Positions 1 to 64,000 of a stretch of 64,000 nt of DNA are shown one piece after another. This DNA is from Oceanobacillus halotolerans (GTDB taxonomy: Bacteria > Bacillota > Bacilli > Bacillales > Amphibacillaceae), in the NCBI RefSeq assembly GCF_010993955.1, contig NZ_WIXL01000006.1:62001-126000 (forward strand), in the 5' to 3' direction. The notes under the pieces were generated by a model that saw only the letters and a list, made by a program, of their open reading frames with translations, was not told the DNA's origin and made no database searches. Both the position numbers and the translations under genes were made by a program. How positions within the stretch are numbered: position 1 is the stretch's first letter; each line of letters starts with the position of its first letter.

Positions 1-180
1 GTCCAGCCAAAAGCAATGCAAGCTTGGGAAACAGAAACACATTTTAAAGAACTTGTTCAAGCAGATGATCAAATTACGGAATTACTGACAGAAGAAGAGA
101 TTGACGCTTGCTTTGACTACACCTACCATTTAAAAAATGTCGATGCTATTTTCGACCGCATTGGCTTAGGAGGGGAATAA
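1..180 (+). CDS. purB: Adenylosuccinate lyase, C-terminal end (partial)
   Basis: The first 59 codons are open and end at TAA 178-180. They read as the C-terminus of PurB, with PKAMQAWETETHFKELV followed by the ACFDYTYHLKNVDAIF tail that closes Bacillus adenylosuccinate lyases. The enzyme cleaves SAICAR to AICAR plus fumarate and adenylosuccinate to AMP plus fumarate. The gene starts upstream of the window. It lies directly before purC with the purC ribosome binding site (AGGAGGGG) inside its last codons, as in the B. subtilis purEKB-CSQLFMNHD operon. The identification rests on the tail sequence and on position. Confidence 0.9.
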   Translation, partial: VQPKAMQAWETETHFKELVQADDQITELLTEEEIDACFDYTYHLKNVDAIFDRIGLGGE

Positions 181-181
181 C

Positions 182-895
182 GTGAAGGCTGAACTGCTTT
201 ATGAAGGGAAGGCTAAGAAGGTTTATCGTGCTGCTGATGAAGAGGGGAAACTCGTTTTATCCTATAAAAATGATGCAACCGCATTAAATGGTAAAAAGAA
301 GGAAAGCTTTACTGGAAAAGGCCGTTTAAATAATGAGATATCTTCCTTAGTCTTTTCCTATTTAAAAAAGAAAGGGATTGCCAGTCATTTTATCAAGAAG
401 TTAAATGACAAAGAACAGCTTGTGTATGAAACGAATATTATCCCACTAGAAGTCGTTGTTCGCAACATGGCAACAGGCAGTATTACAAAGCGCTTAGGTT
501 TTACGGAAAAAACCCCTTTCCAACCACCATTAGTGGAATTGTTTTATAAAAATGATGAATTGGATGATCCATTAATCAATGATGATCATGCATTACGATT
601 AAGTGATATTTCACAAGATGAGTTACAAGTAATAAAAAAAGATGCCTTAATGATTAATACTGTCTTACAAGAAATGTTTCAAACGATCAATTTAATATTA
701 GTAGATTTTAAGCTCGAGTTTGGTAGATTGCCAGACGGAACGATTGTGCTGAGTGATGAAATTTCACCAGACACTTGTCGATTATGGGATCGTCATACAC
801 AAGTAAAAATGGATAAAGATGTATTCCGTCAAGGGATTGGCGATTTATTGGATGTCTATGAAGAAATATTAAACCGACTGGAGGCAACGTCATGA
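182..895 (+). CDS. purC: Phosphoribosylaminoimidazole-succinocarboxamide synthase
   Basis: PurC (237 aa) condenses CAIR with aspartate, using ATP, to give SAICAR in cytosolic purine synthesis. The N-terminal YEGKAKKVY (residues 7-15) and the signature DEISPDTCRLWD (about 192-203) are diagnostic, and the length matches the single-domain bacterial family. The start is GTG at 182, placed just after AGGAGGGG, which is set in the last codons of purB. The gene overlaps purS by 4 bp, consistent with translational coupling in one long purine operon. The operon leader, where PurR and the guanine riboswitch would act in Bacillus, lies outside the window. Confidence 0.97.
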   Translation: MKAELLYEGKAKKVYRAADEEGKLVLSYKNDATALNGKKKESFTGKGRLNNEISSLVFSYLKKKGIASHFIKKLNDKEQLVYETNIIPLEVVVRNMATGSITKRLGFTEKTPFQPPLVELFYKNDELDDPLINDDHALRLSDISQDELQVIKKDALMINTVLQEMFQTINLILVDFKLEFGRLPDGTIVLSDEISPDTCRLWDRHTQVKMDKDVFRQGIGDLLDVYEEILNRLEATS

Positions 896-1143
896 GAAAT
901 GTAACCGTGTATATCACATTGAAGTCTGGAGTATTGGATCCACAGGGAAAAGCAATACAGGAATCGTTAAACTCACTAGGTTATGATGAGGTTCAATCGG
1001 CACGTGTAGGCAAGACTATCTCTTTACAAATAGAGGATGGTCCGAATTTAGAGAAACGTATTACCGAAATGTGTGAGAAGCTCCTAGCAAACCCTGTTAT
1101 TGAAGACTATCGCTTTGATGTGGAGGAGGCTGTTCAGTCGTGA
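892..1143 (+). CDS. purS: FGAM synthase subunit PurS
   Basis: PurS (83 aa) is the small dimeric subunit of the three-part formylglycinamidine synthase of Gram-positives. It bridges the glutaminase PurQ and the synthase PurL and helps move ammonia between them. The sequence shows the typical [13 protein letters not shown] opening and the GKTISLQIE central strand. Its ATG overlaps the purC stop (ATGA), and its own stop overlaps the GTG of purQ, so purC-S-Q are tightly coupled. There are no unusual features. Confidence 0.96.
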
Positions 1144-1826
1144 AATTTGCTGTAATTGTTTTTCCAGGATCTAATTGTGATCGTGATATGTACTATGCGG
1201 CAAAAGAAGTGCTGGGGGAGGAAGCTGATTTAGTTTGGTATGAATCAGCTGGTAATCTAGGAAACTATGATGGCATCCTTTTGCCTGGAGGTTTTTCGTA
1301 TGGGGATTACTTACGTTCAGGTGCTGTAGCTGCAACATCTGAGATTATGCAACAAATAAAAGAGCATGCATCAAAAGGAAAACCAGTACTTGGTGTTTGT
1401 AATGGTTTCCAAGTTTTAACAGAGGCAGGGTTACTACCAGGAGCGTTAATGCGTAATGAGAAACTATCCTTTATGTGTCACTTTGAGGATCTAATCGTGA
1501 CGAATAACGAAACCATGTTTACCTCTCTCTTTCAAACAGGAGAGACAATAAAACTACCAATTGCCCATGGTGAAGGAAATTACTTTTGTGACGAAACCAC
1601 TTTAAAAGATTTACAGGCAAATAACCAAATTGTCTTCACGTATGAAAATAATCCAAATGGATCTGTTGCAGATATTGCAGGTATTGTGAATAAAAAAGGC
1701 AATGTTCTTGGCATGATGCCACATCCAGAACGTGCAGTGGAAATGTTATTAGGTAGTGATGATGGTTTGAAACTATTCCAATCACTCGTCCAAAATTGGA
1801 GGGAATCCTATGTTGTTAACGCATGA
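1140..1826 (+). CDS. purQ: FGAM synthase glutaminase subunit PurQ
   Basis: PurQ (228 aa) is a class I glutamine amidotransferase that supplies ammonia to PurL for converting FGAR to FGAM. The nucleophile Cys87 lies in GVCNGFQ, and the catalytic His-Glu pair lies in [11 protein letters not shown] near the C-terminus. FPGSNCDRD at the N-terminus is the family signature. The start is GTG at 1140, overlapping the purS TGA. The 3' end overlaps purL by 17 bp. Confidence 0.96.
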
Positions 1827-4038
1827 AATCAGCCCAGAGAAAATTGAAAAAGACAAAATCTATCAAGATATGGGGCTTAGTGATCAAGAATATGACATGG
1901 TGAAGACCATTTTAAAACGCCGACCTAACTTTACAGAGACTGGTATTTTCTCTGTCATGTGGTCGGAGCATTGTAGTTATAAAACATCAAAACCATTATT
2001 GAAAAAATTCCCTTCCAAAGCTCCACATGTGTTACAAGGTCCAGGAGAAGGTGCAGGAATTATTGATATTGGTGACAACCAAGCCGTTGTATTTAAAGTA
2101 GAAAGCCATAACCATCCATCTGCGGTTGAACCATATCAAGGTGCAGCTACAGGGGTAGGCGGTATTATTCGTGATGTGTTTTCCATGGGAGCCCGTCCGA
2201 TTGCTTTAATGAATTCCTTACGATTCGGCAATTTAACGACAGAACGGGTGAAATATTTATTTTCAGAAGTTGTAAACGGAATTGCAGGCTATGGCAACTG
2301 TGTCGGGGTACCAACAGTAGGTGGAGAAGTTCAATTTGATGATAGTTATGAAGATAATCCACTTGTAAATGCCATGTGTGTAGGGTTAATTAATCATGAT
2401 GACATACAAAAAGGAATTGCAACAGGTGTCGGAAATACCGTATTGTATGCAGGTGCTCCAACTGGTCGTGACGGGATTCATGGAGCAACCTTTGCCTCTG
2501 ATGATTTAGCGGAGGACTCGGATAAAGATCGTCCAGCTGTGCAAGTTGGGGACCCGTTTATGGAAAAATTATTGATTGAAGCATGCTTGGAAGTGATTCA
2601 TTCTGATGCACTTGTTGGGATGCAAGATATGGGTGCAGCAGGTCTTACGTCATCTGCAAGTGAAATGGCAAGTAAAGCAGGAACAGGTATGGAAATGGAT
2701 TTAGATCGTGTTCCACAACGAGAACTGAATATGAATGCATATGAATTAATGCTATCTGAATCTCAGGAACGCATGTTATTGGTTGTCAAAAAGGGACGTG
2801 AACAAGAAATTATCGATATCTTTGAAAAATACGGACTTCAGGCAGTTGCAGTCGGTGAAATAATTGAGGAGCAAGTATTCCGAATTAAGCAGCATGGTGA
2901 AGTTCAGGCAGATATTCCTGTTGATGCATTAGCGGAAGAAGCACCCGTTTATCATTTACCATCACAAGAACCATCGTATTATAAGGTATTTCAAGAAATG
3001 GATAATATGATCCCAGCCGTAACAGACCATGTGGATATGTTAAAGAAATTACTAAAACAGCCTACGATTGCTAGTAAAGAGTGGGTCTATGATCAATACG
3101 ATTCAATGGTCCAAACCAATACGGTAGTGACACCTGGTTCAGATGCAGCAGTGGTACGAGTGAAAGGTACAGATAAGGCGCTTGCGATTACTACTGATTG
3201 TAATTCCCGTTATATTTATTTAGATCCTGAAACTGGTGGAAAAATTGCCGTAGCTGAAGCAGCACGTAATCTTGTTTGTTCTGGAGCACGTCCACTAGGA
3301 TTAACGGATGGACTTAACTTTGGTAATCCGACGAATAGGGAAGTTTTCTGGCAAATGGAAAAGAGTGTAGAAGGAATGAGTGAGGCAGCATCCACATTAC
3401 AAACTCCCGTTATTAGTGGGAATGTTTCCTTATATAATCAATCGCAAGGCAAGGCTATTTTCCCAACACCAGTAGTTGGAATGGTTGGACTCCATGAATC
3501 TGTTGAACACATTACACCAAGTTATTTCCAAGAAGCAGGAGATCTCATTTATGTGATTGGCGAAACCAAGTGTGAGTTTGGTGGAAGTGAATTACAAAAT
3601 GTACTGAATGGTAAATATGAAGGGAAAGCACCGGAAATCAATCTCTCTGTTGAAGCGAAACGGCAACAAGAACTTTTAGAAACTATTCAACAAGGTATCA
3701 TCCAATCTGCACATGATATAGCAGAAGGAGGATTAGCTGTTGCATTAGCGGAAAGTGTTTTTCATGATAAAGGATTAGGTGTTTCGGTAGAACTTGAAGG
3801 GGACTTCACAACGGAATTATTTAGTGAAACACAATCGCGTTTTGTTGTATCGGTAAAACCTGAACATCAAGCACAATTTGAAAATAAAGTAAATGATGCA
3901 TCTCAGATTGGTGTTGTCACGGCTGATGGGACATTTTCGGTAAAGGCGCAGAAGGAAGATGGAATACAGGAGGACGTCGAAACGCTTAGCCAACTTTGGA
4001 AAGGAGCAATTCCATGCTTGCTGAAATCAAAGGCTTAA
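1810..4038 (+). CDS. purL: FGAM synthase large subunit PurL
   Basis: PurL (742 aa, the usual size of the small Bacillus type) carries out the ATP-dependent amidation of FGAR. It has two AIRS-like halves. [10 protein letters not shown] (around residues 51-60) and VESHNHPSA (97-105) are active-site motifs of the first half. GDSDAAVVR-like and SGNVSLYN segments mark the second half. It starts at ATG 1810, inside purQ, preceded by GGAGGGA. Its 3' end overlaps the start of purF by 25 bp. Confidence 0.96.
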
Positions 4039-5423
4039 ATGAAGAATGTGGGGTATTTGGAATCTGGGGTCATGAGAAGGCAGCAGAAATTACGTATTAC
4101 GGGTTACATGCCTTGCAACATCGGGGTCAAGAAGGCGCGGGAATGGTTATTAGTGATGGTGAAACCTTAAAACAATATAAAGGGTTAGGACTAGTTAATG
4201 ATGTGTTTAAGGATGCTAACTTTTCCGAGTTAAAAGGGAATGCATCGGTTGGTCATGTTCGCTATGCCACTCAAGGCGATGGGGGTATTGAAAATGTGCA
4301 ACCATTATATTTTCGTTCGCAAACAGAAAGTATGGCCTTAGCACACAATGGAAATATCATGAATGCTTATAAGCTGCGTGGAGAGTTAGAAGAAGAGGGA
4401 CGCATCTTACAAACCACATCCGATACAGAGGTACTTGCACACTTAATTAAACGAAACGGCAATCAAGTGAATGAGACAACGATTGCAGAGGCATTAAATC
4501 ATATTGTTGGAGCCTATGCGTTTGTCATTTTATTAGAAGACCGGATGTATGTTGCACTAGATCCACGAGGCCTGCGTCCATTATCTATTGGTAAATTAGG
4601 TGATAGTTATGTCGTGTCATCTGAGACATGTGCTTTTGATATTGTAGGTGCTACCTTCGAACGAGAAGTATTACCAGGTGAGTTAATCACAATAAGTGAT
4701 AAGGGAATCGAAACAACACGATTTGCATTACGGGAACAGCGTAACATGTGCGCAATGGAGTATGTGTATTTTTCAAGACCAGATAGCAATTTAAACCATG
4801 TCAATGTCCATGCATCACGCAAACGAATGGGAATTGAACTGGCGAAGGAATCTCCAGTAGAGGCAGATGTGGTAACAGGTGTACCTGATTCCAGTATTTC
4901 AGCAGCGATTGGCTATGCAGAAGAGTGTGGTCTTCCGTATGAAATGGGGTTAATTAAAAACCGTTATGTTGGTCGTACATTTATCCAACCGTCACAGGAA
5001 TTACGAGAACAAGGTGTGAAAATGAAGCTTTCCCCTGTAAGAGGTATTGTGGAGGGAAAACGTGTCATTATGATTGACGATTCCATTGTAAGAGGAACGA
5101 CAAGTAGACGGATCGTTCGCATGCTAAAAGAAGCGGGTGCCACAGAAGTGCATGTTCGAATCGCTTCGCCAACTATTGAAAATCCATGTTATTACGGAAT
5201 TGATATGTCGACAAGAAAAGAGCTAATTGCTGCAAACCATTCTGTCGATGAAATTTGTGAGATAATTGGTGCCGACAGTGTAGCGTATCTATCAACGGAA
5301 GGCTTAGAAAACGCGATTGTAAAAGATAAAACATTACACCAAGGAATTTGCAAAGCCTGTTTCACTGGTAATTATCCTGTAACCGAAAGAAATCAAAAAG
5401 CAGTAACAAATACAGAAAGTTAG
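4014..5423 (+). CDS. purF: Amidophosphoribosyltransferase (GPAT)
   Basis: PurF makes 5-phosphoribosylamine from PRPP and glutamine, the committed step of purine synthesis. I chose ATG 4014 because GGAAAGGAG lies just upstream and because it gives an 11-residue propeptide ([11 protein letters not shown]) followed by Cys12. This is the layout of Bacillus PurF, where the propeptide is removed to expose the catalytic N-terminal Cys. The PRPP-binding motif [11 protein letters not shown] lies near residues 351-361. Cysteines in the C-terminal half (for example CYYG and CKACF) fit the 4Fe-4S-containing Bacillus type. The operon normally continues directly into purM, but here a repeat-filled gap follows. 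Confidence 0.95.
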
Positions 5424-6295
5424 TCCATTTTCTATTAAAATATCGCTGTATCAATTGTTAATAGCTTCTTACTGTGACAAAAGTTGGCTGTTTTCTATAA
5501 GATTGTTGTTTTTTCTGATGAATAGTTGATAGATTATGCGTCATAACTTAGAGGCTTTGGTTTCCGCTCCAGACAGTCCCTTTCACCACGGGCATAAGTA
5601 CGACATCTGTTCAAACTATCCGTTTTCTCAGTGTCTTCTTTACCGCGGACAACATTTCAGCTTCCTCTATAGAAAAGAGGAAGTGCCTTGGTCACCCCAA
5701 TTAGAAAACTTGGCTTGTCGCCAAGCGGCAAAAGCCTTAGTTGCACTTATGCAGTAAGTAGTTTCTTATCTGCCAAGCTTAAGCCGAGCCTCGGCGTGGC
5801 GTATTGTGCCACAAAGAGGATTGACTTAAGACCTCGAGGGTGTAGGCGTGGCCGATGAAAACGACACGTTCTTATGTCTATCGGCACTAGGACATCAATC
5901 GCTCGAAGCTAGACATAGGAAGCGAAAACCACTTCCTGTTCAAGTCTAGACTCGTGCTGTTCCTGCAGGAGTCTACTGTCCTAAGCTCCAATCAATTCTT
6001 TAAGTTGCTATGTATTTTGGACTCATTTCTAGCTGAGGAAAAACACGAAGACTCCTGCGGAAAAACGAGCCTAAGAGACTCCGCAGTGTGGGTTTCACGA
6101 GGAGGCTCGTGGGGAGTCCGCGGTAAAGTAGACACTGTGAAAACGAATAGTTTGAACAGATGTCGCACTTATGCCCCTGGTGAAAGCGAAGTGTTTTTCC
6201 GTAGCGGTTGTTATAGCGAAAACTTTACAACGTATAGAAGGTAAACAATAAAATAAGCAAAAATAGCCAAAAAGTTGAAAAAAGGCGGTGTAAGT
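5424..6295. repeat. Intra-operon gap with a large palindromic interspersed repeat (copy 1)
   Basis: This stretch between purF and purM holds no convincing gene. It holds a large repeat element. Its left arm (about 5561-5645, containing CATCTGTTCAAACTAT) recurs inverted at about 6117-6215 (containing ATAGTTTGAACAGATG), so the element has terminal inverted arms of about 85 bp. Its core (about 5660-5900) contains GAAAACTTGGCTTGTCGCC and TTATCTGCCAAGC, which reappear at 37965-38070 and, inverted, at 59920-60020. Short open frames inside are by-products of the palindromes and have no ribosome binding sites. Other copies lie near 14424, 37828, 57118, 59846 and 63813. Confidence 0.85.
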
Positions 6296-7315
6296 ATGTC
6301 CAATGCATATAAAAATGCGGGTGTGGATGTAGAAAAAGGATATGAAGCGGTAGATCGCATGAAAAAACACATTGCAAAAACAAGTCGTCCTGAGGTAATG
6401 GGAGGACTTGGGGCGTTTGCAGGTTTATTTGATATTAGTAAACAGGGTTATAAAGAGCCAGTACTTATTTCTGGAACAGATGGAGTGGGAACAAAGCTAA
6501 AGCTTGCATTTCAATTGGATAAACATGACACAGTTGGTATTGATTTAGTTGCAATGTGTGTAAACGACATTGTTGCACAAGGTGCAGAACCCTTATTTTT
6601 CCTAGATTACATCGCCTGTGGGAAAAATGAACCACAAATGATGGAAGAAATTGTAGCCGGTATTAGTAATGGGTGTGTGGATGCAGGTGCAGCATTAATT
6701 GGTGGAGAAACAGCTGAAATGCCAGGAATGTATGCAGAAAATGAATATGACTTAGCTGGCTTTACGGTAGGTATTTCGGACAAACAACAACTTATTACAG
6801 GAGATGCAATCCAAGAAGGAAATGTCGTCATTGGTCTCTCTTCTAGTGGTATTCATTCGAATGGTTATTCCTTAGTTCGCAACCTTGTATCAGATCTAGA
6901 TTTACATACGATCTATGAGCCTTTTACACAGTCTTTAGGTGAGGTGTTACTAACGCCAACAAAAATTTATGCAAAACCGATAATGGAAGTGAAGAAAAGG
7001 ATTATCATCAAAGGGGTGTCCCACATTACAGGTGGTGGATTTTATGAAAATCTACCAAGAATGCTCCCTGATGGCCTAGGAGTAGAATTAAAGAAAAATT
7101 CCTGGAATGTACCAGCTATTTTTCCATTCTTGCAAGGACGAGGTAGCTTATCAGATGAAGAAATGTATGGCATCTTTAATATGGGAATTGGCATGGCATT
7201 AGTGGTTAATGAGCATGATGTGGATGAAACATTAAAACTAGTACGTGAAACCGGAGAAAATGCATCTGTAATTGGATCGGTTGTACCAAAAGAAGGAGTG
7301 CACTTCACATCATGA
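6296..7315 (+). CDS. purM: Phosphoribosylformylglycinamidine cyclo-ligase (AIR synthase)
   Basis: PurM (339 aa) closes the imidazole ring, turning FGAM into AIR with ATP. The start is ATG 6296 behind AAAGGCGGTG. The seven codons upstream in frame lack a ribosome binding site of their own. Visible family motifs are [23 protein letters not shown] and [11 protein letters not shown], and the C-terminal [10 protein letters not shown] is typical. The protein has the two-domain AIRS fold length. It overlaps purN by 4 bp. The 870 bp between purF and this gene hold a repeat, so transcription must either read through several hairpins or restart. Confidence 0.96.
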
Positions 7316-7875
7316 CACAAGTGAAAGCAGCCGTATTCGCATCAGGGACGGGTAGCAACTTTCAAGCAATCATGGAAGCGGGAGACTTAGGTTGTGAGAT
7401 TGTATTACTTGTATGTGATAACCCTGATGCAACGGTAATTGATAAGGCTAAATATCATGACATTCCAGTTTTCGTATTTCAACCAACAAACTATGAATCA
7501 AAAGAAGCATATGAACAAGTCATTATAAAATATCTAATAGAAGCAAATGTTTCGTGGATTTTTCTAGCGGGATATATGCGGATTGTTGGATCAACCCTTC
7601 TAAAGGCGTATAAAGGGAAAGTAATTAATATACACCCTTCCTTGCTTCCTCAATTTCCAGGAAAGGATGGAATTGAACAGGCATTAGAAGCAGGTGTTAC
7701 CAAAACAGGTGTAACCGTACATTATATTGATGCTGGCATTGATACTGGGCCAATTATAGCGCAAGAGACAGTTGAAGTATTACCACAGGATTCAATTACA
7801 ACGTTAAAAAAACGAATTCAAAAAGCGGAGCACGAGCTTTACCCAAGTGTTATTAAACAGTTACTAAAAAAGTGA
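7312..7875 (+). CDS. purN: Phosphoribosylglycinamide formyltransferase
   Basis: PurN (187 aa) transfers a formyl group from 10-formyl-THF to GAR. The N-terminal [12 protein letters not shown] loop binds the GAR phosphate. The catalytic trio is visible as Asn106 and His108 in NIHPSLLP and Asp144 in DAGIDTGPI. Its ATG overlaps the purM stop (ATGA), so the two are coupled. Length and motifs are normal. Confidence 0.96.
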
Positions 7876-7884
7876 GGGATCGTT

Positions 7885-9417
7885 ATGCGAAAACGAGCAC
7901 TAGTCAGTGTTTCCAACAAAGAAAATATCACCGAATTTGTCCAAGGACTAGTAGGTTTGGATTATGAAATTATTTCTACTGGAGGTACTTTACGCGTATT
8001 AGAGGAAGCAGGAATTTCAGTAAAACCGGTTGAGGCGGTTACAGGATCTCCTGAAATACTAGATGGTAGAGTGAAAACATTACATCCAATGATCCATGGT
8101 GGATTGCTTGCCAAACGAGATAATCCTGATCATCGTCAGCAACTAGAAGATCATTCGATCACCCCAATAGATATGGTAATTGTGAACTTATATCCATTTA
8201 AACAAACGTTTGATCAAGAAGGTGTGACAGAAGAAGAAATTATTGAAAACATTGATATAGGCGGTCCGACGATGCTTCGTGCAGCAGCGAAAAACTTTTC
8301 AGATGTAACGGTTGTCGTGGATCCGAAAGACTATGAAACAGTTCTCGAAGCAGCACGCCATGATAAGTTAAATAAACAAAAAAGACAGCAGCTAGCAGCA
8401 AAAGTATTTCGCCACACTGCATATTATGATTCGCTGATAGCGAGTTATTTTACGGATAAAGAAGAAGCGTCCTTCCCAGAGACCTACACAGTTACATACG
8501 AAAAAGTTCAATCCCTAAGATATGGTGAAAATCCACACCAACAAGCAGCATTTTATAAAAATCCAATTCAAGACGGGATGAGCCTAGCGACTGCCAACCA
8601 GTTACATGGAAAAGAATTATCCTATAATAATATCCAAGATGCTAATGCAGCGGTTGAAATATTATCCGATTACAAGGAACCTGCTGCTGTTGCGGTGAAG
8701 CATATGAACCCATGTGGTATTGGAGTGGCTGATACATTAAACGTGGCATTTGATAAAGCGTTTGATGCTGATCCGATTTCTATTTTTGGTGGTATTGTTG
8801 CATTGAATGGAGAGGTAGATGAAAAAACAGCAGAAAAATTAAGTGAAATCTTTTTAGAAATCATTATTGCACCAGGTTTTACAGAGGATGCATTTCGTAT
8901 TTTGACGAAGAAGAAAAATATTCGGTTACTTGAATTAGCTTCAGCTGATAATGAATCAACTACCCATAAACTTACAACCGTTAATGGTGGGGTTTTAATC
9001 CAGGAATTTGATAAAGCTGTTGTAATGAAAGACGATCTTACAGTTACAACCAAACGTAGACCATCTGAACAAGAAATAACAGATTTATTATTTGCTTGGA
9101 AAGCTGTAAAACACGTGAAGTCCAATGCAATTGTGTTAGCCAAAGATAATCAAACAGTTGGTGTTGGTGCAGGACAAATGAATCGAGTAGGTGCAGCAAA
9201 AATTGCAACCGAACAAGCTGAGGAAAAGGCAAAAGGTGCAGTCATGGCTTCTGATGCATTTTTTCCAATGCCAGATACAGTTGAAGTTGCTGCAAAAGCT
9301 GGCATAACTGCTATTATCCAGCCTGGTGGCTCTAAACGAGATCAAGATTCCATTGACAAGTGTAATGAATATGGAATCGCCATGGTCTTTACAGGTATGC
9401 GTCATTTTAAACATTAA
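7885..9417 (+). CDS. purH: Bifunctional AICAR formyltransferase / IMP cyclohydrolase
   Basis: PurH (510 aa) carries out the last two steps to IMP. The N-terminal MGS-like cyclohydrolase domain (about 1-190) contains STGGTLRVLEEAG and GGLLAKRDNP. The C-terminal formyltransferase domain contains LRYGENPHQ, the catalytic KHMNPCG region and FGG-I-ALN. It starts at ATG 7885, 9 bp after purN, with GAGGGATCG as the ribosome binding region. Length is as in B. subtilis. Confidence 0.96.
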   Translation: MRKRALVSVSNKENITEFVQGLVGLDYEIISTGGTLRVLEEAGISVKPVEAVTGSPEILDGRVKTLHPMIHGGLLAKRDNPDHRQQLEDHSITPIDMVIVNLYPFKQTFDQEGVTEEEIIENIDIGGPTMLRAAAKNFSDVTVVVDPKDYETVLEAARHDKLNKQKRQQLAAKVFRHTAYYDSLIASYFTDKEEASFPETYTVTYEKVQSLRYGENPHQQAAFYKNPIQDGMSLATANQLHGKELSYNNIQDANAAVEILSDYKEPAAVAVKHMNPCGIGVADTLNVAFDKAFDADPISIFGGIVALNGEVDEKTAEKLSEIFLEIIIAPGFTEDAFRILTKKKNIRLLELASADNESTTHKLTTVNGGVLIQEFDKAVVMKDDLTVTTKRRPSEQEITDLLFAWKAVKHVKSNAIVLAKDNQTVGVGAGQMNRVGAAKIATEQAEEKAKGAVMASDAFFPMPDTVEVAAKAGITAIIQPGGSKRDQDSIDKCNEYGIAMVFTGMRHFKH

Positions 9418-9443
9418 ATCCTTACATGGAAGGGAATGGTTTG

Positions 9444-10709
9444 GTGAAAGTACTAGTTGTCGGTAGTGGTGGTCGTGAGCATAGTATGATCATGAAGTTA
9501 GCTAAAAGTGAACAGGTCGATCAGTTGTATGCCGCACCAGGCAATGGTGGAATCGAAGAACATGCAACATGTGTTTATATCCAGGATACAGACATCGATT
9601 CATTAATTCGTTTTGTAAAAGAAACCGAAATTGATTTGACGATTGTTGGTCCGGAGAAACCATTATTATTGGGGATTACAGATCGATTTAATGCAGAAGG
9701 TTTGGCCATTTTTGCACCAACGGAGGATGGCGCTATGCTTGAGGGGAGTAAAAGCTTTGCCAAAGACTTTATGAAAAAGTATAGAATCCCAACTGCAGCA
9801 TATGAAACCTTTACAAATGCCGAAGAGGCAAAAGCATATATTGAAGCAAAGGGAGCTCCAATTGTTGTAAAAGCGGATGGTTTAGCAGCAGGAAAAGGTG
9901 TTATTGTAGCAAAGACAAAACAAGAAGCGATACAAGCAATTGATGATATGTTAGTGGAAAAGGTTTTTGCAGATGCAGGTTCAACGATTGTAGTGGAGGA
10001 ATGTTTAGTAGGTGATGAGTTTTCGCTAATGGCATTTGTACATGAAAACAATGTCTATCCCATGGTACCGGCACGTGATCATAAGCGAGCCTTTGATGAT
10101 GATAAAGGACCAAATACTGGCGGAATGGGCGCTTATGCACCAGTAAGTGATATTACGGAGGAGACGATCACCTATTGCACAGAAGAAATTTTACAAAAGG
10201 CAGTAGATGGATTGGTACAGGAAGGGCGTTCGTTCACTGGAATTTTATATGCTGGCTTAATGATGACTTCTGATGGACCCAAAGTAATTGAGTTTAATGC
10301 CCGCTTCGGTGATCCTGAAACACAGGTTGTACTACCATTATTGAAAAATGACCTTGTCCAAGTCATAACAGATGTAATGAATGGACAAAATCCACAATTA
10401 GAATGGGAAAACCAAATGTGTGCTGGTGTTGTATTGGCTTCCACGGGATATCCAGGAAGCTATGAAAAAGGCGTTCCACTTCCGAATATCCCATTAGCGG
10501 AAAACTCGTTTATGGTTCATGCTGGAACGAAGCAAAAAGATGGACAACTTATTAGCAGCGGAGGCCGTGTTCTACTGGTGGGAGCAAAGGATGATTCATT
10601 GGAAGGGGCTACTAATCTAGTATATCGTTCACTCTCTTCCATGGATGGTACAGGTGCGTTTTTCTATCGTAAAGATATTGGAACAACAATAGAAACCTCC
10701 AAGTTATAG
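9444..10709 (+). CDS. purD: Phosphoribosylamine-glycine ligase
   Basis: PurD (421 aa from this start) is an ATP-grasp ligase joining phosphoribosylamine and glycine to GAR. I place the start at GTG 9444, giving MKVLVVGSGGREHS, because GGAAGGGA ends 8 bp upstream. An ATG at 9426 is in frame but has no ribosome binding site. The ATP-grasp core includes VVKADGLAAGKGV and VIEFNARFGDPETQ. This is the last gene of the pur operon. A short hairpin and then the 42-bp tandem repeat follow. Confidence 0.94.
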   Translation: MKVLVVGSGGREHSMIMKLAKSEQVDQLYAAPGNGGIEEHATCVYIQDTDIDSLIRFVKETEIDLTIVGPEKPLLLGITDRFNAEGLAIFAPTEDGAMLEGSKSFAKDFMKKYRIPTAAYETFTNAEEAKAYIEAKGAPIVVKADGLAAGKGVIVAKTKQEAIQAIDDMLVEKVFADAGSTIVVEECLVGDEFSLMAFVHENNVYPMVPARDHKRAFDDDKGPNTGGMGAYAPVSDITEETITYCTEEILQKAVDGLVQEGRSFTGILYAGLMMTSDGPKVIEFNARFGDPETQVVLPLLKNDLVQVITDVMNGQNPQLEWENQMCAGVVLASTGYPGSYEKGVPLPNIPLAENSFMVHAGTKQKDGQLISSGGRVLLVGAKDDSLEGATNLVYRSLSSMDGTGAFFYRKDIGTTIETSKL

Positions 10710-10714
10710 AAATA

Positions 10715-10745
10715 ATAGGCTGTTGAGGAGTACTCGGCAGCCTAT
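10715..10745 (+). terminator. Possible terminator of the pur operon
   Basis: ATAGGCTG (10715-10722) pairs with CAGCCTAT (10738-10745) immediately after the purD stop. There is no good run of T after the stem, so this is a weak terminator or a processing hairpin. Confidence 0.45.
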
Positions 10746-10760
10746 AATAGTGTTTAACAC

Positions 10761-11075
10761 AAAGTCATGCAACACATCCCGAAAGTCGTGCAACCTCCGC
10801 ATAAAGTCATGCAACATATCCCGAAAGTCGTGCACCCTCCACACAAAGTCATGCAACACTCCCTGAAAGTCGTGCACCCTCCGAACAAAGTCATGCAACA
10901 CCCCCCGAAAGTCGTGCACCCTCCGAACAAAGTCATGCATCACACCCTGAAAGTCGTGCAACCTCCGAACAAAGTCATGCAACACCCCCCGAAAGTCGTG
11001 CACCCTCCGAACAAAGTCATGCAGCACCCCCCGAAACTCATGCACTTTCCTAATAAAATCATGCATCCCCATCCC
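10761..11075. repeat. 42-bp tandem repeat (7.5 units) made of 21-bp half units
   Basis: Seven complete 42-bp units start at 10761, 10803, 10845, 10887, 10929, 10971 and 11013, and a decayed half unit starts at 11055. Each unit is two related 21-bp halves that begin AAAGTCATGCA and AAAGTCGTGCA, so the underlying period is 21 bp. The first and last units are the most diverged, and units 3-6 are nearly identical, as expected for a minisatellite that expands from the middle. Because 21 is a multiple of 3 and the unit lacks stops, long frames are open on both strands here, but they have no ribosome binding sites. The array lies between purD and yerA. Confidence 0.95.
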
Positions 11076-11098
11076 ATAAAAGAATTGTCACAAAAATT

Positions 11099-11142
11099 TC
11101 ACTTTCGTACATAAAAACGTTACTGTGCGAAAGTGATACAAT
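11099..11142 (+). promoter_or_regulatory. Possible promoter with overlapping palindrome upstream of the yerA-like gene
   Basis: An extended -10 (TGATACAAT, 11134-11142) lies about 40 bp before the start codon. The inverted repeat TCACTTTCG (11099-11107) / CGAAAGTGA (11128-11136) abuts and partly overlaps it, which could make an operator. No good -35 hexamer is visible. The regulator is unknown. Confidence 0.4.
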
Positions 11143-11183
11143 ATGTTAGAATGGAATAAATTTTACATTTGGAGAGTTGCTCT

Positions 11184-12926
11184 ATGTTAGAGAAAGGGAC
11201 CTATTGGAGAAACCGTGAAATTAGAAATCAAGTTGCCGTAGTTGATGGCACATTAGCACCTACACTAGTTTTAAAAAATAGTACGTATTTAAATGTATTC
11301 ACGAATCAATGGTTACAAGCAAATATATGGATTCACCATGATCGAATTGTATATGTCGGGGAAAATTTACCAAAAAATGTTGGGAAGGCAGAAATAGTAA
11401 ATTGTCAGGGATTGTATTTAGTGCCTGGTTATATTGAACCACATACACATCCATTTCAATTATATAATCCGGAAGAATTGGCACTTCATGCGGCTAAATT
11501 TGGAACAACAGCATTGATTAATGATAACTTAATGTGGCTTTTTTTATTGGATCGAAAGAAAGCGTTTTCTTTATTAGATGAATTCCAAAAAATACCAGCA
11601 TCGATGTACTGGTGGGCGAGGTTTGATTCCCAAACCGCTTTAAAGGATGAAGAGGGATTATTTAATACAGAGGAAGTATTGGCATGGTTATCTCATATTG
11701 CCATTGCACAGGGTGGGGAACTTACCTCATGGCCAAGTCTTCTAGCTGGGGACGACCGTTTATTATATTGGATTCAAGAAGCAAAGCGACGTGGAAAGCC
11801 AGTGGAAGGACATTTTCCTGGAGCTTCAGAATCTACTTTAACAAAAATGAAACTATTAGGAGCAACTGCTGACCATGAATCGATAACAGGTAAGGAAGCG
11901 TTTAAACGACTTCAGCTTGGGTACCATGTTGGCTTACGTTATTCATCGATTCGTCCAGACTTACCAAATCTATTAGAAGAAATGTTAGAAGAGGGTTTAA
12001 CAGCATTTGATAATCTCACGATGACAACAGATGGCTCAACACCGGCTTTCTATGAAAATGGCTTAATTAATCTATGTATCTCCATTGCTATTGAAAAGGG
12101 TGTGCCAATAGAAGATGCTTACCGGATGGCTACTTATAATGTAGCAAGACATTTTGGTTTACAAGAACAGCTAGGTAGTATAGCTCCGGGTAGGGTGGCC
12201 CATATAAACTTTTTAAAAACAAAGGATAACCCACATCCAATAAGTGTACTGGCCAAAGGTACATGGGTTTTAAAAGATGGAGAAGAGCAGCCGATAACAG
12301 AAAGCATAGATTGGGATAAATATGGCATTAGAGCCGTATCCTTTGATTGGGAATTGGAAATGAGAGATTTACAATTTTCGATTCCGATTGGATTAAAAAT
12401 GGTAAATGACGTTATTATGAAGCCTTTTCCAATTGAAACAGATGTTACATTAGAAGCATTGCCAGACCGTAATTATGATGCATTTCTTGTCTTAATGGAT
12501 CGATATGGAAAATGGCGAGTAAATACAGCAATTAATGGATTCACCAATCGACTAGGTGCCATCGTTAGTTCGTACTCTACAACAGGAGACATTGTCTTAA
12601 TTGGGAAAAGAAAACAAGATATGCTTCTTGCGTGGAAACGAATGAAAGAAATCGGTGGTGGAATTGTCGTTGTACATCAAGGAAATATTCTCTTTGAATT
12701 ACCATTAAAACTTAGTGGCATTATGTATAATGGGAAAATGAATGATCTTATTGATAAAGTAAAAGAATTAAAAGATTTATTACAATCTTATGGGTATCAA
12801 TTCCATGACCCAATTTATAATATTTTATTCTTATCTTCCACTCATTTACCTTATATTCGCATTACACAACAAGGAATAATCGATGTGAAGAAAAGGGAAG
12901 TTCTCTTTCCTGCAATTATGCGATAG
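11184..12926 (+). CDS. yerA: Adenine deaminase-like amidohydrolase (YerA family)
   Basis: This is a 580-aa amidohydrolase of the adenine deaminase superfamily, which in its characterised members deaminates adenine to hypoxanthine. The metal-binding HTHPF in PGYIEPHTHPFQLY, a later EGHFPGAS, and a DNLTMTTDGST segment match the amidohydrolase barrel. The C-terminal third is the adenine deaminase C domain. The start is ATG 11184, 7 bp after GGAGAG; a TTG at 11169 is in frame but coincides with the binding site. Position directly after purD matches B. subtilis yerA. Whether it acts on adenine or on another purine-like substrate cannot be decided from sequence. Confidence 0.85.
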   Translation: MLEKGTYWRNREIRNQVAVVDGTLAPTLVLKNSTYLNVFTNQWLQANIWIHHDRIVYVGENLPKNVGKAEIVNCQGLYLVPGYIEPHTHPFQLYNPEELALHAAKFGTTALINDNLMWLFLLDRKKAFSLLDEFQKIPASMYWWARFDSQTALKDEEGLFNTEEVLAWLSHIAIAQGGELTSWPSLLAGDDRLLYWIQEAKRRGKPVEGHFPGASESTLTKMKLLGATADHESITGKEAFKRLQLGYHVGLRYSSIRPDLPNLLEEMLEEGLTAFDNLTMTTDGSTPAFYENGLINLCISIAIEKGVPIEDAYRMATYNVARHFGLQEQLGSIAPGRVAHINFLKTKDNPHPISVLAKGTWVLKDGEEQPITESIDWDKYGIRAVSFDWELEMRDLQFSIPIGLKMVNDVIMKPFPIETDVTLEALPDRNYDAFLVLMDRYGKWRVNTAINGFTNRLGAIVSSYSTTGDIVLIGKRKQDMLLAWKRMKEIGGGIVVVHQGNILFELPLKLSGIMYNGKMNDLIDKVKELKDLLQSYGYQFHDPIYNILFLSSTHLPYIRITQQGIIDVKKREVLFPAIMR

Positions 12927-12964
12927 CGTATAATAGTAGAAAACGTTCTAAAAGGTGTGAGACA

Positions 12965-14032
12965 ATGAGACAAGGAATCATTTATGGACTATTCATCGCT
13001 CTTATTCTTCTTGTAGGGTGTTCTGGTGAGGAAGAAGGACAAGAAAAGGATGCAAAAGATAATAAGCCACGTGAAGAGGAGCAACCTGAAAAAACAGAGC
13101 CAGTTGAAGAGACGTTTGAAAATGTTTATCCATTAACAGGTATTGGAACAAATGAAGACGTTAATAATCGCATTGTAAGTGTCATGATTAATAATCATAC
13201 AAAGGCAAGACCACAAACAGGACTATCGAAAGCAGATATTGTTTTTGAAATATTAGCAGAAGGAAGGATTACTAGGTTCCTAGCAATGTTTCAAAGTGAA
13301 TTACCAGATGTAGTCGGTCCAGTGCGTAGTGCAAGGGAGTATTATTTTGATTTAGCCAATCGATATAATGCATTATATGTGTATCATGGTGCTGCTGGAT
13401 TTATTGATAACATGATTGTTAATAGAGGAATTGAATTTTTAAATGGCGCACAATACGATAATGATGGACATTTATTCAAAAGGGAATCATTTCGACAAGC
13501 TCCACACAATTCTTACTTATTAACGGATGCAGTATATGAAGTAGCAGAACAAAAAGGGTATGATACAACTAATACATATGATGCATTGCCATTCCTAGAC
13601 GATGATGAAATGGCAAATATTTCAGGTAATGATGCTAATCATGTGGAAATAGTTTATTCGGATAATCCAATGGAAATTGTGGAGTTTGACTATGATCAAG
13701 ATAATGAGGCCTACACCCGTTTTAACGATAGAGAAAAAACGATTGAACTGGAAACAGAAGTCCCAATTCAAGTGGAGAATATATTCATTATAGAAGCGCA
13801 TCATCAAGTCATCGATGATCAAGGACGCCGAGCTATTAATTTAGAAGATGGAGGAAATGCCTACCTTGTCCAGCAAGGGAAAGTACAACAGCTCCAATGG
13901 GAAAATCAAGATGGACAAATTATAGCCACTAAGGATGGCCAACCTGTAGGATTTGTACCAGGACAGACATGGGTTAACGTTGTTCCATCCAGTCCAGGGA
14001 TCGATGAGTCGGTAACGATAACAAATGAGTAA
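12965..14032 (+). CDS. yerB: YerB-like lipoprotein (DUF3048)
   Basis: This 355-aa lipoprotein has a short hydrophobic signal (residues 4-18) and a lipobox LVGC with Cys19, followed by a very acidic linker (about 20-45). Two DUF3048 regions follow, with ARPQTGLSKADIVFE and VGPVRSAREYY in the first and the FVPGQTWVNVVP tail in the second. It is expected on the outer face of the membrane; function is unknown. A TATAAT at 12929-12934 and AAAGGTGTGAG before the ATG are visible. Order yerA-yerB-yerC is conserved with B. subtilis. Confidence 0.9.
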   Translation: MRQGIIYGLFIALILLVGCSGEEEGQEKDAKDNKPREEEQPEKTEPVEETFENVYPLTGIGTNEDVNNRIVSVMINNHTKARPQTGLSKADIVFEILAEGRITRFLAMFQSELPDVVGPVRSAREYYFDLANRYNALYVYHGAAGFIDNMIVNRGIEFLNGAQYDNDGHLFKRESFRQAPHNSYLLTDAVYEVAEQKGYDTTNTYDALPFLDDDEMANISGNDANHVEIVYSDNPMEIVEFDYDQDNEAYTRFNDREKTIELETEVPIQVENIFIIEAHHQVIDDQGRRAINLEDGGNAYLVQQGKVQQLQWENQDGQIIATKDGQPVGFVPGQTWVNVVPSSPGIDESVTITNE

Positions 14033-14043
14033 GGAGTGGCGTT

Positions 14044-14358
14044 ATGCAAATTGATAAGTTAAGAGGACCACAGTTAGATCAACTATTTGATGCAATACTA
14101 TCATTAAAAGATCGTGAAGAGTGTTATCGATTTTTTGATGATATTGCGACAATGAGTGAAGTTCATGCAATTGCCCAACGCTTGCAGGTTGCACGTATGT
14201 TAACAGAAGGACATACGTATTCCAAAATTGAGAATAAAACAAATGCCTCTACAGCTACTATATCTCGTGTGAGAAGGTGTCTTAACTTTGGTAGTGATGG
14301 CTATCAACTTGTTTTGGATCGGGTGAGCGATTCAGAAGATAACTCTACGGACAATTAA
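14044..14358 (+). CDS. yerC: YerC, TrpR-like DNA-binding protein
   Basis: YerC (104 aa) belongs to the YerC/YecD family related to the Trp repressor fold. The helix-turn-helix is about residues 57-80 (ARMLTEGHTYSKIENKTNAS followed by TATISRVRRCL). It starts at ATG 14044 with AAGGAGTGG upstream, 12 bp after the yerB stop, so it is probably cotranscribed with yerB. Target genes are not evident from the sequence. Confidence 0.9.
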   Translation: MQIDKLRGPQLDQLFDAILSLKDREECYRFFDDIATMSEVHAIAQRLQVARMLTEGHTYSKIENKTNASTATISRVRRCLNFGSDGYQLVLDRVSDSEDNSTDN

Positions 14359-14423
14359 AAAAATCTATACGTGAAAATATACTAATCTCTGTAGAATTCC
14401 CTTTTGCATACCTTGTTGCCTTG

Positions 14424-14586
14424 ACGCATAATCTATATTGTGCGCAATAACTAGGATATGCACATAGCTTCGCTTTACGGAAAAACACTACGCTTTCACA
14501 TGGTGAAAGCGAGTGTTTTCCGCTGCGGTGGTTGACCACTCATCCTATAAAAGATAATAAGGAAACATGTTAAAACTATTGCGCAT
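14424..14586. repeat. Collapsed copy of the palindromic interspersed repeat
   Basis: This keeps the two outer ends of the repeat seen at 5424-6295 but lacks the core. GGAAAAACACTACGCTTTCAC (14479-14499) faces GTGAAAGCGAGTGTTTTCCGC (14503-14523) across 3 bp, and the flanks GCGCAATA and TATTGCGC are also inverted. The 5' edge carries ACGCATAATCTATATTGTGC, also seen near 63828. It is a minimal MITE-like hairpin. Confidence 0.8.
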
Positions 14587-15005
14587 CATCCATCTTATGT
14601 GCATGACGTTTCATACCAAAAACAACCTTCTTGTAGAAAAGTGTTGTTAAAAATAGCATACCTGAAAAAATGTCGTATTCTTATATCTTATAGGAAACGG
14701 CATTTTTTCTTTAAGAGATAAGGAAGTATAAATTCAAAGGTGTCTAGCACCAGGCGCCAGCGACTAGCGAGACTTCCCTTCACCTCCGTACGAAGACCTG
14801 GATGGTCTAGTATCGGCGCCCGACATAGGTGTAACCGTAGGTCCGTACATCTCTATGCGGGGGTGCCTTTGTGCTTTTCTTAGTTTACCATGTTATATAA
14901 GAACTACATCTGAACCCCAAAAAAAAGATATAACATTATCCTAAATTCCTATCCTAATTTTTGCTATAATAAACTAATGGATTATATTAATGGAGGATGC
15001 GACTT
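14587..15005. other. Gene-free stretch: hairpins and a short repeat
   Basis: No gene is visible. AAAAAATGTCG (about 14667) pairs with CGGCATTTTTT (about 14698), a terminator-like hairpin. A GC-richer block at about 14740-14870 begins GTGTCTAGCACCAGGCGCC, which resembles the GTCTAGCTCCAGCGCC repeats common between genes in Bacillaceae genomes. The pcrB promoter follows. Confidence 0.6.
14942..14970 (+). promoter_or_regulatory. Predicted promoter of pcrB-pcrA-ligA
   Basis: An extended -10 element TGCTATAAT lies at 14962-14970, about 36 bp before the pcrB GTG. The -35 region is weak. It would drive pcrB, pcrA, ligA and the CamS lipoprotein gene, which are closely spaced. Confidence 0.6.
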
Positions 15006-15698
15006 GTGAAGAATACAATGAACGAATGGAAGCACATATTTAAGCTAGACCCAGCAAAAGAAATCTCAGATGACGCATTAGAGAAAGTCTGTGAATCAGG
15101 AACAGATGCCATTATGGTAGGTGGCACAGATGATGTAACGCTAGATGGTGTACTAGATTTATTATCTCGTATCCGGCGTTATACGGTTCCATGTATTCTC
15201 GAGATTTCGACAATGGATGCTATTACACCTGGTTTCGATTATTACTATATCCCAATGGTAATGAATAGTACGGAAAAGAAATGGATGATGGATATTCAAC
15301 ATCAAGCCATTAAAGAGTATAAAGCGATTATGAATTGGGATGAGATCCTTATGGAAGGCTATTGTATTTTAAATGAAGAAGCAAAAGCATTCACCCATAC
15401 CAATAGTTATTTACCAGATGATGAAGATGTTACAGCATATGCATACATGGCAGAGCATGTCTTCCACTTACCGATTTTTTATATGGAGTATAGTGGGACA
15501 TACGGCAACCCTGAACTAGTAAAAAGCGTTAAGAATGAATTAACCAATACGCTATTGTTCTATGGTGGCGGTATTGAAAATGCAGAACAAGCTCGTGAAA
15601 TGAAAGAGCATGCAGATGTTATAGTTGTTGGAAATAGTATTTATACCGATTTGAAAAAAGCATTAAAAACGGTACAAGCCGTAAAAGAAATGGAATAA
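15006..15698 (+). CDS. pcrB: Heptaprenylglyceryl phosphate synthase
   Basis: PcrB (230 aa) joins sn-glycerol-1-phosphate and heptaprenyl diphosphate to an archaeal-type ether lipid precursor. It is a TIM barrel of the GGGP synthase family. Visible motifs are WKHIFKLDP at the N-terminus, [19 protein letters not shown] and the phosphate-binding [12 protein letters not shown]. The start is GTG 15006, 9 bp after GGAGG; the ATG at 14997 sits too close to that site. It lies just before pcrA, as in B. subtilis. Confidence 0.93.
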
Positions 15699-15711
15699 GG
15701 GTGGTGTCATT

Positions 15712-17931
15712 GTGAGTCAAACAACTGCTGACTTACTAAATGGATTAAACAAACAACAGCAAGAAGCTGTCAAACATATAGATGGACCATTATTAATCAT
15801 GGCAGGTGCAGGAAGTGGAAAAACGCGTGTCCTAACACATCGGATTGCCTATCTATTAAGTGAAAAAGATGTGGCTGCTCGAAATATCTTAGCCATCACG
15901 TTTACGAATAAAGCTGCACGTGAAATGAAGGACCGGGTTGGAAAACTAGTTGGCCCAGAAAGTGAATACATGTGGGTTTCGACCTTCCACTCCATGTGTG
16001 TGCGGATCTTAAGACGTGATATTGAACGAATTGGCTATAATACTAATTTCACCATTTTAGACAGTGGGGATCAATTATCGGCGATTAAGCAAATTTTAAA
16101 AGACCTTAATATGGATCCGAAAAAATTTGACCCTCGTGCAATGCTTGGAGCCATTAGTGGAGCAAAAAATGAACTGATTACGCCAGAAGAATACAGTCAA
16201 AATGTTGGAGATTTTTATGAACGCCAAGTTGCACAAGTTTATGAACGTTATCAAAAAGTGTTACGGAAAAATCAATCACTCGATTTTGATGACCTAATCA
16301 TGCAAACTATTCACTTGTTTAAGCGTGTTCCAGAAGTATTAGAATATTATCAGCGTCGTTTTCAATATATTCACGTTGATGAGTACCAGGATACAAACCA
16401 TGCCCAATATTACCTTGTCAAGCAGCTTGCGAGTCGTTTTCAAAATCTATGTGTAGTAGGGGATTCGGATCAATCGATCTATCGCTGGCGTGGTGCAGAT
16501 ATTGCAAATATCCTTTCCTTTGAAAAAGACTATCCAACAGCACGGACTGTCTTTTTAGAACAAAACTATCGATCGACGAAATCAATCTTAGATGCAGCAA
16601 ATCATGTCATTGAAAAAAACACAGGACGCAAACCGAAAAAACTGTGGACGGAAAACCCTGATGGTAAGAAAATTAATTATTTTCAAGGACAAACAGAGCA
16701 AGAAGAAGCATTATTTATTGCAGAAAAAATTCAAGAGTTAGCCGAATCTAGCCGTTTTAGCTTAAATGATATTGCGATTTTATACCGCACTAATGCACAA
16801 TCTCGTGCGATAGAGGATACGTTCATTAAATCAAATATTGCTTATCAAATGGTTGGTGGTACAAAGTTCTATGAGCGAAAAGAAATTAAAGATATGCTAG
16901 CCTATTTACGGTTGATTACGAATCCAGATGATGATTTAAGCTTTGAACGTGTTGTCAATGAACCGAAAAGAGGTATTGGTAAAACATCTGTTGAGAAATT
17001 GCGCGCTTATGCACAACAGCATGATATTTCGTTTTTTGAAGCGGTGAAAGAAGTTGATTTTGCAGGTGTACCCAAAAAAGCTGCTAATGCATTAGCAAAA
17101 TTCGGGGAATTAATTCAAAACTTTTCCAATCAACAAGAGTTTTTAACTGCTACCGATATGGTTGAGGCCGTTCTAGAACGAACTGGTTATGAAGAAATGT
17201 TGAAGAATGAACGCTCATTGGAAGCACAGAGTCGTTTAGAAAACTTAGAAGAGTTTAAGACAGTTACAAAAGAATTTGAGAAAACAAGTGAAGATAAGAC
17301 ATTGGTTTCTTTCTTAACGGATTTAGCATTAATCGCTGATATAGATAAAGTAGATGAGGAAGAACTAGAAGATGAACCAAAAATAACCTTAATGACCTTG
17401 CATGCAGCAAAAGGATTAGAATTTCCAGTTGTCTTTTTAATTGGTATGGAAGAAAATGTCTTTCCACATAGCCGTTCTATGTTTGAAGAGGAAGAAATGG
17501 AGGAAGAACGCCGTTTAGCGTATGTAGGGATTACCCGTGCCGAACAGGAACTCTATTTAACTCATGCCAAAATGCGCACCTTGTATGGTCGAACGAATAT
17601 GAACCCAGTAAGTCGGTTTATTAATGAAATTCCAGAGGATTTAATTGATGGAATTGAACAAATGAAAACGTCTATGTATGGCTCAATTGGACAACCTAAA
17701 CAACAAGAAAAGCCTGCACCGAAACGTCGTGCACAGAAACTGAATCGGACAACTGGTGCAGAAAATGAAACATGGGGTACTGGAGATAAGGTAGAACACA
17801 AAAAATGGGGTGTCGGGACTGTTGTTAATGTACAAGGAGAAGGAGAAGCAACGGAATTAGACATCGCATTTCCTGCACCAACTGGTATTAAACGTTTATT
17901 AGCTAAACTTGCTCCAATCACGAAACAGTAG
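15712..17931 (+). CDS. pcrA: ATP-dependent DNA helicase PcrA
   Basis: PcrA (739 aa) is the essential superfamily 1A 3'-5' helicase of Gram-positives, acting in repair, plasmid rolling-circle replication and transcription conflicts. Motifs in order are AGAGSGKT (Walker A), [19 protein letters not shown] (Walker B), [31 protein letters not shown] and [12 protein letters not shown]. The last 60 residues form the Tudor-like C-terminal domain ([12 protein letters not shown]) that contacts RNA polymerase in Bacillus. The start is GTG 15712 behind AAGGGTGGTG. Length is standard. Confidence 0.97.
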
Positions 17932-17949
17932 GGAGGGTGCTTCTCGTAA

Positions 17950-19953
<2,004 letters not shown>

Positions 19954-19964
19954 GAGTCGTAAAC

Positions 19965-21083
19965 ATGAAAAAGATCACCATCTATTTAATCGGCGTACTC
20001 CTTTTCCTAACAAGTTGTGCACCAGATATAAATGAAGATGAAGTGTTACATGAAGATGAAGCAGAGCAAGAAACATCGATTGTTCCTAGTTATCAGCTTT
20101 CAGAAGAAAATTACCGTATGGTCTTACCATATAAAACGAGTGCGGCCCGTGGTGTCATCACAAACCAAATGGGAAATAGGCTTGACATCGATGAAATGGA
20201 AGAAGGATTACGACGCCATTCTAAGGAAGTATATGATCCAGAAACATACTATTTTCAAGAAGGCCAATATTTAACGGAAGACACAGTCTATGAATGGCTT
20301 GGTGAAGGGGAAGAAGGGTTTAATCCTGAAATCCCTGAAGGTGCTGAAGAAGAAATATATCGGGAAAATCCACGTTATTTATCCCATATTTTGGAACAAA
20401 ATTTTCTTAGAAGAAATGAGGATAACTCGGTTGATTTAGTCGGTGTTTCACTTGGTATTGCGCTAAAGTCTGTTTATCGTTTTCAAACTGAAATAGGTGG
20501 CCCGTATTATTATGAGGAAATTCCCAAAAGTGATATGTTAAATGAGGGAAAAGAAATTGCTCAATCCATTTTAGAGCGCGTTCGTGAAATTGAAGGATTA
20601 GAAGATGTGCCCATTTTAATTGGTCTATATCGAGAGGCTGAACAAGGTTCACCAGTTCCTGGGAATTATGTAGCCTTGACGAATGTAGACAGTGGTAGCC
20701 GAACAATTGATGAATGGGAATCCATAGATGAAGAGTATATTCTGTTTCCATCTGATGAAGCTGAAGAAAAATACTTTGATGAATTCCAATTATTTAATAG
20801 CTTTGCAAACGAAATTGCAACCTATTTTCCAAATTACGTTGGTGCAATTGGCGAAGGATTTTATATAAATGAAGAGCTTCGTAAGTTGACGATTGAGGTA
20901 CCTCTTGAATTTTATGGGAAAGCAGAAGTCATTGGTTTTACACAATATACCTATGGTGTTATAAACGAAATGTTTCCAAATTACTATGATCTAGAAATAA
21001 AAATAAATTCAGATGATAAAATGGAAAGTTTAATCTATCGAGATGCAGGTGATGATAATCCAACCGTGCATATTTTTCATTAA
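19965..21083 (+). CDS. yerH: CamS family lipoprotein (YerH)
   Basis: This 372-aa lipoprotein has signal residues 1-17 and lipobox LTSC with Cys18. The body matches the CamS/YerH family, whose staphylococcal member's cleaved signal peptide is the cAM373 sex pheromone. The family signature region around RFQTEIGGPYYYEEIP and the VGAIGEGFYINEELRKLTIEV segment are visible. It follows ligA by 11 bp with TAGGAGTCG upstream. It is expected to be membrane-anchored on the outside; its cellular job is unknown. Confidence 0.9.
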   Translation: MKKITIYLIGVLLFLTSCAPDINEDEVLHEDEAEQETSIVPSYQLSEENYRMVLPYKTSAARGVITNQMGNRLDIDEMEEGLRRHSKEVYDPETYYFQEGQYLTEDTVYEWLGEGEEGFNPEIPEGAEEEIYRENPRYLSHILEQNFLRRNEDNSVDLVGVSLGIALKSVYRFQTEIGGPYYYEEIPKSDMLNEGKEIAQSILERVREIEGLEDVPILIGLYREAEQGSPVPGNYVALTNVDSGSRTIDEWESIDEEYILFPSDEAEEKYFDEFQLFNSFANEIATYFPNYVGAIGEGFYINEELRKLTIEVPLEFYGKAEVIGFTQYTYGVINEMFPNYYDLEIKINSDDKMESLIYRDAGDDNPTVHIFH

Positions 21084-21232
21084 TATGATAGATTCATTGA
21101 ATATTTCAAGCACTTCAGTTAAAATAATCATTGGAATGATGTAATGTAAATAATATGTTAAACCATATTTTGTTGAACGTATTATTTACAGATCGTGAAA
21201 GCGCCATTCACTATTTAAAGGGAGGTATTTTT

Positions 21233-22783
21233 ATGGTAGTAGAGTATAAGCATGAACCATTTACAGATTTTTCTGTAGAAGAAAACAAAAATGCATTATT
21301 AGAGGCTTTAAAACAAGTAGAATCAAACCTAGGGAAAGAGTATCCACTTATCATTGGTGGAGAAAAGGTTACCACAGAAGATAAGATTGTATCCGTAAAT
21401 CCAGCAAACAAAGACGAAGTAATTGGATACGTATCCAAAGCAAATAAGGAATTAGCTGAAAAAGCAATGAAAGTAGCGGATGAGAACTTTGAATGGTGGA
21501 GAAAATCTGATCCTAAATTCCGTGCAGATATTCTTTTCCGTGCTGCTTCAATCGTTCGTCGTCGTAAATTTGAATTCACTGCACACCTTATTAAAGAAGG
21601 TGGAAAGCCTTGGAAAGAAGCAGATGCTGATGTGGCTGAAGGAATTGACTTCTTAGAATACTATGGCCGTCAAATGTTGGAATTAAAAGATGGTGTAAAG
21701 GTAAATAGCCGTCCAATTGAACATAATAAATTCAATTATATTCCATTAGGTGTGGGACTTGTAATCTCCCCATGGAATTTCTTGTTTGCCATTATGACAG
21801 GAACAACTGTTGCTGCAATGGTTACAGGAAATACGGTATTACTAAAACCAGCAAGTACAACACCAGTTATTGCATATAAACTAATGGAAGTGTTAAAAGA
21901 AGCAGGTCTTCCAGATGGCGTTATTAACTACATACCTGGTCCTGGTAGTGAAGTTGGTGACTATTTAGTAGATCATCCACGTACACGTTTTGTTAGCTTT
22001 ACAGGATCTCGTGAAGTAGGTACACGTATTTTTGAACGTGCAGGTAAAGTACAAGAAGGCCAAAAATGGCTTAAACGTACGATCATTGAAATGGGTGGTA
22101 AAGACACGATTGTTGTGGATAATGAAGCAGATCTAGAATTAGCTGCACAATCTATCGTACAATCTGCATTTGGTTTCTCTGGTCAAAAATGTTCTGCATG
22201 TTCTCGTGCCGTCATTCATGAGGATGTTTATGATCAAGTGAAAGACCGTGTTGCTGAATTAACAAATGAACTTACAGTTGGAAACCCAGCAGATGCATCC
22301 AATAACTTTATGGGTCCGGTAATTGATCAAGGTGCCTATGATAAAATTATGAGCTACATTGAAATCGGTAAAAAAGAAGGAAAACTTGTTGCCGGTGGAA
22401 ATGGTGATGACAGCAAAGGTTGGTTTGTGAATCCTACTGTATTTGCTGATGTAGATCCAGAAGCACGTATTATGCAAGAAGAAATCTTTGGACCTGTTGT
22501 TGGGCTTACAAAAGCGAAAGATTTCGACCAAGCAATCGAAATTGCCAATAACACAGAATATGGCTTAACTGGTGCCGTGATTACAAATAATCGTACAAAT
22601 CTGGAAAAAGCACGTGAAGACTTCCACGTAGGTAACCTTTACTTCAACCGTGGATGTACAGCAGCGATTGTTGGCTATCACCCATTCGGTGGCTTCAATA
22701 TGTCTGGTACTGACTCAAAAGCAGGTGGACCTGACTACTTAATCCATCATATGCAAGGAAAAACAACATCTGAAATGTTCTAG
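21233..22783 (+). CDS. rocA: L-glutamate gamma-semialdehyde (P5C) dehydrogenase
   Basis: This 516-aa NAD-dependent dehydrogenase oxidises P5C/glutamate semialdehyde to glutamate in proline and arginine breakdown. The start ATG 21233 follows AAAGGGAGGT and gives the usual Bacillus RocA/PutC length. Catalytic Cys is in [13 protein letters not shown] and the general base Glu in IEMGGKDT. The long N-terminus ahead of the ALDH core and YYGRQMLEL are typical of the P5CDH subfamily. No proline dehydrogenase gene is adjacent, so whether it serves proline or arginine use is open. A strong terminator follows. Confidence 0.88.
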
Positions 22784-22796
22784 TATAAGTTTTATC

Positions 22797-22838
22797 AAAA
22801 CCTCTTTTGTCGATATAAATCGGCGGAAGGGGTTTTTT
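22797..22838 (+). terminator. Terminator after the P5C dehydrogenase gene
   Basis: AAAACCTCTTTTGTCGAT pairs with the following ATCGGCGGAAGGGGTTTT across ATAA, with a run of T at the end. Confidence 0.8.
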
Positions 22839-23336
22839 GCGTTTACACCTATGTGTGCTCTAATAATTTCCTATTTTAAAAAACAAGAATGGATGGTTAT
22901 TTGCGCTTTTCCCCCTCATAGTTCCATGATTTAATGACAATAGCGGAACGACGATTACACTTGACCTTAAAAATAGCGCTTTTCTGGTCAATAGCGGAAT
23001 GAGGACCCATTTACTTTTACGGGATGAATCCTCATTCCGTTATTCACAGAAAACCCTATGTTTAGAGCATGGTCGCGGATCCTCGTTCCATTATATTTAT
23101 GTAAACATTGATAGTAAATTTATTCCCGTCGAAAGTGAACAACTTGTCCGAAGTGGAAAATCAACCACGGTGTATTATGTCGCATTTTAGATCAAGTGTG
23201 ACACAGTATCTATCAACGATTCATTAAGATTCATCTTTGAAAAAGCAGCAATCTTTTAGAAAACCGTCTAAAATTAAAAAGGGAGTATAGGACAAACCAT
23301 ATTTGTAAAGAAAATAGATAGTAGGTTCTACATTAG
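22839..23336. repeat. Gene-free stretch with AATAGCGGAAYGAGGA-type repeats
   Basis: No gene is supported. AATAGCGGAATGAGGA (22990-23005) faces TCCTCATTCCGTTATT (23029-23044), 15 of 16 matching. Related words AATAGCGGAACGACG (about 22939) and GGATCCTCGTTCCATTAT (about 23077) lie on either side, so four copies of one motif occur in both orientations. The rest is AT-rich with no clear signal. Confidence 0.6.
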
Positions 23337-23366
23337 TTGATTACCAATGCATAATTCTGCTATTAT
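23337..23366 (+). promoter_or_regulatory. Predicted promoter of gatCAB
   Basis: TTGATT (23337-23342) and TATTAT (23361-23366) are spaced 18 bp, and the -10 is preceded by TGC. This lies about 47 bp upstream of gatC. Confidence 0.55.
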
Positions 23367-23412
23367 CAAAAGTATTGTAGGGTTTTCTATATGTTTTATG
23401 GAGGTGGATAAG

Positions 23413-23703
23413 ATGTCTGATATATCAAAAGATCAAGTAAAGCATGTTGCGCATTTGGCGAGGCTTGCCATAACAGAAGAAGAAGCAGAAAAATTAACGG
23501 ATGAACTAGGAGCCATTATTGACTATGCAAACCAATTAAATGAATTGGATACAACGGATATTGAACCAACGACACATGATCAGAATGTGAAAAATGTATT
23601 ACGTAAGGACGAGCCAAGAAAATGGATTACAAAAGAAGAAGCATTGAAGAATGCTCCTGATCAAGAGAATGGTCAATTTAAAGTACCATCGATTTTGGAG
23701 TAA
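23413..23703 (+). CDS. gatC: Asp-tRNA(Asn)/Glu-tRNA(Gln) amidotransferase subunit C
   Basis: GatC (96 aa) stabilises the GatA-GatB pair that amidates Glu-tRNA(Gln) and Asp-tRNA(Asn). The start ATG 23413 follows [26 protein letters not shown] is the conserved N-terminus and LRKDEPR the conserved middle. It is first in gatCAB, as in B. subtilis. Confidence 0.95.
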
Positions 23704-23718
23704 GGAGGGAAATAGATT

Positions 23719-25185
23719 ATGTCACTATTTGATCATAGTATTAAAGACTTAGAGCAAAAATTACATAATAATGAAATAACGGTAGAAGATTTAGTAAACA
23801 CTTCATATGACCGTATTAAAGAAGTAGATGATCAAGTAAAAGCATTTCTTACGTTAGATGAAGAAAATGCACGGAAACAAGCAAAGGAATTGGATAATAC
23901 ATCCACACGTGACAATAAATTGTTCGGAATGCCAGTAGGGATTAAAGATAATATTGTCACAAAAGGCTTGCGCACAACTTGTGGAAGTCAATTTTTACGT
24001 AACTTTGAGGACCCACTATATGATGCAACCGTCGTAAACAAACTGGATAACGAAAAAGCAGTGAACATTGGAAAGTTAAATATGGACGAGTTTGCGATGG
24101 GATCTTCTAATGAAAACTCAAGTTTCCAGCCAACCCGTAACCCATGGAATACCGACTATGTACCAGGTGGCTCAAGTGGTGGATCTGCTGCATCTGTAGC
24201 GGCAGGAGAAGTATTGTTCTCATTAGGATCTGATACAGGTGGATCGATTCGACAACCTGCAGCATTTTGTGGTGTTGTCGGAATGAAGCCGACATATGGT
24301 CGTGTATCTCGTTTTGGGTTAGTAGCTTTTGCTTCCTCTCTTGATCAAATTGGACCAGTAACGAGAAATGTGGAAGACAATGCACGCGTGCTTGAAGTTA
24401 TTTCTGGTCATGATGAAATGGACTCCACTAGTGCAGATGTGGAGGTTCCGAAGTATACAGAGGCCTTAACCAATGATGTAAAGGGGCTAAAAATTGCGGT
24501 GCCAAAAGAGTACCTTTCTGAAGGGGTAGCATCAGAAGTGAAAGAATCCGTAATGAACGCCCTGAAAGTGTATGAATCACTAGGTGCAGAATGGGAAGAG
24601 GTTTCTTTACCACATTCCAAGTATGCCGTCGCATCCTACTATCTGTTAGCATCATCAGAAGCCAGTGCAAACCTAGCTCGATTTGATGGTGTTCGTTATG
24701 GTGTGCGATCTGAGAATGCAGACAATATGGTAGATATGTTTAAAATGTCTCGTAGTGAAGGATTTGGTGAAGAAGTCAAGCGTCGTATCATGCTTGGCAC
24801 ATTTGCCTTAAGCTCTGGTTATTATGATGCCTACTATAAAAAAGCACAACAAGTTCGTACCTTAATTAAACAGGACTTTGACAAAATTTTTGAACAATAT
24901 GATGTGGTGATTGGTCCAACAACCCCAACGCCAGCCTTTAAAATTGGGGAGAAGATTAATGATCTATTAACCATGTATGCAAATGATATTTTAACCATTC
25001 CAGTGAACTTAGCTGGTGTACCAGGAATCTCTGTACCATGTGGCTTTTCAGAAAATGGTCTACCAATTGGTTTACAAATAATTGGAAAACACTTTGACGA
25101 AAATACAGTTTATCGTACAGCACATGCCTTTGAACAAGCAACAGATTATCATACAAAACGACCTCAATTAGGAGGTGCACAGTAA
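23719..25185 (+). CDS. gatA: Asp-tRNA(Asn)/Glu-tRNA(Gln) amidotransferase subunit A
   Basis: GatA (488 aa) is an amidase-signature enzyme that frees ammonia from glutamine. The Ser-cisSer-Lys triad can be placed: Lys in GIKDNI (about residue 76), and the two serines in [15 protein letters not shown] and the [13 protein letters not shown] loop. It starts at ATG 23719 after AAGGAGGG, and its stop overlaps gatB by one base. There are no lesions. Confidence 0.97.
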
Positions 25186-26615
25186 TGAACTTTGAAACAA
25201 TTATCGGTCTAGAAGTACACGTAGAATTAAAGACAAATTCGAAAATATTTAGTCCAAGTCCCAATATGTTTGGGGATGAGCCAAATACAAATGTAAATCC
25301 AATTGACTTAGGGTATCCTGGTGTTTTACCAGTGTTAAATGAAGAGGCTGTTAACTTTGCAATGAAAGCAGCAATGGCATTAAATTGTGATATTGCTACA
25401 GATACAAAATTTGACCGAAAAAATTATTTTTACCCAGATAACCCAAAGGCATATCAAATCTCTCAATTCGATAAGCCTATCGCGGAAAATGGCTGGATTG
25501 AGATTGAAGTAAATGGAGAAAAGAAACGCATTGGCATCACGCGTCTACACTTGGAAGAGGATGCAGGAAAGCTAACTCACGGGGATGATGGTTCTTCCTA
25601 CGTTGACTTTAACCGTCAAGGTACTCCTCTAATTGAGATTGTGTCAGAACCAGATATGCGTTCTCCGGAAGAAGCGTATGCTTATTTGGAAAAATTGAAA
25701 AATATCATCCAATATACAGGTGTTTCCGATTGTAAGATGCAAGAAGGATCCCTTCGTTGTGATGCTAACATTTCCTTACGTCCTATTGGCCAAGAGGAGT
25801 TTGGAACGAAAACAGAGCTGAAGAACCTGAACTCATTTACCTATGTTCAAAAAGGATTAGAGTTTGAAGAAAAACGCCAAGAAAAAGAGTTGTTAAGTGG
25901 TGGGGAAATCCTCCAAGAAACGCGTCGTTATGATGAAAAAACAAAAGAAACAATTCTCATGCGTGTGAAAGAGGGATCTGACGATTATCGTTATTTCCCT
26001 GAGCCAGATTTATTGCCATTGTACATTGATGAGGCTTGGAAAGAGCGTATCCGTAATGAAATACCAGAACTACCAGATGCACGGAAAAAGCGCTATATTA
26101 AAGCGTTAGGCTTATCTGAATATGATGCTAGTGTTTTAACTGCTTCAAAAGAGATGGCTGATTTCTTTGAAGAGGCGATCGAAAAAGGCGCCGATAAGAA
26201 GCAAGTATCCAACTGGCTAATGGGAGAAGTGTCCGCTTATATGAACAAGCATTTGAAAGAATTGAATGAACTGGCAATTACACCAGAAGGACTCGCTAAG
26301 ATGATTCAATTAATTGAGGATGGGACTATTTCCTCTAAAATTGCGAAAAAAGTATTTGCGGAATTAGTCGAAAAAGGCGGAGACCCAGAGAAAATTGTTA
26401 AAGAAAAAGGACTTGTGCAAATTTCGGATGAAGGTCAATTAACCGAAATTATTACCAAGATCCTAGATGAAAACGAACAGTCTATTACCGATTATAAGAA
26501 CGGTAAAGATAAAGCTGTTAAATATTTAGTTGGTCAAGTAATGAAAGCAACAAAGGGACAAGCAAACCCACCAATGGTTAACAAAATTTTATTACAAGAA
26601 ATTGAAAAACGTTAA
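25185..26615 (+). CDS. gatB: Asp-tRNA(Asn)/Glu-tRNA(Gln) amidotransferase subunit B
   Basis: GatB (476 aa) phosphorylates the tRNA-bound acid and amidates it with ammonia from GatA. The N-terminal cradle shows [27 protein letters not shown] and HLEEDAGK. The C-terminal YqeY-like tail ends with [13 protein letters not shown]. It starts at ATG 25185, coupled to gatA (TAATG), with AGGAGGTG upstream. A strong terminator follows. Confidence 0.97.
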
Positions 26616-26626
26616 AAAAGCTGGAG

Positions 26627-26666
26627 GAGGCTATTCCAATGTGGATTGGAGTAGCCTCTATTTTTG
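26627..26666 (+). terminator. Terminator of gatCAB
   Basis: GAGGCTATTCCAAT (26627-26640) pairs with ATTGGAGTAGCCTC (26645-26658, one mismatch or bulge), followed by TATTTTTG. Confidence 0.85.
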
Positions 26667-26673
26667 TATTTGA

Positions 26674-26831
26674 GCTTCTCAGTGCCCGAAACGGCGAGAG
26701 GAGAGGGAGAACGGTAACAGAGGAAGCTTTTCAGTGCCCCAAACGATGAAAGAAGAGGGGGAACGGTAACAGAGGAAGCCTGTCAATAACCGAATCAACG
26801 ATAAAAGCAGCAAAACAGTAACAGAGCAACC
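26674..26831. repeat. Short tandem repeat of about 63 bp, three degenerate units
   Basis: AACGGTAACAGAGGAAGC occurs at about 26712 and 26769, and a third, weaker form (AACAGTAACAGAGCAACC) at about 26815. Each is preceded by a TCAGTGCCC-AAACG or TCAATAACCGAA block. This makes about 2.5-3 diverged units of 55-65 bp downstream of the gatB terminator. It is not coding. The remaining sequence to dgkB (26832-27020) holds only an AT-rich leader. Confidence 0.6.
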
Positions 26832-27023
26832 GTCTAATTGTTTTCATTACCCTATCTTATAGGGAGATTCTAATTCTTATAGCCCACTAGCCAATACAAG
26901 GCTTTTCAAATAAGCTGAAAAGGGCTATTATATAGGTTGGACGTTATTATCGTGTGTAAAGTGTAAAGGTTTGTTTGACAATGGATATTAATTACGGTGA
27001 ATGATCAAATTGGAGGGGACATG

Positions 27024-27932
27024 ATGAAACGCGCCCGAATCATTTATAACCCAACTTCAGGCCGTGAAGCCTTTAAAAAAGAATTGCCACGTGTACTTCA
27101 ACGTTTTGAAGTTGCAGGCTATGAAACATCAACCCATGCGACAACAGGAGAAGGGGATGCCGTTACAGCGGCTGAAATAGCCGTTGAGCGTAAGTTTGAT
27201 GTTGTTGTTGCAGCAGGTGGTGATGGAACCATTAATGAGGTGATTAATGGGCTAGCAGAGAAAGAATATCGACCGAAACTTGGCATTATTCCTACTGGGA
27301 CAACCAATGACTTTGCAAGAGCATTATCAATCCCAAGAGATATTAATAAAGCAGTAGATGTTATATTGGCTGAACAAACCATGCGTTTAGATATCGGTCG
27401 GGTAAATGACCATTATTTTATGAATATTGCTGGCGGTGGGAAGATAACCGAATTGACATATGAAGTACCTAGTAAATTAAAAACGATGCTTGGTCAGTTG
27501 GCTTATTATATGAAGGGGATCGAAATGCTCCCATCATTTAAACCGATCCATACCAGAATTTAATACGACGGAAATGTAGTCGATGAAGATATCATGTTAT
27601 TCCTAGTAGCCAATACCAATTCAGTTGGTGGCTTTGAAAAATTAGCACCAGATGCGAAGTTGAATGATGGCTATTTTGATTTATTAATTTTACGCAAAAC
27701 AAATTTAGCTGAATTTATCCGGATAGCGACACTTGCCACTAGAGGAGTGCATTTGGAAGATGACCATGTTATATATGCACGAGCAAAACAGATAAAAGTG
27801 GATGCGGAGGAAAAAATGCAGCTCAACATTGATGGGGAGTTTGGCGGTCTCTTGCCTGGGGAGTTTGTTAATTTACAGGAGCATATAGCCTTTTTTATTC
27901 CAGAGATATTTAAAGAAAAAGAAGAATCGTAA
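27024..27932 (+). pseudogene. dgkB: Diacylglycerol kinase DgkB interrupted by an in-frame TAA
   Basis: Read through a single TAA at 27561-27563, this frame encodes a 302-residue protein with the length and sequence of Bacillus DgkB (YerQ), a soluble lipid kinase that phosphorylates diacylglycerol. MKRARIIYNPTSGREAF, the AAGGDGTINEVI nucleotide-binding loop and GTTNDFARAL lie before the stop. YDGNVVDEDIMLFLVA, TNSVGGFEKLAPDAK and INIDGEFGG-like segments follow in the same frame. The family has Glu before the YDG, so one base (GAA to TAA) explains the break. The start ATG 27024 follows GGAGGGGAC. It could be a true nonsense allele, a sequencing error or a readthrough site. Confidence 0.88.
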
Positions 27933-27933
27933 A

Positions 27934-27982
27934 AAACCCCCTTAGTGTTACATTAATAAATGATAACGCTAAGGGGGTTTGT
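27934..27982 (+). terminator. Terminator after dgkB
   Basis: AAACCCCCTTAGTGTTA (27934-27950) pairs with TAACGCTAAGGGGGTTT (27964-27980). This perfect-looking intrinsic terminator separates dgkB from the regulator gene that follows. Confidence 0.9.
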
Positions 27983-28008
27983 TAAACGTAAGGGGAGGAG
28001 GTTATTCA

Positions 28009-29637
28009 ATGGAAAACGATCAGAAATTTGGGATTGATAAAGCGGAAAAGCTACTAAAGATAAATAAAATGTTGACGGAAAGCTTGCAACAGGAAGAGGT
28101 ACTAAGAAAAGTAATTGTTGCAGCAAGTGAACTTATTGATGTTTCGGATACACTCATTCTATATTTATACGACCAATCAACTAAAAAGCTTAAATTAGCA
28201 GAGGGTGAAGGGATTAATAAAGAAAAACTACAACATGTTGCCTTTGAACCAGGCGAATCTATAGCAGGCAAAGTGTTTAAAGGGAAAAAGCCAAAGTTAT
28301 TCACCTCAGAGGACGAAATAGATTTATATATGAGAAACATGGCAACAGACAATTATTATTACTATTTTGAGGGAGTGTATAGGCGAAAAATAAAAAGTGC
28401 ATTTTGTGTACCACTCCTTAATAGAGGAGAATGCCTAGGAGTACTCGTAGTTAATAATTTTAATCAAGATGGGGTCTTTACCAAGTCAGATATGCGTGTG
28501 ATTGAATTTGTAGCAGATCAAAGTGCTATCGCAATCAATAATTCACATGTATATCGGAACTTGGAGGAAAAAAATGAGTTATTATCTCAATCTATTGCTA
28601 TTCATGATGAATTTTATAGTTTAATTATAAAAGGAGGTGGGATGAAGAAAGTTATTCATTTACTAGAATCCGTACTCCAAGGTAAGGTAACTTTTCATGC
28701 TATTACTTTTTATAAAGATGCCGAATCCATTTTTCCAATCGTGCGAGGCGATGAAGTACTGGGAATATTAGAGTTAGAAAAGCCATTTCACTCCTATTCA
28801 CAAATGGAACAGGTTGCTATAGAGCAAGCAAGTTTATCGATCGCATTAGAGTTAGTGAAAGAGAATGCTTTATTTGAAAAAGAACTTCATTTTCGGGAAG
28901 AGGTATTTAATCAATTATTGGAAAGTTTATCACAAGAAGATATGACACGATTACTAGAATATATAAACTGGGATGAAAAATGGAGGCTACAATGTATTAT
29001 TATAGAGAGTAAAAACGGGGTACTGTGGGAAAAGAAAAAGATAACAGATAAAGAAAGGTTTATTAAGTCTATTGAAGCTATTACTAAAAAGATTAGTTCT
29101 CATAGCCTTGTTTTTACAAAGGCATATCAAATTATATTGATCATTCCACAAACTAAGGAAAATACAGTACAACGGGTTATCTCTTCTATAGATGATCAGT
29201 GGATAGGGGAAAAACAATTAATTTATGGTGTGGGAAGAGAAACATCTATTCATCATTTAGATGTTACATACAGAGAAGCGATGCGATCTGTTAGTTTTGC
29301 CAAGTCAAATCAAGCAATGAATGTTGTAGAATATGCAAAACTTGGGATAGAGCGATTACTCTATGAAGCCGACTCGGAAACGATTGAGTTGTTTATGGAA
29401 GATAAGTTGGGAGGACTTTTTAAATTAGATCAAAGTTATTTAAAAACGGTAAACAAGCTTATCGAAAATAACAAAAATCATAAACAAACCTCTCAAGATT
29501 TACACATACACCCCAACACCTTATATTATCGGCTGCGAAAGATTGAAGAAGTGCTTTCGATTGACTTAAGTAATGAAAGAGACTGGTTAAACTTAGTAAT
29601 TGCACTTCAATTATTTCGTGGTAAGCAACAAAAATAA
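28009..29637 (+). CDS. GAF-domain PucR-type transcriptional regulator
   Basis: This is a 542-aa cytosolic regulator. A GAF sensor domain covers about residues 20-185 (FEPGESIAGKVFKGKKP, FCVPLLNRGECLGVLVV, VADQSAIAINNSHVYRNL). A middle CdaR/PucR-like region follows. The C-terminal PucR helix-turn-helix (about 485-540) contains TSQDLHIHPNTLYYRLRKIE. The start ATG 28009 sits after GGGGAGGAGG. It lies alone behind a terminator and 86 bp before an aldehyde dehydrogenase gene on the same strand, so it probably controls that cluster. The ligand sensed by the GAF domain is unknown. Relatives respond to small catabolic signals. Confidence 0.85.
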   Translation: MENDQKFGIDKAEKLLKINKMLTESLQQEEVLRKVIVAASELIDVSDTLILYLYDQSTKKLKLAEGEGINKEKLQHVAFEPGESIAGKVFKGKKPKLFTSEDEIDLYMRNMATDNYYYYFEGVYRRKIKSAFCVPLLNRGECLGVLVVNNFNQDGVFTKSDMRVIEFVADQSAIAINNSHVYRNLEEKNELLSQSIAIHDEFYSLIIKGGGMKKVIHLLESVLQGKVTFHAITFYKDAESIFPIVRGDEVLGILELEKPFHSYSQMEQVAIEQASLSIALELVKENALFEKELHFREEVFNQLLESLSQEDMTRLLEYINWDEKWRLQCIIIESKNGVLWEKKKITDKERFIKSIEAITKKISSHSLVFTKAYQIILIIPQTKENTVQRVISSIDDQWIGEKQLIYGVGRETSIHHLDVTYREAMRSVSFAKSNQAMNVVEYAKLGIERLLYEADSETIELFMEDKLGGLFKLDQSYLKTVNKLIENNKNHKQTSQDLHIHPNTLYYRLRKIEEVLSIDLSNERDWLNLVIALQLFRGKQQK

Positions 29638-29723
29638 TTTTCAATAATTGTTGCTTGCCACATTTATTTATATAATTTAGAGTATTATAATGATTGGTAA
29701 CAGACGAAAAGGAGGTTTCAATC

Positions 29724-31175
29724 ATGACGAAAACATATTACAATCACATTAATGGTGAATGGCTTTCATCTAAAACTGGAGAAACATATTCAAGTATCAA
29801 CCCAGCAAACAAGGAAGAGGTTCTAGGTGTCTTTCAACGATCAGATGAAAGAGATGTAGAGTTAGCTATTGAATCAGCTGAAAACGCTTTCCTTGAATGG
29901 TCAAAAACACCTGCACCAAAACGTGGGGATGTTATATTTAATTTAATTAACTTACTAGAGGATCAAAAAGAATCATTGGCAACAATCATTACTAAAGAAG
30001 TAGGGAAGTCATTTCGAGAGGCACATGGAGAGGTACGTAAGACAATTGAAGCGATGAAACAGTTTAGTGGAGAGGCGACTAGATTAACTGGAGAGACTGC
30101 ACCTTCTCAAGACTCGGATATTTTTGCATATACGATTCGGGAGCCATTAGGTGTTGTGGGTGTTATTGCTCCTTATAATTTTCCATTAGGGATAGGTATA
30201 TGGAAAATAGCACCTGCTATAATTGCTGGAAATACTGTTGTGTTTAAGCCAGCTAGTAATACATCTCTGATTAGTGTTAAGATAATTGAATTATTCGAGA
30301 AGGCGGGTGTGCCAGCAGGGGTTATTAATATGGTTACTGGACCTGGAAGTGTCATTGGAGGTGCAATTGGAAATAACCCTAAAATAAAAGCTGTTTCCTT
30401 TACTGGATCAACTGATGTAGGATTAGCATTAGGAAGATCAGTAACGAAACGTGGTGCAAAAATGCAAGCAGAAATGGGAGGAAAAAACCCAGCTATTATA
30501 TTAGAGGACGCTGATATTGATAAAGCGTTAGATAGTATCGTTGTTAGTGGGTTTTTAGATAATGGTCAACGTTGTACAGGTACTAGCAGATTAATTGTAC
30601 CAAAATCAATCGCTAAAGAAGTGACAGATAAATTAGTAGACCGTGCTCGAAGTCTGAAAATTGGCGAAGGGTTTGGAGAAAATGTTGATAATGGTCCTGT
30701 AATTGATGAAAATCAATTAAATACCTACCTACATTATGTAAGCGTTTCCCTAGATGAAGGAGCAAAGTTAGCATATGGTGGTAAGCAATTAATGGATAAT
30801 GGTAGAGATAAAGGCTTTTTCGTAGAACCAACTGTATTTACTAATGTTACAAAAGATATGACAATTTTTAGGGAAGAAATATTTGGACCAGTAATTGCGA
30901 TTATAGAAGTAGAATCTTATGATGAAGCAATAGAGCTTGCTAATGACTCTGATTTTGGTTTATCATCAACCGTTTATACAAATGATTTACAAAAGGCATT
31001 CCACTTTGTTCGAAATATTCAATCTGGTGTTACTCATGTGAACATGCCTTCAACTTATTTTGAAAATCAGTTTCCGTTTGGAGGAAAGAAAGAGTCTAGT
31101 ATAGGACCTCGAGAACAAGGATCGACAGCTTTAGACTTTTGGACAGATTATAAAACAGTGTATATGAAACCATAA
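29724..31175 (+). CDS. NAD(P)-dependent aldehyde dehydrogenase
   Basis: This 483-aa ALDH has catalytic Cys in DNGQRCTGTSR, general base Glu in AEMGGKNPA, and the oxyanion Asn in APYNFPLGIG. The opening (NHINGEWLSSKTGETYSSINPANKEEVLG, residues about 7-35) is closest in style to the alpha-ketoglutarate semialdehyde and succinate semialdehyde group (YcbD-like), but substrate cannot be assigned from sequence. It starts at ATG 29724 after AAGGAGG. A TATAAT at 29686-29691 suggests its own promoter. The next gene is a beta-hydroxyacid dehydrogenase, so the pair may interconvert a hydroxy acid, its semialdehyde and the diacid. Confidence 0.88.
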   Translation: MTKTYYNHINGEWLSSKTGETYSSINPANKEEVLGVFQRSDERDVELAIESAENAFLEWSKTPAPKRGDVIFNLINLLEDQKESLATIITKEVGKSFREAHGEVRKTIEAMKQFSGEATRLTGETAPSQDSDIFAYTIREPLGVVGVIAPYNFPLGIGIWKIAPAIIAGNTVVFKPASNTSLISVKIIELFEKAGVPAGVINMVTGPGSVIGGAIGNNPKIKAVSFTGSTDVGLALGRSVTKRGAKMQAEMGGKNPAIILEDADIDKALDSIVVSGFLDNGQRCTGTSRLIVPKSIAKEVTDKLVDRARSLKIGEGFGENVDNGPVIDENQLNTYLHYVSVSLDEGAKLAYGGKQLMDNGRDKGFFVEPTVFTNVTKDMTIFREEIFGPVIAIIEVESYDEAIELANDSDFGLSSTVYTNDLQKAFHFVRNIQSGVTHVNMPSTYFENQFPFGGKKESSIGPREQGSTALDFWTDYKTVYMKP

Positions 31176-31203
31176 AAAATAATTAGGAGAGGGGGGGAAG
31201 TTC

Positions 31204-32103
31204 TTGAAAACAGTTGGAGTTATTGGATGTGGATTAATGGGTCAAGGTATTGTTAAAAATCTACTAAAAAATAATTTTATCGTCTATATTAACGATATTA
31301 ATGAAGATGCAATAGAAAAATTGGTGAATGAAGGTGCAAAAGCTACTGAAAGTATAGAAGAAATAGCTAGTAAAGTAGAATGCTTGATCTTATCACTACC
31401 TTCACCACAACTTATTAAACAGATAATGTTAGATGAACAAAATGGAGCAATATCTTTCATGCAACCAGGTAGTTATATCTTAGACATGAGTACAAATGAT
31501 GTAGGCGCTACAAGGGAAATACATGATAAAGCCCAATCAAAAAATATAGAATTTTTTGATTGTCCATTAAGTGGAGGACCATCTGGAGCGGACAGTGGGA
31601 CACTCACTATTATGGTAGGTGGAAATAAAGAAGCTTTTACCTCGATTATGTCTGTACTCAATGCAGTAGGAAGTCATATAGAATATATAGGCCAAAGTGG
31701 GGCAGGTCAGGTTGTGAAGCTATGTCACAATATGGTGGTAGGAGGTGTGATAGCACTATTAAGTGAAACCTTTTTGACAGGTGAACAAGCAGGTGTATCG
31801 AAAGAAAAGATTGCTTCCATTTTACAAAAGGGTTCAGGGCAGACAAAAGTAATGGAAGTTTTTGGACCTAATCTATTAAATAGTACATTTCAAGAAGTGA
31901 AGTTCTCACTGTCAAATATGCAAAAAGACATCCACTTGTATCAACGATTAGCAGAGACATCCAAGGTTCCAACATTCGCAAGTCAAATGATACATCAGTT
32001 ATATCAAGTCTCTCAAAATAGAGGAAAAGGACAATCTGACTCTACTGTAGTATATGAATTTTTAGCTGAACTAGGTGGAGACAAAAAAAGCCCTGTACAG
32101 TAA
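31204..32103 (+). CDS. NAD(P)-dependent beta-hydroxyacid dehydrogenase (HIBADH family)
   Basis: This 299-aa enzyme belongs to the 3-hydroxyisobutyrate / tartronate semialdehyde reductase family. GVIGCGLMGQG is the Rossmann nucleotide loop (residues 5-15). DCPLSGGPSGADSGTL is the substrate-binding signature, and the catalytic Lys is in GQVVKLCHNMVVGG. The start is TTG 31204 with a G-rich GGAGAGGGGGGG upstream. It follows the ALDH gene by 28 bp. Family members oxidise or reduce short beta-hydroxy acids and their semialdehydes. Which one applies here is unknown. Confidence 0.87.
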   Translation: MKTVGVIGCGLMGQGIVKNLLKNNFIVYINDINEDAIEKLVNEGAKATESIEEIASKVECLILSLPSPQLIKQIMLDEQNGAISFMQPGSYILDMSTNDVGATREIHDKAQSKNIEFFDCPLSGGPSGADSGTLTIMVGGNKEAFTSIMSVLNAVGSHIEYIGQSGAGQVVKLCHNMVVGGVIALLSETFLTGEQAGVSKEKIASILQKGSGQTKVMEVFGPNLLNSTFQEVKFSLSNMQKDIHLYQRLAETSKVPTFASQMIHQLYQVSQNRGKGQSDSTVVYEFLAELGGDKKSPVQ

Positions 32104-32137
32104 GAAGAATAATTTTAAAAAACAAGGGGGAGAAATT

Positions 32138-32941
32138 ATGAGTAATGAAATGCTATTTGGTCTTTGGAAAGATTGGAGATTACATGCTCTCGTACTAATA
32201 ACAGTTGTAATTACAGAGGCAATTGGAACTTTTAGCTTTACAATTGGCCCTGGTGTTGTAATGTTACTTCCTATGCTATATGCCTTGATTATCGGATTAG
32301 CTCTATACTTCACACCTTTGGTCAAAGAAAAACAGTCAAAAAATGCAGAACCGATTATTGTATTAGGTGTTTCCTTATTACTAGCTAAGATTGGGGTTAT
32401 AATTGGCCCAGATTTACCAGAAATAATAGCAGCAGGTCCCGCGCTCTTATTACAGGAGTTAGGTAATTTAGGAACGATTCTTATTGCTTTACCTGTTGCT
32501 GTATGGTTAGGACTTAAGCGAGAATCGATTGGTATGACGCATTCCGTGGCTCGTGAGCCAAATGTGGGTTTAATTATGGATAAATTCGGTATTAACTCAC
32601 CTGAAGGTCGTGGGGTTATGGCAGTTTACATTTTTGGTACTGTTTTTGGAGCAGTGTTCATGGGACTTATCGCTGGATTTCTTGCTACATTAACTCCATT
32701 AGACCCTCTTTCATTTGCAATGGCATCTGGGATTGGAAGTGGAAGTATGATGGCTGCAGCTAGTGGCTCATTAGTTGCATCATTTCCTGAAATAGAAAAT
32801 CAAATTGTAGCATTTGCTGGTGCCAGTAATTTATTGTCATTGTCGACAGGTCTTTATGTCAGTATTTTTATCGCACTACCATTAACAGAAAAGCTTTATA
32901 AGAAAATGACAAAATCAGATGAAGATAAAAAGGCAGCTTAA
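32138..32941 (+). CDS. DUF3100-like integral membrane protein
   Basis: This is a 267-aa membrane protein with about seven to eight predicted hydrophobic segments. The N-terminal KDWRLHALVLITVVITEAIG and PGVVMLLPMLYALIIGLAL resemble DUF3100 proteins as I recall them. GIGSGSMMAAASGSLVASFP is a striking small-residue loop, probably lining a transport path. The start ATG 32138 follows AGGGGGAG. It lies 34 bp after the dehydrogenase gene and 18 bp before a second small membrane protein gene. I infer that the two form a transporter for the substrate of the upstream enzymes. Confidence 0.7.
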   Translation: MSNEMLFGLWKDWRLHALVLITVVITEAIGTFSFTIGPGVVMLLPMLYALIIGLALYFTPLVKEKQSKNAEPIIVLGVSLLLAKIGVIIGPDLPEIIAAGPALLLQELGNLGTILIALPVAVWLGLKRESIGMTHSVAREPNVGLIMDKFGINSPEGRGVMAVYIFGTVFGAVFMGLIAGFLATLTPLDPLSFAMASGIGSGSMMAAASGSLVASFPEIENQIVAFAGASNLLSLSTGLYVSIFIALPLTEKLYKKMTKSDEDKKAA

Positions 32942-32959
32942 TTAAAGGGGGGAATTTTC

Positions 32960-33415
32960 ATGTTGTTAAAGAATATACAAGAGTGGACATTGTTGTTGGT
33001 TATATTTGGTTTTACAGCAATACTTGGTAATTGGGCTGGATATGACGTTATGCCGTTAGAAGCAATACCTGGAATGATTGTTCTAATCTTAATATGTTTA
33101 GCAGGATTTATACTACACAAATTAATACCAATTGATTTCCCAAGCGTTGCTTACATTGCTATAATAGGGGTTATTGTTTCAATGCCGTGGATGCCTGGTT
33201 CTGAACAGGTTGTTGCTTGGACAAGCAAAATAGAATTACTAGCTTTAGCAACACCAATTTTAGCATATGCAGGTATTTCAATAGGACGCTCATGGACAGA
33301 CTTTATGAAATTGGGCTGGAAAACAATTGTGATAGCAAGTTTAGTATTATTAGGTTCCTTTATAGGTTCAGCCTTGATTGCCGAAATTGTGTTGAGATTT
33401 CAAGGTATTATATAA
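32960..33415 (+). CDS. Small membrane protein, likely partner of the DUF3100-like protein
   Basis: This 151-aa protein has about four to five predicted membrane helices and short loops. I do not recognise a named family. AGISIGRSWTDFMKLGWKT followed by a hydrophobic helix and GSFIGSALIAEI resembles the C-terminal half of several secondary carriers, so it may be the second half of a split carrier. It starts at ATG 32960 after AAAGGGGGG and is followed by a strong terminator, so it closes the cluster. Confidence 0.7.
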   Translation: MLLKNIQEWTLLLVIFGFTAILGNWAGYDVMPLEAIPGMIVLILICLAGFILHKLIPIDFPSVAYIAIIGVIVSMPWMPGSEQVVAWTSKIELLALATPILAYAGISIGRSWTDFMKLGWKTIVIASLVLLGSFIGSALIAEIVLRFQGII

Positions 33416-33422
33416 TCTTAGT

Positions 33423-33469
33423 AAATACTCCTTTAACATTTAATCATTAAGTGTAAAGGAGTATTTTTC
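33423..33469 (+). terminator. Terminator of the ALDH/hydroxyacid dehydrogenase/membrane-protein cluster
   Basis: AAATACTCCTTTAACATTTAA pairs with TTAAGTGTAAAGGAGTATTT around TCA, followed by TTTCT. Confidence 0.88.
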
Positions 33470-33535
33470 TATAAAAATACAAATTGGATATGCTAATATT
33501 AGAACCAATACATATGAACGAAAAGGAAGGTACCA

Positions 33536-34915
33536 ATGGCAAAACAACCTGCACCAGTGAAAAAGAATGAAACGATTACACTACAATTTGAAGACCTTAC
33601 CCATGAAGGGAATGGAGTTGGTAAAGTCAACGGCTATCCACTCTTTGTTCCTTATGCTTTACCAGGTGAGGAAGCAACTGTAAAAGTGGTTAAAGTCAAT
33701 AAAAATTTTGGATTTGGAAAATTAATCGACGTGACAACCCCTAGTCCGGAGCGGGTAGAGCCACCATGTGATGTCTTTTATAAATGTGGTGGCTGCCAGA
33801 TTCAACATATGAGCTATAACATGCAGTTAGAAATGAAGCAAAATCAAGTGAAGAACGTTATGCGTAAAATTGCACATCTTGATCATATCCCAGTATATCC
33901 GACAATTGGAATGGAGGACCCATGGCGTTACCGAAATAAGGTAGCTATCCCTGTTGGGGAAAAGGATGGAGAATTGATTACAGGGTTCTATCGAAAAAAA
34001 AGCCACCAAATCATTGATGATATGGACACATGTGTTGTCCAAGATGATCTAAATGATCGAATGGTGGAAGCGGTAAGACGAATTGCAGATCGGCTAGGGA
34101 TTTCTGCTTATGATGAAAAGTCTGATCGTGGTGTATTACGCCATATTATGGTTCGTACTGGACGCGAAACGAAAGATACAATGGTTGTGATCATCACAAG
34201 AACGGAAAAATTGCCACATCAAGAAGAGCTAGTTCAAGAGTTAACGGCTACGTATCCACATGTGAAATCCATTATCCATAATATTAATAATAAGCGTACA
34301 AATGTCATTCTGGGTAGGAAAACGAACGTTATCTGGGGAAAAGAATATATTTATGACTCAATTGGTGATATTCAATTTGCCATTTCAGCAAAATCTTTTT
34401 ACCAAATAAACCCGCCGCAAACGAAAAAACTGTATGAAAAAGCATTAGAATATGCAAAGATTGATCGTGATGATGTCGTAGTGGATGCCTATTGTGGGAT
34501 AGGAACAATTTCATTATTCTTGGCACAAAAAGCGAAGAAAGTATACGGGGTTGAAATTGTACCTGATGCGATTAATGATGCAAAAATGAATGCCGAATTA
34601 AACGGTATAACGAATACAGAATTTGTCGTTGGCAAGGCAGAGAAAGTCATGCCACAGTGGAAAGAAGAAGGACTCGATCCAGATGTCATCATTGTAGACC
34701 CACCACGTAAAGGCTGTGAGGAAGATTTATTACATGCCATGGCTGATATGAAGCCAAAACGGATTGTGTATGTATCCTGTAATCCATCTACCTTAGCTCG
34801 GGATGTAAACATTTTAGAGGAAAGTGGCTATACGGCTAAGGAAGTACAACCAGTCGATATGTTTCCTCAGAGCATGCATGTAGAAGCAGTATGCCGACTG
34901 GAGCGGAGGGATTGA
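33536..34915 (+). CDS. rlmCD: 23S rRNA (uracil-C5)-methyltransferase RlmCD
   Basis: This 459-aa SAM enzyme methylates 23S rRNA uridines (U747 and U1939 in B. subtilis YefA). An N-terminal TRAM domain (about 10-68) is followed by iron-sulfur cysteines ([15 protein letters not shown], plus Cys near CVVQDD). The Rossmann SAM site reads [16 protein letters not shown], and the catalytic Cys is in [12 protein letters not shown]. The start ATG 33536 follows AAGGAAGG. In B. subtilis yefA lies next to dgkB, so the catabolic cluster upstream looks like an insertion into a conserved neighbourhood. Confidence 0.95.
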
Positions 34916-34917
34916 AT

Positions 34918-35901
34918 ATGATAGATAATTTTTGGCGTGAATTACCAAGACCGTTTTTTGTACTGGCTCCAATGGAAGATGTGACAGATGTTGTCTTTCG
35001 CCATGTAGTAAGCGCGGCAGCCAGACCTGATGTGTTTTTTACAGAGTTTACAAACTCTGAAAGTTATTGTCATCCAGAGGGAAAAAATAGTGTGCGTGGC
35101 CGATTGACGTTTACAGAAGATGAACAACCTATTGTAGCCCATATATGGGGGGATAAACCCGAATACTTTCGGCAAATGAGTATAGGTATGGCAGAACAAG
35201 GGTTTAGTGGATTGGATATTAATATGGGCTGTCCTGTACCTAATGTAGCAGGGGATGGGAAGGGATGTGGTCTTATCCGTCGTCCAGATGTTGCAGCAGA
35301 GCTGATACAAGCAGCTAAAGCAGGGGGACTGCCCGTAAGCGTGAAAACTAGACTTGGTTATACGGATGTAGACGAATGGCACGACTGGCTAACACACCTA
35401 TTGAAGCAAGACATCGTAAATCTTTCCATTCATTTGCGTACAAAGAAGGAAATGAGTAAGGTAGATGCTCATTGGGAACTGATCCCCGAGATTAAGAAAC
35501 TTCGTGACCAGGTGGCACCAGAGACACTTTTAACAATCAATGGAGATATCCCTGATCGTCAAACTGGTCTGAAGCTCGCCCATCAATACGGTGTTGATGG
35601 GGTGATGATTGGTCGTGGAGTGTTTAAAAATCCATTTGCCTTTGAAAAGGAGCCGAAAGACCATAGCAGCAAGGAATTACTCGATCTCTTACGATTACAA
35701 TTGGATCTTTATGATCAATATTCTAAAGAATTAGAGCTACGTCCATTCAAATCCCTTCATCGCTTTTTTAAGATATATGTCCGTGGTTTCCGTGGAGCAA
35801 GTGGATTAAGAAATGAATTGATGAGTACAGGATCAACAGACGAAGTGCGGACATTACTCGATAAATTTTTAGAAAAAAATGTTGATGGGACGGATAAATA
35901 G
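34918..35901 (+). CDS. tRNA-dihydrouridine synthase
   Basis: This 327-aa FMN enzyme of the Dus family reduces uridine to dihydrouridine in t[17 protein letters not shown] is the N-terminal FMN-binding signature, and the catalytic Cys is in [31 protein letters not shown] and [14 protein letters not shown] are further family blocks, and a small helical C-terminal domain follows. The start is ATG 34918 (GCGGAGGGATTGAATATG), right after rlmCD; an upstream in-frame ATG lies inside rlmCD. It is not the usual dusB beside lysS, so it is probably a second or third Dus paralog. Confidence 0.92.
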
Positions 35902-35970
35902 CGATATGTCTCACGCGGTAGAGATAATACTAAACAAATTAATGGGGATTAAAATTCCAGGGTTAAGTCG

Positions 35971-36016
35971 AATAAGTCTCGGTTTTTTCAACAAGAACCG
36001 AGACTTATTTTGTTTT
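35971..36016 (+). terminator. Terminator after the dus gene
   Basis: AATAAGTCTCGGTT (35971-35984) pairs with AACCGAGACTTATT (35996-36009), followed by TTGTTTTT. Confidence 0.9.
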
Positions 36017-36073
36017 TACTGATTTGGATCCAATACGTTTCTATTTAAAGATTGCTTTTATTATTTTATTTGT

Positions 36074-36226
36074 CCTTTATCCCACATGTAACGGGCAGTA
36101 AGACCCCCACTTCCAGATTTTTTAGGAGATCTAAGAAAGATAAGTGGAGGATCAAACTGCCCGTAAATGTTCGATTCGTTCAACTAACCATCAGTGAGGG
36201 AGGAAAGGAACCCCTACTGATTGAAG
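36074..36226 (+). ncRNA. Structured repeat, possible IS200/IS605 right end / omega-RNA-like element (copy A)
   Basis: A 153-bp segment shares its whole layout with 45122-45273. An outer stem CGGGCAGT (36092-36099) / ACTGCCCG (36156-36163) encloses a CCCCCACTT / AAGTGGAGG stem. TTCAACTAACCATCAG then opens a final hairpin closed by CTACTGATTGAAG. Such structures are found at the 3' end of TnpB-bearing IS605-type elements, but no tnpB is present nearby, so that label is inference. It could also be another non-autonomous structured element. Between here and 36502 only a GTACCTAC...GTAGGGTATC hairpin (about 36276-36313) is visible. Confidence 0.45.
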
Positions 36227-36550
36227 ATTAACTGATCAAGTATTGGGCACACCCCAACTGAGGCTTTGCAGTAAGTACCTACTTCAAAAGTTGAAACAAA
36301 GTAGGGTATCTGCCAATATTATCATTCTAAGAGAAAGAAAAGCTGCCTAATACTCGAGTCCTATTCGTGATCGGTTTAGAATTAATTTTAAAGAAATAGT
36401 AATGGTTTCTGCATAAAAACTGGTTACTTTTTTTGTAAGGTATCATAGGGATAGGTACCTAAATAGTTAGTAGTATAATAAAGCATCCTAATCTTTATGT
36501 AGATGAACTCCCAGGTTATAGAGAATGGAAAAGTAGGTGAATTACTAAAT

Positions 36551-37279
36551 ATGTTTGATCTTTTTAATCAAATTAGCGGAATGTTAAGCGGACCTATTCA
36601 TGGTTTAGCTTATGGCTTCGAACAAATTCCAGTATTATTTGCCTTTTTTCTGGGGTTAGTTGGAGCTGTTGCGCCATGCCAATTAACGAGTAATGTTAGT
36701 GCAATTACTATTTATGGGAATAAATCACTGGTGGATAAAGTGCCCTGGTTACATGTATTCTTGTTTATTATTGGGAAGATTGTAGTCTTCTCTGCATTAG
36801 GAATAATCATTTGGTTATTAGGAAAAGAAGTAAATAGCATATTAACTCAACTATTTCCAGTAATCAGAAAAGCAATAGGACCACTTCTAATCATTATAGG
36901 GTTGTTTATGATTGGATTGTTTAAATTTAATAAATCACTTGGAAGGATCAAGTTACCAAAAAAATTAAAAGATAGCTATTTGGGAAGTTTTTTAATGGGC
37001 GTAAGTTTTACATTGGCATTTTGCCCAACGATGTTTGTACTGTTTATCATGACATTAATGCCAGTTGTTTTGACAACTTCCTATGGCGTTATATTGCCAT
37101 CTGTTTTTGGAATTGGAACTTCTCTTCCCCTTCTACTTGTAATCTTTCTCATTTGGTATTTTGGTGCAAGTGGGGTAATCTTAAAGAAAAGCAGAAAGAT
37201 AGGGGCTATTACCCAAAAAGTTGCCGGTGCATTACTCCTTGTTATAGGTATTTTTGATACATTAACCTATTGGGGGTAA
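36551..37279 (+). CDS. CcdA/DsbD-like membrane thiol-disulfide transporter
   Basis: This 242-aa membrane protein has six or so hydrophobic helices. The two conserved cysteines of the CcdA/DsbD-beta family are visible as GAVAPCQLTSN and TLAFCPTMFVL. These proteins carry reducing power across the membrane for extracytoplasmic thiols or heme/copper handling. I prefer ATG 36551 (AGGTGA about 10 bp upstream); an in-frame ATG at 36503 would add 16 residues. A TATAAT lies at 36474-36479. The neighbours, a small secreted peptide and a CopB-type ATPase, point to a role in copper homeostasis or copper-enzyme assembly. Confidence 0.8.
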   Translation: MFDLFNQISGMLSGPIHGLAYGFEQIPVLFAFFLGLVGAVAPCQLTSNVSAITIYGNKSLVDKVPWLHVFLFIIGKIVVFSALGIIIWLLGKEVNSILTQLFPVIRKAIGPLLIIIGLFMIGLFKFNKSLGRIKLPKKLKDSYLGSFLMGVSFTLAFCPTMFVLFIMTLMPVVLTTSYGVILPSVFGIGTSLPLLLVIFLIWYFGASGVILKKSRKIGAITQKVAGALLLVIGIFDTLTYWG

Positions 37280-37454
37280 AGTGATCTGTTTCTGTTTTGT
37301 TACTATCTTTAATATTTAATACCCATTTGAAGAAGTAATGGATACAGGAAATACGCATAGTGCGGTACTAGAATATAATGACAATCTTTTGTAATATTTT
37401 CTTCATAATTAATTGAAAAAATTTTTTTATAGTTAGGATAAGGGAGGGATATAG

Positions 37455-37673
37455 ATGAAAAAAAGACTTTTATCTTTGGGTCTAGTATTTGCTTTTGTTT
37501 TAGGGATAGGAAATGTTGTATACGCTAATAGTGAAACAGAAGGCTGGAGTTTTGAAGAAATGCTACCATTCATGAAAGAAATGCACCCTGAAATGAATGA
37601 ACAGCAAATGGAGCAAATGTATCAAGATTGTCACGGTTCAAGTGATAAAGTTCCTATGAATAACCACTTATAA
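37455..37673 (+). CDS. Small secreted Met/His-containing peptide
   Basis: This 72-aa protein has a signal peptide (MKKRLLSLGLVFAFVLGIG, cleavage likely after YA-N). The mature part is short and rich in Met, Glu and His: MLPFMKEMHPEMNEQQMEQ and then MYQDCHG. One Cys-His pair and seven Met residues suggest metal, probably copper, binding outside the cell. This is inference from composition and from the adjacent copper ATPase gene. The ribosome binding site is GGGAGGG. Similar small proteins in Bacillus are sometimes named FAD/FMN-containing dehydrogenase, which this length cannot support. A terminator follows. Confidence 0.75.
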   Translation: MKKRLLSLGLVFAFVLGIGNVVYANSETEGWSFEEMLPFMKEMHPEMNEQQMEQMYQDCHGSSDKVPMNNHL

Positions 37674-37714
37674 CATGAGTAGATTAATATCCCCCTATAT
37701 TAGTCGAAATCGTT

Positions 37715-37752
37715 AAATAGAACTATCTACATTTAGGATAGTTCTATTTTTT
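37715..37752 (+). terminator. Terminator after the small secreted peptide gene
   Basis: AAATAGAACTATC (37715-37727) pairs with GATAGTTCTATTT (37737-37749), followed by TTT. Confidence 0.85.
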
Positions 37753-37764
37753 ATTAATGTCTCT

Positions 37765-38340
37765 TTTCGCAAACTTTGTTGTTTTCTACGTCGCATATCT
37801 ATATAATGCGTAAAATAGTGTGGTTGATTTCCGCTACGGACAGTCGCTTTCACCATGGGCATAAGTGCGACATCTGTTCAAACTATTCGTTTTTACAGTG
37901 TTTAATTTACCGCAGGCACGGCCTCAGCCTCATCCATCGAAAAGCGTAAGCGCCTTGATCACACCCAATTAGAAAACTTGGCTTATCGCCAAGTGGCGAA
38001 AGCCTTAGTTGCACTTATGCAGTAAGATATTTTTTTCTTATCTGCCAAGCTTAAGCCGAGCCTCAGCGTGGTGTGTTTTGTGCCCGTGATGAGGATTTAC
38101 TTAAGACATCGAGGGTGTAGGCGCTGAAGCTAGACATCAGAAGAAGACCACTTCCTGTTCAGGTCTAGACACGTGCTTTTCCTGCAGGAGTCGACTGTCT
38201 TCCGCTCCAATCAACTATTATATTAGCATCAATGATGATCTTAATAAGAAATAGTCCACGAGCCAGCGAAGTATACTTCCGTAGCGGTATTCATAGCTAA
38301 AACTATTGCGCATAAAACATCGTATATGCAAGATGTTTTA
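37765..38340. repeat. Palindromic interspersed repeat, large copy 2
   Basis: This is the same element as 5424-6295, in the same orientation. It has the left arm TTTCCGCTACGGACAG (37828), CATCTGTTCAAACTATTCG, the core with GAAAACTTGGCTTATCGCC and TTATCTGCCAAGC, GAGGGTGTAGGCGCTGAAGC and an eroded right arm CCGTAGCGG-AAAACTATTGCGCAT. The right inverted arm is mostly deleted compared with copy 1. No gene lies in it. It separates the CcdA-like/peptide genes from the copper ATPase. Confidence 0.85.
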
Positions 38341-38397
38341 TACTAAAAAGTAGCAATTTTTTAGAAAATAGCCTTATTACTTCAGTTTTTAAATTTA

Positions 38398-38418
38398 CTA
38401 TACAGGGGTATGGTATGG
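38398..38418 (+). promoter_or_regulatory. CsoR-like operator upstream of the copper ATPase
   Basis: CTATACAGGGGTATGGTATG begins here. Its GGGGTATGGTA is the half-site I recall from the CsoR operator of the B. subtilis copZA promoter. It lies about 70 bp before the ATPase start. A copper-responsive repressor (CsoR, encoded elsewhere) is the expected regulator. Confidence 0.6.
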
Positions 38419-38484
38419 TAGTGTAGAAGTAAGCAAAGGATGTCTTACAAAATATATAAATTTAAATTTCGAGGAGTGTTATCA

Positions 38485-40590
38485 ATGGTAAAGCATAAGC
38501 ATGAAAAGCATATGCACATAGAACACAACTACCACGAACATCATAACCATGAGCATCATGGGACTGAACGCCACAATCATGATCATAATCATGATAGTCA
38601 TGAACATCACGGTCATCATGGTAGTCACGGAAATCATAACCATCATGATCATGGAGATATGGTAGATAACTTTAAAAAGCGATTTTTTATTTCATTAATG
38701 ATTACCATTCCAATTCTTGCTTTATCACCTATGATTCAAGATTTTATGGGAGTGGATTGGCGTTTTTCGGGTGATATGTATGTTTTATTCGCATTATCAT
38801 CGATAGTATTTTTCTATGGCGGATGGCCGTTTATAACAGGTGGTATTAGTGAATTAAAAGATAGGAACCCAGGGATGATGATGTTAATTGCTCTTGCAAT
38901 TACCATTGCTTATGGTTACAGTACTGTAGTTGTATTTGGATGGGATGGGAATCAGCTTTTCTGGGAATTAGCTACATTGGTCGACATCATGTTATTAGGT
39001 CATTGGATTGAAATGAGATCTGTAATGGGTGCATCAAACGCCCTTGAGCAGCTTGTAAAACTCATGCCAAATGAAGCACATCGCTTAGATGATAACGATG
39101 AAGTGACAGATGTTCCTTTATCGGAGTTAAAAAATAACGATAGGGTTCTTGTCAAACCAGGTGAAAAGATTCCTGTTGATGGAACAATCATTGATGGAAA
39201 ATCTGCTATAGATGAGTCGATGCTTACAGGAGAGTCTGTGCCAGTAGAGAAGTTTAAAGGTGATGGAGTGATCGGTGGATCGGTTAATAATGAGGGTTCA
39301 CTTACGATACAAGTGGAAAAAACGGGAGAAGAGTCGTATTTATCTCAAGTTATTAGCATGGTTAAAGAGGCCCAAGAGTCAAAGTCCAGAACACAGGACT
39401 TAACAAACCGTGCAGCTAAGTGGTTATTTTACCTCGCTCTAGTTACTGGGTTTGCAACTTTATTCATTTGGCTACTACTTGGCTACTCTATAGATGTTGC
39501 GATTGAACGAATGGTAACCGTAATGGTTATTACATGTCCTCATGCTCTGGGATTGGCAGCACCGCTTGTTGTTGCGGTTTCTACATCCATTTCAGCCAAA
39601 AAAGGGCTGTTAATTCGTAATCGAGCTAATTTTGAAGGAGCACGTAACCTAAATGCGGTAGTTTTTGATAAAACTGGTACCCTGACCAAAGGGGAGTTTG
39701 GTGTAACTAATATCGTGCCAAGTAAAGATTTTAAAGAGGTAGAAATTCTTAGTTTTGCAGCAAGTTTAGAACAAAATTCAGAACATCCAATTGCAACTGG
39801 AATTGTCAAATCTACTAAGGATAAAAAGGTTAAGTTAGGTAAAGTAACAGATTTTGAGTCTATAACTGGTAAAGGTATTCAAGGTATAGTAGACGGAAGA
39901 AAAGTAAACGTTGTCAGTCCAGGCTATGTAAATAGTAATAATTTAAGTTACGATCAGCAGTTGTTTAATGAAATGTCAGAGGAAGGGAAGACTGTCGTAT
40001 TTGTTCTTCTTGAAGACGAATTGATCGGGATGATTGCATTAGCAGACATGGTTCGTGAAACAGCAAAAGAGGCAATTGCAGCCTTAAAAGGAAATGGAAT
40101 ATGTTCCATTATGTTAACGGGGGATAATAAAAAGGTTGCAAACTGGGTAGCAAAACAATTAGAAATTGATGAAGTATATGCAGAAGTTTTACCAGATGAT
40201 AAGGCGAATCAGGTGAAGAAAATAAAAAAAGAAAAAGGCTGGAAGGTTGCTATGACAGGTGATGGGGTAAATGATGCGCCAGCTCTGGCAACAGCCGACT
40301 TAGGAATTGCAATAGGAGCTGGAACAGATGTAGCAATGGAAACTGCGGATGTTGTTTTAGTTAAAAGTAATCCAAATGATGTTGTTTCTTTAATGGAATT
40401 ATCGAGAAAAACATATCGGAAAATGGTACAAAATCTTTGGTGGGCAACAGGCTATAACATTTTTGCAATTCCACTTGCAGCGGGCGTTCTAGCACCAGTT
40501 GGAATTGTGTTAAGTCCTGCAGTAGGTGCTGTACTGATGAGTTTAAGTACAATAATTGTTGCTATTAATGCAAGGTTATTGAAGGCATAA
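38485..40590 (+). CDS. copB: CopB-type copper-translocating P-type ATPase
   Basis: This 701-aa P1B-type ATPase exports copper. Instead of a CxxC metal-binding domain it has a His-rich N-terminus (residues 3-58, with about two dozen His). The transmembrane metal site is [12 protein letters not shown], i.e. CPH, which marks the P1B-3 (CopB) class linked to Cu(II)/Ag. Other motifs are the TGES loop ([11 protein letters not shown]), phosphorylated Asp in [11 protein letters not shown] in SEHPIA and [10 protein letters not shown]. The start ATG 38485 follows CGAGGAGTG; 15 in-frame codons upstream have no ribosome binding site. A CsoR-like operator precedes it. Confidence 0.93.
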
Positions 40591-40770
40591 TGGCCCGTAT
40601 TCGATTTTATTCCGCTTCAAGCGCGAAATTACAAATCGATACCACTAGTTGTATAGGAGAATTTACAGCAAGGTAATGTGAAGAGTAATTGCCAGTTGTC
40701 AAGTGAATTAGATAACCCAAGTATTTTTGCCATATTGCTGTTAGGTAGTATTTGTTACTTTATTTTCAAA

Positions 40771-40803
40771 CATGCCTGCCAACGACACTATATTGGCAGG
40801 CAT
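40771..40803. terminator. Bidirectional terminator between the copper ATPase and the coat protein gene
   Basis: ATGCCTGCCAA pairs with TTGGCAGGCAT around CGACACTATA. It serves two convergent genes. Confidence 0.75.
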
Positions 40804-40816
40804 AAATAGTATGATG

Positions 40817-41338
40817 CTATAAAAGATGTTTGAAATGGTAATAGGTATTAACCTGTTCCTGGAAAGATGAGTGGGGGACAAATTCCCATCCTATGTTTGT
40901 TATAAAATCATCATACATTTTCTGAAGCTGTTGTTGTTGCAAGGCCATTTCAATATGTGCGTTTTTAACATTTAAATCTTGCATCATTAAAGCGGAATTA
41001 TAATTGGTGCTTGCCATAGTTTTGGCTGTATTACGGACTTCTAAAGCAATCCACTTATTATCGTTACTCTTCTTGTTTTGTTCACCAATAGAATGGTGGT
41101 GGACCCCATAGTTACTTAATGATGGAACTTCAACATAGTTACTGTAATCAGGATTTATTAATGCCAACATAACCCATACATGTGTTTGCATTACATTTTC
41201 CTGTATTCTAATAATATCTCTTAACTTGGGATTGGTTACAATACGTTGATAAGCCTTTAATTTGCTAATTACCCCTTCATGAGCTGATAAGTGATTTGAC
41301 ATAAGCCCAAGGTCGACTGCAGGTAGTAAAGATGCCAT
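40817..41338 (-). CDS. Spore coat protein CotF-like
   Basis: This 173-aa protein belongs to the CotF-like, ferritin-like helical coat family. Its N-terminus has DLGLMSNHLSAHEGVISKL and RIQENVMQTHVWVMLALI, both typical of these proteins, and the C-terminus is Gln-rich (LQQQQLQKMYDDF). It starts at ATG 41338 with AGAGGGG upstream on the minus strand. The presence of a coat gene supports a spore-forming host. Expression would be in the mother cell. No clear sigma-E/K promoter was assigned. Confidence 0.8.
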   Translation of the reverse strand: MASLLPAVDLGLMSNHLSAHEGVISKLKAYQRIVTNPKLRDIIRIQENVMQTHVWVMLALINPDYSNYVEVPSLSNYGVHHHSIGEQNKKSNDNKWIALEVRNTAKTMASTNYNSALMMQDLNVKNAHIEMALQQQQLQKMYDDFITNIGWEFVPHSSFQEQVNTYYHFKHLL

Positions 41339-41782
41339 AAATACCCCTCTTCTTCCATATGGTATTTCCCTATAATGTATGAAAATGGAAGGGAATTGTT
41401 CATGTGATAATCATGAAAAAGAAAAGGAAAGTGTAGGAGGAGATCAACTATCGATTTGTCCTGATATTATTGGTTCAAGATTACTCGATTAATAAACCAC
41501 TGATTACTAGAAAGCGTTATTGAAGAAGATTTTTTAAAACTTACTTCAGATAAAAAAGTAAGAAAAAAACAACAGTTTCCTCTAGATAAAGATATGAGTA
41601 CTACTTTAGACTTTGAAATCGTGAACGTTTATTTTGCGAATTCAAGGTCTTTTATTGTACCTTAGAAAATTGTAGCTAATGAGTGAACGTTACGTGAGTA
41701 AATGTGATTGAACCTACCTATTAAAATCCAATGTTATTCCTCGATTGGTTAACTGCAAAATTCTTTAATAGGAGAGTTAGGG
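41339..41782. other. Gene-poor stretch with short coding-like remnants
   Basis: No intact gene is visible. A 47-codon open piece (41522-41665, containing FLKLTSDKKVRKKQQFPLDK) lacks a start and a ribosome binding site and looks like a gene fragment that I do not recognise. At 41783 a TTG follows GGAGAG by 6 bp and opens a frame to about 41950 (MKKWTNLNLTFFKESS), which overlaps the broken oxidase gene; I would not call it a gene. Confidence 0.5.
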
Positions 41783-41910
41783 TTGAAAAAGTGGACAAAC
41801 CTCAACTTAACGTTTTTTAAAGAATCCTCTCTTTTTTCTATTGATAAGGTAAATACAATTGTAACTATAGTTTCCTTTGCAAAGGTACATACATATATGT
41901 GTGGAAATAG

Positions 41911-43082
41911 GAACATCCTGGTGAAAAATCACCACTACCAGCATTTATGGTAGTTAGTAATATGATTATGTGGTTTATTGCAACATTAGGTGTTGCAGCA
42001 ACAGTACTATTACAATTTATTCCTTGGTCTTTAGGTTATACTGCCACAATCGATGTATTATTAAGCAGAACTTTATTCTGGTATTTTGGTCACCCATTAG
42101 TATACTTCTGGCTATTACCAGCATATATGGCTTGGTATGCGATTATTCCAAAAATCATCGGTGGTAAGATATTTAGTGATTCTTTAGCAAAATTCTCGTT
42201 TGTTTTATTTATATTCTTCTCGATTCCAGTTGGACTCCATCACCAATTTACGGAGCCAGGACTTGATACTACATGGAAATTTATTCAAACAGTATTAACA
42301 TTTATGGTTGTTATACCGAGTTTGATGACAGCATTCTCTATGTTTGCGGCATTTGAAATTACTGGTCGCAAAAAAGGATATACCGGATTATTCTCATGGT
42401 TAAAAGGACTCCCTTGGAAAGATGTTCGTTTCTTAGCGCCATTTATTGGGATGCTATCATTTGTTCCGGGTGGTGTTGGGGGGCTAATTAACGCTTCCTA
42501 TCAATTAAACACAGTTGTTCATAATACCATTTGGGTAACAGGTCACTTCCACTTAACCGTGGCAACAACGGTGATACTGACCTTCTTCGGAATTAGTTAT
42601 TGGCTTATCCCGCACTTAACAGGCCGTAAATTAACGAAAAAAATGAATAACCTAGGTATTGTGCAAACTATCTTTTGGGCAGTAGGTATGCTCATTATGT
42701 CTGGTGGAATGCATATTCAAGGTTTACTTGGAGGCCCGCGTCGTTCATCATATTCCGAATATGCTGGTGGTGAGCAAGTTGCTGAATGGGGTTGGTATAA
42801 ATGGCTCAAGCTGTAGGTGGTACCATTCTATTCATCGGAATTGTAATCATGGTGTATATTGCTATTTATTTAGCATTCTTTGCTCCTAAAGGGGAACAAG
42901 GATATCCACTTGCGGAAGAAGAACCAGATGCAGAACCAACACCTGCATGGATAGAAAGATGGGCATTATGGATTTCGATCACCATTGCCTTAATTTTATT
43001 TGCATACACGGTTCCAATTGTAGATATCGTCCAAAATGCAACACCAGGATCAGTACCATTTTCATGGCCAATTGGAAACTAG
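41911..43082 (+). pseudogene. cbaA: ba3-type cytochrome c oxidase subunit I, 5'-truncated and frameshifted
   Basis: The reading frame enters inside the protein at HPGEKSPLPAFMVVSN and runs through copper/heme ligands of subunit I, including the FWYFGHPLVYFW helix, SIPVGLHHQFTEPG and WVTGHFHLTVATT. About 200 N-terminal residues, with the first low-spin heme histidine, are missing, and a TAG at 41908 closes the frame upstream. Near 42796-42801 the frame breaks in TATAAATGG: the natural C-terminus (AQAVGGTILFIGIVIM to the end at 43082) continues in another frame, as if one A were lost. Subunit II is absent. The fragment is a decayed relic of a terminal oxidase. Confidence 0.85.
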
Positions 43083-43122
43083 TGTGAACTAGCTTCGTGT
43101 TGAAGTAAACTATTACTAGTAG

Positions 43123-43170
43123 GACCCTGAACTCGTAAAAAATAGTTTTACGAGTTCAGGGTCTGTTTGT
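43123..43170 (+). terminator. Terminator after the oxidase relic
   Basis: GACCCTGAACTCGTAAAA (43123-43140) pairs exactly with TTTTACGAGTTCAGGGTC (43146-43163), then TGTTTGTTT. From here to 43512 no gene is visible, only the mqo leader. Confidence 0.92.
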
Positions 43171-43512
43171 TTGATGACTGGGAAAGTTTACCTGAGTCTC
43201 GAGAGCTAAAAGCATTTTTAGTGCTACTAATGCAACAGATTTCGTTATAATATATTCATACAGGAATTATAGCTTTTATCCATGTAAAAAGCTGGTTTTG
43301 TCTTACTTTTTGTTTTTAAGGTAGACTATTGAAGAACTTCCTACTTTTTTACAACTTTGAAATAACTTATAATTATCATATAATAGTAGATAGTAATTGT
43401 ATTAAAAATGATTGTATTTATGATATGGTTATAATGGTAAAAGGAAAAGGTGTGTGACCAGATCGTGCCTACATCTTTTCTGTAAATTTTCAGGGGGGAA
43501 AGGTTGGTAAAC

Positions 43513-45009
43513 ATGAGCAACAGAGTATCGAAATCAGACGTCATATTAATTGGTTCTGGAATTATGAGTGCAACGTTAGGAACAATTTTGAAAGAATTAG
43601 AACCAACTTGGGAGATTACAGTATTTGAAAAGCTCGGTAAGCCAGGGGAGGAAAGTTCAAACGAATGGAATAATGCAGGAACGGGGCATGCAGCACTATG
43701 TGAACTGAACTACACATCTGAAAAAGAAGATGGATCAATCGATATGAGTAAAGCGATAAAAATAAATGAGCAATTTCGTGTTTCTATGCAGTTTTGGTCA
43801 CATCTACTAAAGAATGACCTGATACATAATCCACAGGACTTTATTATGCCATTACCACACATGAGTTTGGTACATGGGGAAGATAATGTTTCATTTTTAA
43901 ACAAGCGTTTTAAAGCGCTGTCAAACAACCCGTTATTCAAAGGGATGGAGTTTTCTGATGATCCTGAAAAACTAAAGGAATGGATTCCACTTGTCATGCA
44001 AGAGCGTGAGACAAATGAGCCGATTGCAGCAACTAAAATTGACTCTGGAACAGATGTTAACTTTGGTGCTTTAACGCGGAAGTTATTTAATCATTTAGAG
44101 GATCAAGATGTCGATCTTAACTACAACCATCATGTTCAAGATATTAAACGGAACAGTGATGGCATGTGGGAAGTGAAAGTATATGATGCTAGTAGCGATA
44201 GAATCGAATACCATACTGCTAAATTCGTCTTTATTGGAGGTGGAGGAGCAAGTTTGCACTTGTTACAACAGTCTGGAATACCAGAAGGAAAACAAATCGG
44301 CGGATTCCCTGTAAGCGGATTGTTTATGGTGTGTAACAATCCAGAAATTGTTGAGAAGCACGAAGCAAAAGTATATGGAAAAGCTAAAGTTGGTGCTCCT
44401 CCAATGTCAGTTCCGCATCTTGATACAAGGTTTATTAATAATAAGAAATCATTATTATTCGGACCATTTGCCGGTTTTTCGCCTAAGTTTTTAAAGTCAG
44501 GATCTATTTTTGATTTAATCAACTCTGTAAAACCACATAATCTGTTAACTATGTTAGCAGCAGGAACAAAAAATATTCCATTAACCAAGTACTTAGTCCA
44601 ACAAGTTATGTTGTCAAAAGAACAACGTATGAATGAGTTACGTGAGTTTATCCCAAATGCTAAAAGTGAAGACTGGGATCTTATCGTAGCTGGACAACGT
44701 GTACAAGTTATTAAAGATACAAAAGATGGGAAAGGAACACTTCAATTTGGTACTGAAGTAGTAAATGCAGCAGATGGTTCAATCGCAGCATTGCTAGGAG
44801 CCTCACCAGGTGCTTCTACAGCTGTTAATGTCATGTTAGAAGTGATATCGAAATGCTTCCCTGAACAGTTAGATGAGTGGGAACCAAAAATTAAAGAAAT
44901 GATTCCGTCTTATGGGGTATCATTAATGGAGAATCCAGAGTTATTGGATGAGATTGATGCACAAACTACGGAAACACTTGGGTTAACACGTGTGGCAGAA
45001 AGAGGGTAA
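43513..45009 (+). CDS. mqo: Malate:quinone oxidoreductase
   Basis: This 498-aa FAD enzyme oxidises malate to oxaloacetate and passes electrons to quinone at the membrane surface. The FAD-binding [18 protein letters not shown] (about residues 14-31) and [20 protein letters not shown] are the family signatures. [10 protein letters not shown] and [15 protein letters not shown] lie in the C-terminal half. I use ATG 43513; TTG 43504 in frame is an alternative, since GGGGGGAAAGG covers both. It gives the organism a membrane route in the TCA cycle besides NAD malate dehydrogenase. Confidence 0.94.
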
Positions 45010-45067
45010 GCTGCTTTTTCTAAAACGAAGAACGGAATTCAAAACACTAAAAACAAACCACGAAAAC

Positions 45068-45113
45068 TGCACCTCGAAATGTTAGATTGAGTCTAACAAT
45101 AGAGGTGCAGTTT
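45068..45113 (+). terminator. Terminator after mqo
   Basis: CTGCACCTC (45068-45076) pairs with GAGGTGCAG (45102-45110), with an inner GTTAGA/TCTAAC stem, followed by TTT. Confidence 0.85.
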
Positions 45114-45121
45114 AATGTGTA

Positions 45122-45273
45122 CTTTTATCCCGCATGTAGCGGGCGGTAAGACCCCCACTTCAAGATTTCGAGGAGAACCAAGAAAGATAAGTGGGGGATC
45201 AAATTGCCCGGAAATTTCCGATTTGTTCAACTAACAATCAGTGGGTAGGAAAGGAAACCCCAACTGATTGAAG
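45122..45273 (+). ncRNA. Structured repeat, possible IS605 right end / omega-RNA-like element (copy B)
   Basis: This is the second copy of the element at 36074-36226. The outer stem here is CGGGCGGT (45140-45147) / ATTGCCCG (45203-45210). Relative to copy A two pairs changed (A-T to G.T, and G-C to G.T) with pairing kept as RNA wobble, and the inner stem CCCCCACTT/AAGTGGGGG is perfect. TTCAACTAACAATCAG and AACTGATTGAAG close the 3' hairpin. No transposase or tnpB gene is adjacent. From 45274 to 45463 nothing else is visible. Confidence 0.45.
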
Positions 45274-45463
45274 TTTCACTTTATATAAGTAGCCGTATCC
45301 CATAAGCACTTTTCAACTTAATGTTCATTTTTTCCTGGTTTTGTTCCGAACGGGGGATCTATTGCTTTTGCCAATTCGGTCTTTCCAGTAAACATGATTG
45401 TGAAATTTGAAAACAAAAGCATCTATAATTCGTAAGGAACAGGTGAGTAAGGAGGAAAATGAA

Positions 45464-46713
45464 ATGGATGAGCGGATAAAAGAATTAGTGCAAATGGTAA
45501 AAGGTGCTATTGGATTAGATGCTTATTATTTAAAAAGGTACCAACTAGATCGTTATGTGACGATGTTGAATGATACAAATTACACCATATCGATGGAATG
45601 GTTTCCGAATCATGTCATAGAGCATGACGATGAGGAGGTGAATCCTGAGGGTACCGTAATAGTTGATATAGAGTTAAACGAATCAAATGAAAAAAATCTC
45701 ATTTGTTGGTGGAAGGACTTTTGCAAATGGAATTACATTTTCTGACTATCGTACAGAAACAATCGTTCAATGGATAGAAAAGCAAACAGGGTTAATCTAT
45801 GGGAAACAATTTGAGTTACATAAAGAGGAAGAAGGAGAGTTTCATTTTAAGGAGTGTATCGACGGAATTGCAGTTTCCCGGTCTGGATTGATTGATATTG
45901 ATATCAATAAAGAAGGAAGGCTTATCAAGTTCTCCGTTCATGGTAACGCTCCAGCTAACGATATGGTAAGAGAAGAAACATACACACTTTCCCTCCAAAA
46001 AGTCGAACAGGTCGGTAAGAAACAACTGAAATTAATTGAATTTCCCTCCCATGAAAAAAAGTGGCTAATTCCTATCTATGGGATTGATGAAATATATATT
46101 ACTAATGACCAAATGGCAACCATTCCACTCCTTGTTGATGAGAGATCCTATTGGAAAATAGATAAAACACTTTATTGGGATGCGCAAATTAATAGTGAGT
46201 TTAAGAGAAAAGAAATTCAATGGTTGGAGGAAGTTACGTTAGAACAGGCATTTTCGAATGAGCCATCTCCTGATTCATTACCAATTACAGAAAAAGAAAA
46301 AGAGAAGTGTATAATAGCGGTTAAAGATGTTCTACGTCAGGAATATCCAAATGAATCTGGAAAATGGGTGTTAAAAACATTACATCGTGATAAAGGGTAT
46401 ATTCATGCAACACTAAGAACGAATAAACAGGATGACCTTGTATTTCAGAGAAAATTGATTATCTTAGTTGATGCGAAAAGTCTTCAACCAATTAATTATA
46501 TCGATAACCATTCAATGCTAGAGATGTTTGGTCAATTTCAAGAACCTGATCAGGCAGTGGTAACGAAAAACGAAGCATATGACAAAATCAAGTCGCTGTT
46601 TGAATTATGTTTTTGATGTTGAACAAAAAGAATATGTTTTGTGTGGGAAGCTAGATTGTCAGTATGGAGTGAATGCAGCAACTGGAAAAGTTGTCGCATT
46701 AAGTGATTTGTAA
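45464..46713 (+). pseudogene. YcdB/YcdC-like protein gene broken by two homopolymer frameshifts
   Basis: Three overlapping frames make one protein of about 415 residues. The first (MDERIKELVQMVKGAIG to IELNESNEK) passes into the second (KISFVGGRTFANGITFSDYR) at the A7 run near 45690. The second passes into a third (FDVEQKEYVLCGKLDCQYG, then NAATGKVVALSDL, stop 46711-46713) at the T5 run near 46612. One base change at each run restores the frame. The repeated YDKIKSLFELCFDVE-K-Y-L-Y-LD-GV-A-TG-V layout is that of YcdB/YcdC (DUF4901) domains. It starts at ATG 45464 after AAGGAGG. Two lesions in homopolymers could also be sequencing errors. Confidence 0.75.
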
Positions 46714-46764
46714 GTTGTTAGAGGAATAGTTTGAAAAATATTTAAGTAAGGAGAGAATTTGCTT

Positions 46765-47271
46765 ATGGTAAACTCCTGGCAGCGTCCAAAGCTAAAAATC
46801 CCAAAAACAAGAAGTGAATGGATTTGGGATATTCTTGGCTATTCCTTTTACGTAGGCTCGATCATTCTTTTGGTCTTTGTATGGAACAAACTCCCAGCGG
46901 AAGTTCCTGCACATTATAATGCATTCGGTGAGGTAGACCGCTGGGGATCAAAAATGGAACTTTTAATCCTACCTATTGTGGGAACGTTTCTTCTTCTGTT
47001 TACACAATTGCTAGAAAAGTTTCCAGAGGCACATAATTATCCAAAACGGTTGAATGAGTCGAACGCGAAACAGTTTTACTTAAATAGCCGAAAAATGATG
47101 AATCAAATAAAAAATATCTGTATGATTATCTTTGCACTTATTTTGTTTGAATCGATTTCCATTGCATTAGGCTGGAGAGGTGGCTTTGGCAAAGCCTTTT
47201 TGCCGGTTACAATTATTGGCATGGGGATTCCAATTGTATTGGGAATCATGCGCCAAAAGAGGATTAGATAA
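46765..47271 (+). CDS. DUF1648 membrane protein
   Basis: This 168-aa membrane protein has four or so hydrophobic helices. The N-terminal part contains the DUF1648 signature LPAEVPAHYNAFGEVDRWGS, found in SdpI-like and other small membrane proteins. The start ATG 46765 follows GGAGAG by 9 bp. It lies 51 bp after the broken YcdB-like gene. Function is unknown. SdpI relatives give immunity to a toxin, but this protein lacks the rest of that architecture as far as I can see. Confidence 0.8.
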   Translation: MVNSWQRPKLKIPKTRSEWIWDILGYSFYVGSIILLVFVWNKLPAEVPAHYNAFGEVDRWGSKMELLILPIVGTFLLLFTQLLEKFPEAHNYPKRLNESNAKQFYLNSRKMMNQIKNICMIIFALILFESISIALGWRGGFGKAFLPVTIIGMGIPIVLGIMRQKRIR

Positions 47272-47350
47272 ACCTGACAAAAATACATGGGACGGTCAAT
47301 CAGCTACCAGTGCTTCCATTGCGGCAGCGTTTATGCCAAGTATTTGTTTC

Positions 47351-47587
47351 ACGTTAGGAAAGTATAAAATTTTAGCTAAGAAGTGGACTCGATGTTGCTA
47401 AAATTTTAATGTCCCAAGTATAAAAAAACTAACACATTCGCTAAGGACGAGCGAATGTGTTAGTTTTTCTAAAAAGATAAGAATGTATAAAATGTTGGCT
47501 TTATTTTGTTCATATACAGGAACAGCCATGTCCAGCTTCGAGCGATTGACGTCCTAGTGCCGATAGACATAAGGACGCACGAGTTTT
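47351..47587. repeat. Interspersed repeat family 2, copy A
   Basis: This is nearly identical to 59551-59845. It carries ATAAAATTTTAGC-...-GCTAAAATTTTAAT inverted words, then a perfect terminator-like hairpin AAACTAACACATTCGCT (47426-47442) / AGCGAATGTGTTAGTTT (47450-47466), then CAGCTTCGAGCGATTGACG and CGATAGACATAAGGACGCAC. The gap continues to 47865 with AT-rich DNA and a coding-like remnant ending at about 47851 (EKPKLDLDRLKEKFPSE in frame, no start), whose origin I cannot tell. Confidence 0.8.
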
Positions 47588-47865
47588 TATCTCAGCTTTT
47601 ATCAGCATTCCATGTAAATGTAATTCTCTCTTTCCTTCTTTTTTCATCCTTCTTATGGGACGAATCATTACAATTACGTTTTCAAACACTTTCTAGTAAT
47701 TTTTTATGTGAGTTCGCTAAAAAGTACTCTTTAGATAGTATTACAAAAAAATAATGGGGAAAATTAATCACCAATTGAAAAGCCCAAGCTTGATTTAGAT
47801 AGGCTTAAAGAGAAATTCCCATCTGAAGTTAACAATTCACTTAAGAGATAGAAGGGGGCATAAAA

Positions 47866-48441
47866 TTGGAACTCTCTCCTTTTTTTTACCATAGGTTAAT
47901 TCGCCCTAGGTGGATTAACCAAATTTATATTCATAATCGAATTAAAAGGAAACTTCAACTTTACAATAAAAAGGTACTTGATTTTGGAGCAGGTACAGGA
48001 GCAAATTGTACCCTTTGCAAGCCTGGACAATATATTGGGATAGATCCTGATGTGAAGAGAATAGACTTTGCAAAAAAATGTTATCCCGATTATGACTTTG
48101 AGGTATTCCGTAATGATCAATTTACGTTTAAAAGAAATTCTATTGATGTAATCTTAATCATCGCCGTCTTACATCATATCCCACCACAAAAAATAAGAAA
48201 TTATGTGAAGCAATTCCAAAAAATATTAACACCTGGGGGAATAATTGCAGCCATAGAGCCCTGTTTTTTTGAAAAAAATAAAATTTGCAATTGGTATATG
48301 GAAAAAAATGATAATGGATCTTATATTCAAAATGAAAAGGGTTATCATGATCTTTTTGAACAAGCAGGTTTTCGTTGTGAAACCATAAAGACATTCAGGA
48401 AATTCTTTTTATATCAAGAATTGTTTTTTATAGCTTATTAA
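47866..48441 (+). CDS. Class I SAM-dependent methyltransferase
   Basis: This 191-aa protein has the Rossmann methyltransferase core. Motif I is KVLDFGAGTGANC (residues about 36-48), the acidic residue after strand 2 is in YIGIDPDVKRID, and motif post-II is VILIIAVLHHIPP. LTPGGIIAAIEP is the strand 5 region. The start is TTG 47866 after GAAGGGGG. The gene lies alone between a repeat and a cardiolipin synthase gene. The substrate is unknown; the small size fits methylation of a small molecule or lipid. Confidence 0.82.
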   Translation: MELSPFFYHRLIRPRWINQIYIHNRIKRKLQLYNKKVLDFGAGTGANCTLCKPGQYIGIDPDVKRIDFAKKCYPDYDFEVFRNDQFTFKRNSIDVILIIAVLHHIPPQKIRNYVKQFQKILTPGGIIAAIEPCFFEKNKICNWYMEKNDNGSYIQNEKGYHDLFEQAGFRCETIKTFRKFFLYQELFFIAY

Positions 48442-48501
48442 AGCCAATAGGTAGTTTAAAAAACGTATTTTGTAATACGAGTCAGAATAGAAGTGATAGT
48501 A

Positions 48502-49962
48502 ATGTATTCCGAACTAACAAACATGTATACATTCGTTATATATTTCGTTATGATTGGTAATATTTTTTTAACAGGAGTTGTTATATTTAATGAAAAAAGA
48601 GAGACGGGATCAACCTGGGCTTGGTTACTGGTCCTCATATTATTACCACTTGCTGGTTTACTCATCTACCTCGTATTTGGTCGACAATTAAGGCATAAAA
48701 ATTCATATGCCAAATTAGGCCAAGAAAGAAGACTTCCTCCTTCCATTCCAAACGAAAAACGCAAACGGATAGATCAGACGATAGTGGATGGTCACCACTT
48801 ACTAAAAAAGTATTCAAAAATATATTTGATGTATGTAACATCGTTCAATACGTTTGCCTCATTAGACAATGAGGTTATAATATTCCGTGATGGACATGAG
48901 AAATTTGATGCCTTATTTCAAGATATAAGAAAAGCAAAGAAGGAAATAAACATACAATATTATACAATCCAGCCAGATGAATTAGGAAAAAAACTAAGGG
49001 ATTCGCTTATTAAAAAGGCAATGAACGGGGTTAAAATACGTATCCTTTATGATGAGATTGGATCTAGAAGGATGAATCGATCTTTCTTTAAAGAATTAAT
49101 GATATATGGTGGCGAAGTACATGTTTTTTTTCCATCATTTTTAAAGTTTTTTAATTTTCACCTTAATAATCGAAATCATCGAAAGGCGTGTATTATTGAC
49201 GGAAGCGTTGCTTATATTGGAGGTTTAAATATTGGGAATGAATATCTTGGACTGAATACTAAATATGGGTACTGGCGGGATACACATTTAAGAATTAAAG
49301 GGGAAGCGGTTAACCATATTCAACAAGCCTTCATTTTAGATTGGTACCAAACGAGTAAGCAACAAGACCTTCGATTTGATGAATTTTCCTTTCGCAACGA
49401 AAAACATAATGGTAATAGTCCTGTTCAGGTTATTACCAGTGGACCCTACTCGGAAACAGAACACCTTAAAAATATGTATATTCAGCTAATTATGTCTGCT
49501 AAGGAAAGTGTTTATATCCAAACTCCTTACTTTATACCAGACCCAAGTTTCTTGGATGCATGTAAAATTGCTTTATTAGCGGGTGTTGATATACGAATTA
49601 TGATTCCAAATAAGGATGATAAACTCCTTGTATACTGGGCAACCAGGTCATATGTAGGTGAATTATTAGCCTACGGTGCAAGGATTTTGCTGTATGAGAA
49701 AGGATTTTTGCACGCTAAAGCAATTGTCGTAGATCAAGAAATAGCTTCTGTAGGATCAGCCAACATTGATGTACGAAGTTTTAAATTAAATTTTGAAATG
49801 AATACAATTATTTACGATAAGGAAGTTTCGAATGAACTGTACCATTTATTTATGAAAGATAGTCAAGTAAGTTCGGAGTTAACAATAAATAAATTTAGAG
49901 AAAGGTCTTTTCCAAATAAATGTATGGAAGCAATATCACGACTCTTTTCACCAATTCTATAG
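48502..49962 (+). CDS. cls: Cardiolipin synthase
   Basis: This 486-aa phospholipase D-type enzyme joins two phosphatidylglycerols to cardiolipin at the membrane. Two N-terminal transmembrane helices (about 10-32 and 40-62) are followed by two HKD motifs: NHRKACIIDGSVAYIGG and LHAKAIVVDQEIASVGSAN. The start is uncertain: ATG 48502 is preceded by AGAAGTGA, and GTG 48493 is also in frame. Bacilli often hold several cls genes. Which paralog this is cannot be told. Confidence 0.92.
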   Translation: MYSELTNMYTFVIYFVMIGNIFLTGVVIFNEKRETGSTWAWLLVLILLPLAGLLIYLVFGRQLRHKNSYAKLGQERRLPPSIPNEKRKRIDQTIVDGHHLLKKYSKIYLMYVTSFNTFASLDNEVIIFRDGHEKFDALFQDIRKAKKEINIQYYTIQPDELGKKLRDSLIKKAMNGVKIRILYDEIGSRRMNRSFFKELMIYGGEVHVFFPSFLKFFNFHLNNRNHRKACIIDGSVAYIGGLNIGNEYLGLNTKYGYWRDTHLRIKGEAVNHIQQAFILDWYQTSKQQDLRFDEFSFRNEKHNGNSPVQVITSGPYSETEHLKNMYIQLIMSAKESVYIQTPYFIPDPSFLDACKIALLAGVDIRIMIPNKDDKLLVYWATRSYVGELLAYGARILLYEKGFLHAKAIVVDQEIASVGSANIDVRSFKLNFEMNTIIYDKEVSNELYHLFMKDSQVSSELTINKFRERSFPNKCMEAISRLFSPIL

Positions 49963-50354
49963 AGATAGTCTAAGAATCAAGCCAAAAAAAGTGGTGTGTA
50001 TATGATTAAGTAGCCCACTTATGATGAGAAAATCTAAATCAACAGCCGAAATAGTTAATTCTAAAAGGTTTGTCTTTCATACTGTCATGGTAGATTGCAT
50101 CGTATTTTAGAGAGTTTTGTCCGTCATCCCCCATTCTTGGACCTTTATTGTGAGATGGTTCCTATATTCAAAAAACACCCCCGAAAGTTAGATTTATTAC
50201 TCTAACTTTCGGGGGTCGGTACCCTATCCAAGCGTTTTTTATGTTAAAATAGACCAAATACACTGCAAAATCTAATGTTATTCGTTATGTGATTTATCGT
50301 TTCCTCCACGGTAAGTGAAATACTTGGTGTATAATATAAACCCTCCTATTCTTA
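49963..50354. other. Gene-free stretch between convergent genes
   Basis: Only a strong bidirectional terminator is visible: CCCCCGAAAGTTAGA (50178-50192) pairs with TCTAACTTTCGGGGG (50201-50215), serving cls on the plus strand and the VWA gene on the minus strand. No gene or repeat is seen in the rest. Confidence 0.8.
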
Positions 50355-52268
50355 CTAAAGGCTTTTTAATAATAATTTCTTCAATAACGGAGCAAAATGT
50401 TCCGGTAACTCTGATACAGTTGGAATCATCATTCGCTCTCTTCCATAAATGTTTTTCATCATGACATCTTCATTTTCATCGGTTTCTCCATTTGCTAAAA
50501 ATAATCCAATCACATCGATTCCTTTTTTCCGTGCATCAGAAACGGCAACATGGGTATCGACAATGCCATTTTGCTCATAGTTAGTTGCTGCTGGTTCGCC
50601 ATCTGAAAATACGAGTAAAAACTTATTTTTCTCCCGTCTAGCTGCCAGTTCCTCTGTTGCAACACGAATGCTAAATCCATCTCGATTATCCTCTTCTGGT
50701 TCCAGCTGCATAATCTTAGGTCCATTTTCTACATAAAAAGAATCCGTAAAAGCGTGGATTTTATGGAAGTAATTTGGCTGATATCCTTCTTTCACGCTAG
50801 TTGCATCCTCCCAAAACCCAGTGATTGCATGCGGGATTTTTAGCTCTTTTAATACCTCATGGAAGAGAACAATCCCTTTTTTGGTTTCATCCATTTTGTT
50901 ATGCATCGAGGCAGAACAATCTACTAACAGCGTGAAAGCGGCATCCATCTCCTTGGAATCCTCGTTTTTCTTATAAAATAAACGACGGCTTTCATCGGTG
51001 ACAATAGGTAACAGTTTCTTGGATAAACGTCCATATAAAAGGTCTTTTCTAGGTTCTATCTTTTTATGTTCAATTGTTTTTTCGATGGTTTTGGCTAGTT
51101 TTCGCTTGTATGGTTCAATAGCGGATACCAACTCACTATAAAGTTTAATGTCATCATCAGAAGGTTGCTCTGCCATTTTAAAACGTTTCACAGCATCTTT
51201 GTTTTCCTCTCCATAGGGACTTTCGTTTTGCTTGCTTCCTTTGTTTGCTTCCTGTTTTTCAAGGGATTCTAATTTGGAATAATCATTCTGTTTACTTTCA
51301 CCGGAAGCACCTTGAATGGCTGCCATTGCCTGATCGCCTTCTTCTGTTTCTCTTGCACCATCCCCCATTAAATTGGTATTTGTTCCTTGATCCAACTCAA
51401 ACTGGAGAAAGGTTTGATTCCCTTCGCCATTTTCAGTCTCCCTGTGCCAGGTTGAGAACTTTTCATCAATATACTCACTTTTCTCCTCATCCACATCTTC
51501 TTGGTCATCATTAGCTAGTGGATCGGTTCGAGTCAGTTCATCAAATAATGTGTTTCGTTGGAAGTGTTCAATATGTGCTATTGGAAATACAAAATAATAT
51601 TGAACAGAATCCTTCTCATAGTCTTCTAATTGAAATACGATACGTTCTGCGATTTGGATAATATCTTCGGTTGTTTTTGCTTCAAATATCTGATAAATAA
51701 GGGCTTTTAACTTTTCTAATTGATTTAGCTGCCTTTCATTAGCCTGTGGAAAGGTTGGATCAGGTCGATCGGATTGAATAAGCAAATAAATGAGGCAAAA
51801 CAGTTCATCTAAGGAAAGACTTCTAGTCACATTAGTCGTCAATTGTGTTTCAAAATAGTGTTTCATATAAGAGGTGCGAACCGCAAAGAATTTTTGCGTA
51901 CCTGGTCGTTCCCGTTTAATCAACTCTTCTAATCGAATATCTTCCAGAAATGTTACTAATTGGGATGCAAATTTTGGGATATTGGTTTCCTCTGCTGTTT
52001 CTAAAAAGTGCTTCATAGCAGGGACGTTGGTGTAATGTAATGTGCCAATTGTTCGTAAATAAATATCTGATTTTAAACCAGGTATTTTGGTGGTTTCGTC
52101 TGTTTTTTCCCAGAAAGTACTCGCAGTTACTCTGTTATCAATTAGGTCGATAAAGGATCCATAACTAAATTCAAAGTCCATATCTCTGTTTCCTGATAAA
52201 ACAGAAGCTATATCTTGTAATTGTAGAAAAAGATTGGTATCAACCTTTTTATCATGAAAACGATACAT
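50355..52268 (-). CDS. yojO: VWA-domain protein YojO-like
   Basis: This 637-aa protein is very close in size to B. subtilis YojO. The C-terminal 220 residues form a von Willebrand A domain with the MIDAS motif DCSASM (AAFTLLVDCSASMHNKM), a downstream acidic FSDGEP, and DVIGLFL. The long N-terminal part is helical and includes a low-complexity acidic linker (about 255-370). It is paired with the MoxR-like ATPase gene 15 bp upstream on the same strand, as in CbbQ/CbbO and NorQ/NorD pairs, where the two help metal loading or activation of a client protein. The client here is unknown. Confidence 0.88.
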   Translation of the reverse strand: MYRFHDKKVDTNLFLQLQDIASVLSGNRDMDFEFSYGSFIDLIDNRVTASTFWEKTDETTKIPGLKSDIYLRTIGTLHYTNVPAMKHFLETAEETNIPKFASQLVTFLEDIRLEELIKRERPGTQKFFAVRTSYMKHYFETQLTTNVTRSLSLDELFCLIYLLIQSDRPDPTFPQANERQLNQLEKLKALIYQIFEAKTTEDIIQIAERIVFQLEDYEKDSVQYYFVFPIAHIEHFQRNTLFDELTRTDPLANDDQEDVDEEKSEYIDEKFSTWHRETENGEGNQTFLQFELDQGTNTNLMGDGARETEEGDQAMAAIQGASGESKQNDYSKLESLEKQEANKGSKQNESPYGEENKDAVKRFKMAEQPSDDDIKLYSELVSAIEPYKRKLAKTIEKTIEHKKIEPRKDLLYGRLSKKLLPIVTDESRRLFYKKNEDSKEMDAAFTLLVDCSASMHNKMDETKKGIVLFHEVLKELKIPHAITGFWEDATSVKEGYQPNYFHKIHAFTDSFYVENGPKIMQLEPEEDNRDGFSIRVATEELAARREKNKFLLVFSDGEPAATNYEQNGIVDTHVAVSDARKKGIDVIGLFLANGETDENEDVMMKNIYGRERMMIPTVSELPEHFAPLLKKLLLKSL

Positions 52269-52283
52269 GCATCATTCTCCTAT

Positions 52284-53159
52284 CTAGAAAAGCGTTTCGG
52301 TTAGATTTTTAACAAATTCTCGTTCACGCTCTTCATCTAACTTATCAACGATGGCGCGCTGAATTGCACGTTTTGGTGGGATAAATATACTTAGATCACA
52401 AGCATCCAATAAAGCACGAATGGAGGCTGCATCTTCAGATAGCTTTCCTTGATATACAGCTTGAATCAAGTCACCCGATAGTTTTACAAATAAATCAATG
52501 GTTGCTTTGTCCTGAAGCTGGGTTTGTGCTTCAATTAAGTCTGCTAATTGATCTCCCTCTAAATAAGGTACTTCAATCACGACAAAGCGGTTTTTTAATG
52601 CTTCGTTAAGTGGGACAGTACCAATATATCCTTCATTAATGGCAGCAATTACACCAAAGCCATCTGCTGCAGTAATCACTTCATTGGTGAATGGATTTGT
52701 AATCGTTCTACGGTAATCAAGGACACCATTGATAAGTGGCAATGTTTCTGGTTTGGCCATGTTCACCTCATCAATATATAAAAAGTTTCCATAACTCATA
52801 GCGTTTATAACGGGTCCTGGCACAAACTCGATTACTTGTTTTTCTCCTTGGTAGGATAAAGTTTTAAACCCTAGTAAACTTTCTGCGTCTAAATCAACGG
52901 AACAGTTGACACTAAACATTGGCTGATGGAATAGATGGGATAATGTTTCGGCAAACTTTGTCTTACCAGCACCAGTTGGTCCTTTCAATAAAATGTTCTT
53001 TCCTAAGCTTAGGGCAGAAATTGCATCAATCAGTAAATCGTTATGTGGTGGAACATAACCACCCTGTCTAATTAATTCCTCAAATGTATTTTGGTGATTA
53101 TTTCGATTTGTATTTAATAGATCCATAACAGAATCTGGTAACTCGTCATAAATGCTCAT
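52284..53159 (-). CDS. yojN: MoxR/NorQ-like AAA+ ATPase YojN-like
   Basis: This 291-aa AAA+ ATPase has Walker [14 protein letters not shown], Walker [15 protein letters not shown], and a sensor region with [19 protein letters not shown]. The start ATG 53159 has AAAGGAGT upstream. It heads a two-gene unit with the VWA gene. By analogy with NorQ-NorD and CbbQ-CbbO it would form a hexamer and use the VWA partner as an adaptor. No substrate enzyme gene is adjacent. Confidence 0.9.
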
Positions 53160-53334
53160 GTAAAAACTCCTTTCTTACTCCTCGTTTTTTATTGATTGAA
53201 GTTGACTGGGAGTAGTAGGTACTGAATGGATACTATTACGAAAAGGGGTAGTAGTCAAGTGATTCAGGTTAGTATTGGAAGGAGCCTGTTATTTAGCTAA
53301 TTTAAACAGGGTGTTGGTTGGTTTAAGGTTATTG

Positions 53335-53344
53335 ATCAAACGTT
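53335..53344. promoter_or_regulatory. CAAACGTTTG palindrome (site 1)
   Basis: The sequence ATCAAACGTTTGTTTAA (53333-53349) recurs in the opposite orientation at 53586-53602. The core is a perfect 10-bp palindrome, as expected for a TetR-type dimeric repressor. No regulator gene remains nearby. The surrounding DNA from 53160 to 53620 has no gene. Confidence 0.4.
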
Positions 53345-53590
53345 TGTTTAAAAACCAAATATTCCGTTAAATAATTTCGCAAACATGCTTGTATAATAAA
53401 TGGTTACGTAAAGGCGTAGTTAATCAGTATGACCAGTAGATAAAGGCTCGAACCTATAGTAGAAGTAGTAAGGAAATTCCCTAACGTAATATCAGATTTA
53501 AAGAATGGTATGTAAGTAACTTAAAGATGTTCTCAATTATATAGAATGGAGCACCTTATAAGCTATTATCCAGTGGTCTATTTAGTTAAA

Positions 53591-53600
53591 CAAACGTTTG
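53591..53600. promoter_or_regulatory. CAAACGTTTG palindrome (site 2)
   Basis: Second copy of the palindrome, within TTAAACAAACGTTTGATTAA. It lies just before a decayed coding stretch and may have been its operator. AAATATAGAATAT follows as a possible -10 region. Confidence 0.4.
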
Positions 53601-53623
53601 ATTAAATATAGAATATATGTAGT

Positions 53624-54036
53624 ATGCAGTACACGATGATTAGTAATATCCTATTTGCAATCGCCTATCTGACGCATACAGGTTTTTCACATCATGGAGA
53701 GGGAATTACGGTATTTCTTTTACAAATTGGTTTTCTTTCCATATTACTTTTATATATCGCAAGCTTGAAGGACTCATTTTCGATCTGGCATTAGAAGGAA
53801 TTTAAGGATTACTGTAAACCGACAGCTATTAATCGCGAATGCTTTTAAAAACATCCTTGAACAATACGTCCCCAGCTGTCATAAAATGATTCGCACCATT
53901 TACGACAGGTATGGTTATCCAATTAGAGTAAGCACATCCATTCAAAGTGGACACAGATCTTATCTACCTAATAATGAAACCGTTAGTATGGTTTTTTCTT
54001 ATCGTGTTGTATAACGTGGACCAAAAACCAGAGTAA
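53624..54036 (+). pseudogene. Remnant of a membrane-protein gene with several frame breaks
   Basis: Three frames in series look like one decayed protein. The first runs 53624-53794 (NILFAIAYLTHTGFSHHGEG, then a hydrophobic helix). The second (53811 on) reads NRQLLIANAFKNILEQYVPS followed by MIRTIYDRYGYPI. Then KHIHSKWT appears in another frame, and the last frame reads DLIYLIMKPLVWFFLIVLYN and VDQKPE before TAA at 54034. Regular protein-like composition across changing frames argues for a relic. A DUF6688-like membrane protein is my guess from memory and is uncertain. Confidence 0.55.
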
Positions 54037-54133
54037 TAGTGGGTTGCCAAAGTAATATTGAAATGATCAGGAAGTTTTTTTGCTAAAAGTGATATAATGA
54101 ACTAATAATACACTTTTTAATTGGGGTGATTGA

Positions 54134-54709
54134 ATGTCATTTCCAGAAAAAGACAGAGTATATACGTATAGTGATTATATATCATGGCCAGAGGATGAGA
54201 GAGTGGAATTAATTGATGGTAATCCACATTTAAAAGCTGCTCCTTCCAGAATTCATCAAAAAACATTATCGGAACTACACCGTCAAATTGCTAATTTTTT
54301 AGATGGAAAAGAATGCGAAGTATATCCTGCACCATTTAATGTTGTATTGAACCTAGAAGAAAACAGGAATGAAGAAGATAGTCAGAACGTATTTGAACCA
54401 GACATCACGATTGTCTGTGATCAATCAAAGCTAGATGATCGTGGTTGTAAAGGAAGTCCAGATATGGTCATTGAAATTATTTCTCCTTCATCAGCAAGAA
54501 CTGATAAGATCGATAAGTTTAATAAGTACGAACAAGCTGGCGTTAAAGAATATTGGATCATAGAACCAGAAGAAAAAATTGTTAGTGTTTTTACGCTTCA
54601 AAAAAACCAAAGATACGGTAGACCTAATTTGTACTCAGATGAAGATCAGGTGAGGGTTTCTATTTTCGATGATTTAATGATTGATTTAAAAAGGGTGTTT
54701 TCTTTCTAA
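54134..54709 (+). CDS. Uma2 family (DUF820) PD-(D/E)XK nuclease-like protein
   Basis: This 191-aa protein belongs to the Uma2/DUF820 family, a restriction-endonuclease fold. RVELIDGNPHLKAAPSRIHQ gives the early Glu, EPDITIVCD gives the catalytic Asp and SPDMVIEIISPSS the Glu of the E-x-I-S-P motif. KYEQAGVKEYWIIEPE is the conserved C-terminal block. The start ATG 54134 follows GGGGTGA. The family is very common in cyanobacteria and patchy in Bacilli; biological role is unknown. It lies alone. Confidence 0.9.
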   Translation: MSFPEKDRVYTYSDYISWPEDERVELIDGNPHLKAAPSRIHQKTLSELHRQIANFLDGKECEVYPAPFNVVLNLEENRNEEDSQNVFEPDITIVCDQSKLDDRGCKGSPDMVIEIISPSSARTDKIDKFNKYEQAGVKEYWIIEPEEKIVSVFTLQKNQRYGRPNLYSDEDQVRVSIFDDLMIDLKRVFSF

Positions 54710-55072
54710 AAATGTTACTGTACAGACTGTATGATAAACAAAGGCTGTAGGAATCAATACGTTTGCCGAGTAAACTTAGGTTTTTATCTTGAGTTACTTG
54801 TCTTTTTATATTGCATTAATAGGAAATACACCTGCACTATCCAATGATTCAGAAGGAAGAGATTCATATTTGCTCTCTCTTATTGATTAGCGGTTATCCG
54901 CGTTTGTCCTGCGGTTTCCGTTGTTTATTCAGTGAAAACTGATAAGTCATACAAAAATTTTCCCACGAAAAGTATAATATCCAAAAAATCGGTTGAAAAT
55001 TGTAATAAAGGATAATACAATAAAGCTTGGGTAAAAGAAAAAATGCTTTTATCTAAAAAAAGGAAGGATTTT
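54710..55072. other. Gene-free stretch
   Basis: AT-rich DNA without a gene, clear terminator or repeat. The last part is the leader of the MpsC/DUF2294 gene. Confidence 0.6.
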
Positions 55073-55792
55073 GTGTCTATAGAACAAACCCAAAAAGAAA
55101 TGGCAAGCTATATCGGAAAACTGCTTCGAGATAACTTTGGACGAGGTCCAGAGTCTGTCTTTGTAACGATAAATGAACCATTTATTACGATCTATTTGCA
55201 AAAATTTCTTTCTCCCGTTGAAAAAGTTCTCATGGACGAGGAAAAAGAATCCGTCGTACAGACAACAAGAGATGTCTTAATGAAGAATTTAATACCGGAA
55301 ATGAAAGCAAATATACGCCTATACACTGGGTTAGAAATAGAAGAATTCTATTATGATTGGGGTTTACACAATCATTCTGGCGTATTTATCGCAGTCTCTT
55401 CTGATTCAACCAAAATGGATACACTCGCAAATAAAGATTACTTTGGAAAAGATGCACTTCATGAAGAAATAACGAATATTACGCAGCAAGTCCAAAGAGT
55501 ACCAGATGAAGTTGTATCGTGTAAATTAAACAATCGAACTGTTATGGTCATCCGAAATGGGATCTTTATAAGTATTGAACGAGAATTGATTCGAATGGGC
55601 TATAAAGAGATATTGCTAGAAGCAAAACGAAGAATGGAGAAACGCCTTTTACATAACAGTATGCGACTGGAGTCTATTTTTGATACGAAGATTAAAGACA
55701 CGTTTGTTTCTTGGGATTTCAGTCGTGATAAAAGTGTCATGGTATTTATAATTGCCCCACATCAGCATGGTGGAAATGAGCTAGACAAATGA
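55073..55792 (+). CDS. DUF2294 / MpsC-type protein with two tandem domains
   Basis: This 239-aa soluble protein has two copies of the DUF2294 (MpsC) domain. The first (about 1-115) has YIGKLLRDNFGRGPESVFVT and YTGLEIEEFYYDWGLHNHSG. The second (about 130-235) has similar spacing, ending with FDTKIKDTFVSWDFSRDKS. I chose GTG 55073 because AGGAAGGA precedes it; an in-frame ATG at 55043 has no binding site. MpsC-family proteins are linked by name to the MpsABC bicarbonate/Na system, but no mpsAB is present here, so function is open. Confidence 0.83.
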   Translation: MSIEQTQKEMASYIGKLLRDNFGRGPESVFVTINEPFITIYLQKFLSPVEKVLMDEEKESVVQTTRDVLMKNLIPEMKANIRLYTGLEIEEFYYDWGLHNHSGVFIAVSSDSTKMDTLANKDYFGKDALHEEITNITQQVQRVPDEVVSCKLNNRTVMVIRNGIFISIERELIRMGYKEILLEAKRRMEKRLLHNSMRLESIFDTKIKDTFVSWDFSRDKSVMVFIIAPHQHGGNELDK

Positions 55793-55802
55793 GCTAGACA
55801 TA

Positions 55803-55852
55803 AGCCAAAAAAAGGAAAGCACATGCTTTATTCCTTCTTTTTGGCTTTTTTT
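55803..55852 (+). terminator. Terminator after the DUF2294 gene
   Basis: GCCAAAAAAAGGAA pairs with TTCCTTCTTTTTGGC around a short loop, followed by TTTTTTT. Confidence 0.8.
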
Positions 55853-55944
55853 ATTGTTTAAAAAGTCATTATTAGAAGTTGATTTATTGCATTAGTCTTT
55901 TTAATACTGGACAAGTTTACAGCAAGAGAGAAGGTGACGAAAAC

Positions 55945-56181
55945 ATGAAGCGAAAAAACTTTTATGAGAATTTGACAAATGAACTACTTGGTTGTTTCTA
56001 CTGTTATGTGATGGATAGGCTAAATCAAGGGAACCATCTAAAACTATTAAACTATGAACGACAGTTAATTGAAAAGGTTGCCAAAAAAAGGGGGATCTCC
56101 TTACTAGAGCTACGTATAATTGGACACTGGTTTATCCAAAAAGAAGTGAATCTTGTGAAGGAAGAAAATCAAGAATACTAG
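55945..56181 (+). CDS. Small conserved-looking cytosolic protein, unknown
   Basis: A 78-aa protein from ATG 55945, preceded by GAAGGTGA. I do not recognise it. It is basic at both ends of a helical core and has two close cysteines (LLGCFYCYVMDRL) and KRGISLLELRIIGHWFIQKE. There is no signal peptide or membrane segment. It is between a terminator and the amidase gene and is likely monocistronic. Confidence 0.6.
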   Translation: MKRKNFYENLTNELLGCFYCYVMDRLNQGNHLKLLNYERQLIEKVAKKRGISLLELRIIGHWFIQKEVNLVKEENQEY

Positions 56182-56362
56182 CATACACGTTGAATTAACT
56201 TTATTTATGTTTGTATTTTCCCTCCACTGACTGGATGCTTGTTACAATTGCTTGATAGAATCATTATTGATATGATAGATGTGACTTTTTACCTAGTTTT
56301 GGCATGCATGATTTTGCCACTTTCGTAAAAAATAAGGATGTCAGTGTAGGAGGAAGAAAAAG

Positions 56363-57073
56363 TTGCGTTTTTTATCATTTCAACGATTTTTACAAGTTTT
56401 TCTAGCACTTATCGTAATTATTACTATTTATTTTGTGATTCATACCTTCATGGCACAAGAAATGAATAGTACAATAGAACAAGCTAAAGGAACTCCCATC
56501 AAAATAAGGGATGAAGCTATTGAAATAAAAGATATGTACCTCCCTTATCACAATTCTGAAGAAAGGGTAAACCCTATCACCCATGTTATGATTCATTTTT
56601 CAAGTAATGTTACGGAAAAACCACAAAGTCCTTATGAGATAGAAGATATATATACTATTTTGGCGGAGTATGGCCTTTCTGCACATTTTGTTATTGACCG
56701 AGATGGGACCATTTATCGTTTTGTTTCAGAAAATCGTGTGGCTTATCATGCGGGTAAAGGTAGTTTAGCCAAGTTTCCATCATATGAAAACAACTTAAAT
56801 GACTATTCGATTGGGATTGAATTACTAGCCATTGGAACCAAAAAGGAAATGCAATCCTTTATTTCAGAAGAAGTGTATGATTCACTTCCAGAAAGCTATA
56901 TAGGCTATACGGATGATCAATATAAGTCTTTACGCAAATTATTAAATTCCATTCACGATTTTTATCCGACCATACCACGGAATCGAGATCATGTAATTGG
57001 CCATGACGAGTATGCACCAGATCGAAAAAATGACCCTGGGGCGTTATTTGATTGGTCCCGGCTTGGCTATTAG
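56363..57073 (+). CDS. N-acetylmuramoyl-L-alanine amidase (type 2), membrane-anchored
   Basis: This 236-aa cell-wall hydrolase has an N-terminal membrane anchor (residues 6-29) and an amidase_2/PGRP domain (about 70-235). Zinc ligand candidates are His in THVMIHFSS, His in RDHVIGHDEY and the C-terminal Asp in KNDPGALFDW. The start is TTG 56363 behind GGAGGAAG. It would cleave the amide bond between MurNAc and the stem peptide on the outer face. It sits alone, with no phage or sporulation neighbours. Confidence 0.88.
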   Translation: MRFLSFQRFLQVFLALIVIITIYFVIHTFMAQEMNSTIEQAKGTPIKIRDEAIEIKDMYLPYHNSEERVNPITHVMIHFSSNVTEKPQSPYEIEDIYTILAEYGLSAHFVIDRDGTIYRFVSENRVAYHAGKGSLAKFPSYENNLNDYSIGIELLAIGTKKEMQSFISEEVYDSLPESYIGYTDDQYKSLRKLLNSIHDFYPTIPRNRDHVIGHDEYAPDRKNDPGALFDWSRLGY

Positions 57074-57117
57074 GCTGTTTTATGAAAGATTGTTGCTTTT
57101 ACAAACATTAAGCTTAA

Positions 57118-57238
57118 TGCATAGTTGATAGATGATGCGACTTAAAATAATTGCACCATTGATTTCCGCTGCGATGGTTGAGCACTCATCCTATAAAGAA
57201 TGAGAAAGAGACATGTCAAAAACTACTGTGCATAATAT
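57118..57238. repeat. Remnant of the palindromic interspersed repeat
   Basis: TTTCCGCTGCGATGGTTGAG, CACTCATCCTATAAAGAATG and AACTACTGTGCATAATATAG match the right end of the collapsed copy at 14520-14586. The left arm is reduced to TGCATAGTTGATAGATGATG. Confidence 0.65.
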
Positions 57239-57354
57239 AGAAGATGTCGACGTTAAAAAAAGGAATATGAAAAGAGCGATATATTAACACAATAGGCATA
57301 TGACATGCTAATGCATATGTAAACGTGTACAATACACCCAAGGAGGGATTGAAG

Positions 57355-57630
57355 ATGGTAACGATTCAAAAAGGGGATAATAAGTTTTTTGTAGGAGAAA
57401 ATGAAAGTGATCCATTGGCAGAGATTACATTTAAAGAAACTGGTGATTCCAATTTAACAGTTGATCACACGTTTGTTTCAGAAAAACTGCGTGGGGAAGG
57501 GGTAGCTGGAAAACTAGTAGAAAAGATGGTTGCCTTTGCAAGAGAAGAAGGGAAGAAAATTATTCCAGAATGCTCCTATGCTCAAAATAAGATTGATAAA
57601 ACACCTGAGTATCACGATGTACTAGCTTAA
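57355..57630 (+). CDS. Small GNAT-type N-acetyltransferase (YjdJ-like)
   Basis: This 91-aa protein is of the short GNAT family (Gcn5-related, DUF4442-like length). ITFKETGDSNLTVDHTFVSE is followed by the acetyl-CoA loop LRGEGVAGKLVEKMV and the KIIPECSYAQNK block, as in YjdJ proteins. The start ATG 57355 follows AAGGAGGG. These minimal GNAT proteins have no firm substrate. It lies alone. Confidence 0.88.
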   Translation: MVTIQKGDNKFFVGENESDPLAEITFKETGDSNLTVDHTFVSEKLRGEGVAGKLVEKMVAFAREEGKKIIPECSYAQNKIDKTPEYHDVLA

Positions 57631-57694
57631 TGAAAACTTAAGTTTGGTGGCACTAATTGGGAAACCAACATGCCACCAATTAACTATATTTCTT

Positions 57695-58390
57695 TTATTC
57701 CTTTAATTTAAAATTAAAATGACAAACGCCTTCTTTTAATACATACTGATCATGTTCTACTTCAAAGTTTGGATTATAGCCTTTTGCAACTGCTGGATCA
57801 ATCATTTCACAATATAAAATGCCATATTCGTGCATATCGTCATCTGCCCATTGTTGCCCAAGTGGACACTTTGTGAATGTTTGTTCTATAACGTTTTTGT
57901 GAAAATCTGTTTCGATTTCAAACAATTCACTACGGGCCATATCATAGTTTGATAGATAATGATCAATCGTATTTTTCTCATTATTTAGTGCTGCTCGTTC
58001 TGCTATCCCATTTCCACGCTCTTCTCCAAATGTCCGAACGCCTTCTCGCACAGCATCTTTTCCTTTATTGCCATACGTATCAACAACTGCTTTGGAAACT
58101 TGTGCAAATAGTTTTGCCATCAATCCATATATTGTGGTATCTTCGTATTTATTCTCTCTATCGAATTCTTCTGGAATATATTCATCCAGAACGTGTATTT
58201 CTCCTTCATGTGTAGCTCTCTCAGCAATATCCTTAGCGTCTTTGTATCCGAAGTGTTTTACACCAGTTGCAATTAGTTCCTTACCTTTCGTTCCAAATGA
58301 TTCAACTATCTGATGTTCGAGATGTGTAAACAGTTTTGCTGTAATGCGATACATTGATAGTGGAGGCATCTTTTTTTTCGTGGTTTCCAT
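57695..58390 (-). CDS. L-2-amino-thiazoline-4-carboxylic acid hydrolase-like protein
   Basis: This 231-aa protein carries an ATC-hydrolase-like C-terminal half: CPLGQQWADD, LYCEMIDPAVAKGYNP and GVCHFNFK, with three conserved cysteines. In the known enzyme, ATC is opened to N-carbamoyl-cysteine. The N-terminal half shows an internal duplication: residues 14-59 and 88-133 align over 46 positions (MAKLFAQV/ITAKLFTHL, GTKGKEL/GNKGKDA, GVKHFG/GVRTFG, IAERA/IAERA). The start ATG 58390 has AAAGGAGT upstream. Whether it acts on ATC is unproven. Confidence 0.8.
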   Translation of the reverse strand: METTKKKMPPLSMYRITAKLFTHLEHQIVESFGTKGKELIATGVKHFGYKDAKDIAERATHEGEIHVLDEYIPEEFDRENKYEDTTIYGLMAKLFAQVSKAVVDTYGNKGKDAVREGVRTFGEERGNGIAERAALNNEKNTIDHYLSNYDMARSELFEIETDFHKNVIEQTFTKCPLGQQWADDDMHEYGILYCEMIDPAVAKGYNPNFEVEHDQYVLKEGVCHFNFKLKE

Positions 58391-58520
58391 ACACCAAACT
58401 CCTTTCTAATCCTTACATAGATAGTCATGTTAATTCGATTGTATCCTAATTCCATGATACAATAAAGGTAATAATCGAAATTGTAATAGAAATGTTTATT
58501 ATGGTTGGAGGCATAGGTTG

Positions 58521-59453
58521 ATGAAAAAAGAGGGGACCCCTTCATCATATTCAAATAACTCACAGGACTCACCACAGAAAACATCTGTTTTAACTGATTT
58601 GAAAGAATTGTTTAAAGCGGGTGTGTTGATTGCTAATGTACTACCTGTTTTAAGTGGATTTTGGTTAGCACTTTATTTTACAGATTCATCTATGGCAGCC
58701 TACTGGGATGTACTTCTTCTTACGATAATTGGAAGTACACTTATAATGGCTGGTGCATTGATTATCAATAATTGGTATGATGTTGATATTGATACAATTA
58801 TGGCACGAACGAGAAAACGCCCAACCGTTACTGGCCACATTCCACTTAAAACCGTTTTACGAATGGGAATTTTTTTGTCGATCGTCGGTCTATTTATATT
58901 AGGGACTGTATCGATTGAAGCAGCTGTGTATGGGTTTATTGGTTGGTTTACGTACGTTGTGTTATATACGATGTGGTCCAAACGAAGGTATACATTGAAT
59001 ACTGTAATTGGAAGTGTTTCAGGTGCTGTTACCCCATTAATTGGATGGGGAGCCGTTACCTCAACCCTTCACATAGTTCCAATTATTTTATTTTTCATTT
59101 TATTTGTTTGGCAAATGCCACATACATTTGCAATTGCCATGAAAAAGTACGAAGAATATAAAGCGGCTGGGGTTGCGATGCTTCCAGTAGTGTATGGCTT
59201 TTCTGTCACCAAACGTCAGATGTTGGTTTACATTGCTTGTCTACTACCACTACCACTTTATTTAATATCTCTTGGTATTCCATTTGTTGTATTGGCAACG
59301 ATTCTTAACATTGGTTTTATTGGTCTAAGTATACTCGGTTTTTTCGTAAAAGATGACTGGAAATGGGCACATCACATGTTTCTCTACTCAGTCAATTATT
59401 TAACTATCATCTTTTTGCTAATGATTGCTGTAACGTTGCCAGTTTTTCAATGA
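58521..59453 (+). CDS. ctaB: Heme O synthase (protoheme IX farnesyltransferase)
   Basis: This 310-aa UbiA-family membrane enzyme farnesylates heme B to heme O, needed for heme-copper oxidases. Visible are about seven to eight helices, the first Asp-rich loop IINNWYDVDIDTIMARTRKR (which usually reads NDYYDRDID) and the second (MWSKRRYTLNT). WQMPHTFAIAMKKYEEYKAAG is the conserved cytosolic loop. I use ATG 58521; TTG 58518 adjoins it, and GGAGG precedes both. It stands alone, apart from any ctaA or cox genes, so it may be a second copy. A ba3 oxidase relic in this window would have used such hemes. Confidence 0.92.
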   Translation: MKKEGTPSSYSNNSQDSPQKTSVLTDLKELFKAGVLIANVLPVLSGFWLALYFTDSSMAAYWDVLLLTIIGSTLIMAGALIINNWYDVDIDTIMARTRKRPTVTGHIPLKTVLRMGIFLSIVGLFILGTVSIEAAVYGFIGWFTYVVLYTMWSKRRYTLNTVIGSVSGAVTPLIGWGAVTSTLHIVPIILFFILFVWQMPHTFAIAMKKYEEYKAAGVAMLPVVYGFSVTKRQMLVYIACLLPLPLYLISLGIPFVVLATILNIGFIGLSILGFFVKDDWKWAHHMFLYSVNYLTIIFLLMIAVTLPVFQ

Positions 59454-59550
59454 ATTTATCTCTCATACTGAGGGCAGTTTTCATTAAATTAGTTCGGACT
59501 TTGGTAAGGGTGTTTGAATCCTTTAGCAAGGTAAGTTTTTCGTTTTGTAC

Positions 59551-59845
59551 CACGTTAAGAAAGTATAAAATTTTAGCTAAAAAGAAGACTCGACGTTGCT
59601 AAAATTTTAATGTCCCAAGTATAAGAAAAAAGAACACATTCGCTAAAGGACGAGCGAATGCGAGTTTTTCTAAAAAGATAAGAATGTATAAAAATTTTGC
59701 TTTATTTTGTTCATATATAGGAACAGCACGTCCAGCTTCGAGCGATTGACGTCCTAGTACTGGCGTTGTCACAGGACGTGACGATTTAAGCCAGTGAGAG
59801 CGATTTACGTCCTAGTGCCGATAGACATAAGGACGCACGAGTTTT
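59551..59845. repeat. Interspersed repeat family 2, copy B
   Basis: This matches 47351-47587: CACGTTAAGAAAGTATAAAA, GAACACATTCGCT/AGCGAATGCGAG hairpin, and CAGCTTCGAGCGATTGACG. It differs by an insertion of about 60 bp (about 59756-59815), in which the GAGCGATT-ACGTCCTAGT word is duplicated. It runs directly into the inverted core of the palindromic repeat. Confidence 0.8.
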
Positions 59846-60052
59846 CATCGGCCAGCGCCTACCCCTCGAGGTCATAAGTCAATCCACATTACGCGCAAAG
59901 AGCGCCACGTCGAGGCTTGGCTTATGCTTGGCAGATAAGAAAACCTTCTTACTGCATAAGTGCAACTAAGGCTTTCGCCACTTCACTTGGCGACAAGCCA
60001 AGTTTTCTAATCGGGGGTGATCAAGGCGCTTGCGCTTTTAAGGGTTTCCGAA
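59846..60052 (-). repeat. Core of the palindromic interspersed repeat, inverted copy
   Basis: Reading the minus strand, this has AAGCGCAAGCGCCTTGATCA, GAAAACTTGGCTTGTCGCC, TTATCTGCCAAGC and CCTCGAGGGGTAGGCGCTGG, the same blocks in the same order as at 5660-5900 and 37940-38130. Both inverted terminal arms are missing, so the core can move or survive apart from the arms. Confidence 0.8.
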
Positions 60053-60076
60053 ATTAACGGAATCCCTTTTTCATTT

Positions 60077-60697
60077 CTAGCTTTGGACAAGACTTGTAAA
60101 AAGACCTTCAGCGATTAGTTGATATCCTGTCTTATTTGGATGAATACCGAAAGATAAAGCTTTTTTACCATAGTTTTTAAAAATAGGTTGGATATCTATA
60201 AATTGTACATTGTTGGATACCATGGATTGAATAGCTGTATTAAATTGCAGAACCCAAAAATCACTATACGGAATTTGGGGATAGGGATTATATAAACCAA
60301 TTATTTGTACCATATAGGGCATGTTACCGAGGGACTTAATTGACTTTATGTCGTTTAGGATGGAATTAAGATTTTGATAAAAATGTTCATAAGCTTGATT
60401 AAAAACATAAGGATCTCGCTTTTTTGAGAACAACTTATTTGCCTGAAGCAGATCGTTGCCTCCAATGGTTACGGTTATAATGGTAGATTCATAAATAGCT
60501 TGTTGAACGTTGGGATTTGAAAGGAAGTTTAATAATTCAATAGAAGTTATTCTTGGTTTGGCATGTTTAAGTAATCGAACAGGAACTTGATAATGTTGTT
60601 CGAGCATATGTTTATACCGAGGAACAAAACCGTTTTGAAAGTAGGACCCTGTACCAACAGTTAAAGAATCACCAAGTGCAGTATAGATAAAAGGCAT
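60077..60697 (-). CDS. SGNH/GDSL-family hydrolase
   Basis: This 206-aa esterase-like hydrolase has block I FIYTALGDSLTVG with the nucleophile Ser, block III TIGGNDLLQ with Gly/Asn, and block V GIHPNKTGYQLIAEGL with the catalytic Asp-x-x-His region read as HPN (the Asp is replaced by Ile-His context). The start ATG 60697 follows AAGGAGGATAAA on the minus strand; the longer frame upstream has no binding site. There is no signal peptide, so it acts in the cytosol or is released otherwise. The substrate is unknown. Confidence 0.85.
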   Translation of the reverse strand: MPFIYTALGDSLTVGTGSYFQNGFVPRYKHMLEQHYQVPVRLLKHAKPRITSIELLNFLSNPNVQQAIYESTIITVTIGGNDLLQANKLFSKKRDPYVFNQAYEHFYQNLNSILNDIKSIKSLGNMPYMVQIIGLYNPYPQIPYSDFWVLQFNTAIQSMVSNNVQFIDIQPIFKNYGKKALSFGIHPNKTGYQLIAEGLFTSLVQS

Positions 60698-60799
60698 TTT
60701 ATCCTCCTTAGCCAAATAAGTGTTGCTGTAGTATATGAAAATGGAAGATGTATGTGTCACAATCATAATGTAAAATAGAAAAGCCTAAAAAGGGGAAGC

Positions 60800-61432
60800 A
60801 TGATGCAACATGTGGTGAAAACGATTTATGAAAGTACAATGATTATATTAGTAGTACTAACCATTCTTACATTATGGACAGATAATGCCTATAATTCTAC
60901 TATTAATTGGATTGTGTGGATTGTCTTTTTTGTAGACTTTTTAACACGATTTATAACGACAAAGCGGAAATGGGAATTTATAAAGCAAAACCCATTCCTC
61001 GTAATTGCTATTATCCCCCTTGATCAATTTTTTCAAGTTGCACGCGTAGTTCGACTGTTTTATTTATTTAGAATTAAAACAATCGCAAAATATTATATTA
61101 CACCATATATAGAAAATCGCTCCTATCAATCAATAACAAGGATAATTTTGGTTATCCTTTCCATACTATTATTAGAATCCATTCTTATTTGGCAAGTTGA
61201 AATGGCTGTTGTGTCATATGGTGAAGCGTTGTATGTGGTTATCGGCCATTTGTTATTTTTTGGTCACCAATTAATAATGATTGAACATCCTTTTTCAATC
61301 GCTTTTTTAACGATTACTTCGATTGGTGGAATTGTTGTGCAAGGGTTAGCCTTACAATGGGCGTTTAGTAAATTGGAGCGGATTTTTCAGCATGTGAAAC
61401 AGAAGCTACCAAAGAATGAGCATGATCAGTAA
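60800..61432 (+). CDS. Voltage-gated-channel-like membrane protein lacking a clear pore filter
   Basis: This 210-aa membrane protein has five to six helices. Segments 2-4 look like a voltage-sensor domain (WIVWIVFFVDFLTRFITTKR, then an arginine-spaced QVARVVRLFYLFRIKTIAKY). A K-channel would next have a T-V-G-Y-G filter, but the segment here reads YVVIGHLLFFGHQLIMIEHP, without it. It starts at ATG 60800 or 60803 after AAAGGGGAAG. It may be a divergent channel, a voltage-sensor-only protein or a proton/ion conductor of unknown selectivity. Confidence 0.7.
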   Translation: MMQHVVKTIYESTMIILVVLTILTLWTDNAYNSTINWIVWIVFFVDFLTRFITTKRKWEFIKQNPFLVIAIIPLDQFFQVARVVRLFYLFRIKTIAKYYITPYIENRSYQSITRIILVILSILLLESILIWQVEMAVVSYGEALYVVIGHLLFFGHQLIMIEHPFSIAFLTITSIGGIVVQGLALQWAFSKLERIFQHVKQKLPKNEHDQ

Positions 61433-61597
61433 TTTCTTGAATAAGGCTACCCGTGGTGAGGCTTTGTGCGAGCCATCAGAAAGTTTAGTGTAATTCTGGA
61501 TTGGTGGAATTTGTCGTAGTTTATAAGCTATTAATAAAGCTTCATCATCCAAAAAGGGTGCAATAGTCATAAATAGTGTGAAGGGAGCGTCATATTG

Positions 61598-61828
61598 ATG
61601 TATTTGACAATCGATGAAATAGCAGATTATTTATCAATGGATGAATCTAGAGTCAAAGCACTTGTACTTCAAGGTCGTATTCGATCCATTCATGATGGGG
61701 AGCAGTTTCTCATCAATAAGGAGCAATTCACGACACACTTTGAACAAGTGGAAAAATATAAACAAATGATCCAGGAATATTGGAATGAACCGCTCCTTGA
61801 GGATATTGATGTAAAGGATGAAGATTAA
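61598..61828 (+). CDS. Small excisionase-like helix-turn-helix protein
   Basis: This 76-aa protein resembles the excisionase/MerR-type helix-turn-helix of short DNA-binding proteins: MYLTIDEIADYLSMDESRV, then KALVLQGRIRSIHDGEQFLI, a wing, and a helical acidic tail (residues about 45-76). It starts at ATG 61598 with AAGGGAG upstream. No integrase gene is near, so excision is unlikely; it may be a chromosomal regulator. It lies just before the pseudouridine synthase gene and is likely cotranscribed. Confidence 0.75.
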   Translation: MYLTIDEIADYLSMDESRVKALVLQGRIRSIHDGEQFLINKEQFTTHFEQVEKYKQMIQEYWNEPLLEDIDVKDED

Positions 61829-61848
61829 GAAAAAGGGGGTTCATGCAA

Positions 61849-62748
61849 ATGACGAAACATACTCGATCGTCAACAAATGATACGTTGCAATTTAACGTAG
61901 AAGAGGAAACGGAATTATTATCATTTTTACGGAGCGTCATGCCTAATCGAAGCCGCAATTCGGTCAAGTCTATTTTGACGCGTGGACAAGTTAGTGTTGA
62001 TGGACATATGGAAACAAAACATAATTATCAATTACATCCTGGACAAGAAGTAACTATTTTAAAAAACAAAGTAGCTGTAAAGGAAAGTATGTTAATTGGA
62101 ATGTCTATTTTATATGAGGACAGGGACTTGATTGTCATTTATAAAGAAGCAGGATTACTATCCATTGCTACACCAAAAGAGAAGAAACAAACTGCACACC
62201 ATCAATTAATGGAGCATGTGCAACGGGAAAATCCACAAAATCGTATTTTTATCGTACATCGATTAGATAAAGATACATCAGGTGTCATGGTGTTTGCAAA
62301 AAGTGAGCAAATGAAACGGAAATTACAACGTAACTGGAAAGAAAATGTAAAAGAACGAACGTATATGGCACTAGTGGAGGGACAAATCCAACAGGAAAGT
62401 GGTACGATCTCATCGTGGCTGAAGGAAAACAAGATCCATGTTGTTTATTCTAGTCAAAAAAAAGGAGATGGACAGCATGCGGTTACTCATTTTAAAAAGG
62501 TCCGTTCCAATGCCCAATTCTCCTTATTGGAAGTGGAATTAGAAACAGGGAGAAAAAACCAAATACGGGTTCATATGCAAGACTTAGGTCATCCAGTTGT
62601 AGGTGATAAAAAATATGGTGCTACAACAAATCCGATTCAGCGCCTTGGATTACATGCAAAAGTACTAGCATTTAGTCATCCAGTAACTAATAAATTGATG
62701 CGTTTTGAAGCACCAGTACCGAAGTCATTTTACCGAGCAGTTAGCTAA
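61849..62748 (+). CDS. RluD-type pseudouridine synthase
   Basis: This 299-aa RNA pseudouridine synthase has an N-terminal S4 domain (about 15-75, RSRNSVKSILTRGQVSVDG) and a catalytic domain with the Asp motif VHRLDKDTSGVMVFAKS. TGRKNQIRVHMQDLGHPVVG is the second RluA-family block. I use ATG 61849, 9 bp after GGGGG; an ATG at 61843 is too close. The exact RNA target is unknown. Confidence 0.92.
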   Translation: MTKHTRSSTNDTLQFNVEEETELLSFLRSVMPNRSRNSVKSILTRGQVSVDGHMETKHNYQLHPGQEVTILKNKVAVKESMLIGMSILYEDRDLIVIYKEAGLLSIATPKEKKQTAHHQLMEHVQRENPQNRIFIVHRLDKDTSGVMVFAKSEQMKRKLQRNWKENVKERTYMALVEGQIQQESGTISSWLKENKIHVVYSSQKKGDGQHAVTHFKKVRSNAQFSLLEVELETGRKNQIRVHMQDLGHPVVGDKKYGATTNPIQRLGLHAKVLAFSHPVTNKLMRFEAPVPKSFYRAVS

Positions 62749-62751
62749 TGA

Positions 62752-62791
62752 AAATGGATTAGTAGTGTAGATGTTACTACTAATCCATTTC
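62752..62791. terminator. Bidirectional terminator
   Basis: AAATGGATTAGTAGT (62752-62766) pairs with ACTACTAATCCATTT (62776-62790), between two convergent genes. Confidence 0.88.
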
Positions 62792-62796
62792 TGTGA

Positions 62797-63777
62797 CTAC
62801 AATGGTGCTTGTTCAACAACGCGACCTTTTCGACCTGTGGTGGTTTCTGCATGTTTTAATGAATTAATAATTGCTTCTTCCGTTGCTTCAATGACTGCTT
62901 GAAATAATTCATTCATGGCTGGGTCATCATCTCGGATATGAGTTAAATTTTCTAACTGTTCATTGGAGGCATGCTGATACATATTAGCTGTTGAAAAGGA
63001 AATCGCAATATCGCCACTTCCATTATGGATATGACTTCCTGTTCGTCCTAATCCAGCCGAACACCGTTTAACTAGTCGTTTTAGCTGACGATCATAAAGA
63101 GGTGCATCTGTTCCGACCACCATCATGATGGAGCCATCTGGTGTGTCGATCTTTTTTGTTGCCCAATCTGCAAATAACGCTTCTTCCCTTTTTCCAAAAT
63201 TGGATAACACAAGACAACCAACTGTATAGCCAGCAGAAGTGATACGGGATGCCGAACCAATTCCCCCTTTATATCCAAAACAGACCATTCCTTTTCCAGC
63301 ACCAACGGCTCCTTGTTCAAAATTATCGACTTGTTTTGCATTGTCGATAGCTTCAATCGCATGCTCTGGTTCGATTGCATGATGTCGGATCGAGTTTAAA
63401 TAACCATCATTGCATTCCCCTACAACGATATTAATTGTACTTGTTGTGTCTCCAATTTCTTTATCTTGTTGAAGCATGTATTGTAAGGTGCCATCCAATA
63501 CTGGACCGACACTAAAGGTGTTTGTCAACATGATGGGGGATTCAATAACACCTAATTCGTCTACTTGCACAAGTCCCGCTGTTTTGCCAAAACCGTTAAT
63601 AACACTGCTAGCAGCACGAACCTTTTTCGTAAATAGATTTCCTTCATGTGGTAAAATAGCCGTAACCCCAGTACAGATTGTTTCTTCTTCATTTACTTCT
63701 TCATATAATGTAACATGTCCAACTTTCACGCCGCTTACATCGGTAATATTATTTTTCTGTCCTTTTTGTAGTGGCAT
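62797..63777 (-). CDS. P1/S58 family peptidase (DmpA-like)
   Basis: This 326-aa protein belongs to the P1/S58 N-terminal-nucleophile aminopeptidase family, which includes DmpA and beta-aminopeptidases. These enzymes cleave themselves before the catalytic residue. The N-terminal ITDVSGVKVGHVTL, the TNTFSVGPV block, GAVGAGKGMVCFGYKGGIGS with SASR (the likely cleavage and nucleophile region) and GRTGSHIHNGSGDIAISFS are all typical. It starts at ATG 63777 with TAGGAGTG upstream on the minus strand. The cell substrate is unknown. Confidence 0.88.
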   Translation of the reverse strand: MPLQKGQKNNITDVSGVKVGHVTLYEEVNEEETICTGVTAILPHEGNLFTKKVRAASSVINGFGKTAGLVQVDELGVIESPIMLTNTFSVGPVLDGTLQYMLQQDKEIGDTTSTINIVVGECNDGYLNSIRHHAIEPEHAIEAIDNAKQVDNFEQGAVGAGKGMVCFGYKGGIGSASRITSAGYTVGCLVLSNFGKREEALFADWATKKIDTPDGSIMMVVGTDAPLYDRQLKRLVKRCSAGLGRTGSHIHNGSGDIAISFSTANMYQHASNEQLENLTHIRDDDPAMNELFQAVIEATEEAIINSLKHAETTTGRKGRVVEQAPL

Positions 63778-63812
63778 ATTTACACTCCTATACTAAATAT
63801 TTTAGGCTCTTT

Positions 63813-64000
63813 TTGTTGTTTTCTACTACGCATAATCTATATTATGTGCAGTAGTTGGGATATGCACATAGCTTCGCTACGGAAAAACACTACGCTTTCA
63901 CCAGGGGCATAAGTGCGACATCTGTTCAAACTATTCGTTTTCACAATGTCTACTTTACCGCAGGCACGGCCTCAGACTCCTCTATAGAAAAGCTAAAAGT
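63813..64000. repeat. Palindromic interspersed repeat, left part, cut by the window end
   Basis: This repeats the left end of the family: CGCATAATCTATATTATGTG, TATGCACATAGCTTCGCTAC, GGAAAAACACTACGCTTTCACC, CATCTGTTCAAACTATTCG and TACTTTACCGCAGGCACGGC. The core probably continues past 64000. The edge word CGCATAAT...ATTATG is itself nearly palindromic. Confidence 0.8.

Follow-up and report, generated by a model that had tools for sequence, protein, structure and literature searches.

Five genes of Oceanobacillus halotolerans, at positions 28009–33415 of the window (the whole 64,000-nucleotide stretch of DNA analyzed), encode a regulator, two dehydrogenases and two membrane proteins that sequence comparison joins into a single two-part carrier. 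We tentatively read the cluster, at a little less than even confidence, as an inducible operon that would import and break down an acylated, serine-like amino acid, with the N-acyl bond hydrolyzed in trans and the amino acid then oxidized via a semialdehyde.

The ORF listing and Pfam returned the same five + strand genes, at the same positions, as the initial annotation of this DNA. The first (28009..29637) encodes a 542-aa PucR/CdaR-type regulator with a GAF domain, a GGDEF-like domain (GGDEF_2, 34.6 bits) and a C-terminal PucR-type HTH (HTH_30, 69.2 bits); its ATG is at 28009, with an alternative upstream TTG start at 27979 in the ORF listing. There follow genes for a 483-aa aldehyde dehydrogenase (ALDH; 29724..31175; Pfam Aldedh, 556 bits), a 299-aa HIBADH-type beta-hydroxyacid dehydrogenase with a TTG start (31204..32103; Pfam NAD_binding_2 and NAD_binding_11), a 267-aa DUF3100 membrane protein (32138..32941; PF11299), the putative large carrier part, and a 151-aa membrane protein (SM; 32960..33415), assigned as the small part by its adjacency to DUF3100. 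Strong terminators had been proposed at both ends, and + strand hairpins were indeed found at the dgkB/cluster junction (27934..27980; −29.9 kcal/mol, z −8.2) and 3′ of the cluster (33419..33471; −20.6 kcal/mol, z −7.2); 0 of 200 shuffles matched the energy of either, and a simple terminator scan picked up neither. Folding against shuffles gave no hairpin in the gap between the regulator and ALDH genes (z +0.8). The flanking genes are also as annotated, dgkB on one side (27024..27935, + strand; Pfam) and an rlmCD-type 23S rRNA methyltransferase gene on the other (33536..34915, + strand; TIGR00479, 579.9 bits, above the cut-off), two genes which we take to adjoin in B. subtilis. An in-frame TAA at 27561–27563, absent from the initial annotation, interrupts dgkB.

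The DUF3100 protein belongs to PF11299 (325.8 bits against a gathering cut-off of 27, residues 24–255), and SM matched no Pfam or NCBIfam family. Across 197 loci (L031–L227, this cluster excluded) we recovered 178 DUF3100 ORFs, identical copies counted, and SM adjoined DUF3100 in 156 of them. Fourteen were at least 425 aa long, and 13 of these also matched this cluster's SM and contain it as a fusion; five of the 13 were aligned. The two-part membrane carrier that had been postulated is thus fused in other genomes, and at the level of sequence DUF3100 and SM can be regarded as one putative carrier. The family occurs in 63 of the 159 Amphibacillaceae genomes (own genome counted), and plasmids of enterobacteria, rhizobia and haloarchaea also carry it; searches of open-access literature gave no paper naming DUF3100, PF11299 or IPR021450.

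Assignment of DUF3100 to known carrier families by sequence failed. Membership of the 2HCT family was rejected (best hhalign probability 4.1%, no PF03390 Pfam match; PF03390 had 0 matches in the own genome), as was AspT membership (1.3%, with an AspT alignment of two rows only); five control carriers gave 0.9% or less. A score of 18.7 bits against the NCBIfam AspT duplication domain (cut-off 71.95) was not strengthened by profile comparison, and no Pfam match to MadL or MadM was found for the DUF3100 protein or SM at E ≤ 0.01. When the DUF3100 model (pLDDT 72.5) was compared with known structures, CitS entries took all six top places, with Z of 8.3–9.3 against 5.3 for the next, unrelated one; the comparison covers the large part only, and helical proteins can reach such Z values by chance. 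Foldseek returned no match at E ≤ 0.001 for this model or for that of the 151-aa part, and the predicted structure of the latter had no useful match.

That the carrier and the enzymes form one unit is well supported by their linkage in other genomes. When identical DUF3100 segments were merged, the 178 ORFs fell into 167 distinct neighborhoods, and a HIBADH and ALDH of the window type adjoined DUF3100 in 32 of these (three obtained through the HIBADH search), a lower bound, as are the other counts, because the simple ORF caller favors long shadow ORFs in GC-rich DNA. It missed a recognized DUF3100 ORF in 2 of 80 named loci and 2 of 17 pseudomonadotal loci, and a recognized HIBADH in 1 of 16 HIBADH loci. 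A different, pseudomonadotal HIBADH/ALDH pair was found beside DUF3100 in at least seven further neighborhoods; L195, L199, L203 and L211–213 also hold HIBADH and ALDH, yet lie outside the seven counted, with the pair on the opposite strand in L211–213. In plasmid annotations, an NAD(P)-dependent oxidoreductase and an ALDH accompany DUF3100 and SM in Nitratireductor, Agrobacterium, Chelatococcus (two cases) and Paracoccus, and the same two enzymes accompany a fused DUF3100–SM on a Comamonadaceae plasmid; BLAST confirmed the HIBADH kinship of the oxidoreductase in five of the six cases. Gene order was largely preserved across the clusters of relatives (61 Amphibacillaceae neighborhoods, 60 fetched plus this cluster, of 73 matches), and of the 80 named loci and this cluster, 25 have both ALDH and HIBADH, 20 of them with a regulator match. 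Six loci of genus g88, taken from the 15 genomes with a HIBADH match, comprised four in which regulator, ALDH and HIBADH are kept but the carrier is missing, one in which it is present and one that was unreadable. The co-occurrence of membrane proteins and dehydrogenases that the initial annotation proposed as a check on a single catabolic unit was observed.

The commonest partner of the carrier is an amide hydrolase, most often of the M20 type and present in 114 of the 167 neighborhoods, and we therefore regard the import as probably that of an N-acyl or N-carbamoyl amino acid; carbamoylase-type hydrolases lie beside 17 of the 167 carriers. Hydrolases account for 122 of 941 ORFs within 2.5 kb of the carrier against a background of 6 of 811 beyond 5 kb, a count that is partly circular because the hydrolase references were drawn from these same loci. 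A recognized hydrolase was present in 19 of the 32 window-type neighborhoods, and in the other 13 a same-strand search out to 6 kb detected none. There is no acylase or amide hydrolase among the cluster's own five genes; the genome encodes, at G000:C1:606569–607501, an unlinked M20 that is 78% identical to a cluster M20 and falls inside the DUF3100-linked clade of the tree. Literature searches on N-acetylserine use, on M20 with uptake and on this gene combination gave nothing relevant among the matches listed.

Serine deaminases recur beside the carrier across several lineages. SdaAB lies directly downstream of the same gene set, at the same dgkB–rlmCD site, in L037, and an SdaAB-like pair is near the carrier in L154; L-serine ammonia-lyase occurs with M20 in L188, L226 and L201, and a Thr/Ser dehydratase is near the carrier in L192. 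The M20s beside the serine lyase (L188, L201) group on starred branches with those beside HIBADH/ALDH (L214, L194). The enrichment has a Poisson p of 6e-5, a rough figure for five cases scored by eye (L037, L154, L188, L224 and L226), with 1.5 genes per 4000 assumed and loci taken as independent. To name serine itself as the amino acid freed is a guess.

Neither the regulator nor the two dehydrogenases reached any listed curated equivalog cut-off in NCBIfam. The HIBADH-type enzyme is a member of the beta-hydroxyacid dehydrogenase superfamily, with both NAD-binding domains and the conserved catalytic Lys and Asn, and with its like forms a starred clade, a subfamily of its own; S123, G124, K172 and N176 were invariant in 12 aligned sequences. 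Its PDB matches included 2-hydroxymethylglutarate dehydrogenase (150 bits), PA0743 (142, second) and tartronate semialdehyde reductase (136), and for the Comamonadaceae HIBADH PA0743 ranked only eleventh of 17 (117 against 163.5 bits). The ALDH residues C284, E250, N152 and K175, which we take to be catalytic, were likewise invariant in 12 aligned sequences. Its best curated model was GucD (NF042993; 594.9 bits, cut-off 770), and it is 46% identical to a plasmid GucD. The glucarate/KGSA pathway was rejected on that score, and the valine/propionate pathway, already judged a poor fit in the initial annotation, on those for CoA-acylating MMSDH (TIGR01722; 338.2 bits for the ALDH, cut-off 448.5) and 3-hydroxyisobutyrate dehydrogenase (TIGR01692; 185.1 bits for the HIBADH-type enzyme, cut-off 291.6); we found no known pathway that fits the cluster. 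The two pseudomonadotal ALDHs scanned scored best with betaine-aldehyde models, and aminobutyraldehyde dehydrogenase was in the top four, all below cut-off. A single origin of the window-type and pseudomonadotal ALDHs was not significantly rejected in a first test (p 0.083) and was rejected in a second (p-AU 1e-6), for which the references were extended by three closer ALDHs, one of them annotated as GucD, and four very long rows were left out after the first tree had been inspected. Separate recruitment of HIBADH in the two phyla was dropped, a single origin not being rejected (p-AU 0.4).

In the route that we tentatively favor, DUF3100 and SM would act as a two-subunit secondary carrier that takes up amino acids in N-acyl (or N-carbamoyl) form. 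The amino acid would be released by an amide hydrolase of the M20 type, whose gene adjoins those of the carrier in many relatives and lies at another chromosomal site in this genome. The substrate would most likely be N-acyl-serine or a close analogue, yielding glycine. The ALDH would oxidize the semialdehyde, or the aminoacetaldehyde remaining after CO2 loss, and the GAF–PucR protein may sense the imported compound or a breakdown product. Aminomalonate semialdehyde decarboxylates, and if it is the intermediate, a simple diacid, the end product first suggested, is probably the wrong one. The HIBADH-type enzyme would produce the semialdehyde by oxidizing the CH2OH group with NAD+, as PA0743 does with L-serine; by score it is, however, no closer to PA0743 than to 2-hydroxymethylglutarate dehydrogenase, and a relative of PA0743 is reported to favor 3-hydroxyisobutyrate and to bind serine poorly, with a Km of 117 mM (PMC3642240). 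Also against this route, the ALDH is nearest to GucD and not to an amino-aldehyde enzyme, SdaAB in L037 would make a second serine route look redundant, four of the six g88 loci keep the enzymes without the carrier, and the 13 window-type neighborhoods lack a recognized hydrolase.

Those same 13 neighborhoods would be expected if the carrier imported a plain hydroxy acid that the two dehydrogenases convert to a diacid, the hydrolases elsewhere reflecting other substrates of the carrier family. The GucD-like ALDH, the resemblance of the DUF3100 model to the citrate carrier CitS and a tartrate/D-malate dehydrogenase (604 bits, above the cut-off) immediately before DUF3100 in Salinicoccus point the same way. 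We nevertheless consider this version, close to that of the initial annotation, rather unlikely: its unit and its two-part carrier stand, but a plain hydroxy acid sits poorly with a hydrolase in most carrier neighborhoods, including 19 of the window-type ones, with the cluster-type M20 kept in the own genome, and with the lack of a recurring diacid-using gene among the subset of neighbors identified in HIBADH/ALDH clusters. A side path of reductive pyrimidine or valine breakdown, from N-carbamoyl-beta-aminoisobutyrate or 3-hydroxyisobutyrate via methylmalonate semialdehyde, would account for the carbamoylase-type hydrolases and the HIBADH superfamily, but is improbable given the MMSDH and HIBADH scores and given that a transaminase was recognized beside few of the carriers inspected and is absent from this cluster.

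In pantothenate or pantoate breakdown, the amide is hydrolyzed and pantoate oxidized to aldopantoate and dimethylmalate. This chemistry suits an amide hydrolase with a hydroxymethyl dehydrogenase and an ALDH, and the Salinicoccus D-malate/tartrate-type enzyme could be accommodated; no dimethylmalate-type dehydrogenase was seen among the neighbors identified in HIBADH + ALDH clusters, a subset, and the serine deaminases would be left unexplained, so that we consider it very improbable; in its favor, a 2023 paper described the protein responsible for Pseudomonas fluorescens pantothenase as unknown (PMC10393543). No more probable is export of an acylated by-product by the DUF3100 carrier while the enzymes detoxify an aldehyde: sequence cannot tell the direction of transport and g88 mostly retains the enzymes without the carrier, but the recurring hydrolases and deaminases are degradative.

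A wider form of the favored route would make DUF3100 and SM a new two-subunit carrier family of Bacteria and Archaea devoted to N-acyl/N-carbamoyl amino acids, to which two phyla separately added an ALDH to run, with the HIBADH-type enzyme, an oxidative conversion of serine to glycine via aminomalonate semialdehyde or aminoacetaldehyde; we put this forward as speculative and on balance unlikely. Once its substrate was known, a large transport family that now lacks annotation could be named and the HIBADH/ALDH pair assigned a role, and it would become clear how bacteria exploit acylated amino acids set free in their surroundings.

Among known systems, the elevator carriers of the CitS/2HCT type (PF03390) may share the fold of the DUF3100 model, which itself has a pLDDT of only 72.5, without sequence kinship by profile comparison. 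The MadLM malonate carrier also consists of two subunits, of sizes similar to those of DUF3100 and SM. The ALDH resembles the alpha-ketoglutarate semialdehyde dehydrogenase GucD, its best curated model, whereas GucD in L261 is adjoined by UxaA-type and fumarylacetoacetate-hydrolase-type genes that are absent from this cluster. The NAD-dependent L-serine dehydrogenase PA0743 is of the same superfamily as the HIBADH-type enzyme, and the substrate-binding residues given for it and 3HIBDH-IV (Ser122, Gly123, Lys171 and Asn175; PMC3642240) correspond to S123, G124, K172 and N176 here, although the cluster enzyme shows no special affinity to PA0743 and sits in a separate starred clade. The D-phenylserine dehydrogenase operon of Pseudomonas syringae likewise combines a HIBADH-superfamily enzyme with a transporter, and there the enzyme oxidizes a beta-hydroxy amino acid to a product that loses CO2; that enzyme is NADP-dependent and the carrier of the MFS type, unlike in this cluster, and its six named ORFs include no ALDH or acylase (PMC2963168).

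The initial annotation had proposed five plus-strand genes at 28009-33415, and the window sequence bears these out together with the two hairpins that bound the cluster. Its domain guesses also held: a regulator with GAF, GGDEF-like and PucR helix-turn-helix domains, an aldehyde dehydrogenase (ALDH), a member of the 3-hydroxyisobutyrate dehydrogenase (HIBADH) superfamily and a DUF3100 protein. The 151-aa membrane protein (SM) matched no family in Pfam or NCBIfam. Among the models listed (for ALDH, the best 25 of 45), neither enzyme reached a curated equivalog cut-off: the HIBADH-type enzyme scored 185 against 291.6 for HIBADH and 182.6 against 397 for tartronate semialdehyde reductase, and the ALDH 594.9 against 770 for GucD and 338 against 448.5 for MMSDH. 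We consider it highly probable that the five genes are one catabolic unit. The neighbouring dgkB (27024-27935) has an in-frame TAA at 27561-27563, and the halves on both sides stay open; since dgkB is essential in B. subtilis, this stop may stem from an error in sequencing, or the gene may have been lost recently.

SM adjoins DUF3100 in all but one of 61 neighbourhoods from the family, counting the window and 60 that were fetched. Across 197 loci (L031-L227), 178 DUF3100 ORFs were recognised: SM was adjacent in 156, 14 were of fused length (≥ 425 aa) and 8 had no recognised partner. Thirteen of the 14 long ORFs match the window's SM as well, and in the five that were aligned (444-462 aa; Klebsiella, Variovorax, Arthrobacter, Agrobacterium leguminum and a Comamonadaceae) the N-terminal half is DUF3100 and the C-terminal half SM. 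By sequence, the two are one putative carrier unit. AlphaFold modelled DUF3100 with only moderate confidence (pLDDT 72.5), and a Foldseek search with the model returned no match at E ≤ 0.001. After re-alignment, the top six structure matches were all CitS (Z 8.3-9.3, values that may arise by chance in helical proteins; next unrelated match, 5.3), and profile comparison detected no relationship to the 2HCT or AspT sequences; on these grounds a CitS-like elevator carrier is a hint only. No paper in the open-access literature named DUF3100, PF11299 or IPR021450; as far as this literature shows, the carrier family is uncharacterised. The operon layout itself is of a known kind.

Within the window's family, 63 of 159 genomes carried DUF3100; it was also present in 17 of 398 genomes of the phylum of a Neisseria genome (G550, locus L150; Pseudomonadota), 70 of 72,556 plasmid records and one of 14 control genomes (Haloferax volcanii). 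The family may serve several substrate types. In two relatives (L036 and L041), DUF3100 and SM alone lie between dgkB and rlmCD, without regulator or dehydrogenases.

In a set made up of 80 named loci and the window, 25 loci have ALDH and HIBADH genes (including Sporosarcina, Ammoniphilus, Cytobacillus, Aquisalibacillus, Salibacterium, Ureibacillus and Lysinibacillus), with the regulator too in 20 of the 25. When identical copies were merged, 167 distinct DUF3100 neighbourhoods remained, of which 32 hold a pair like the window's (three, L171, L174 and L175, came from the HIBADH rather than the DUF3100 search) and seven a pseudomonadotal pair, whose enzymes share 27-32% (HIBADH) and 31-34% (ALDH) identity with those of the window. 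With three closer ALDH references, a common origin of the two ALDH groups was rejected (p-AU 1e-6; p 0.083 before they were added); for the HIBADH groups it was not (p 0.4). Given the ALDH result with closer references, this carrier has probably acquired an ALDH on two or more occasions, which points to the aldehyde step being important for its substrate. Six loci of genus g88 were fetched: four have the regulator-ALDH-HIBADH module but no carrier, one has both and one was unreadable. At L176, L178, L179 and L180 of this genus, ALDH and HIBADH accompany a divergent regulator, and DUF3100 is absent. The related 702-aa regulator of L174 is GAF-GGDEF-like-PucR by Pfam. Between regulator and ALDH, L138 has a transposase-like ORF (2786-3925, judged from the sequence start only) and L048 an opposite-strand ORF of 371 aa (3120-4235).

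An amide hydrolase lies near the carrier (same strand, ≤ 6 kb) in 114 of the 167 neighbourhoods, some of which hold two: M20 in 57, a second M20 type in 31 and a carbamoylase type in 17, with amidohydrolase (8), ATZ-type (6) and aspartoacylase-type (1) enzymes rarer. On this linkage the hydrolase is the carrier's predicted main partner. Hydrolase-class ORFs accounted for 122 of the 941 ORFs lying within 2.5 kb of DUF3100 versus 6 of 811 beyond 5 kb, an enrichment that is partly circular because the references were drawn from the same loci. Nineteen of the 32 window-type neighbourhoods have a hydrolase nearby. The window cluster has none. Among the 27 M20 matches in its genome, G000:C1:606569-607501 shares 78% identity with the L040 cluster M20 and falls within the clade of DUF3100-linked M20s. 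An N-acyl or N-carbamoyl amino acid is thus a reasonably probable substrate class.

Serine enzymes beside the carrier would point to serine as its amino acid. The relative L037 has the same five-gene set between dgkB and rlmCD, directly followed by SdaAB (Pfam SDH_beta and SDH_alpha) and preceded by an amino acid permease, and an SdaAB-like pair follows the carrier at L154. Three loci combine the carrier and M20 with L-serine ammonia-lyase: Klebsiella L188, where an IS element intervenes, L226, and A. leguminum L201, where the lyase is on the other strand. The lyase is also found near a DUF3100 match at L224. A Thr/Ser dehydratase and a Rid protein adjoin the carrier in Sulfitobacter L192, L046 and L052 give weaker dehydratase matches, and on the enterobacterial plasmids L187, L198 and L205 DUF3100-SM-M20 adjoins a TdcA-type LysR regulator. 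In the M20 tree, enzymes from serine-lyase and HIBADH/ALDH clusters are close (L188 with L214 and L225; L201 with L194). An annotated L-threonylcarbamoyladenylate synthase (L201:1617-2591) lies between M20 and the lyase.

From gene linkage, fusion, conserved residues and the cluster-type M20 in the genome, we infer substrate, transport direction and product as follows. DUF3100-SM would import the compound and M20 would hydrolyse it in trans; freed serine would fit both deamination by SdaA and CH2OH oxidation by the HIBADH-type enzyme to a semialdehyde. Asp31 of that enzyme is invariant in the alignment, which suggests NAD dependence. ALDH would oxidise the semialdehyde or aminoacetaldehyde, with induction via the regulator's GAF domain. 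A serine-type substrate with glycine as end product is a tentative version of this scheme, less probable than the N-acyl or N-carbamoyl class itself. Against the scheme count the 13 of 32 window-type clusters that lack a recognised hydrolase, the GucD-like window ALDH, and a HIBADH-type enzyme that is no special kin of PA0743, a known NAD-dependent L-serine dehydrogenase; for the Comamonadaceae HIBADH, PA0743 ranks only eleventh of 17. The scheme also sits poorly with Salinicoccus, where a tartrate/D-malate dehydrogenase accompanies the carrier, as does a DASS-like carrier, and with the relative L182, which has a carboxymuconolactone-decarboxylase-like gene (4200-4664) between M20 and HIBADH and lacks ALDH. 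In Salinicoccus L126, L131 and L132, the dehydrogenase (scanned in L126), the DASS-like carrier and an Mqo-like gene (the latter two identified from the sequence start only) precede DUF3100.

CH2OH oxidation of serine by a HIBADH-type enzyme is reported for PA0743, and weak oxidation of L-serine (Km 117 mM) for 3HIBDH-IV, in PMC3642240; PMC2963168 describes D-phenylserine dehydrogenase, a HIBADH-superfamily enzyme that acts on a beta-hydroxy amino acid with release of CO2. The window enzyme keeps the substrate-binding residues given for PA0743 in PMC3642240.
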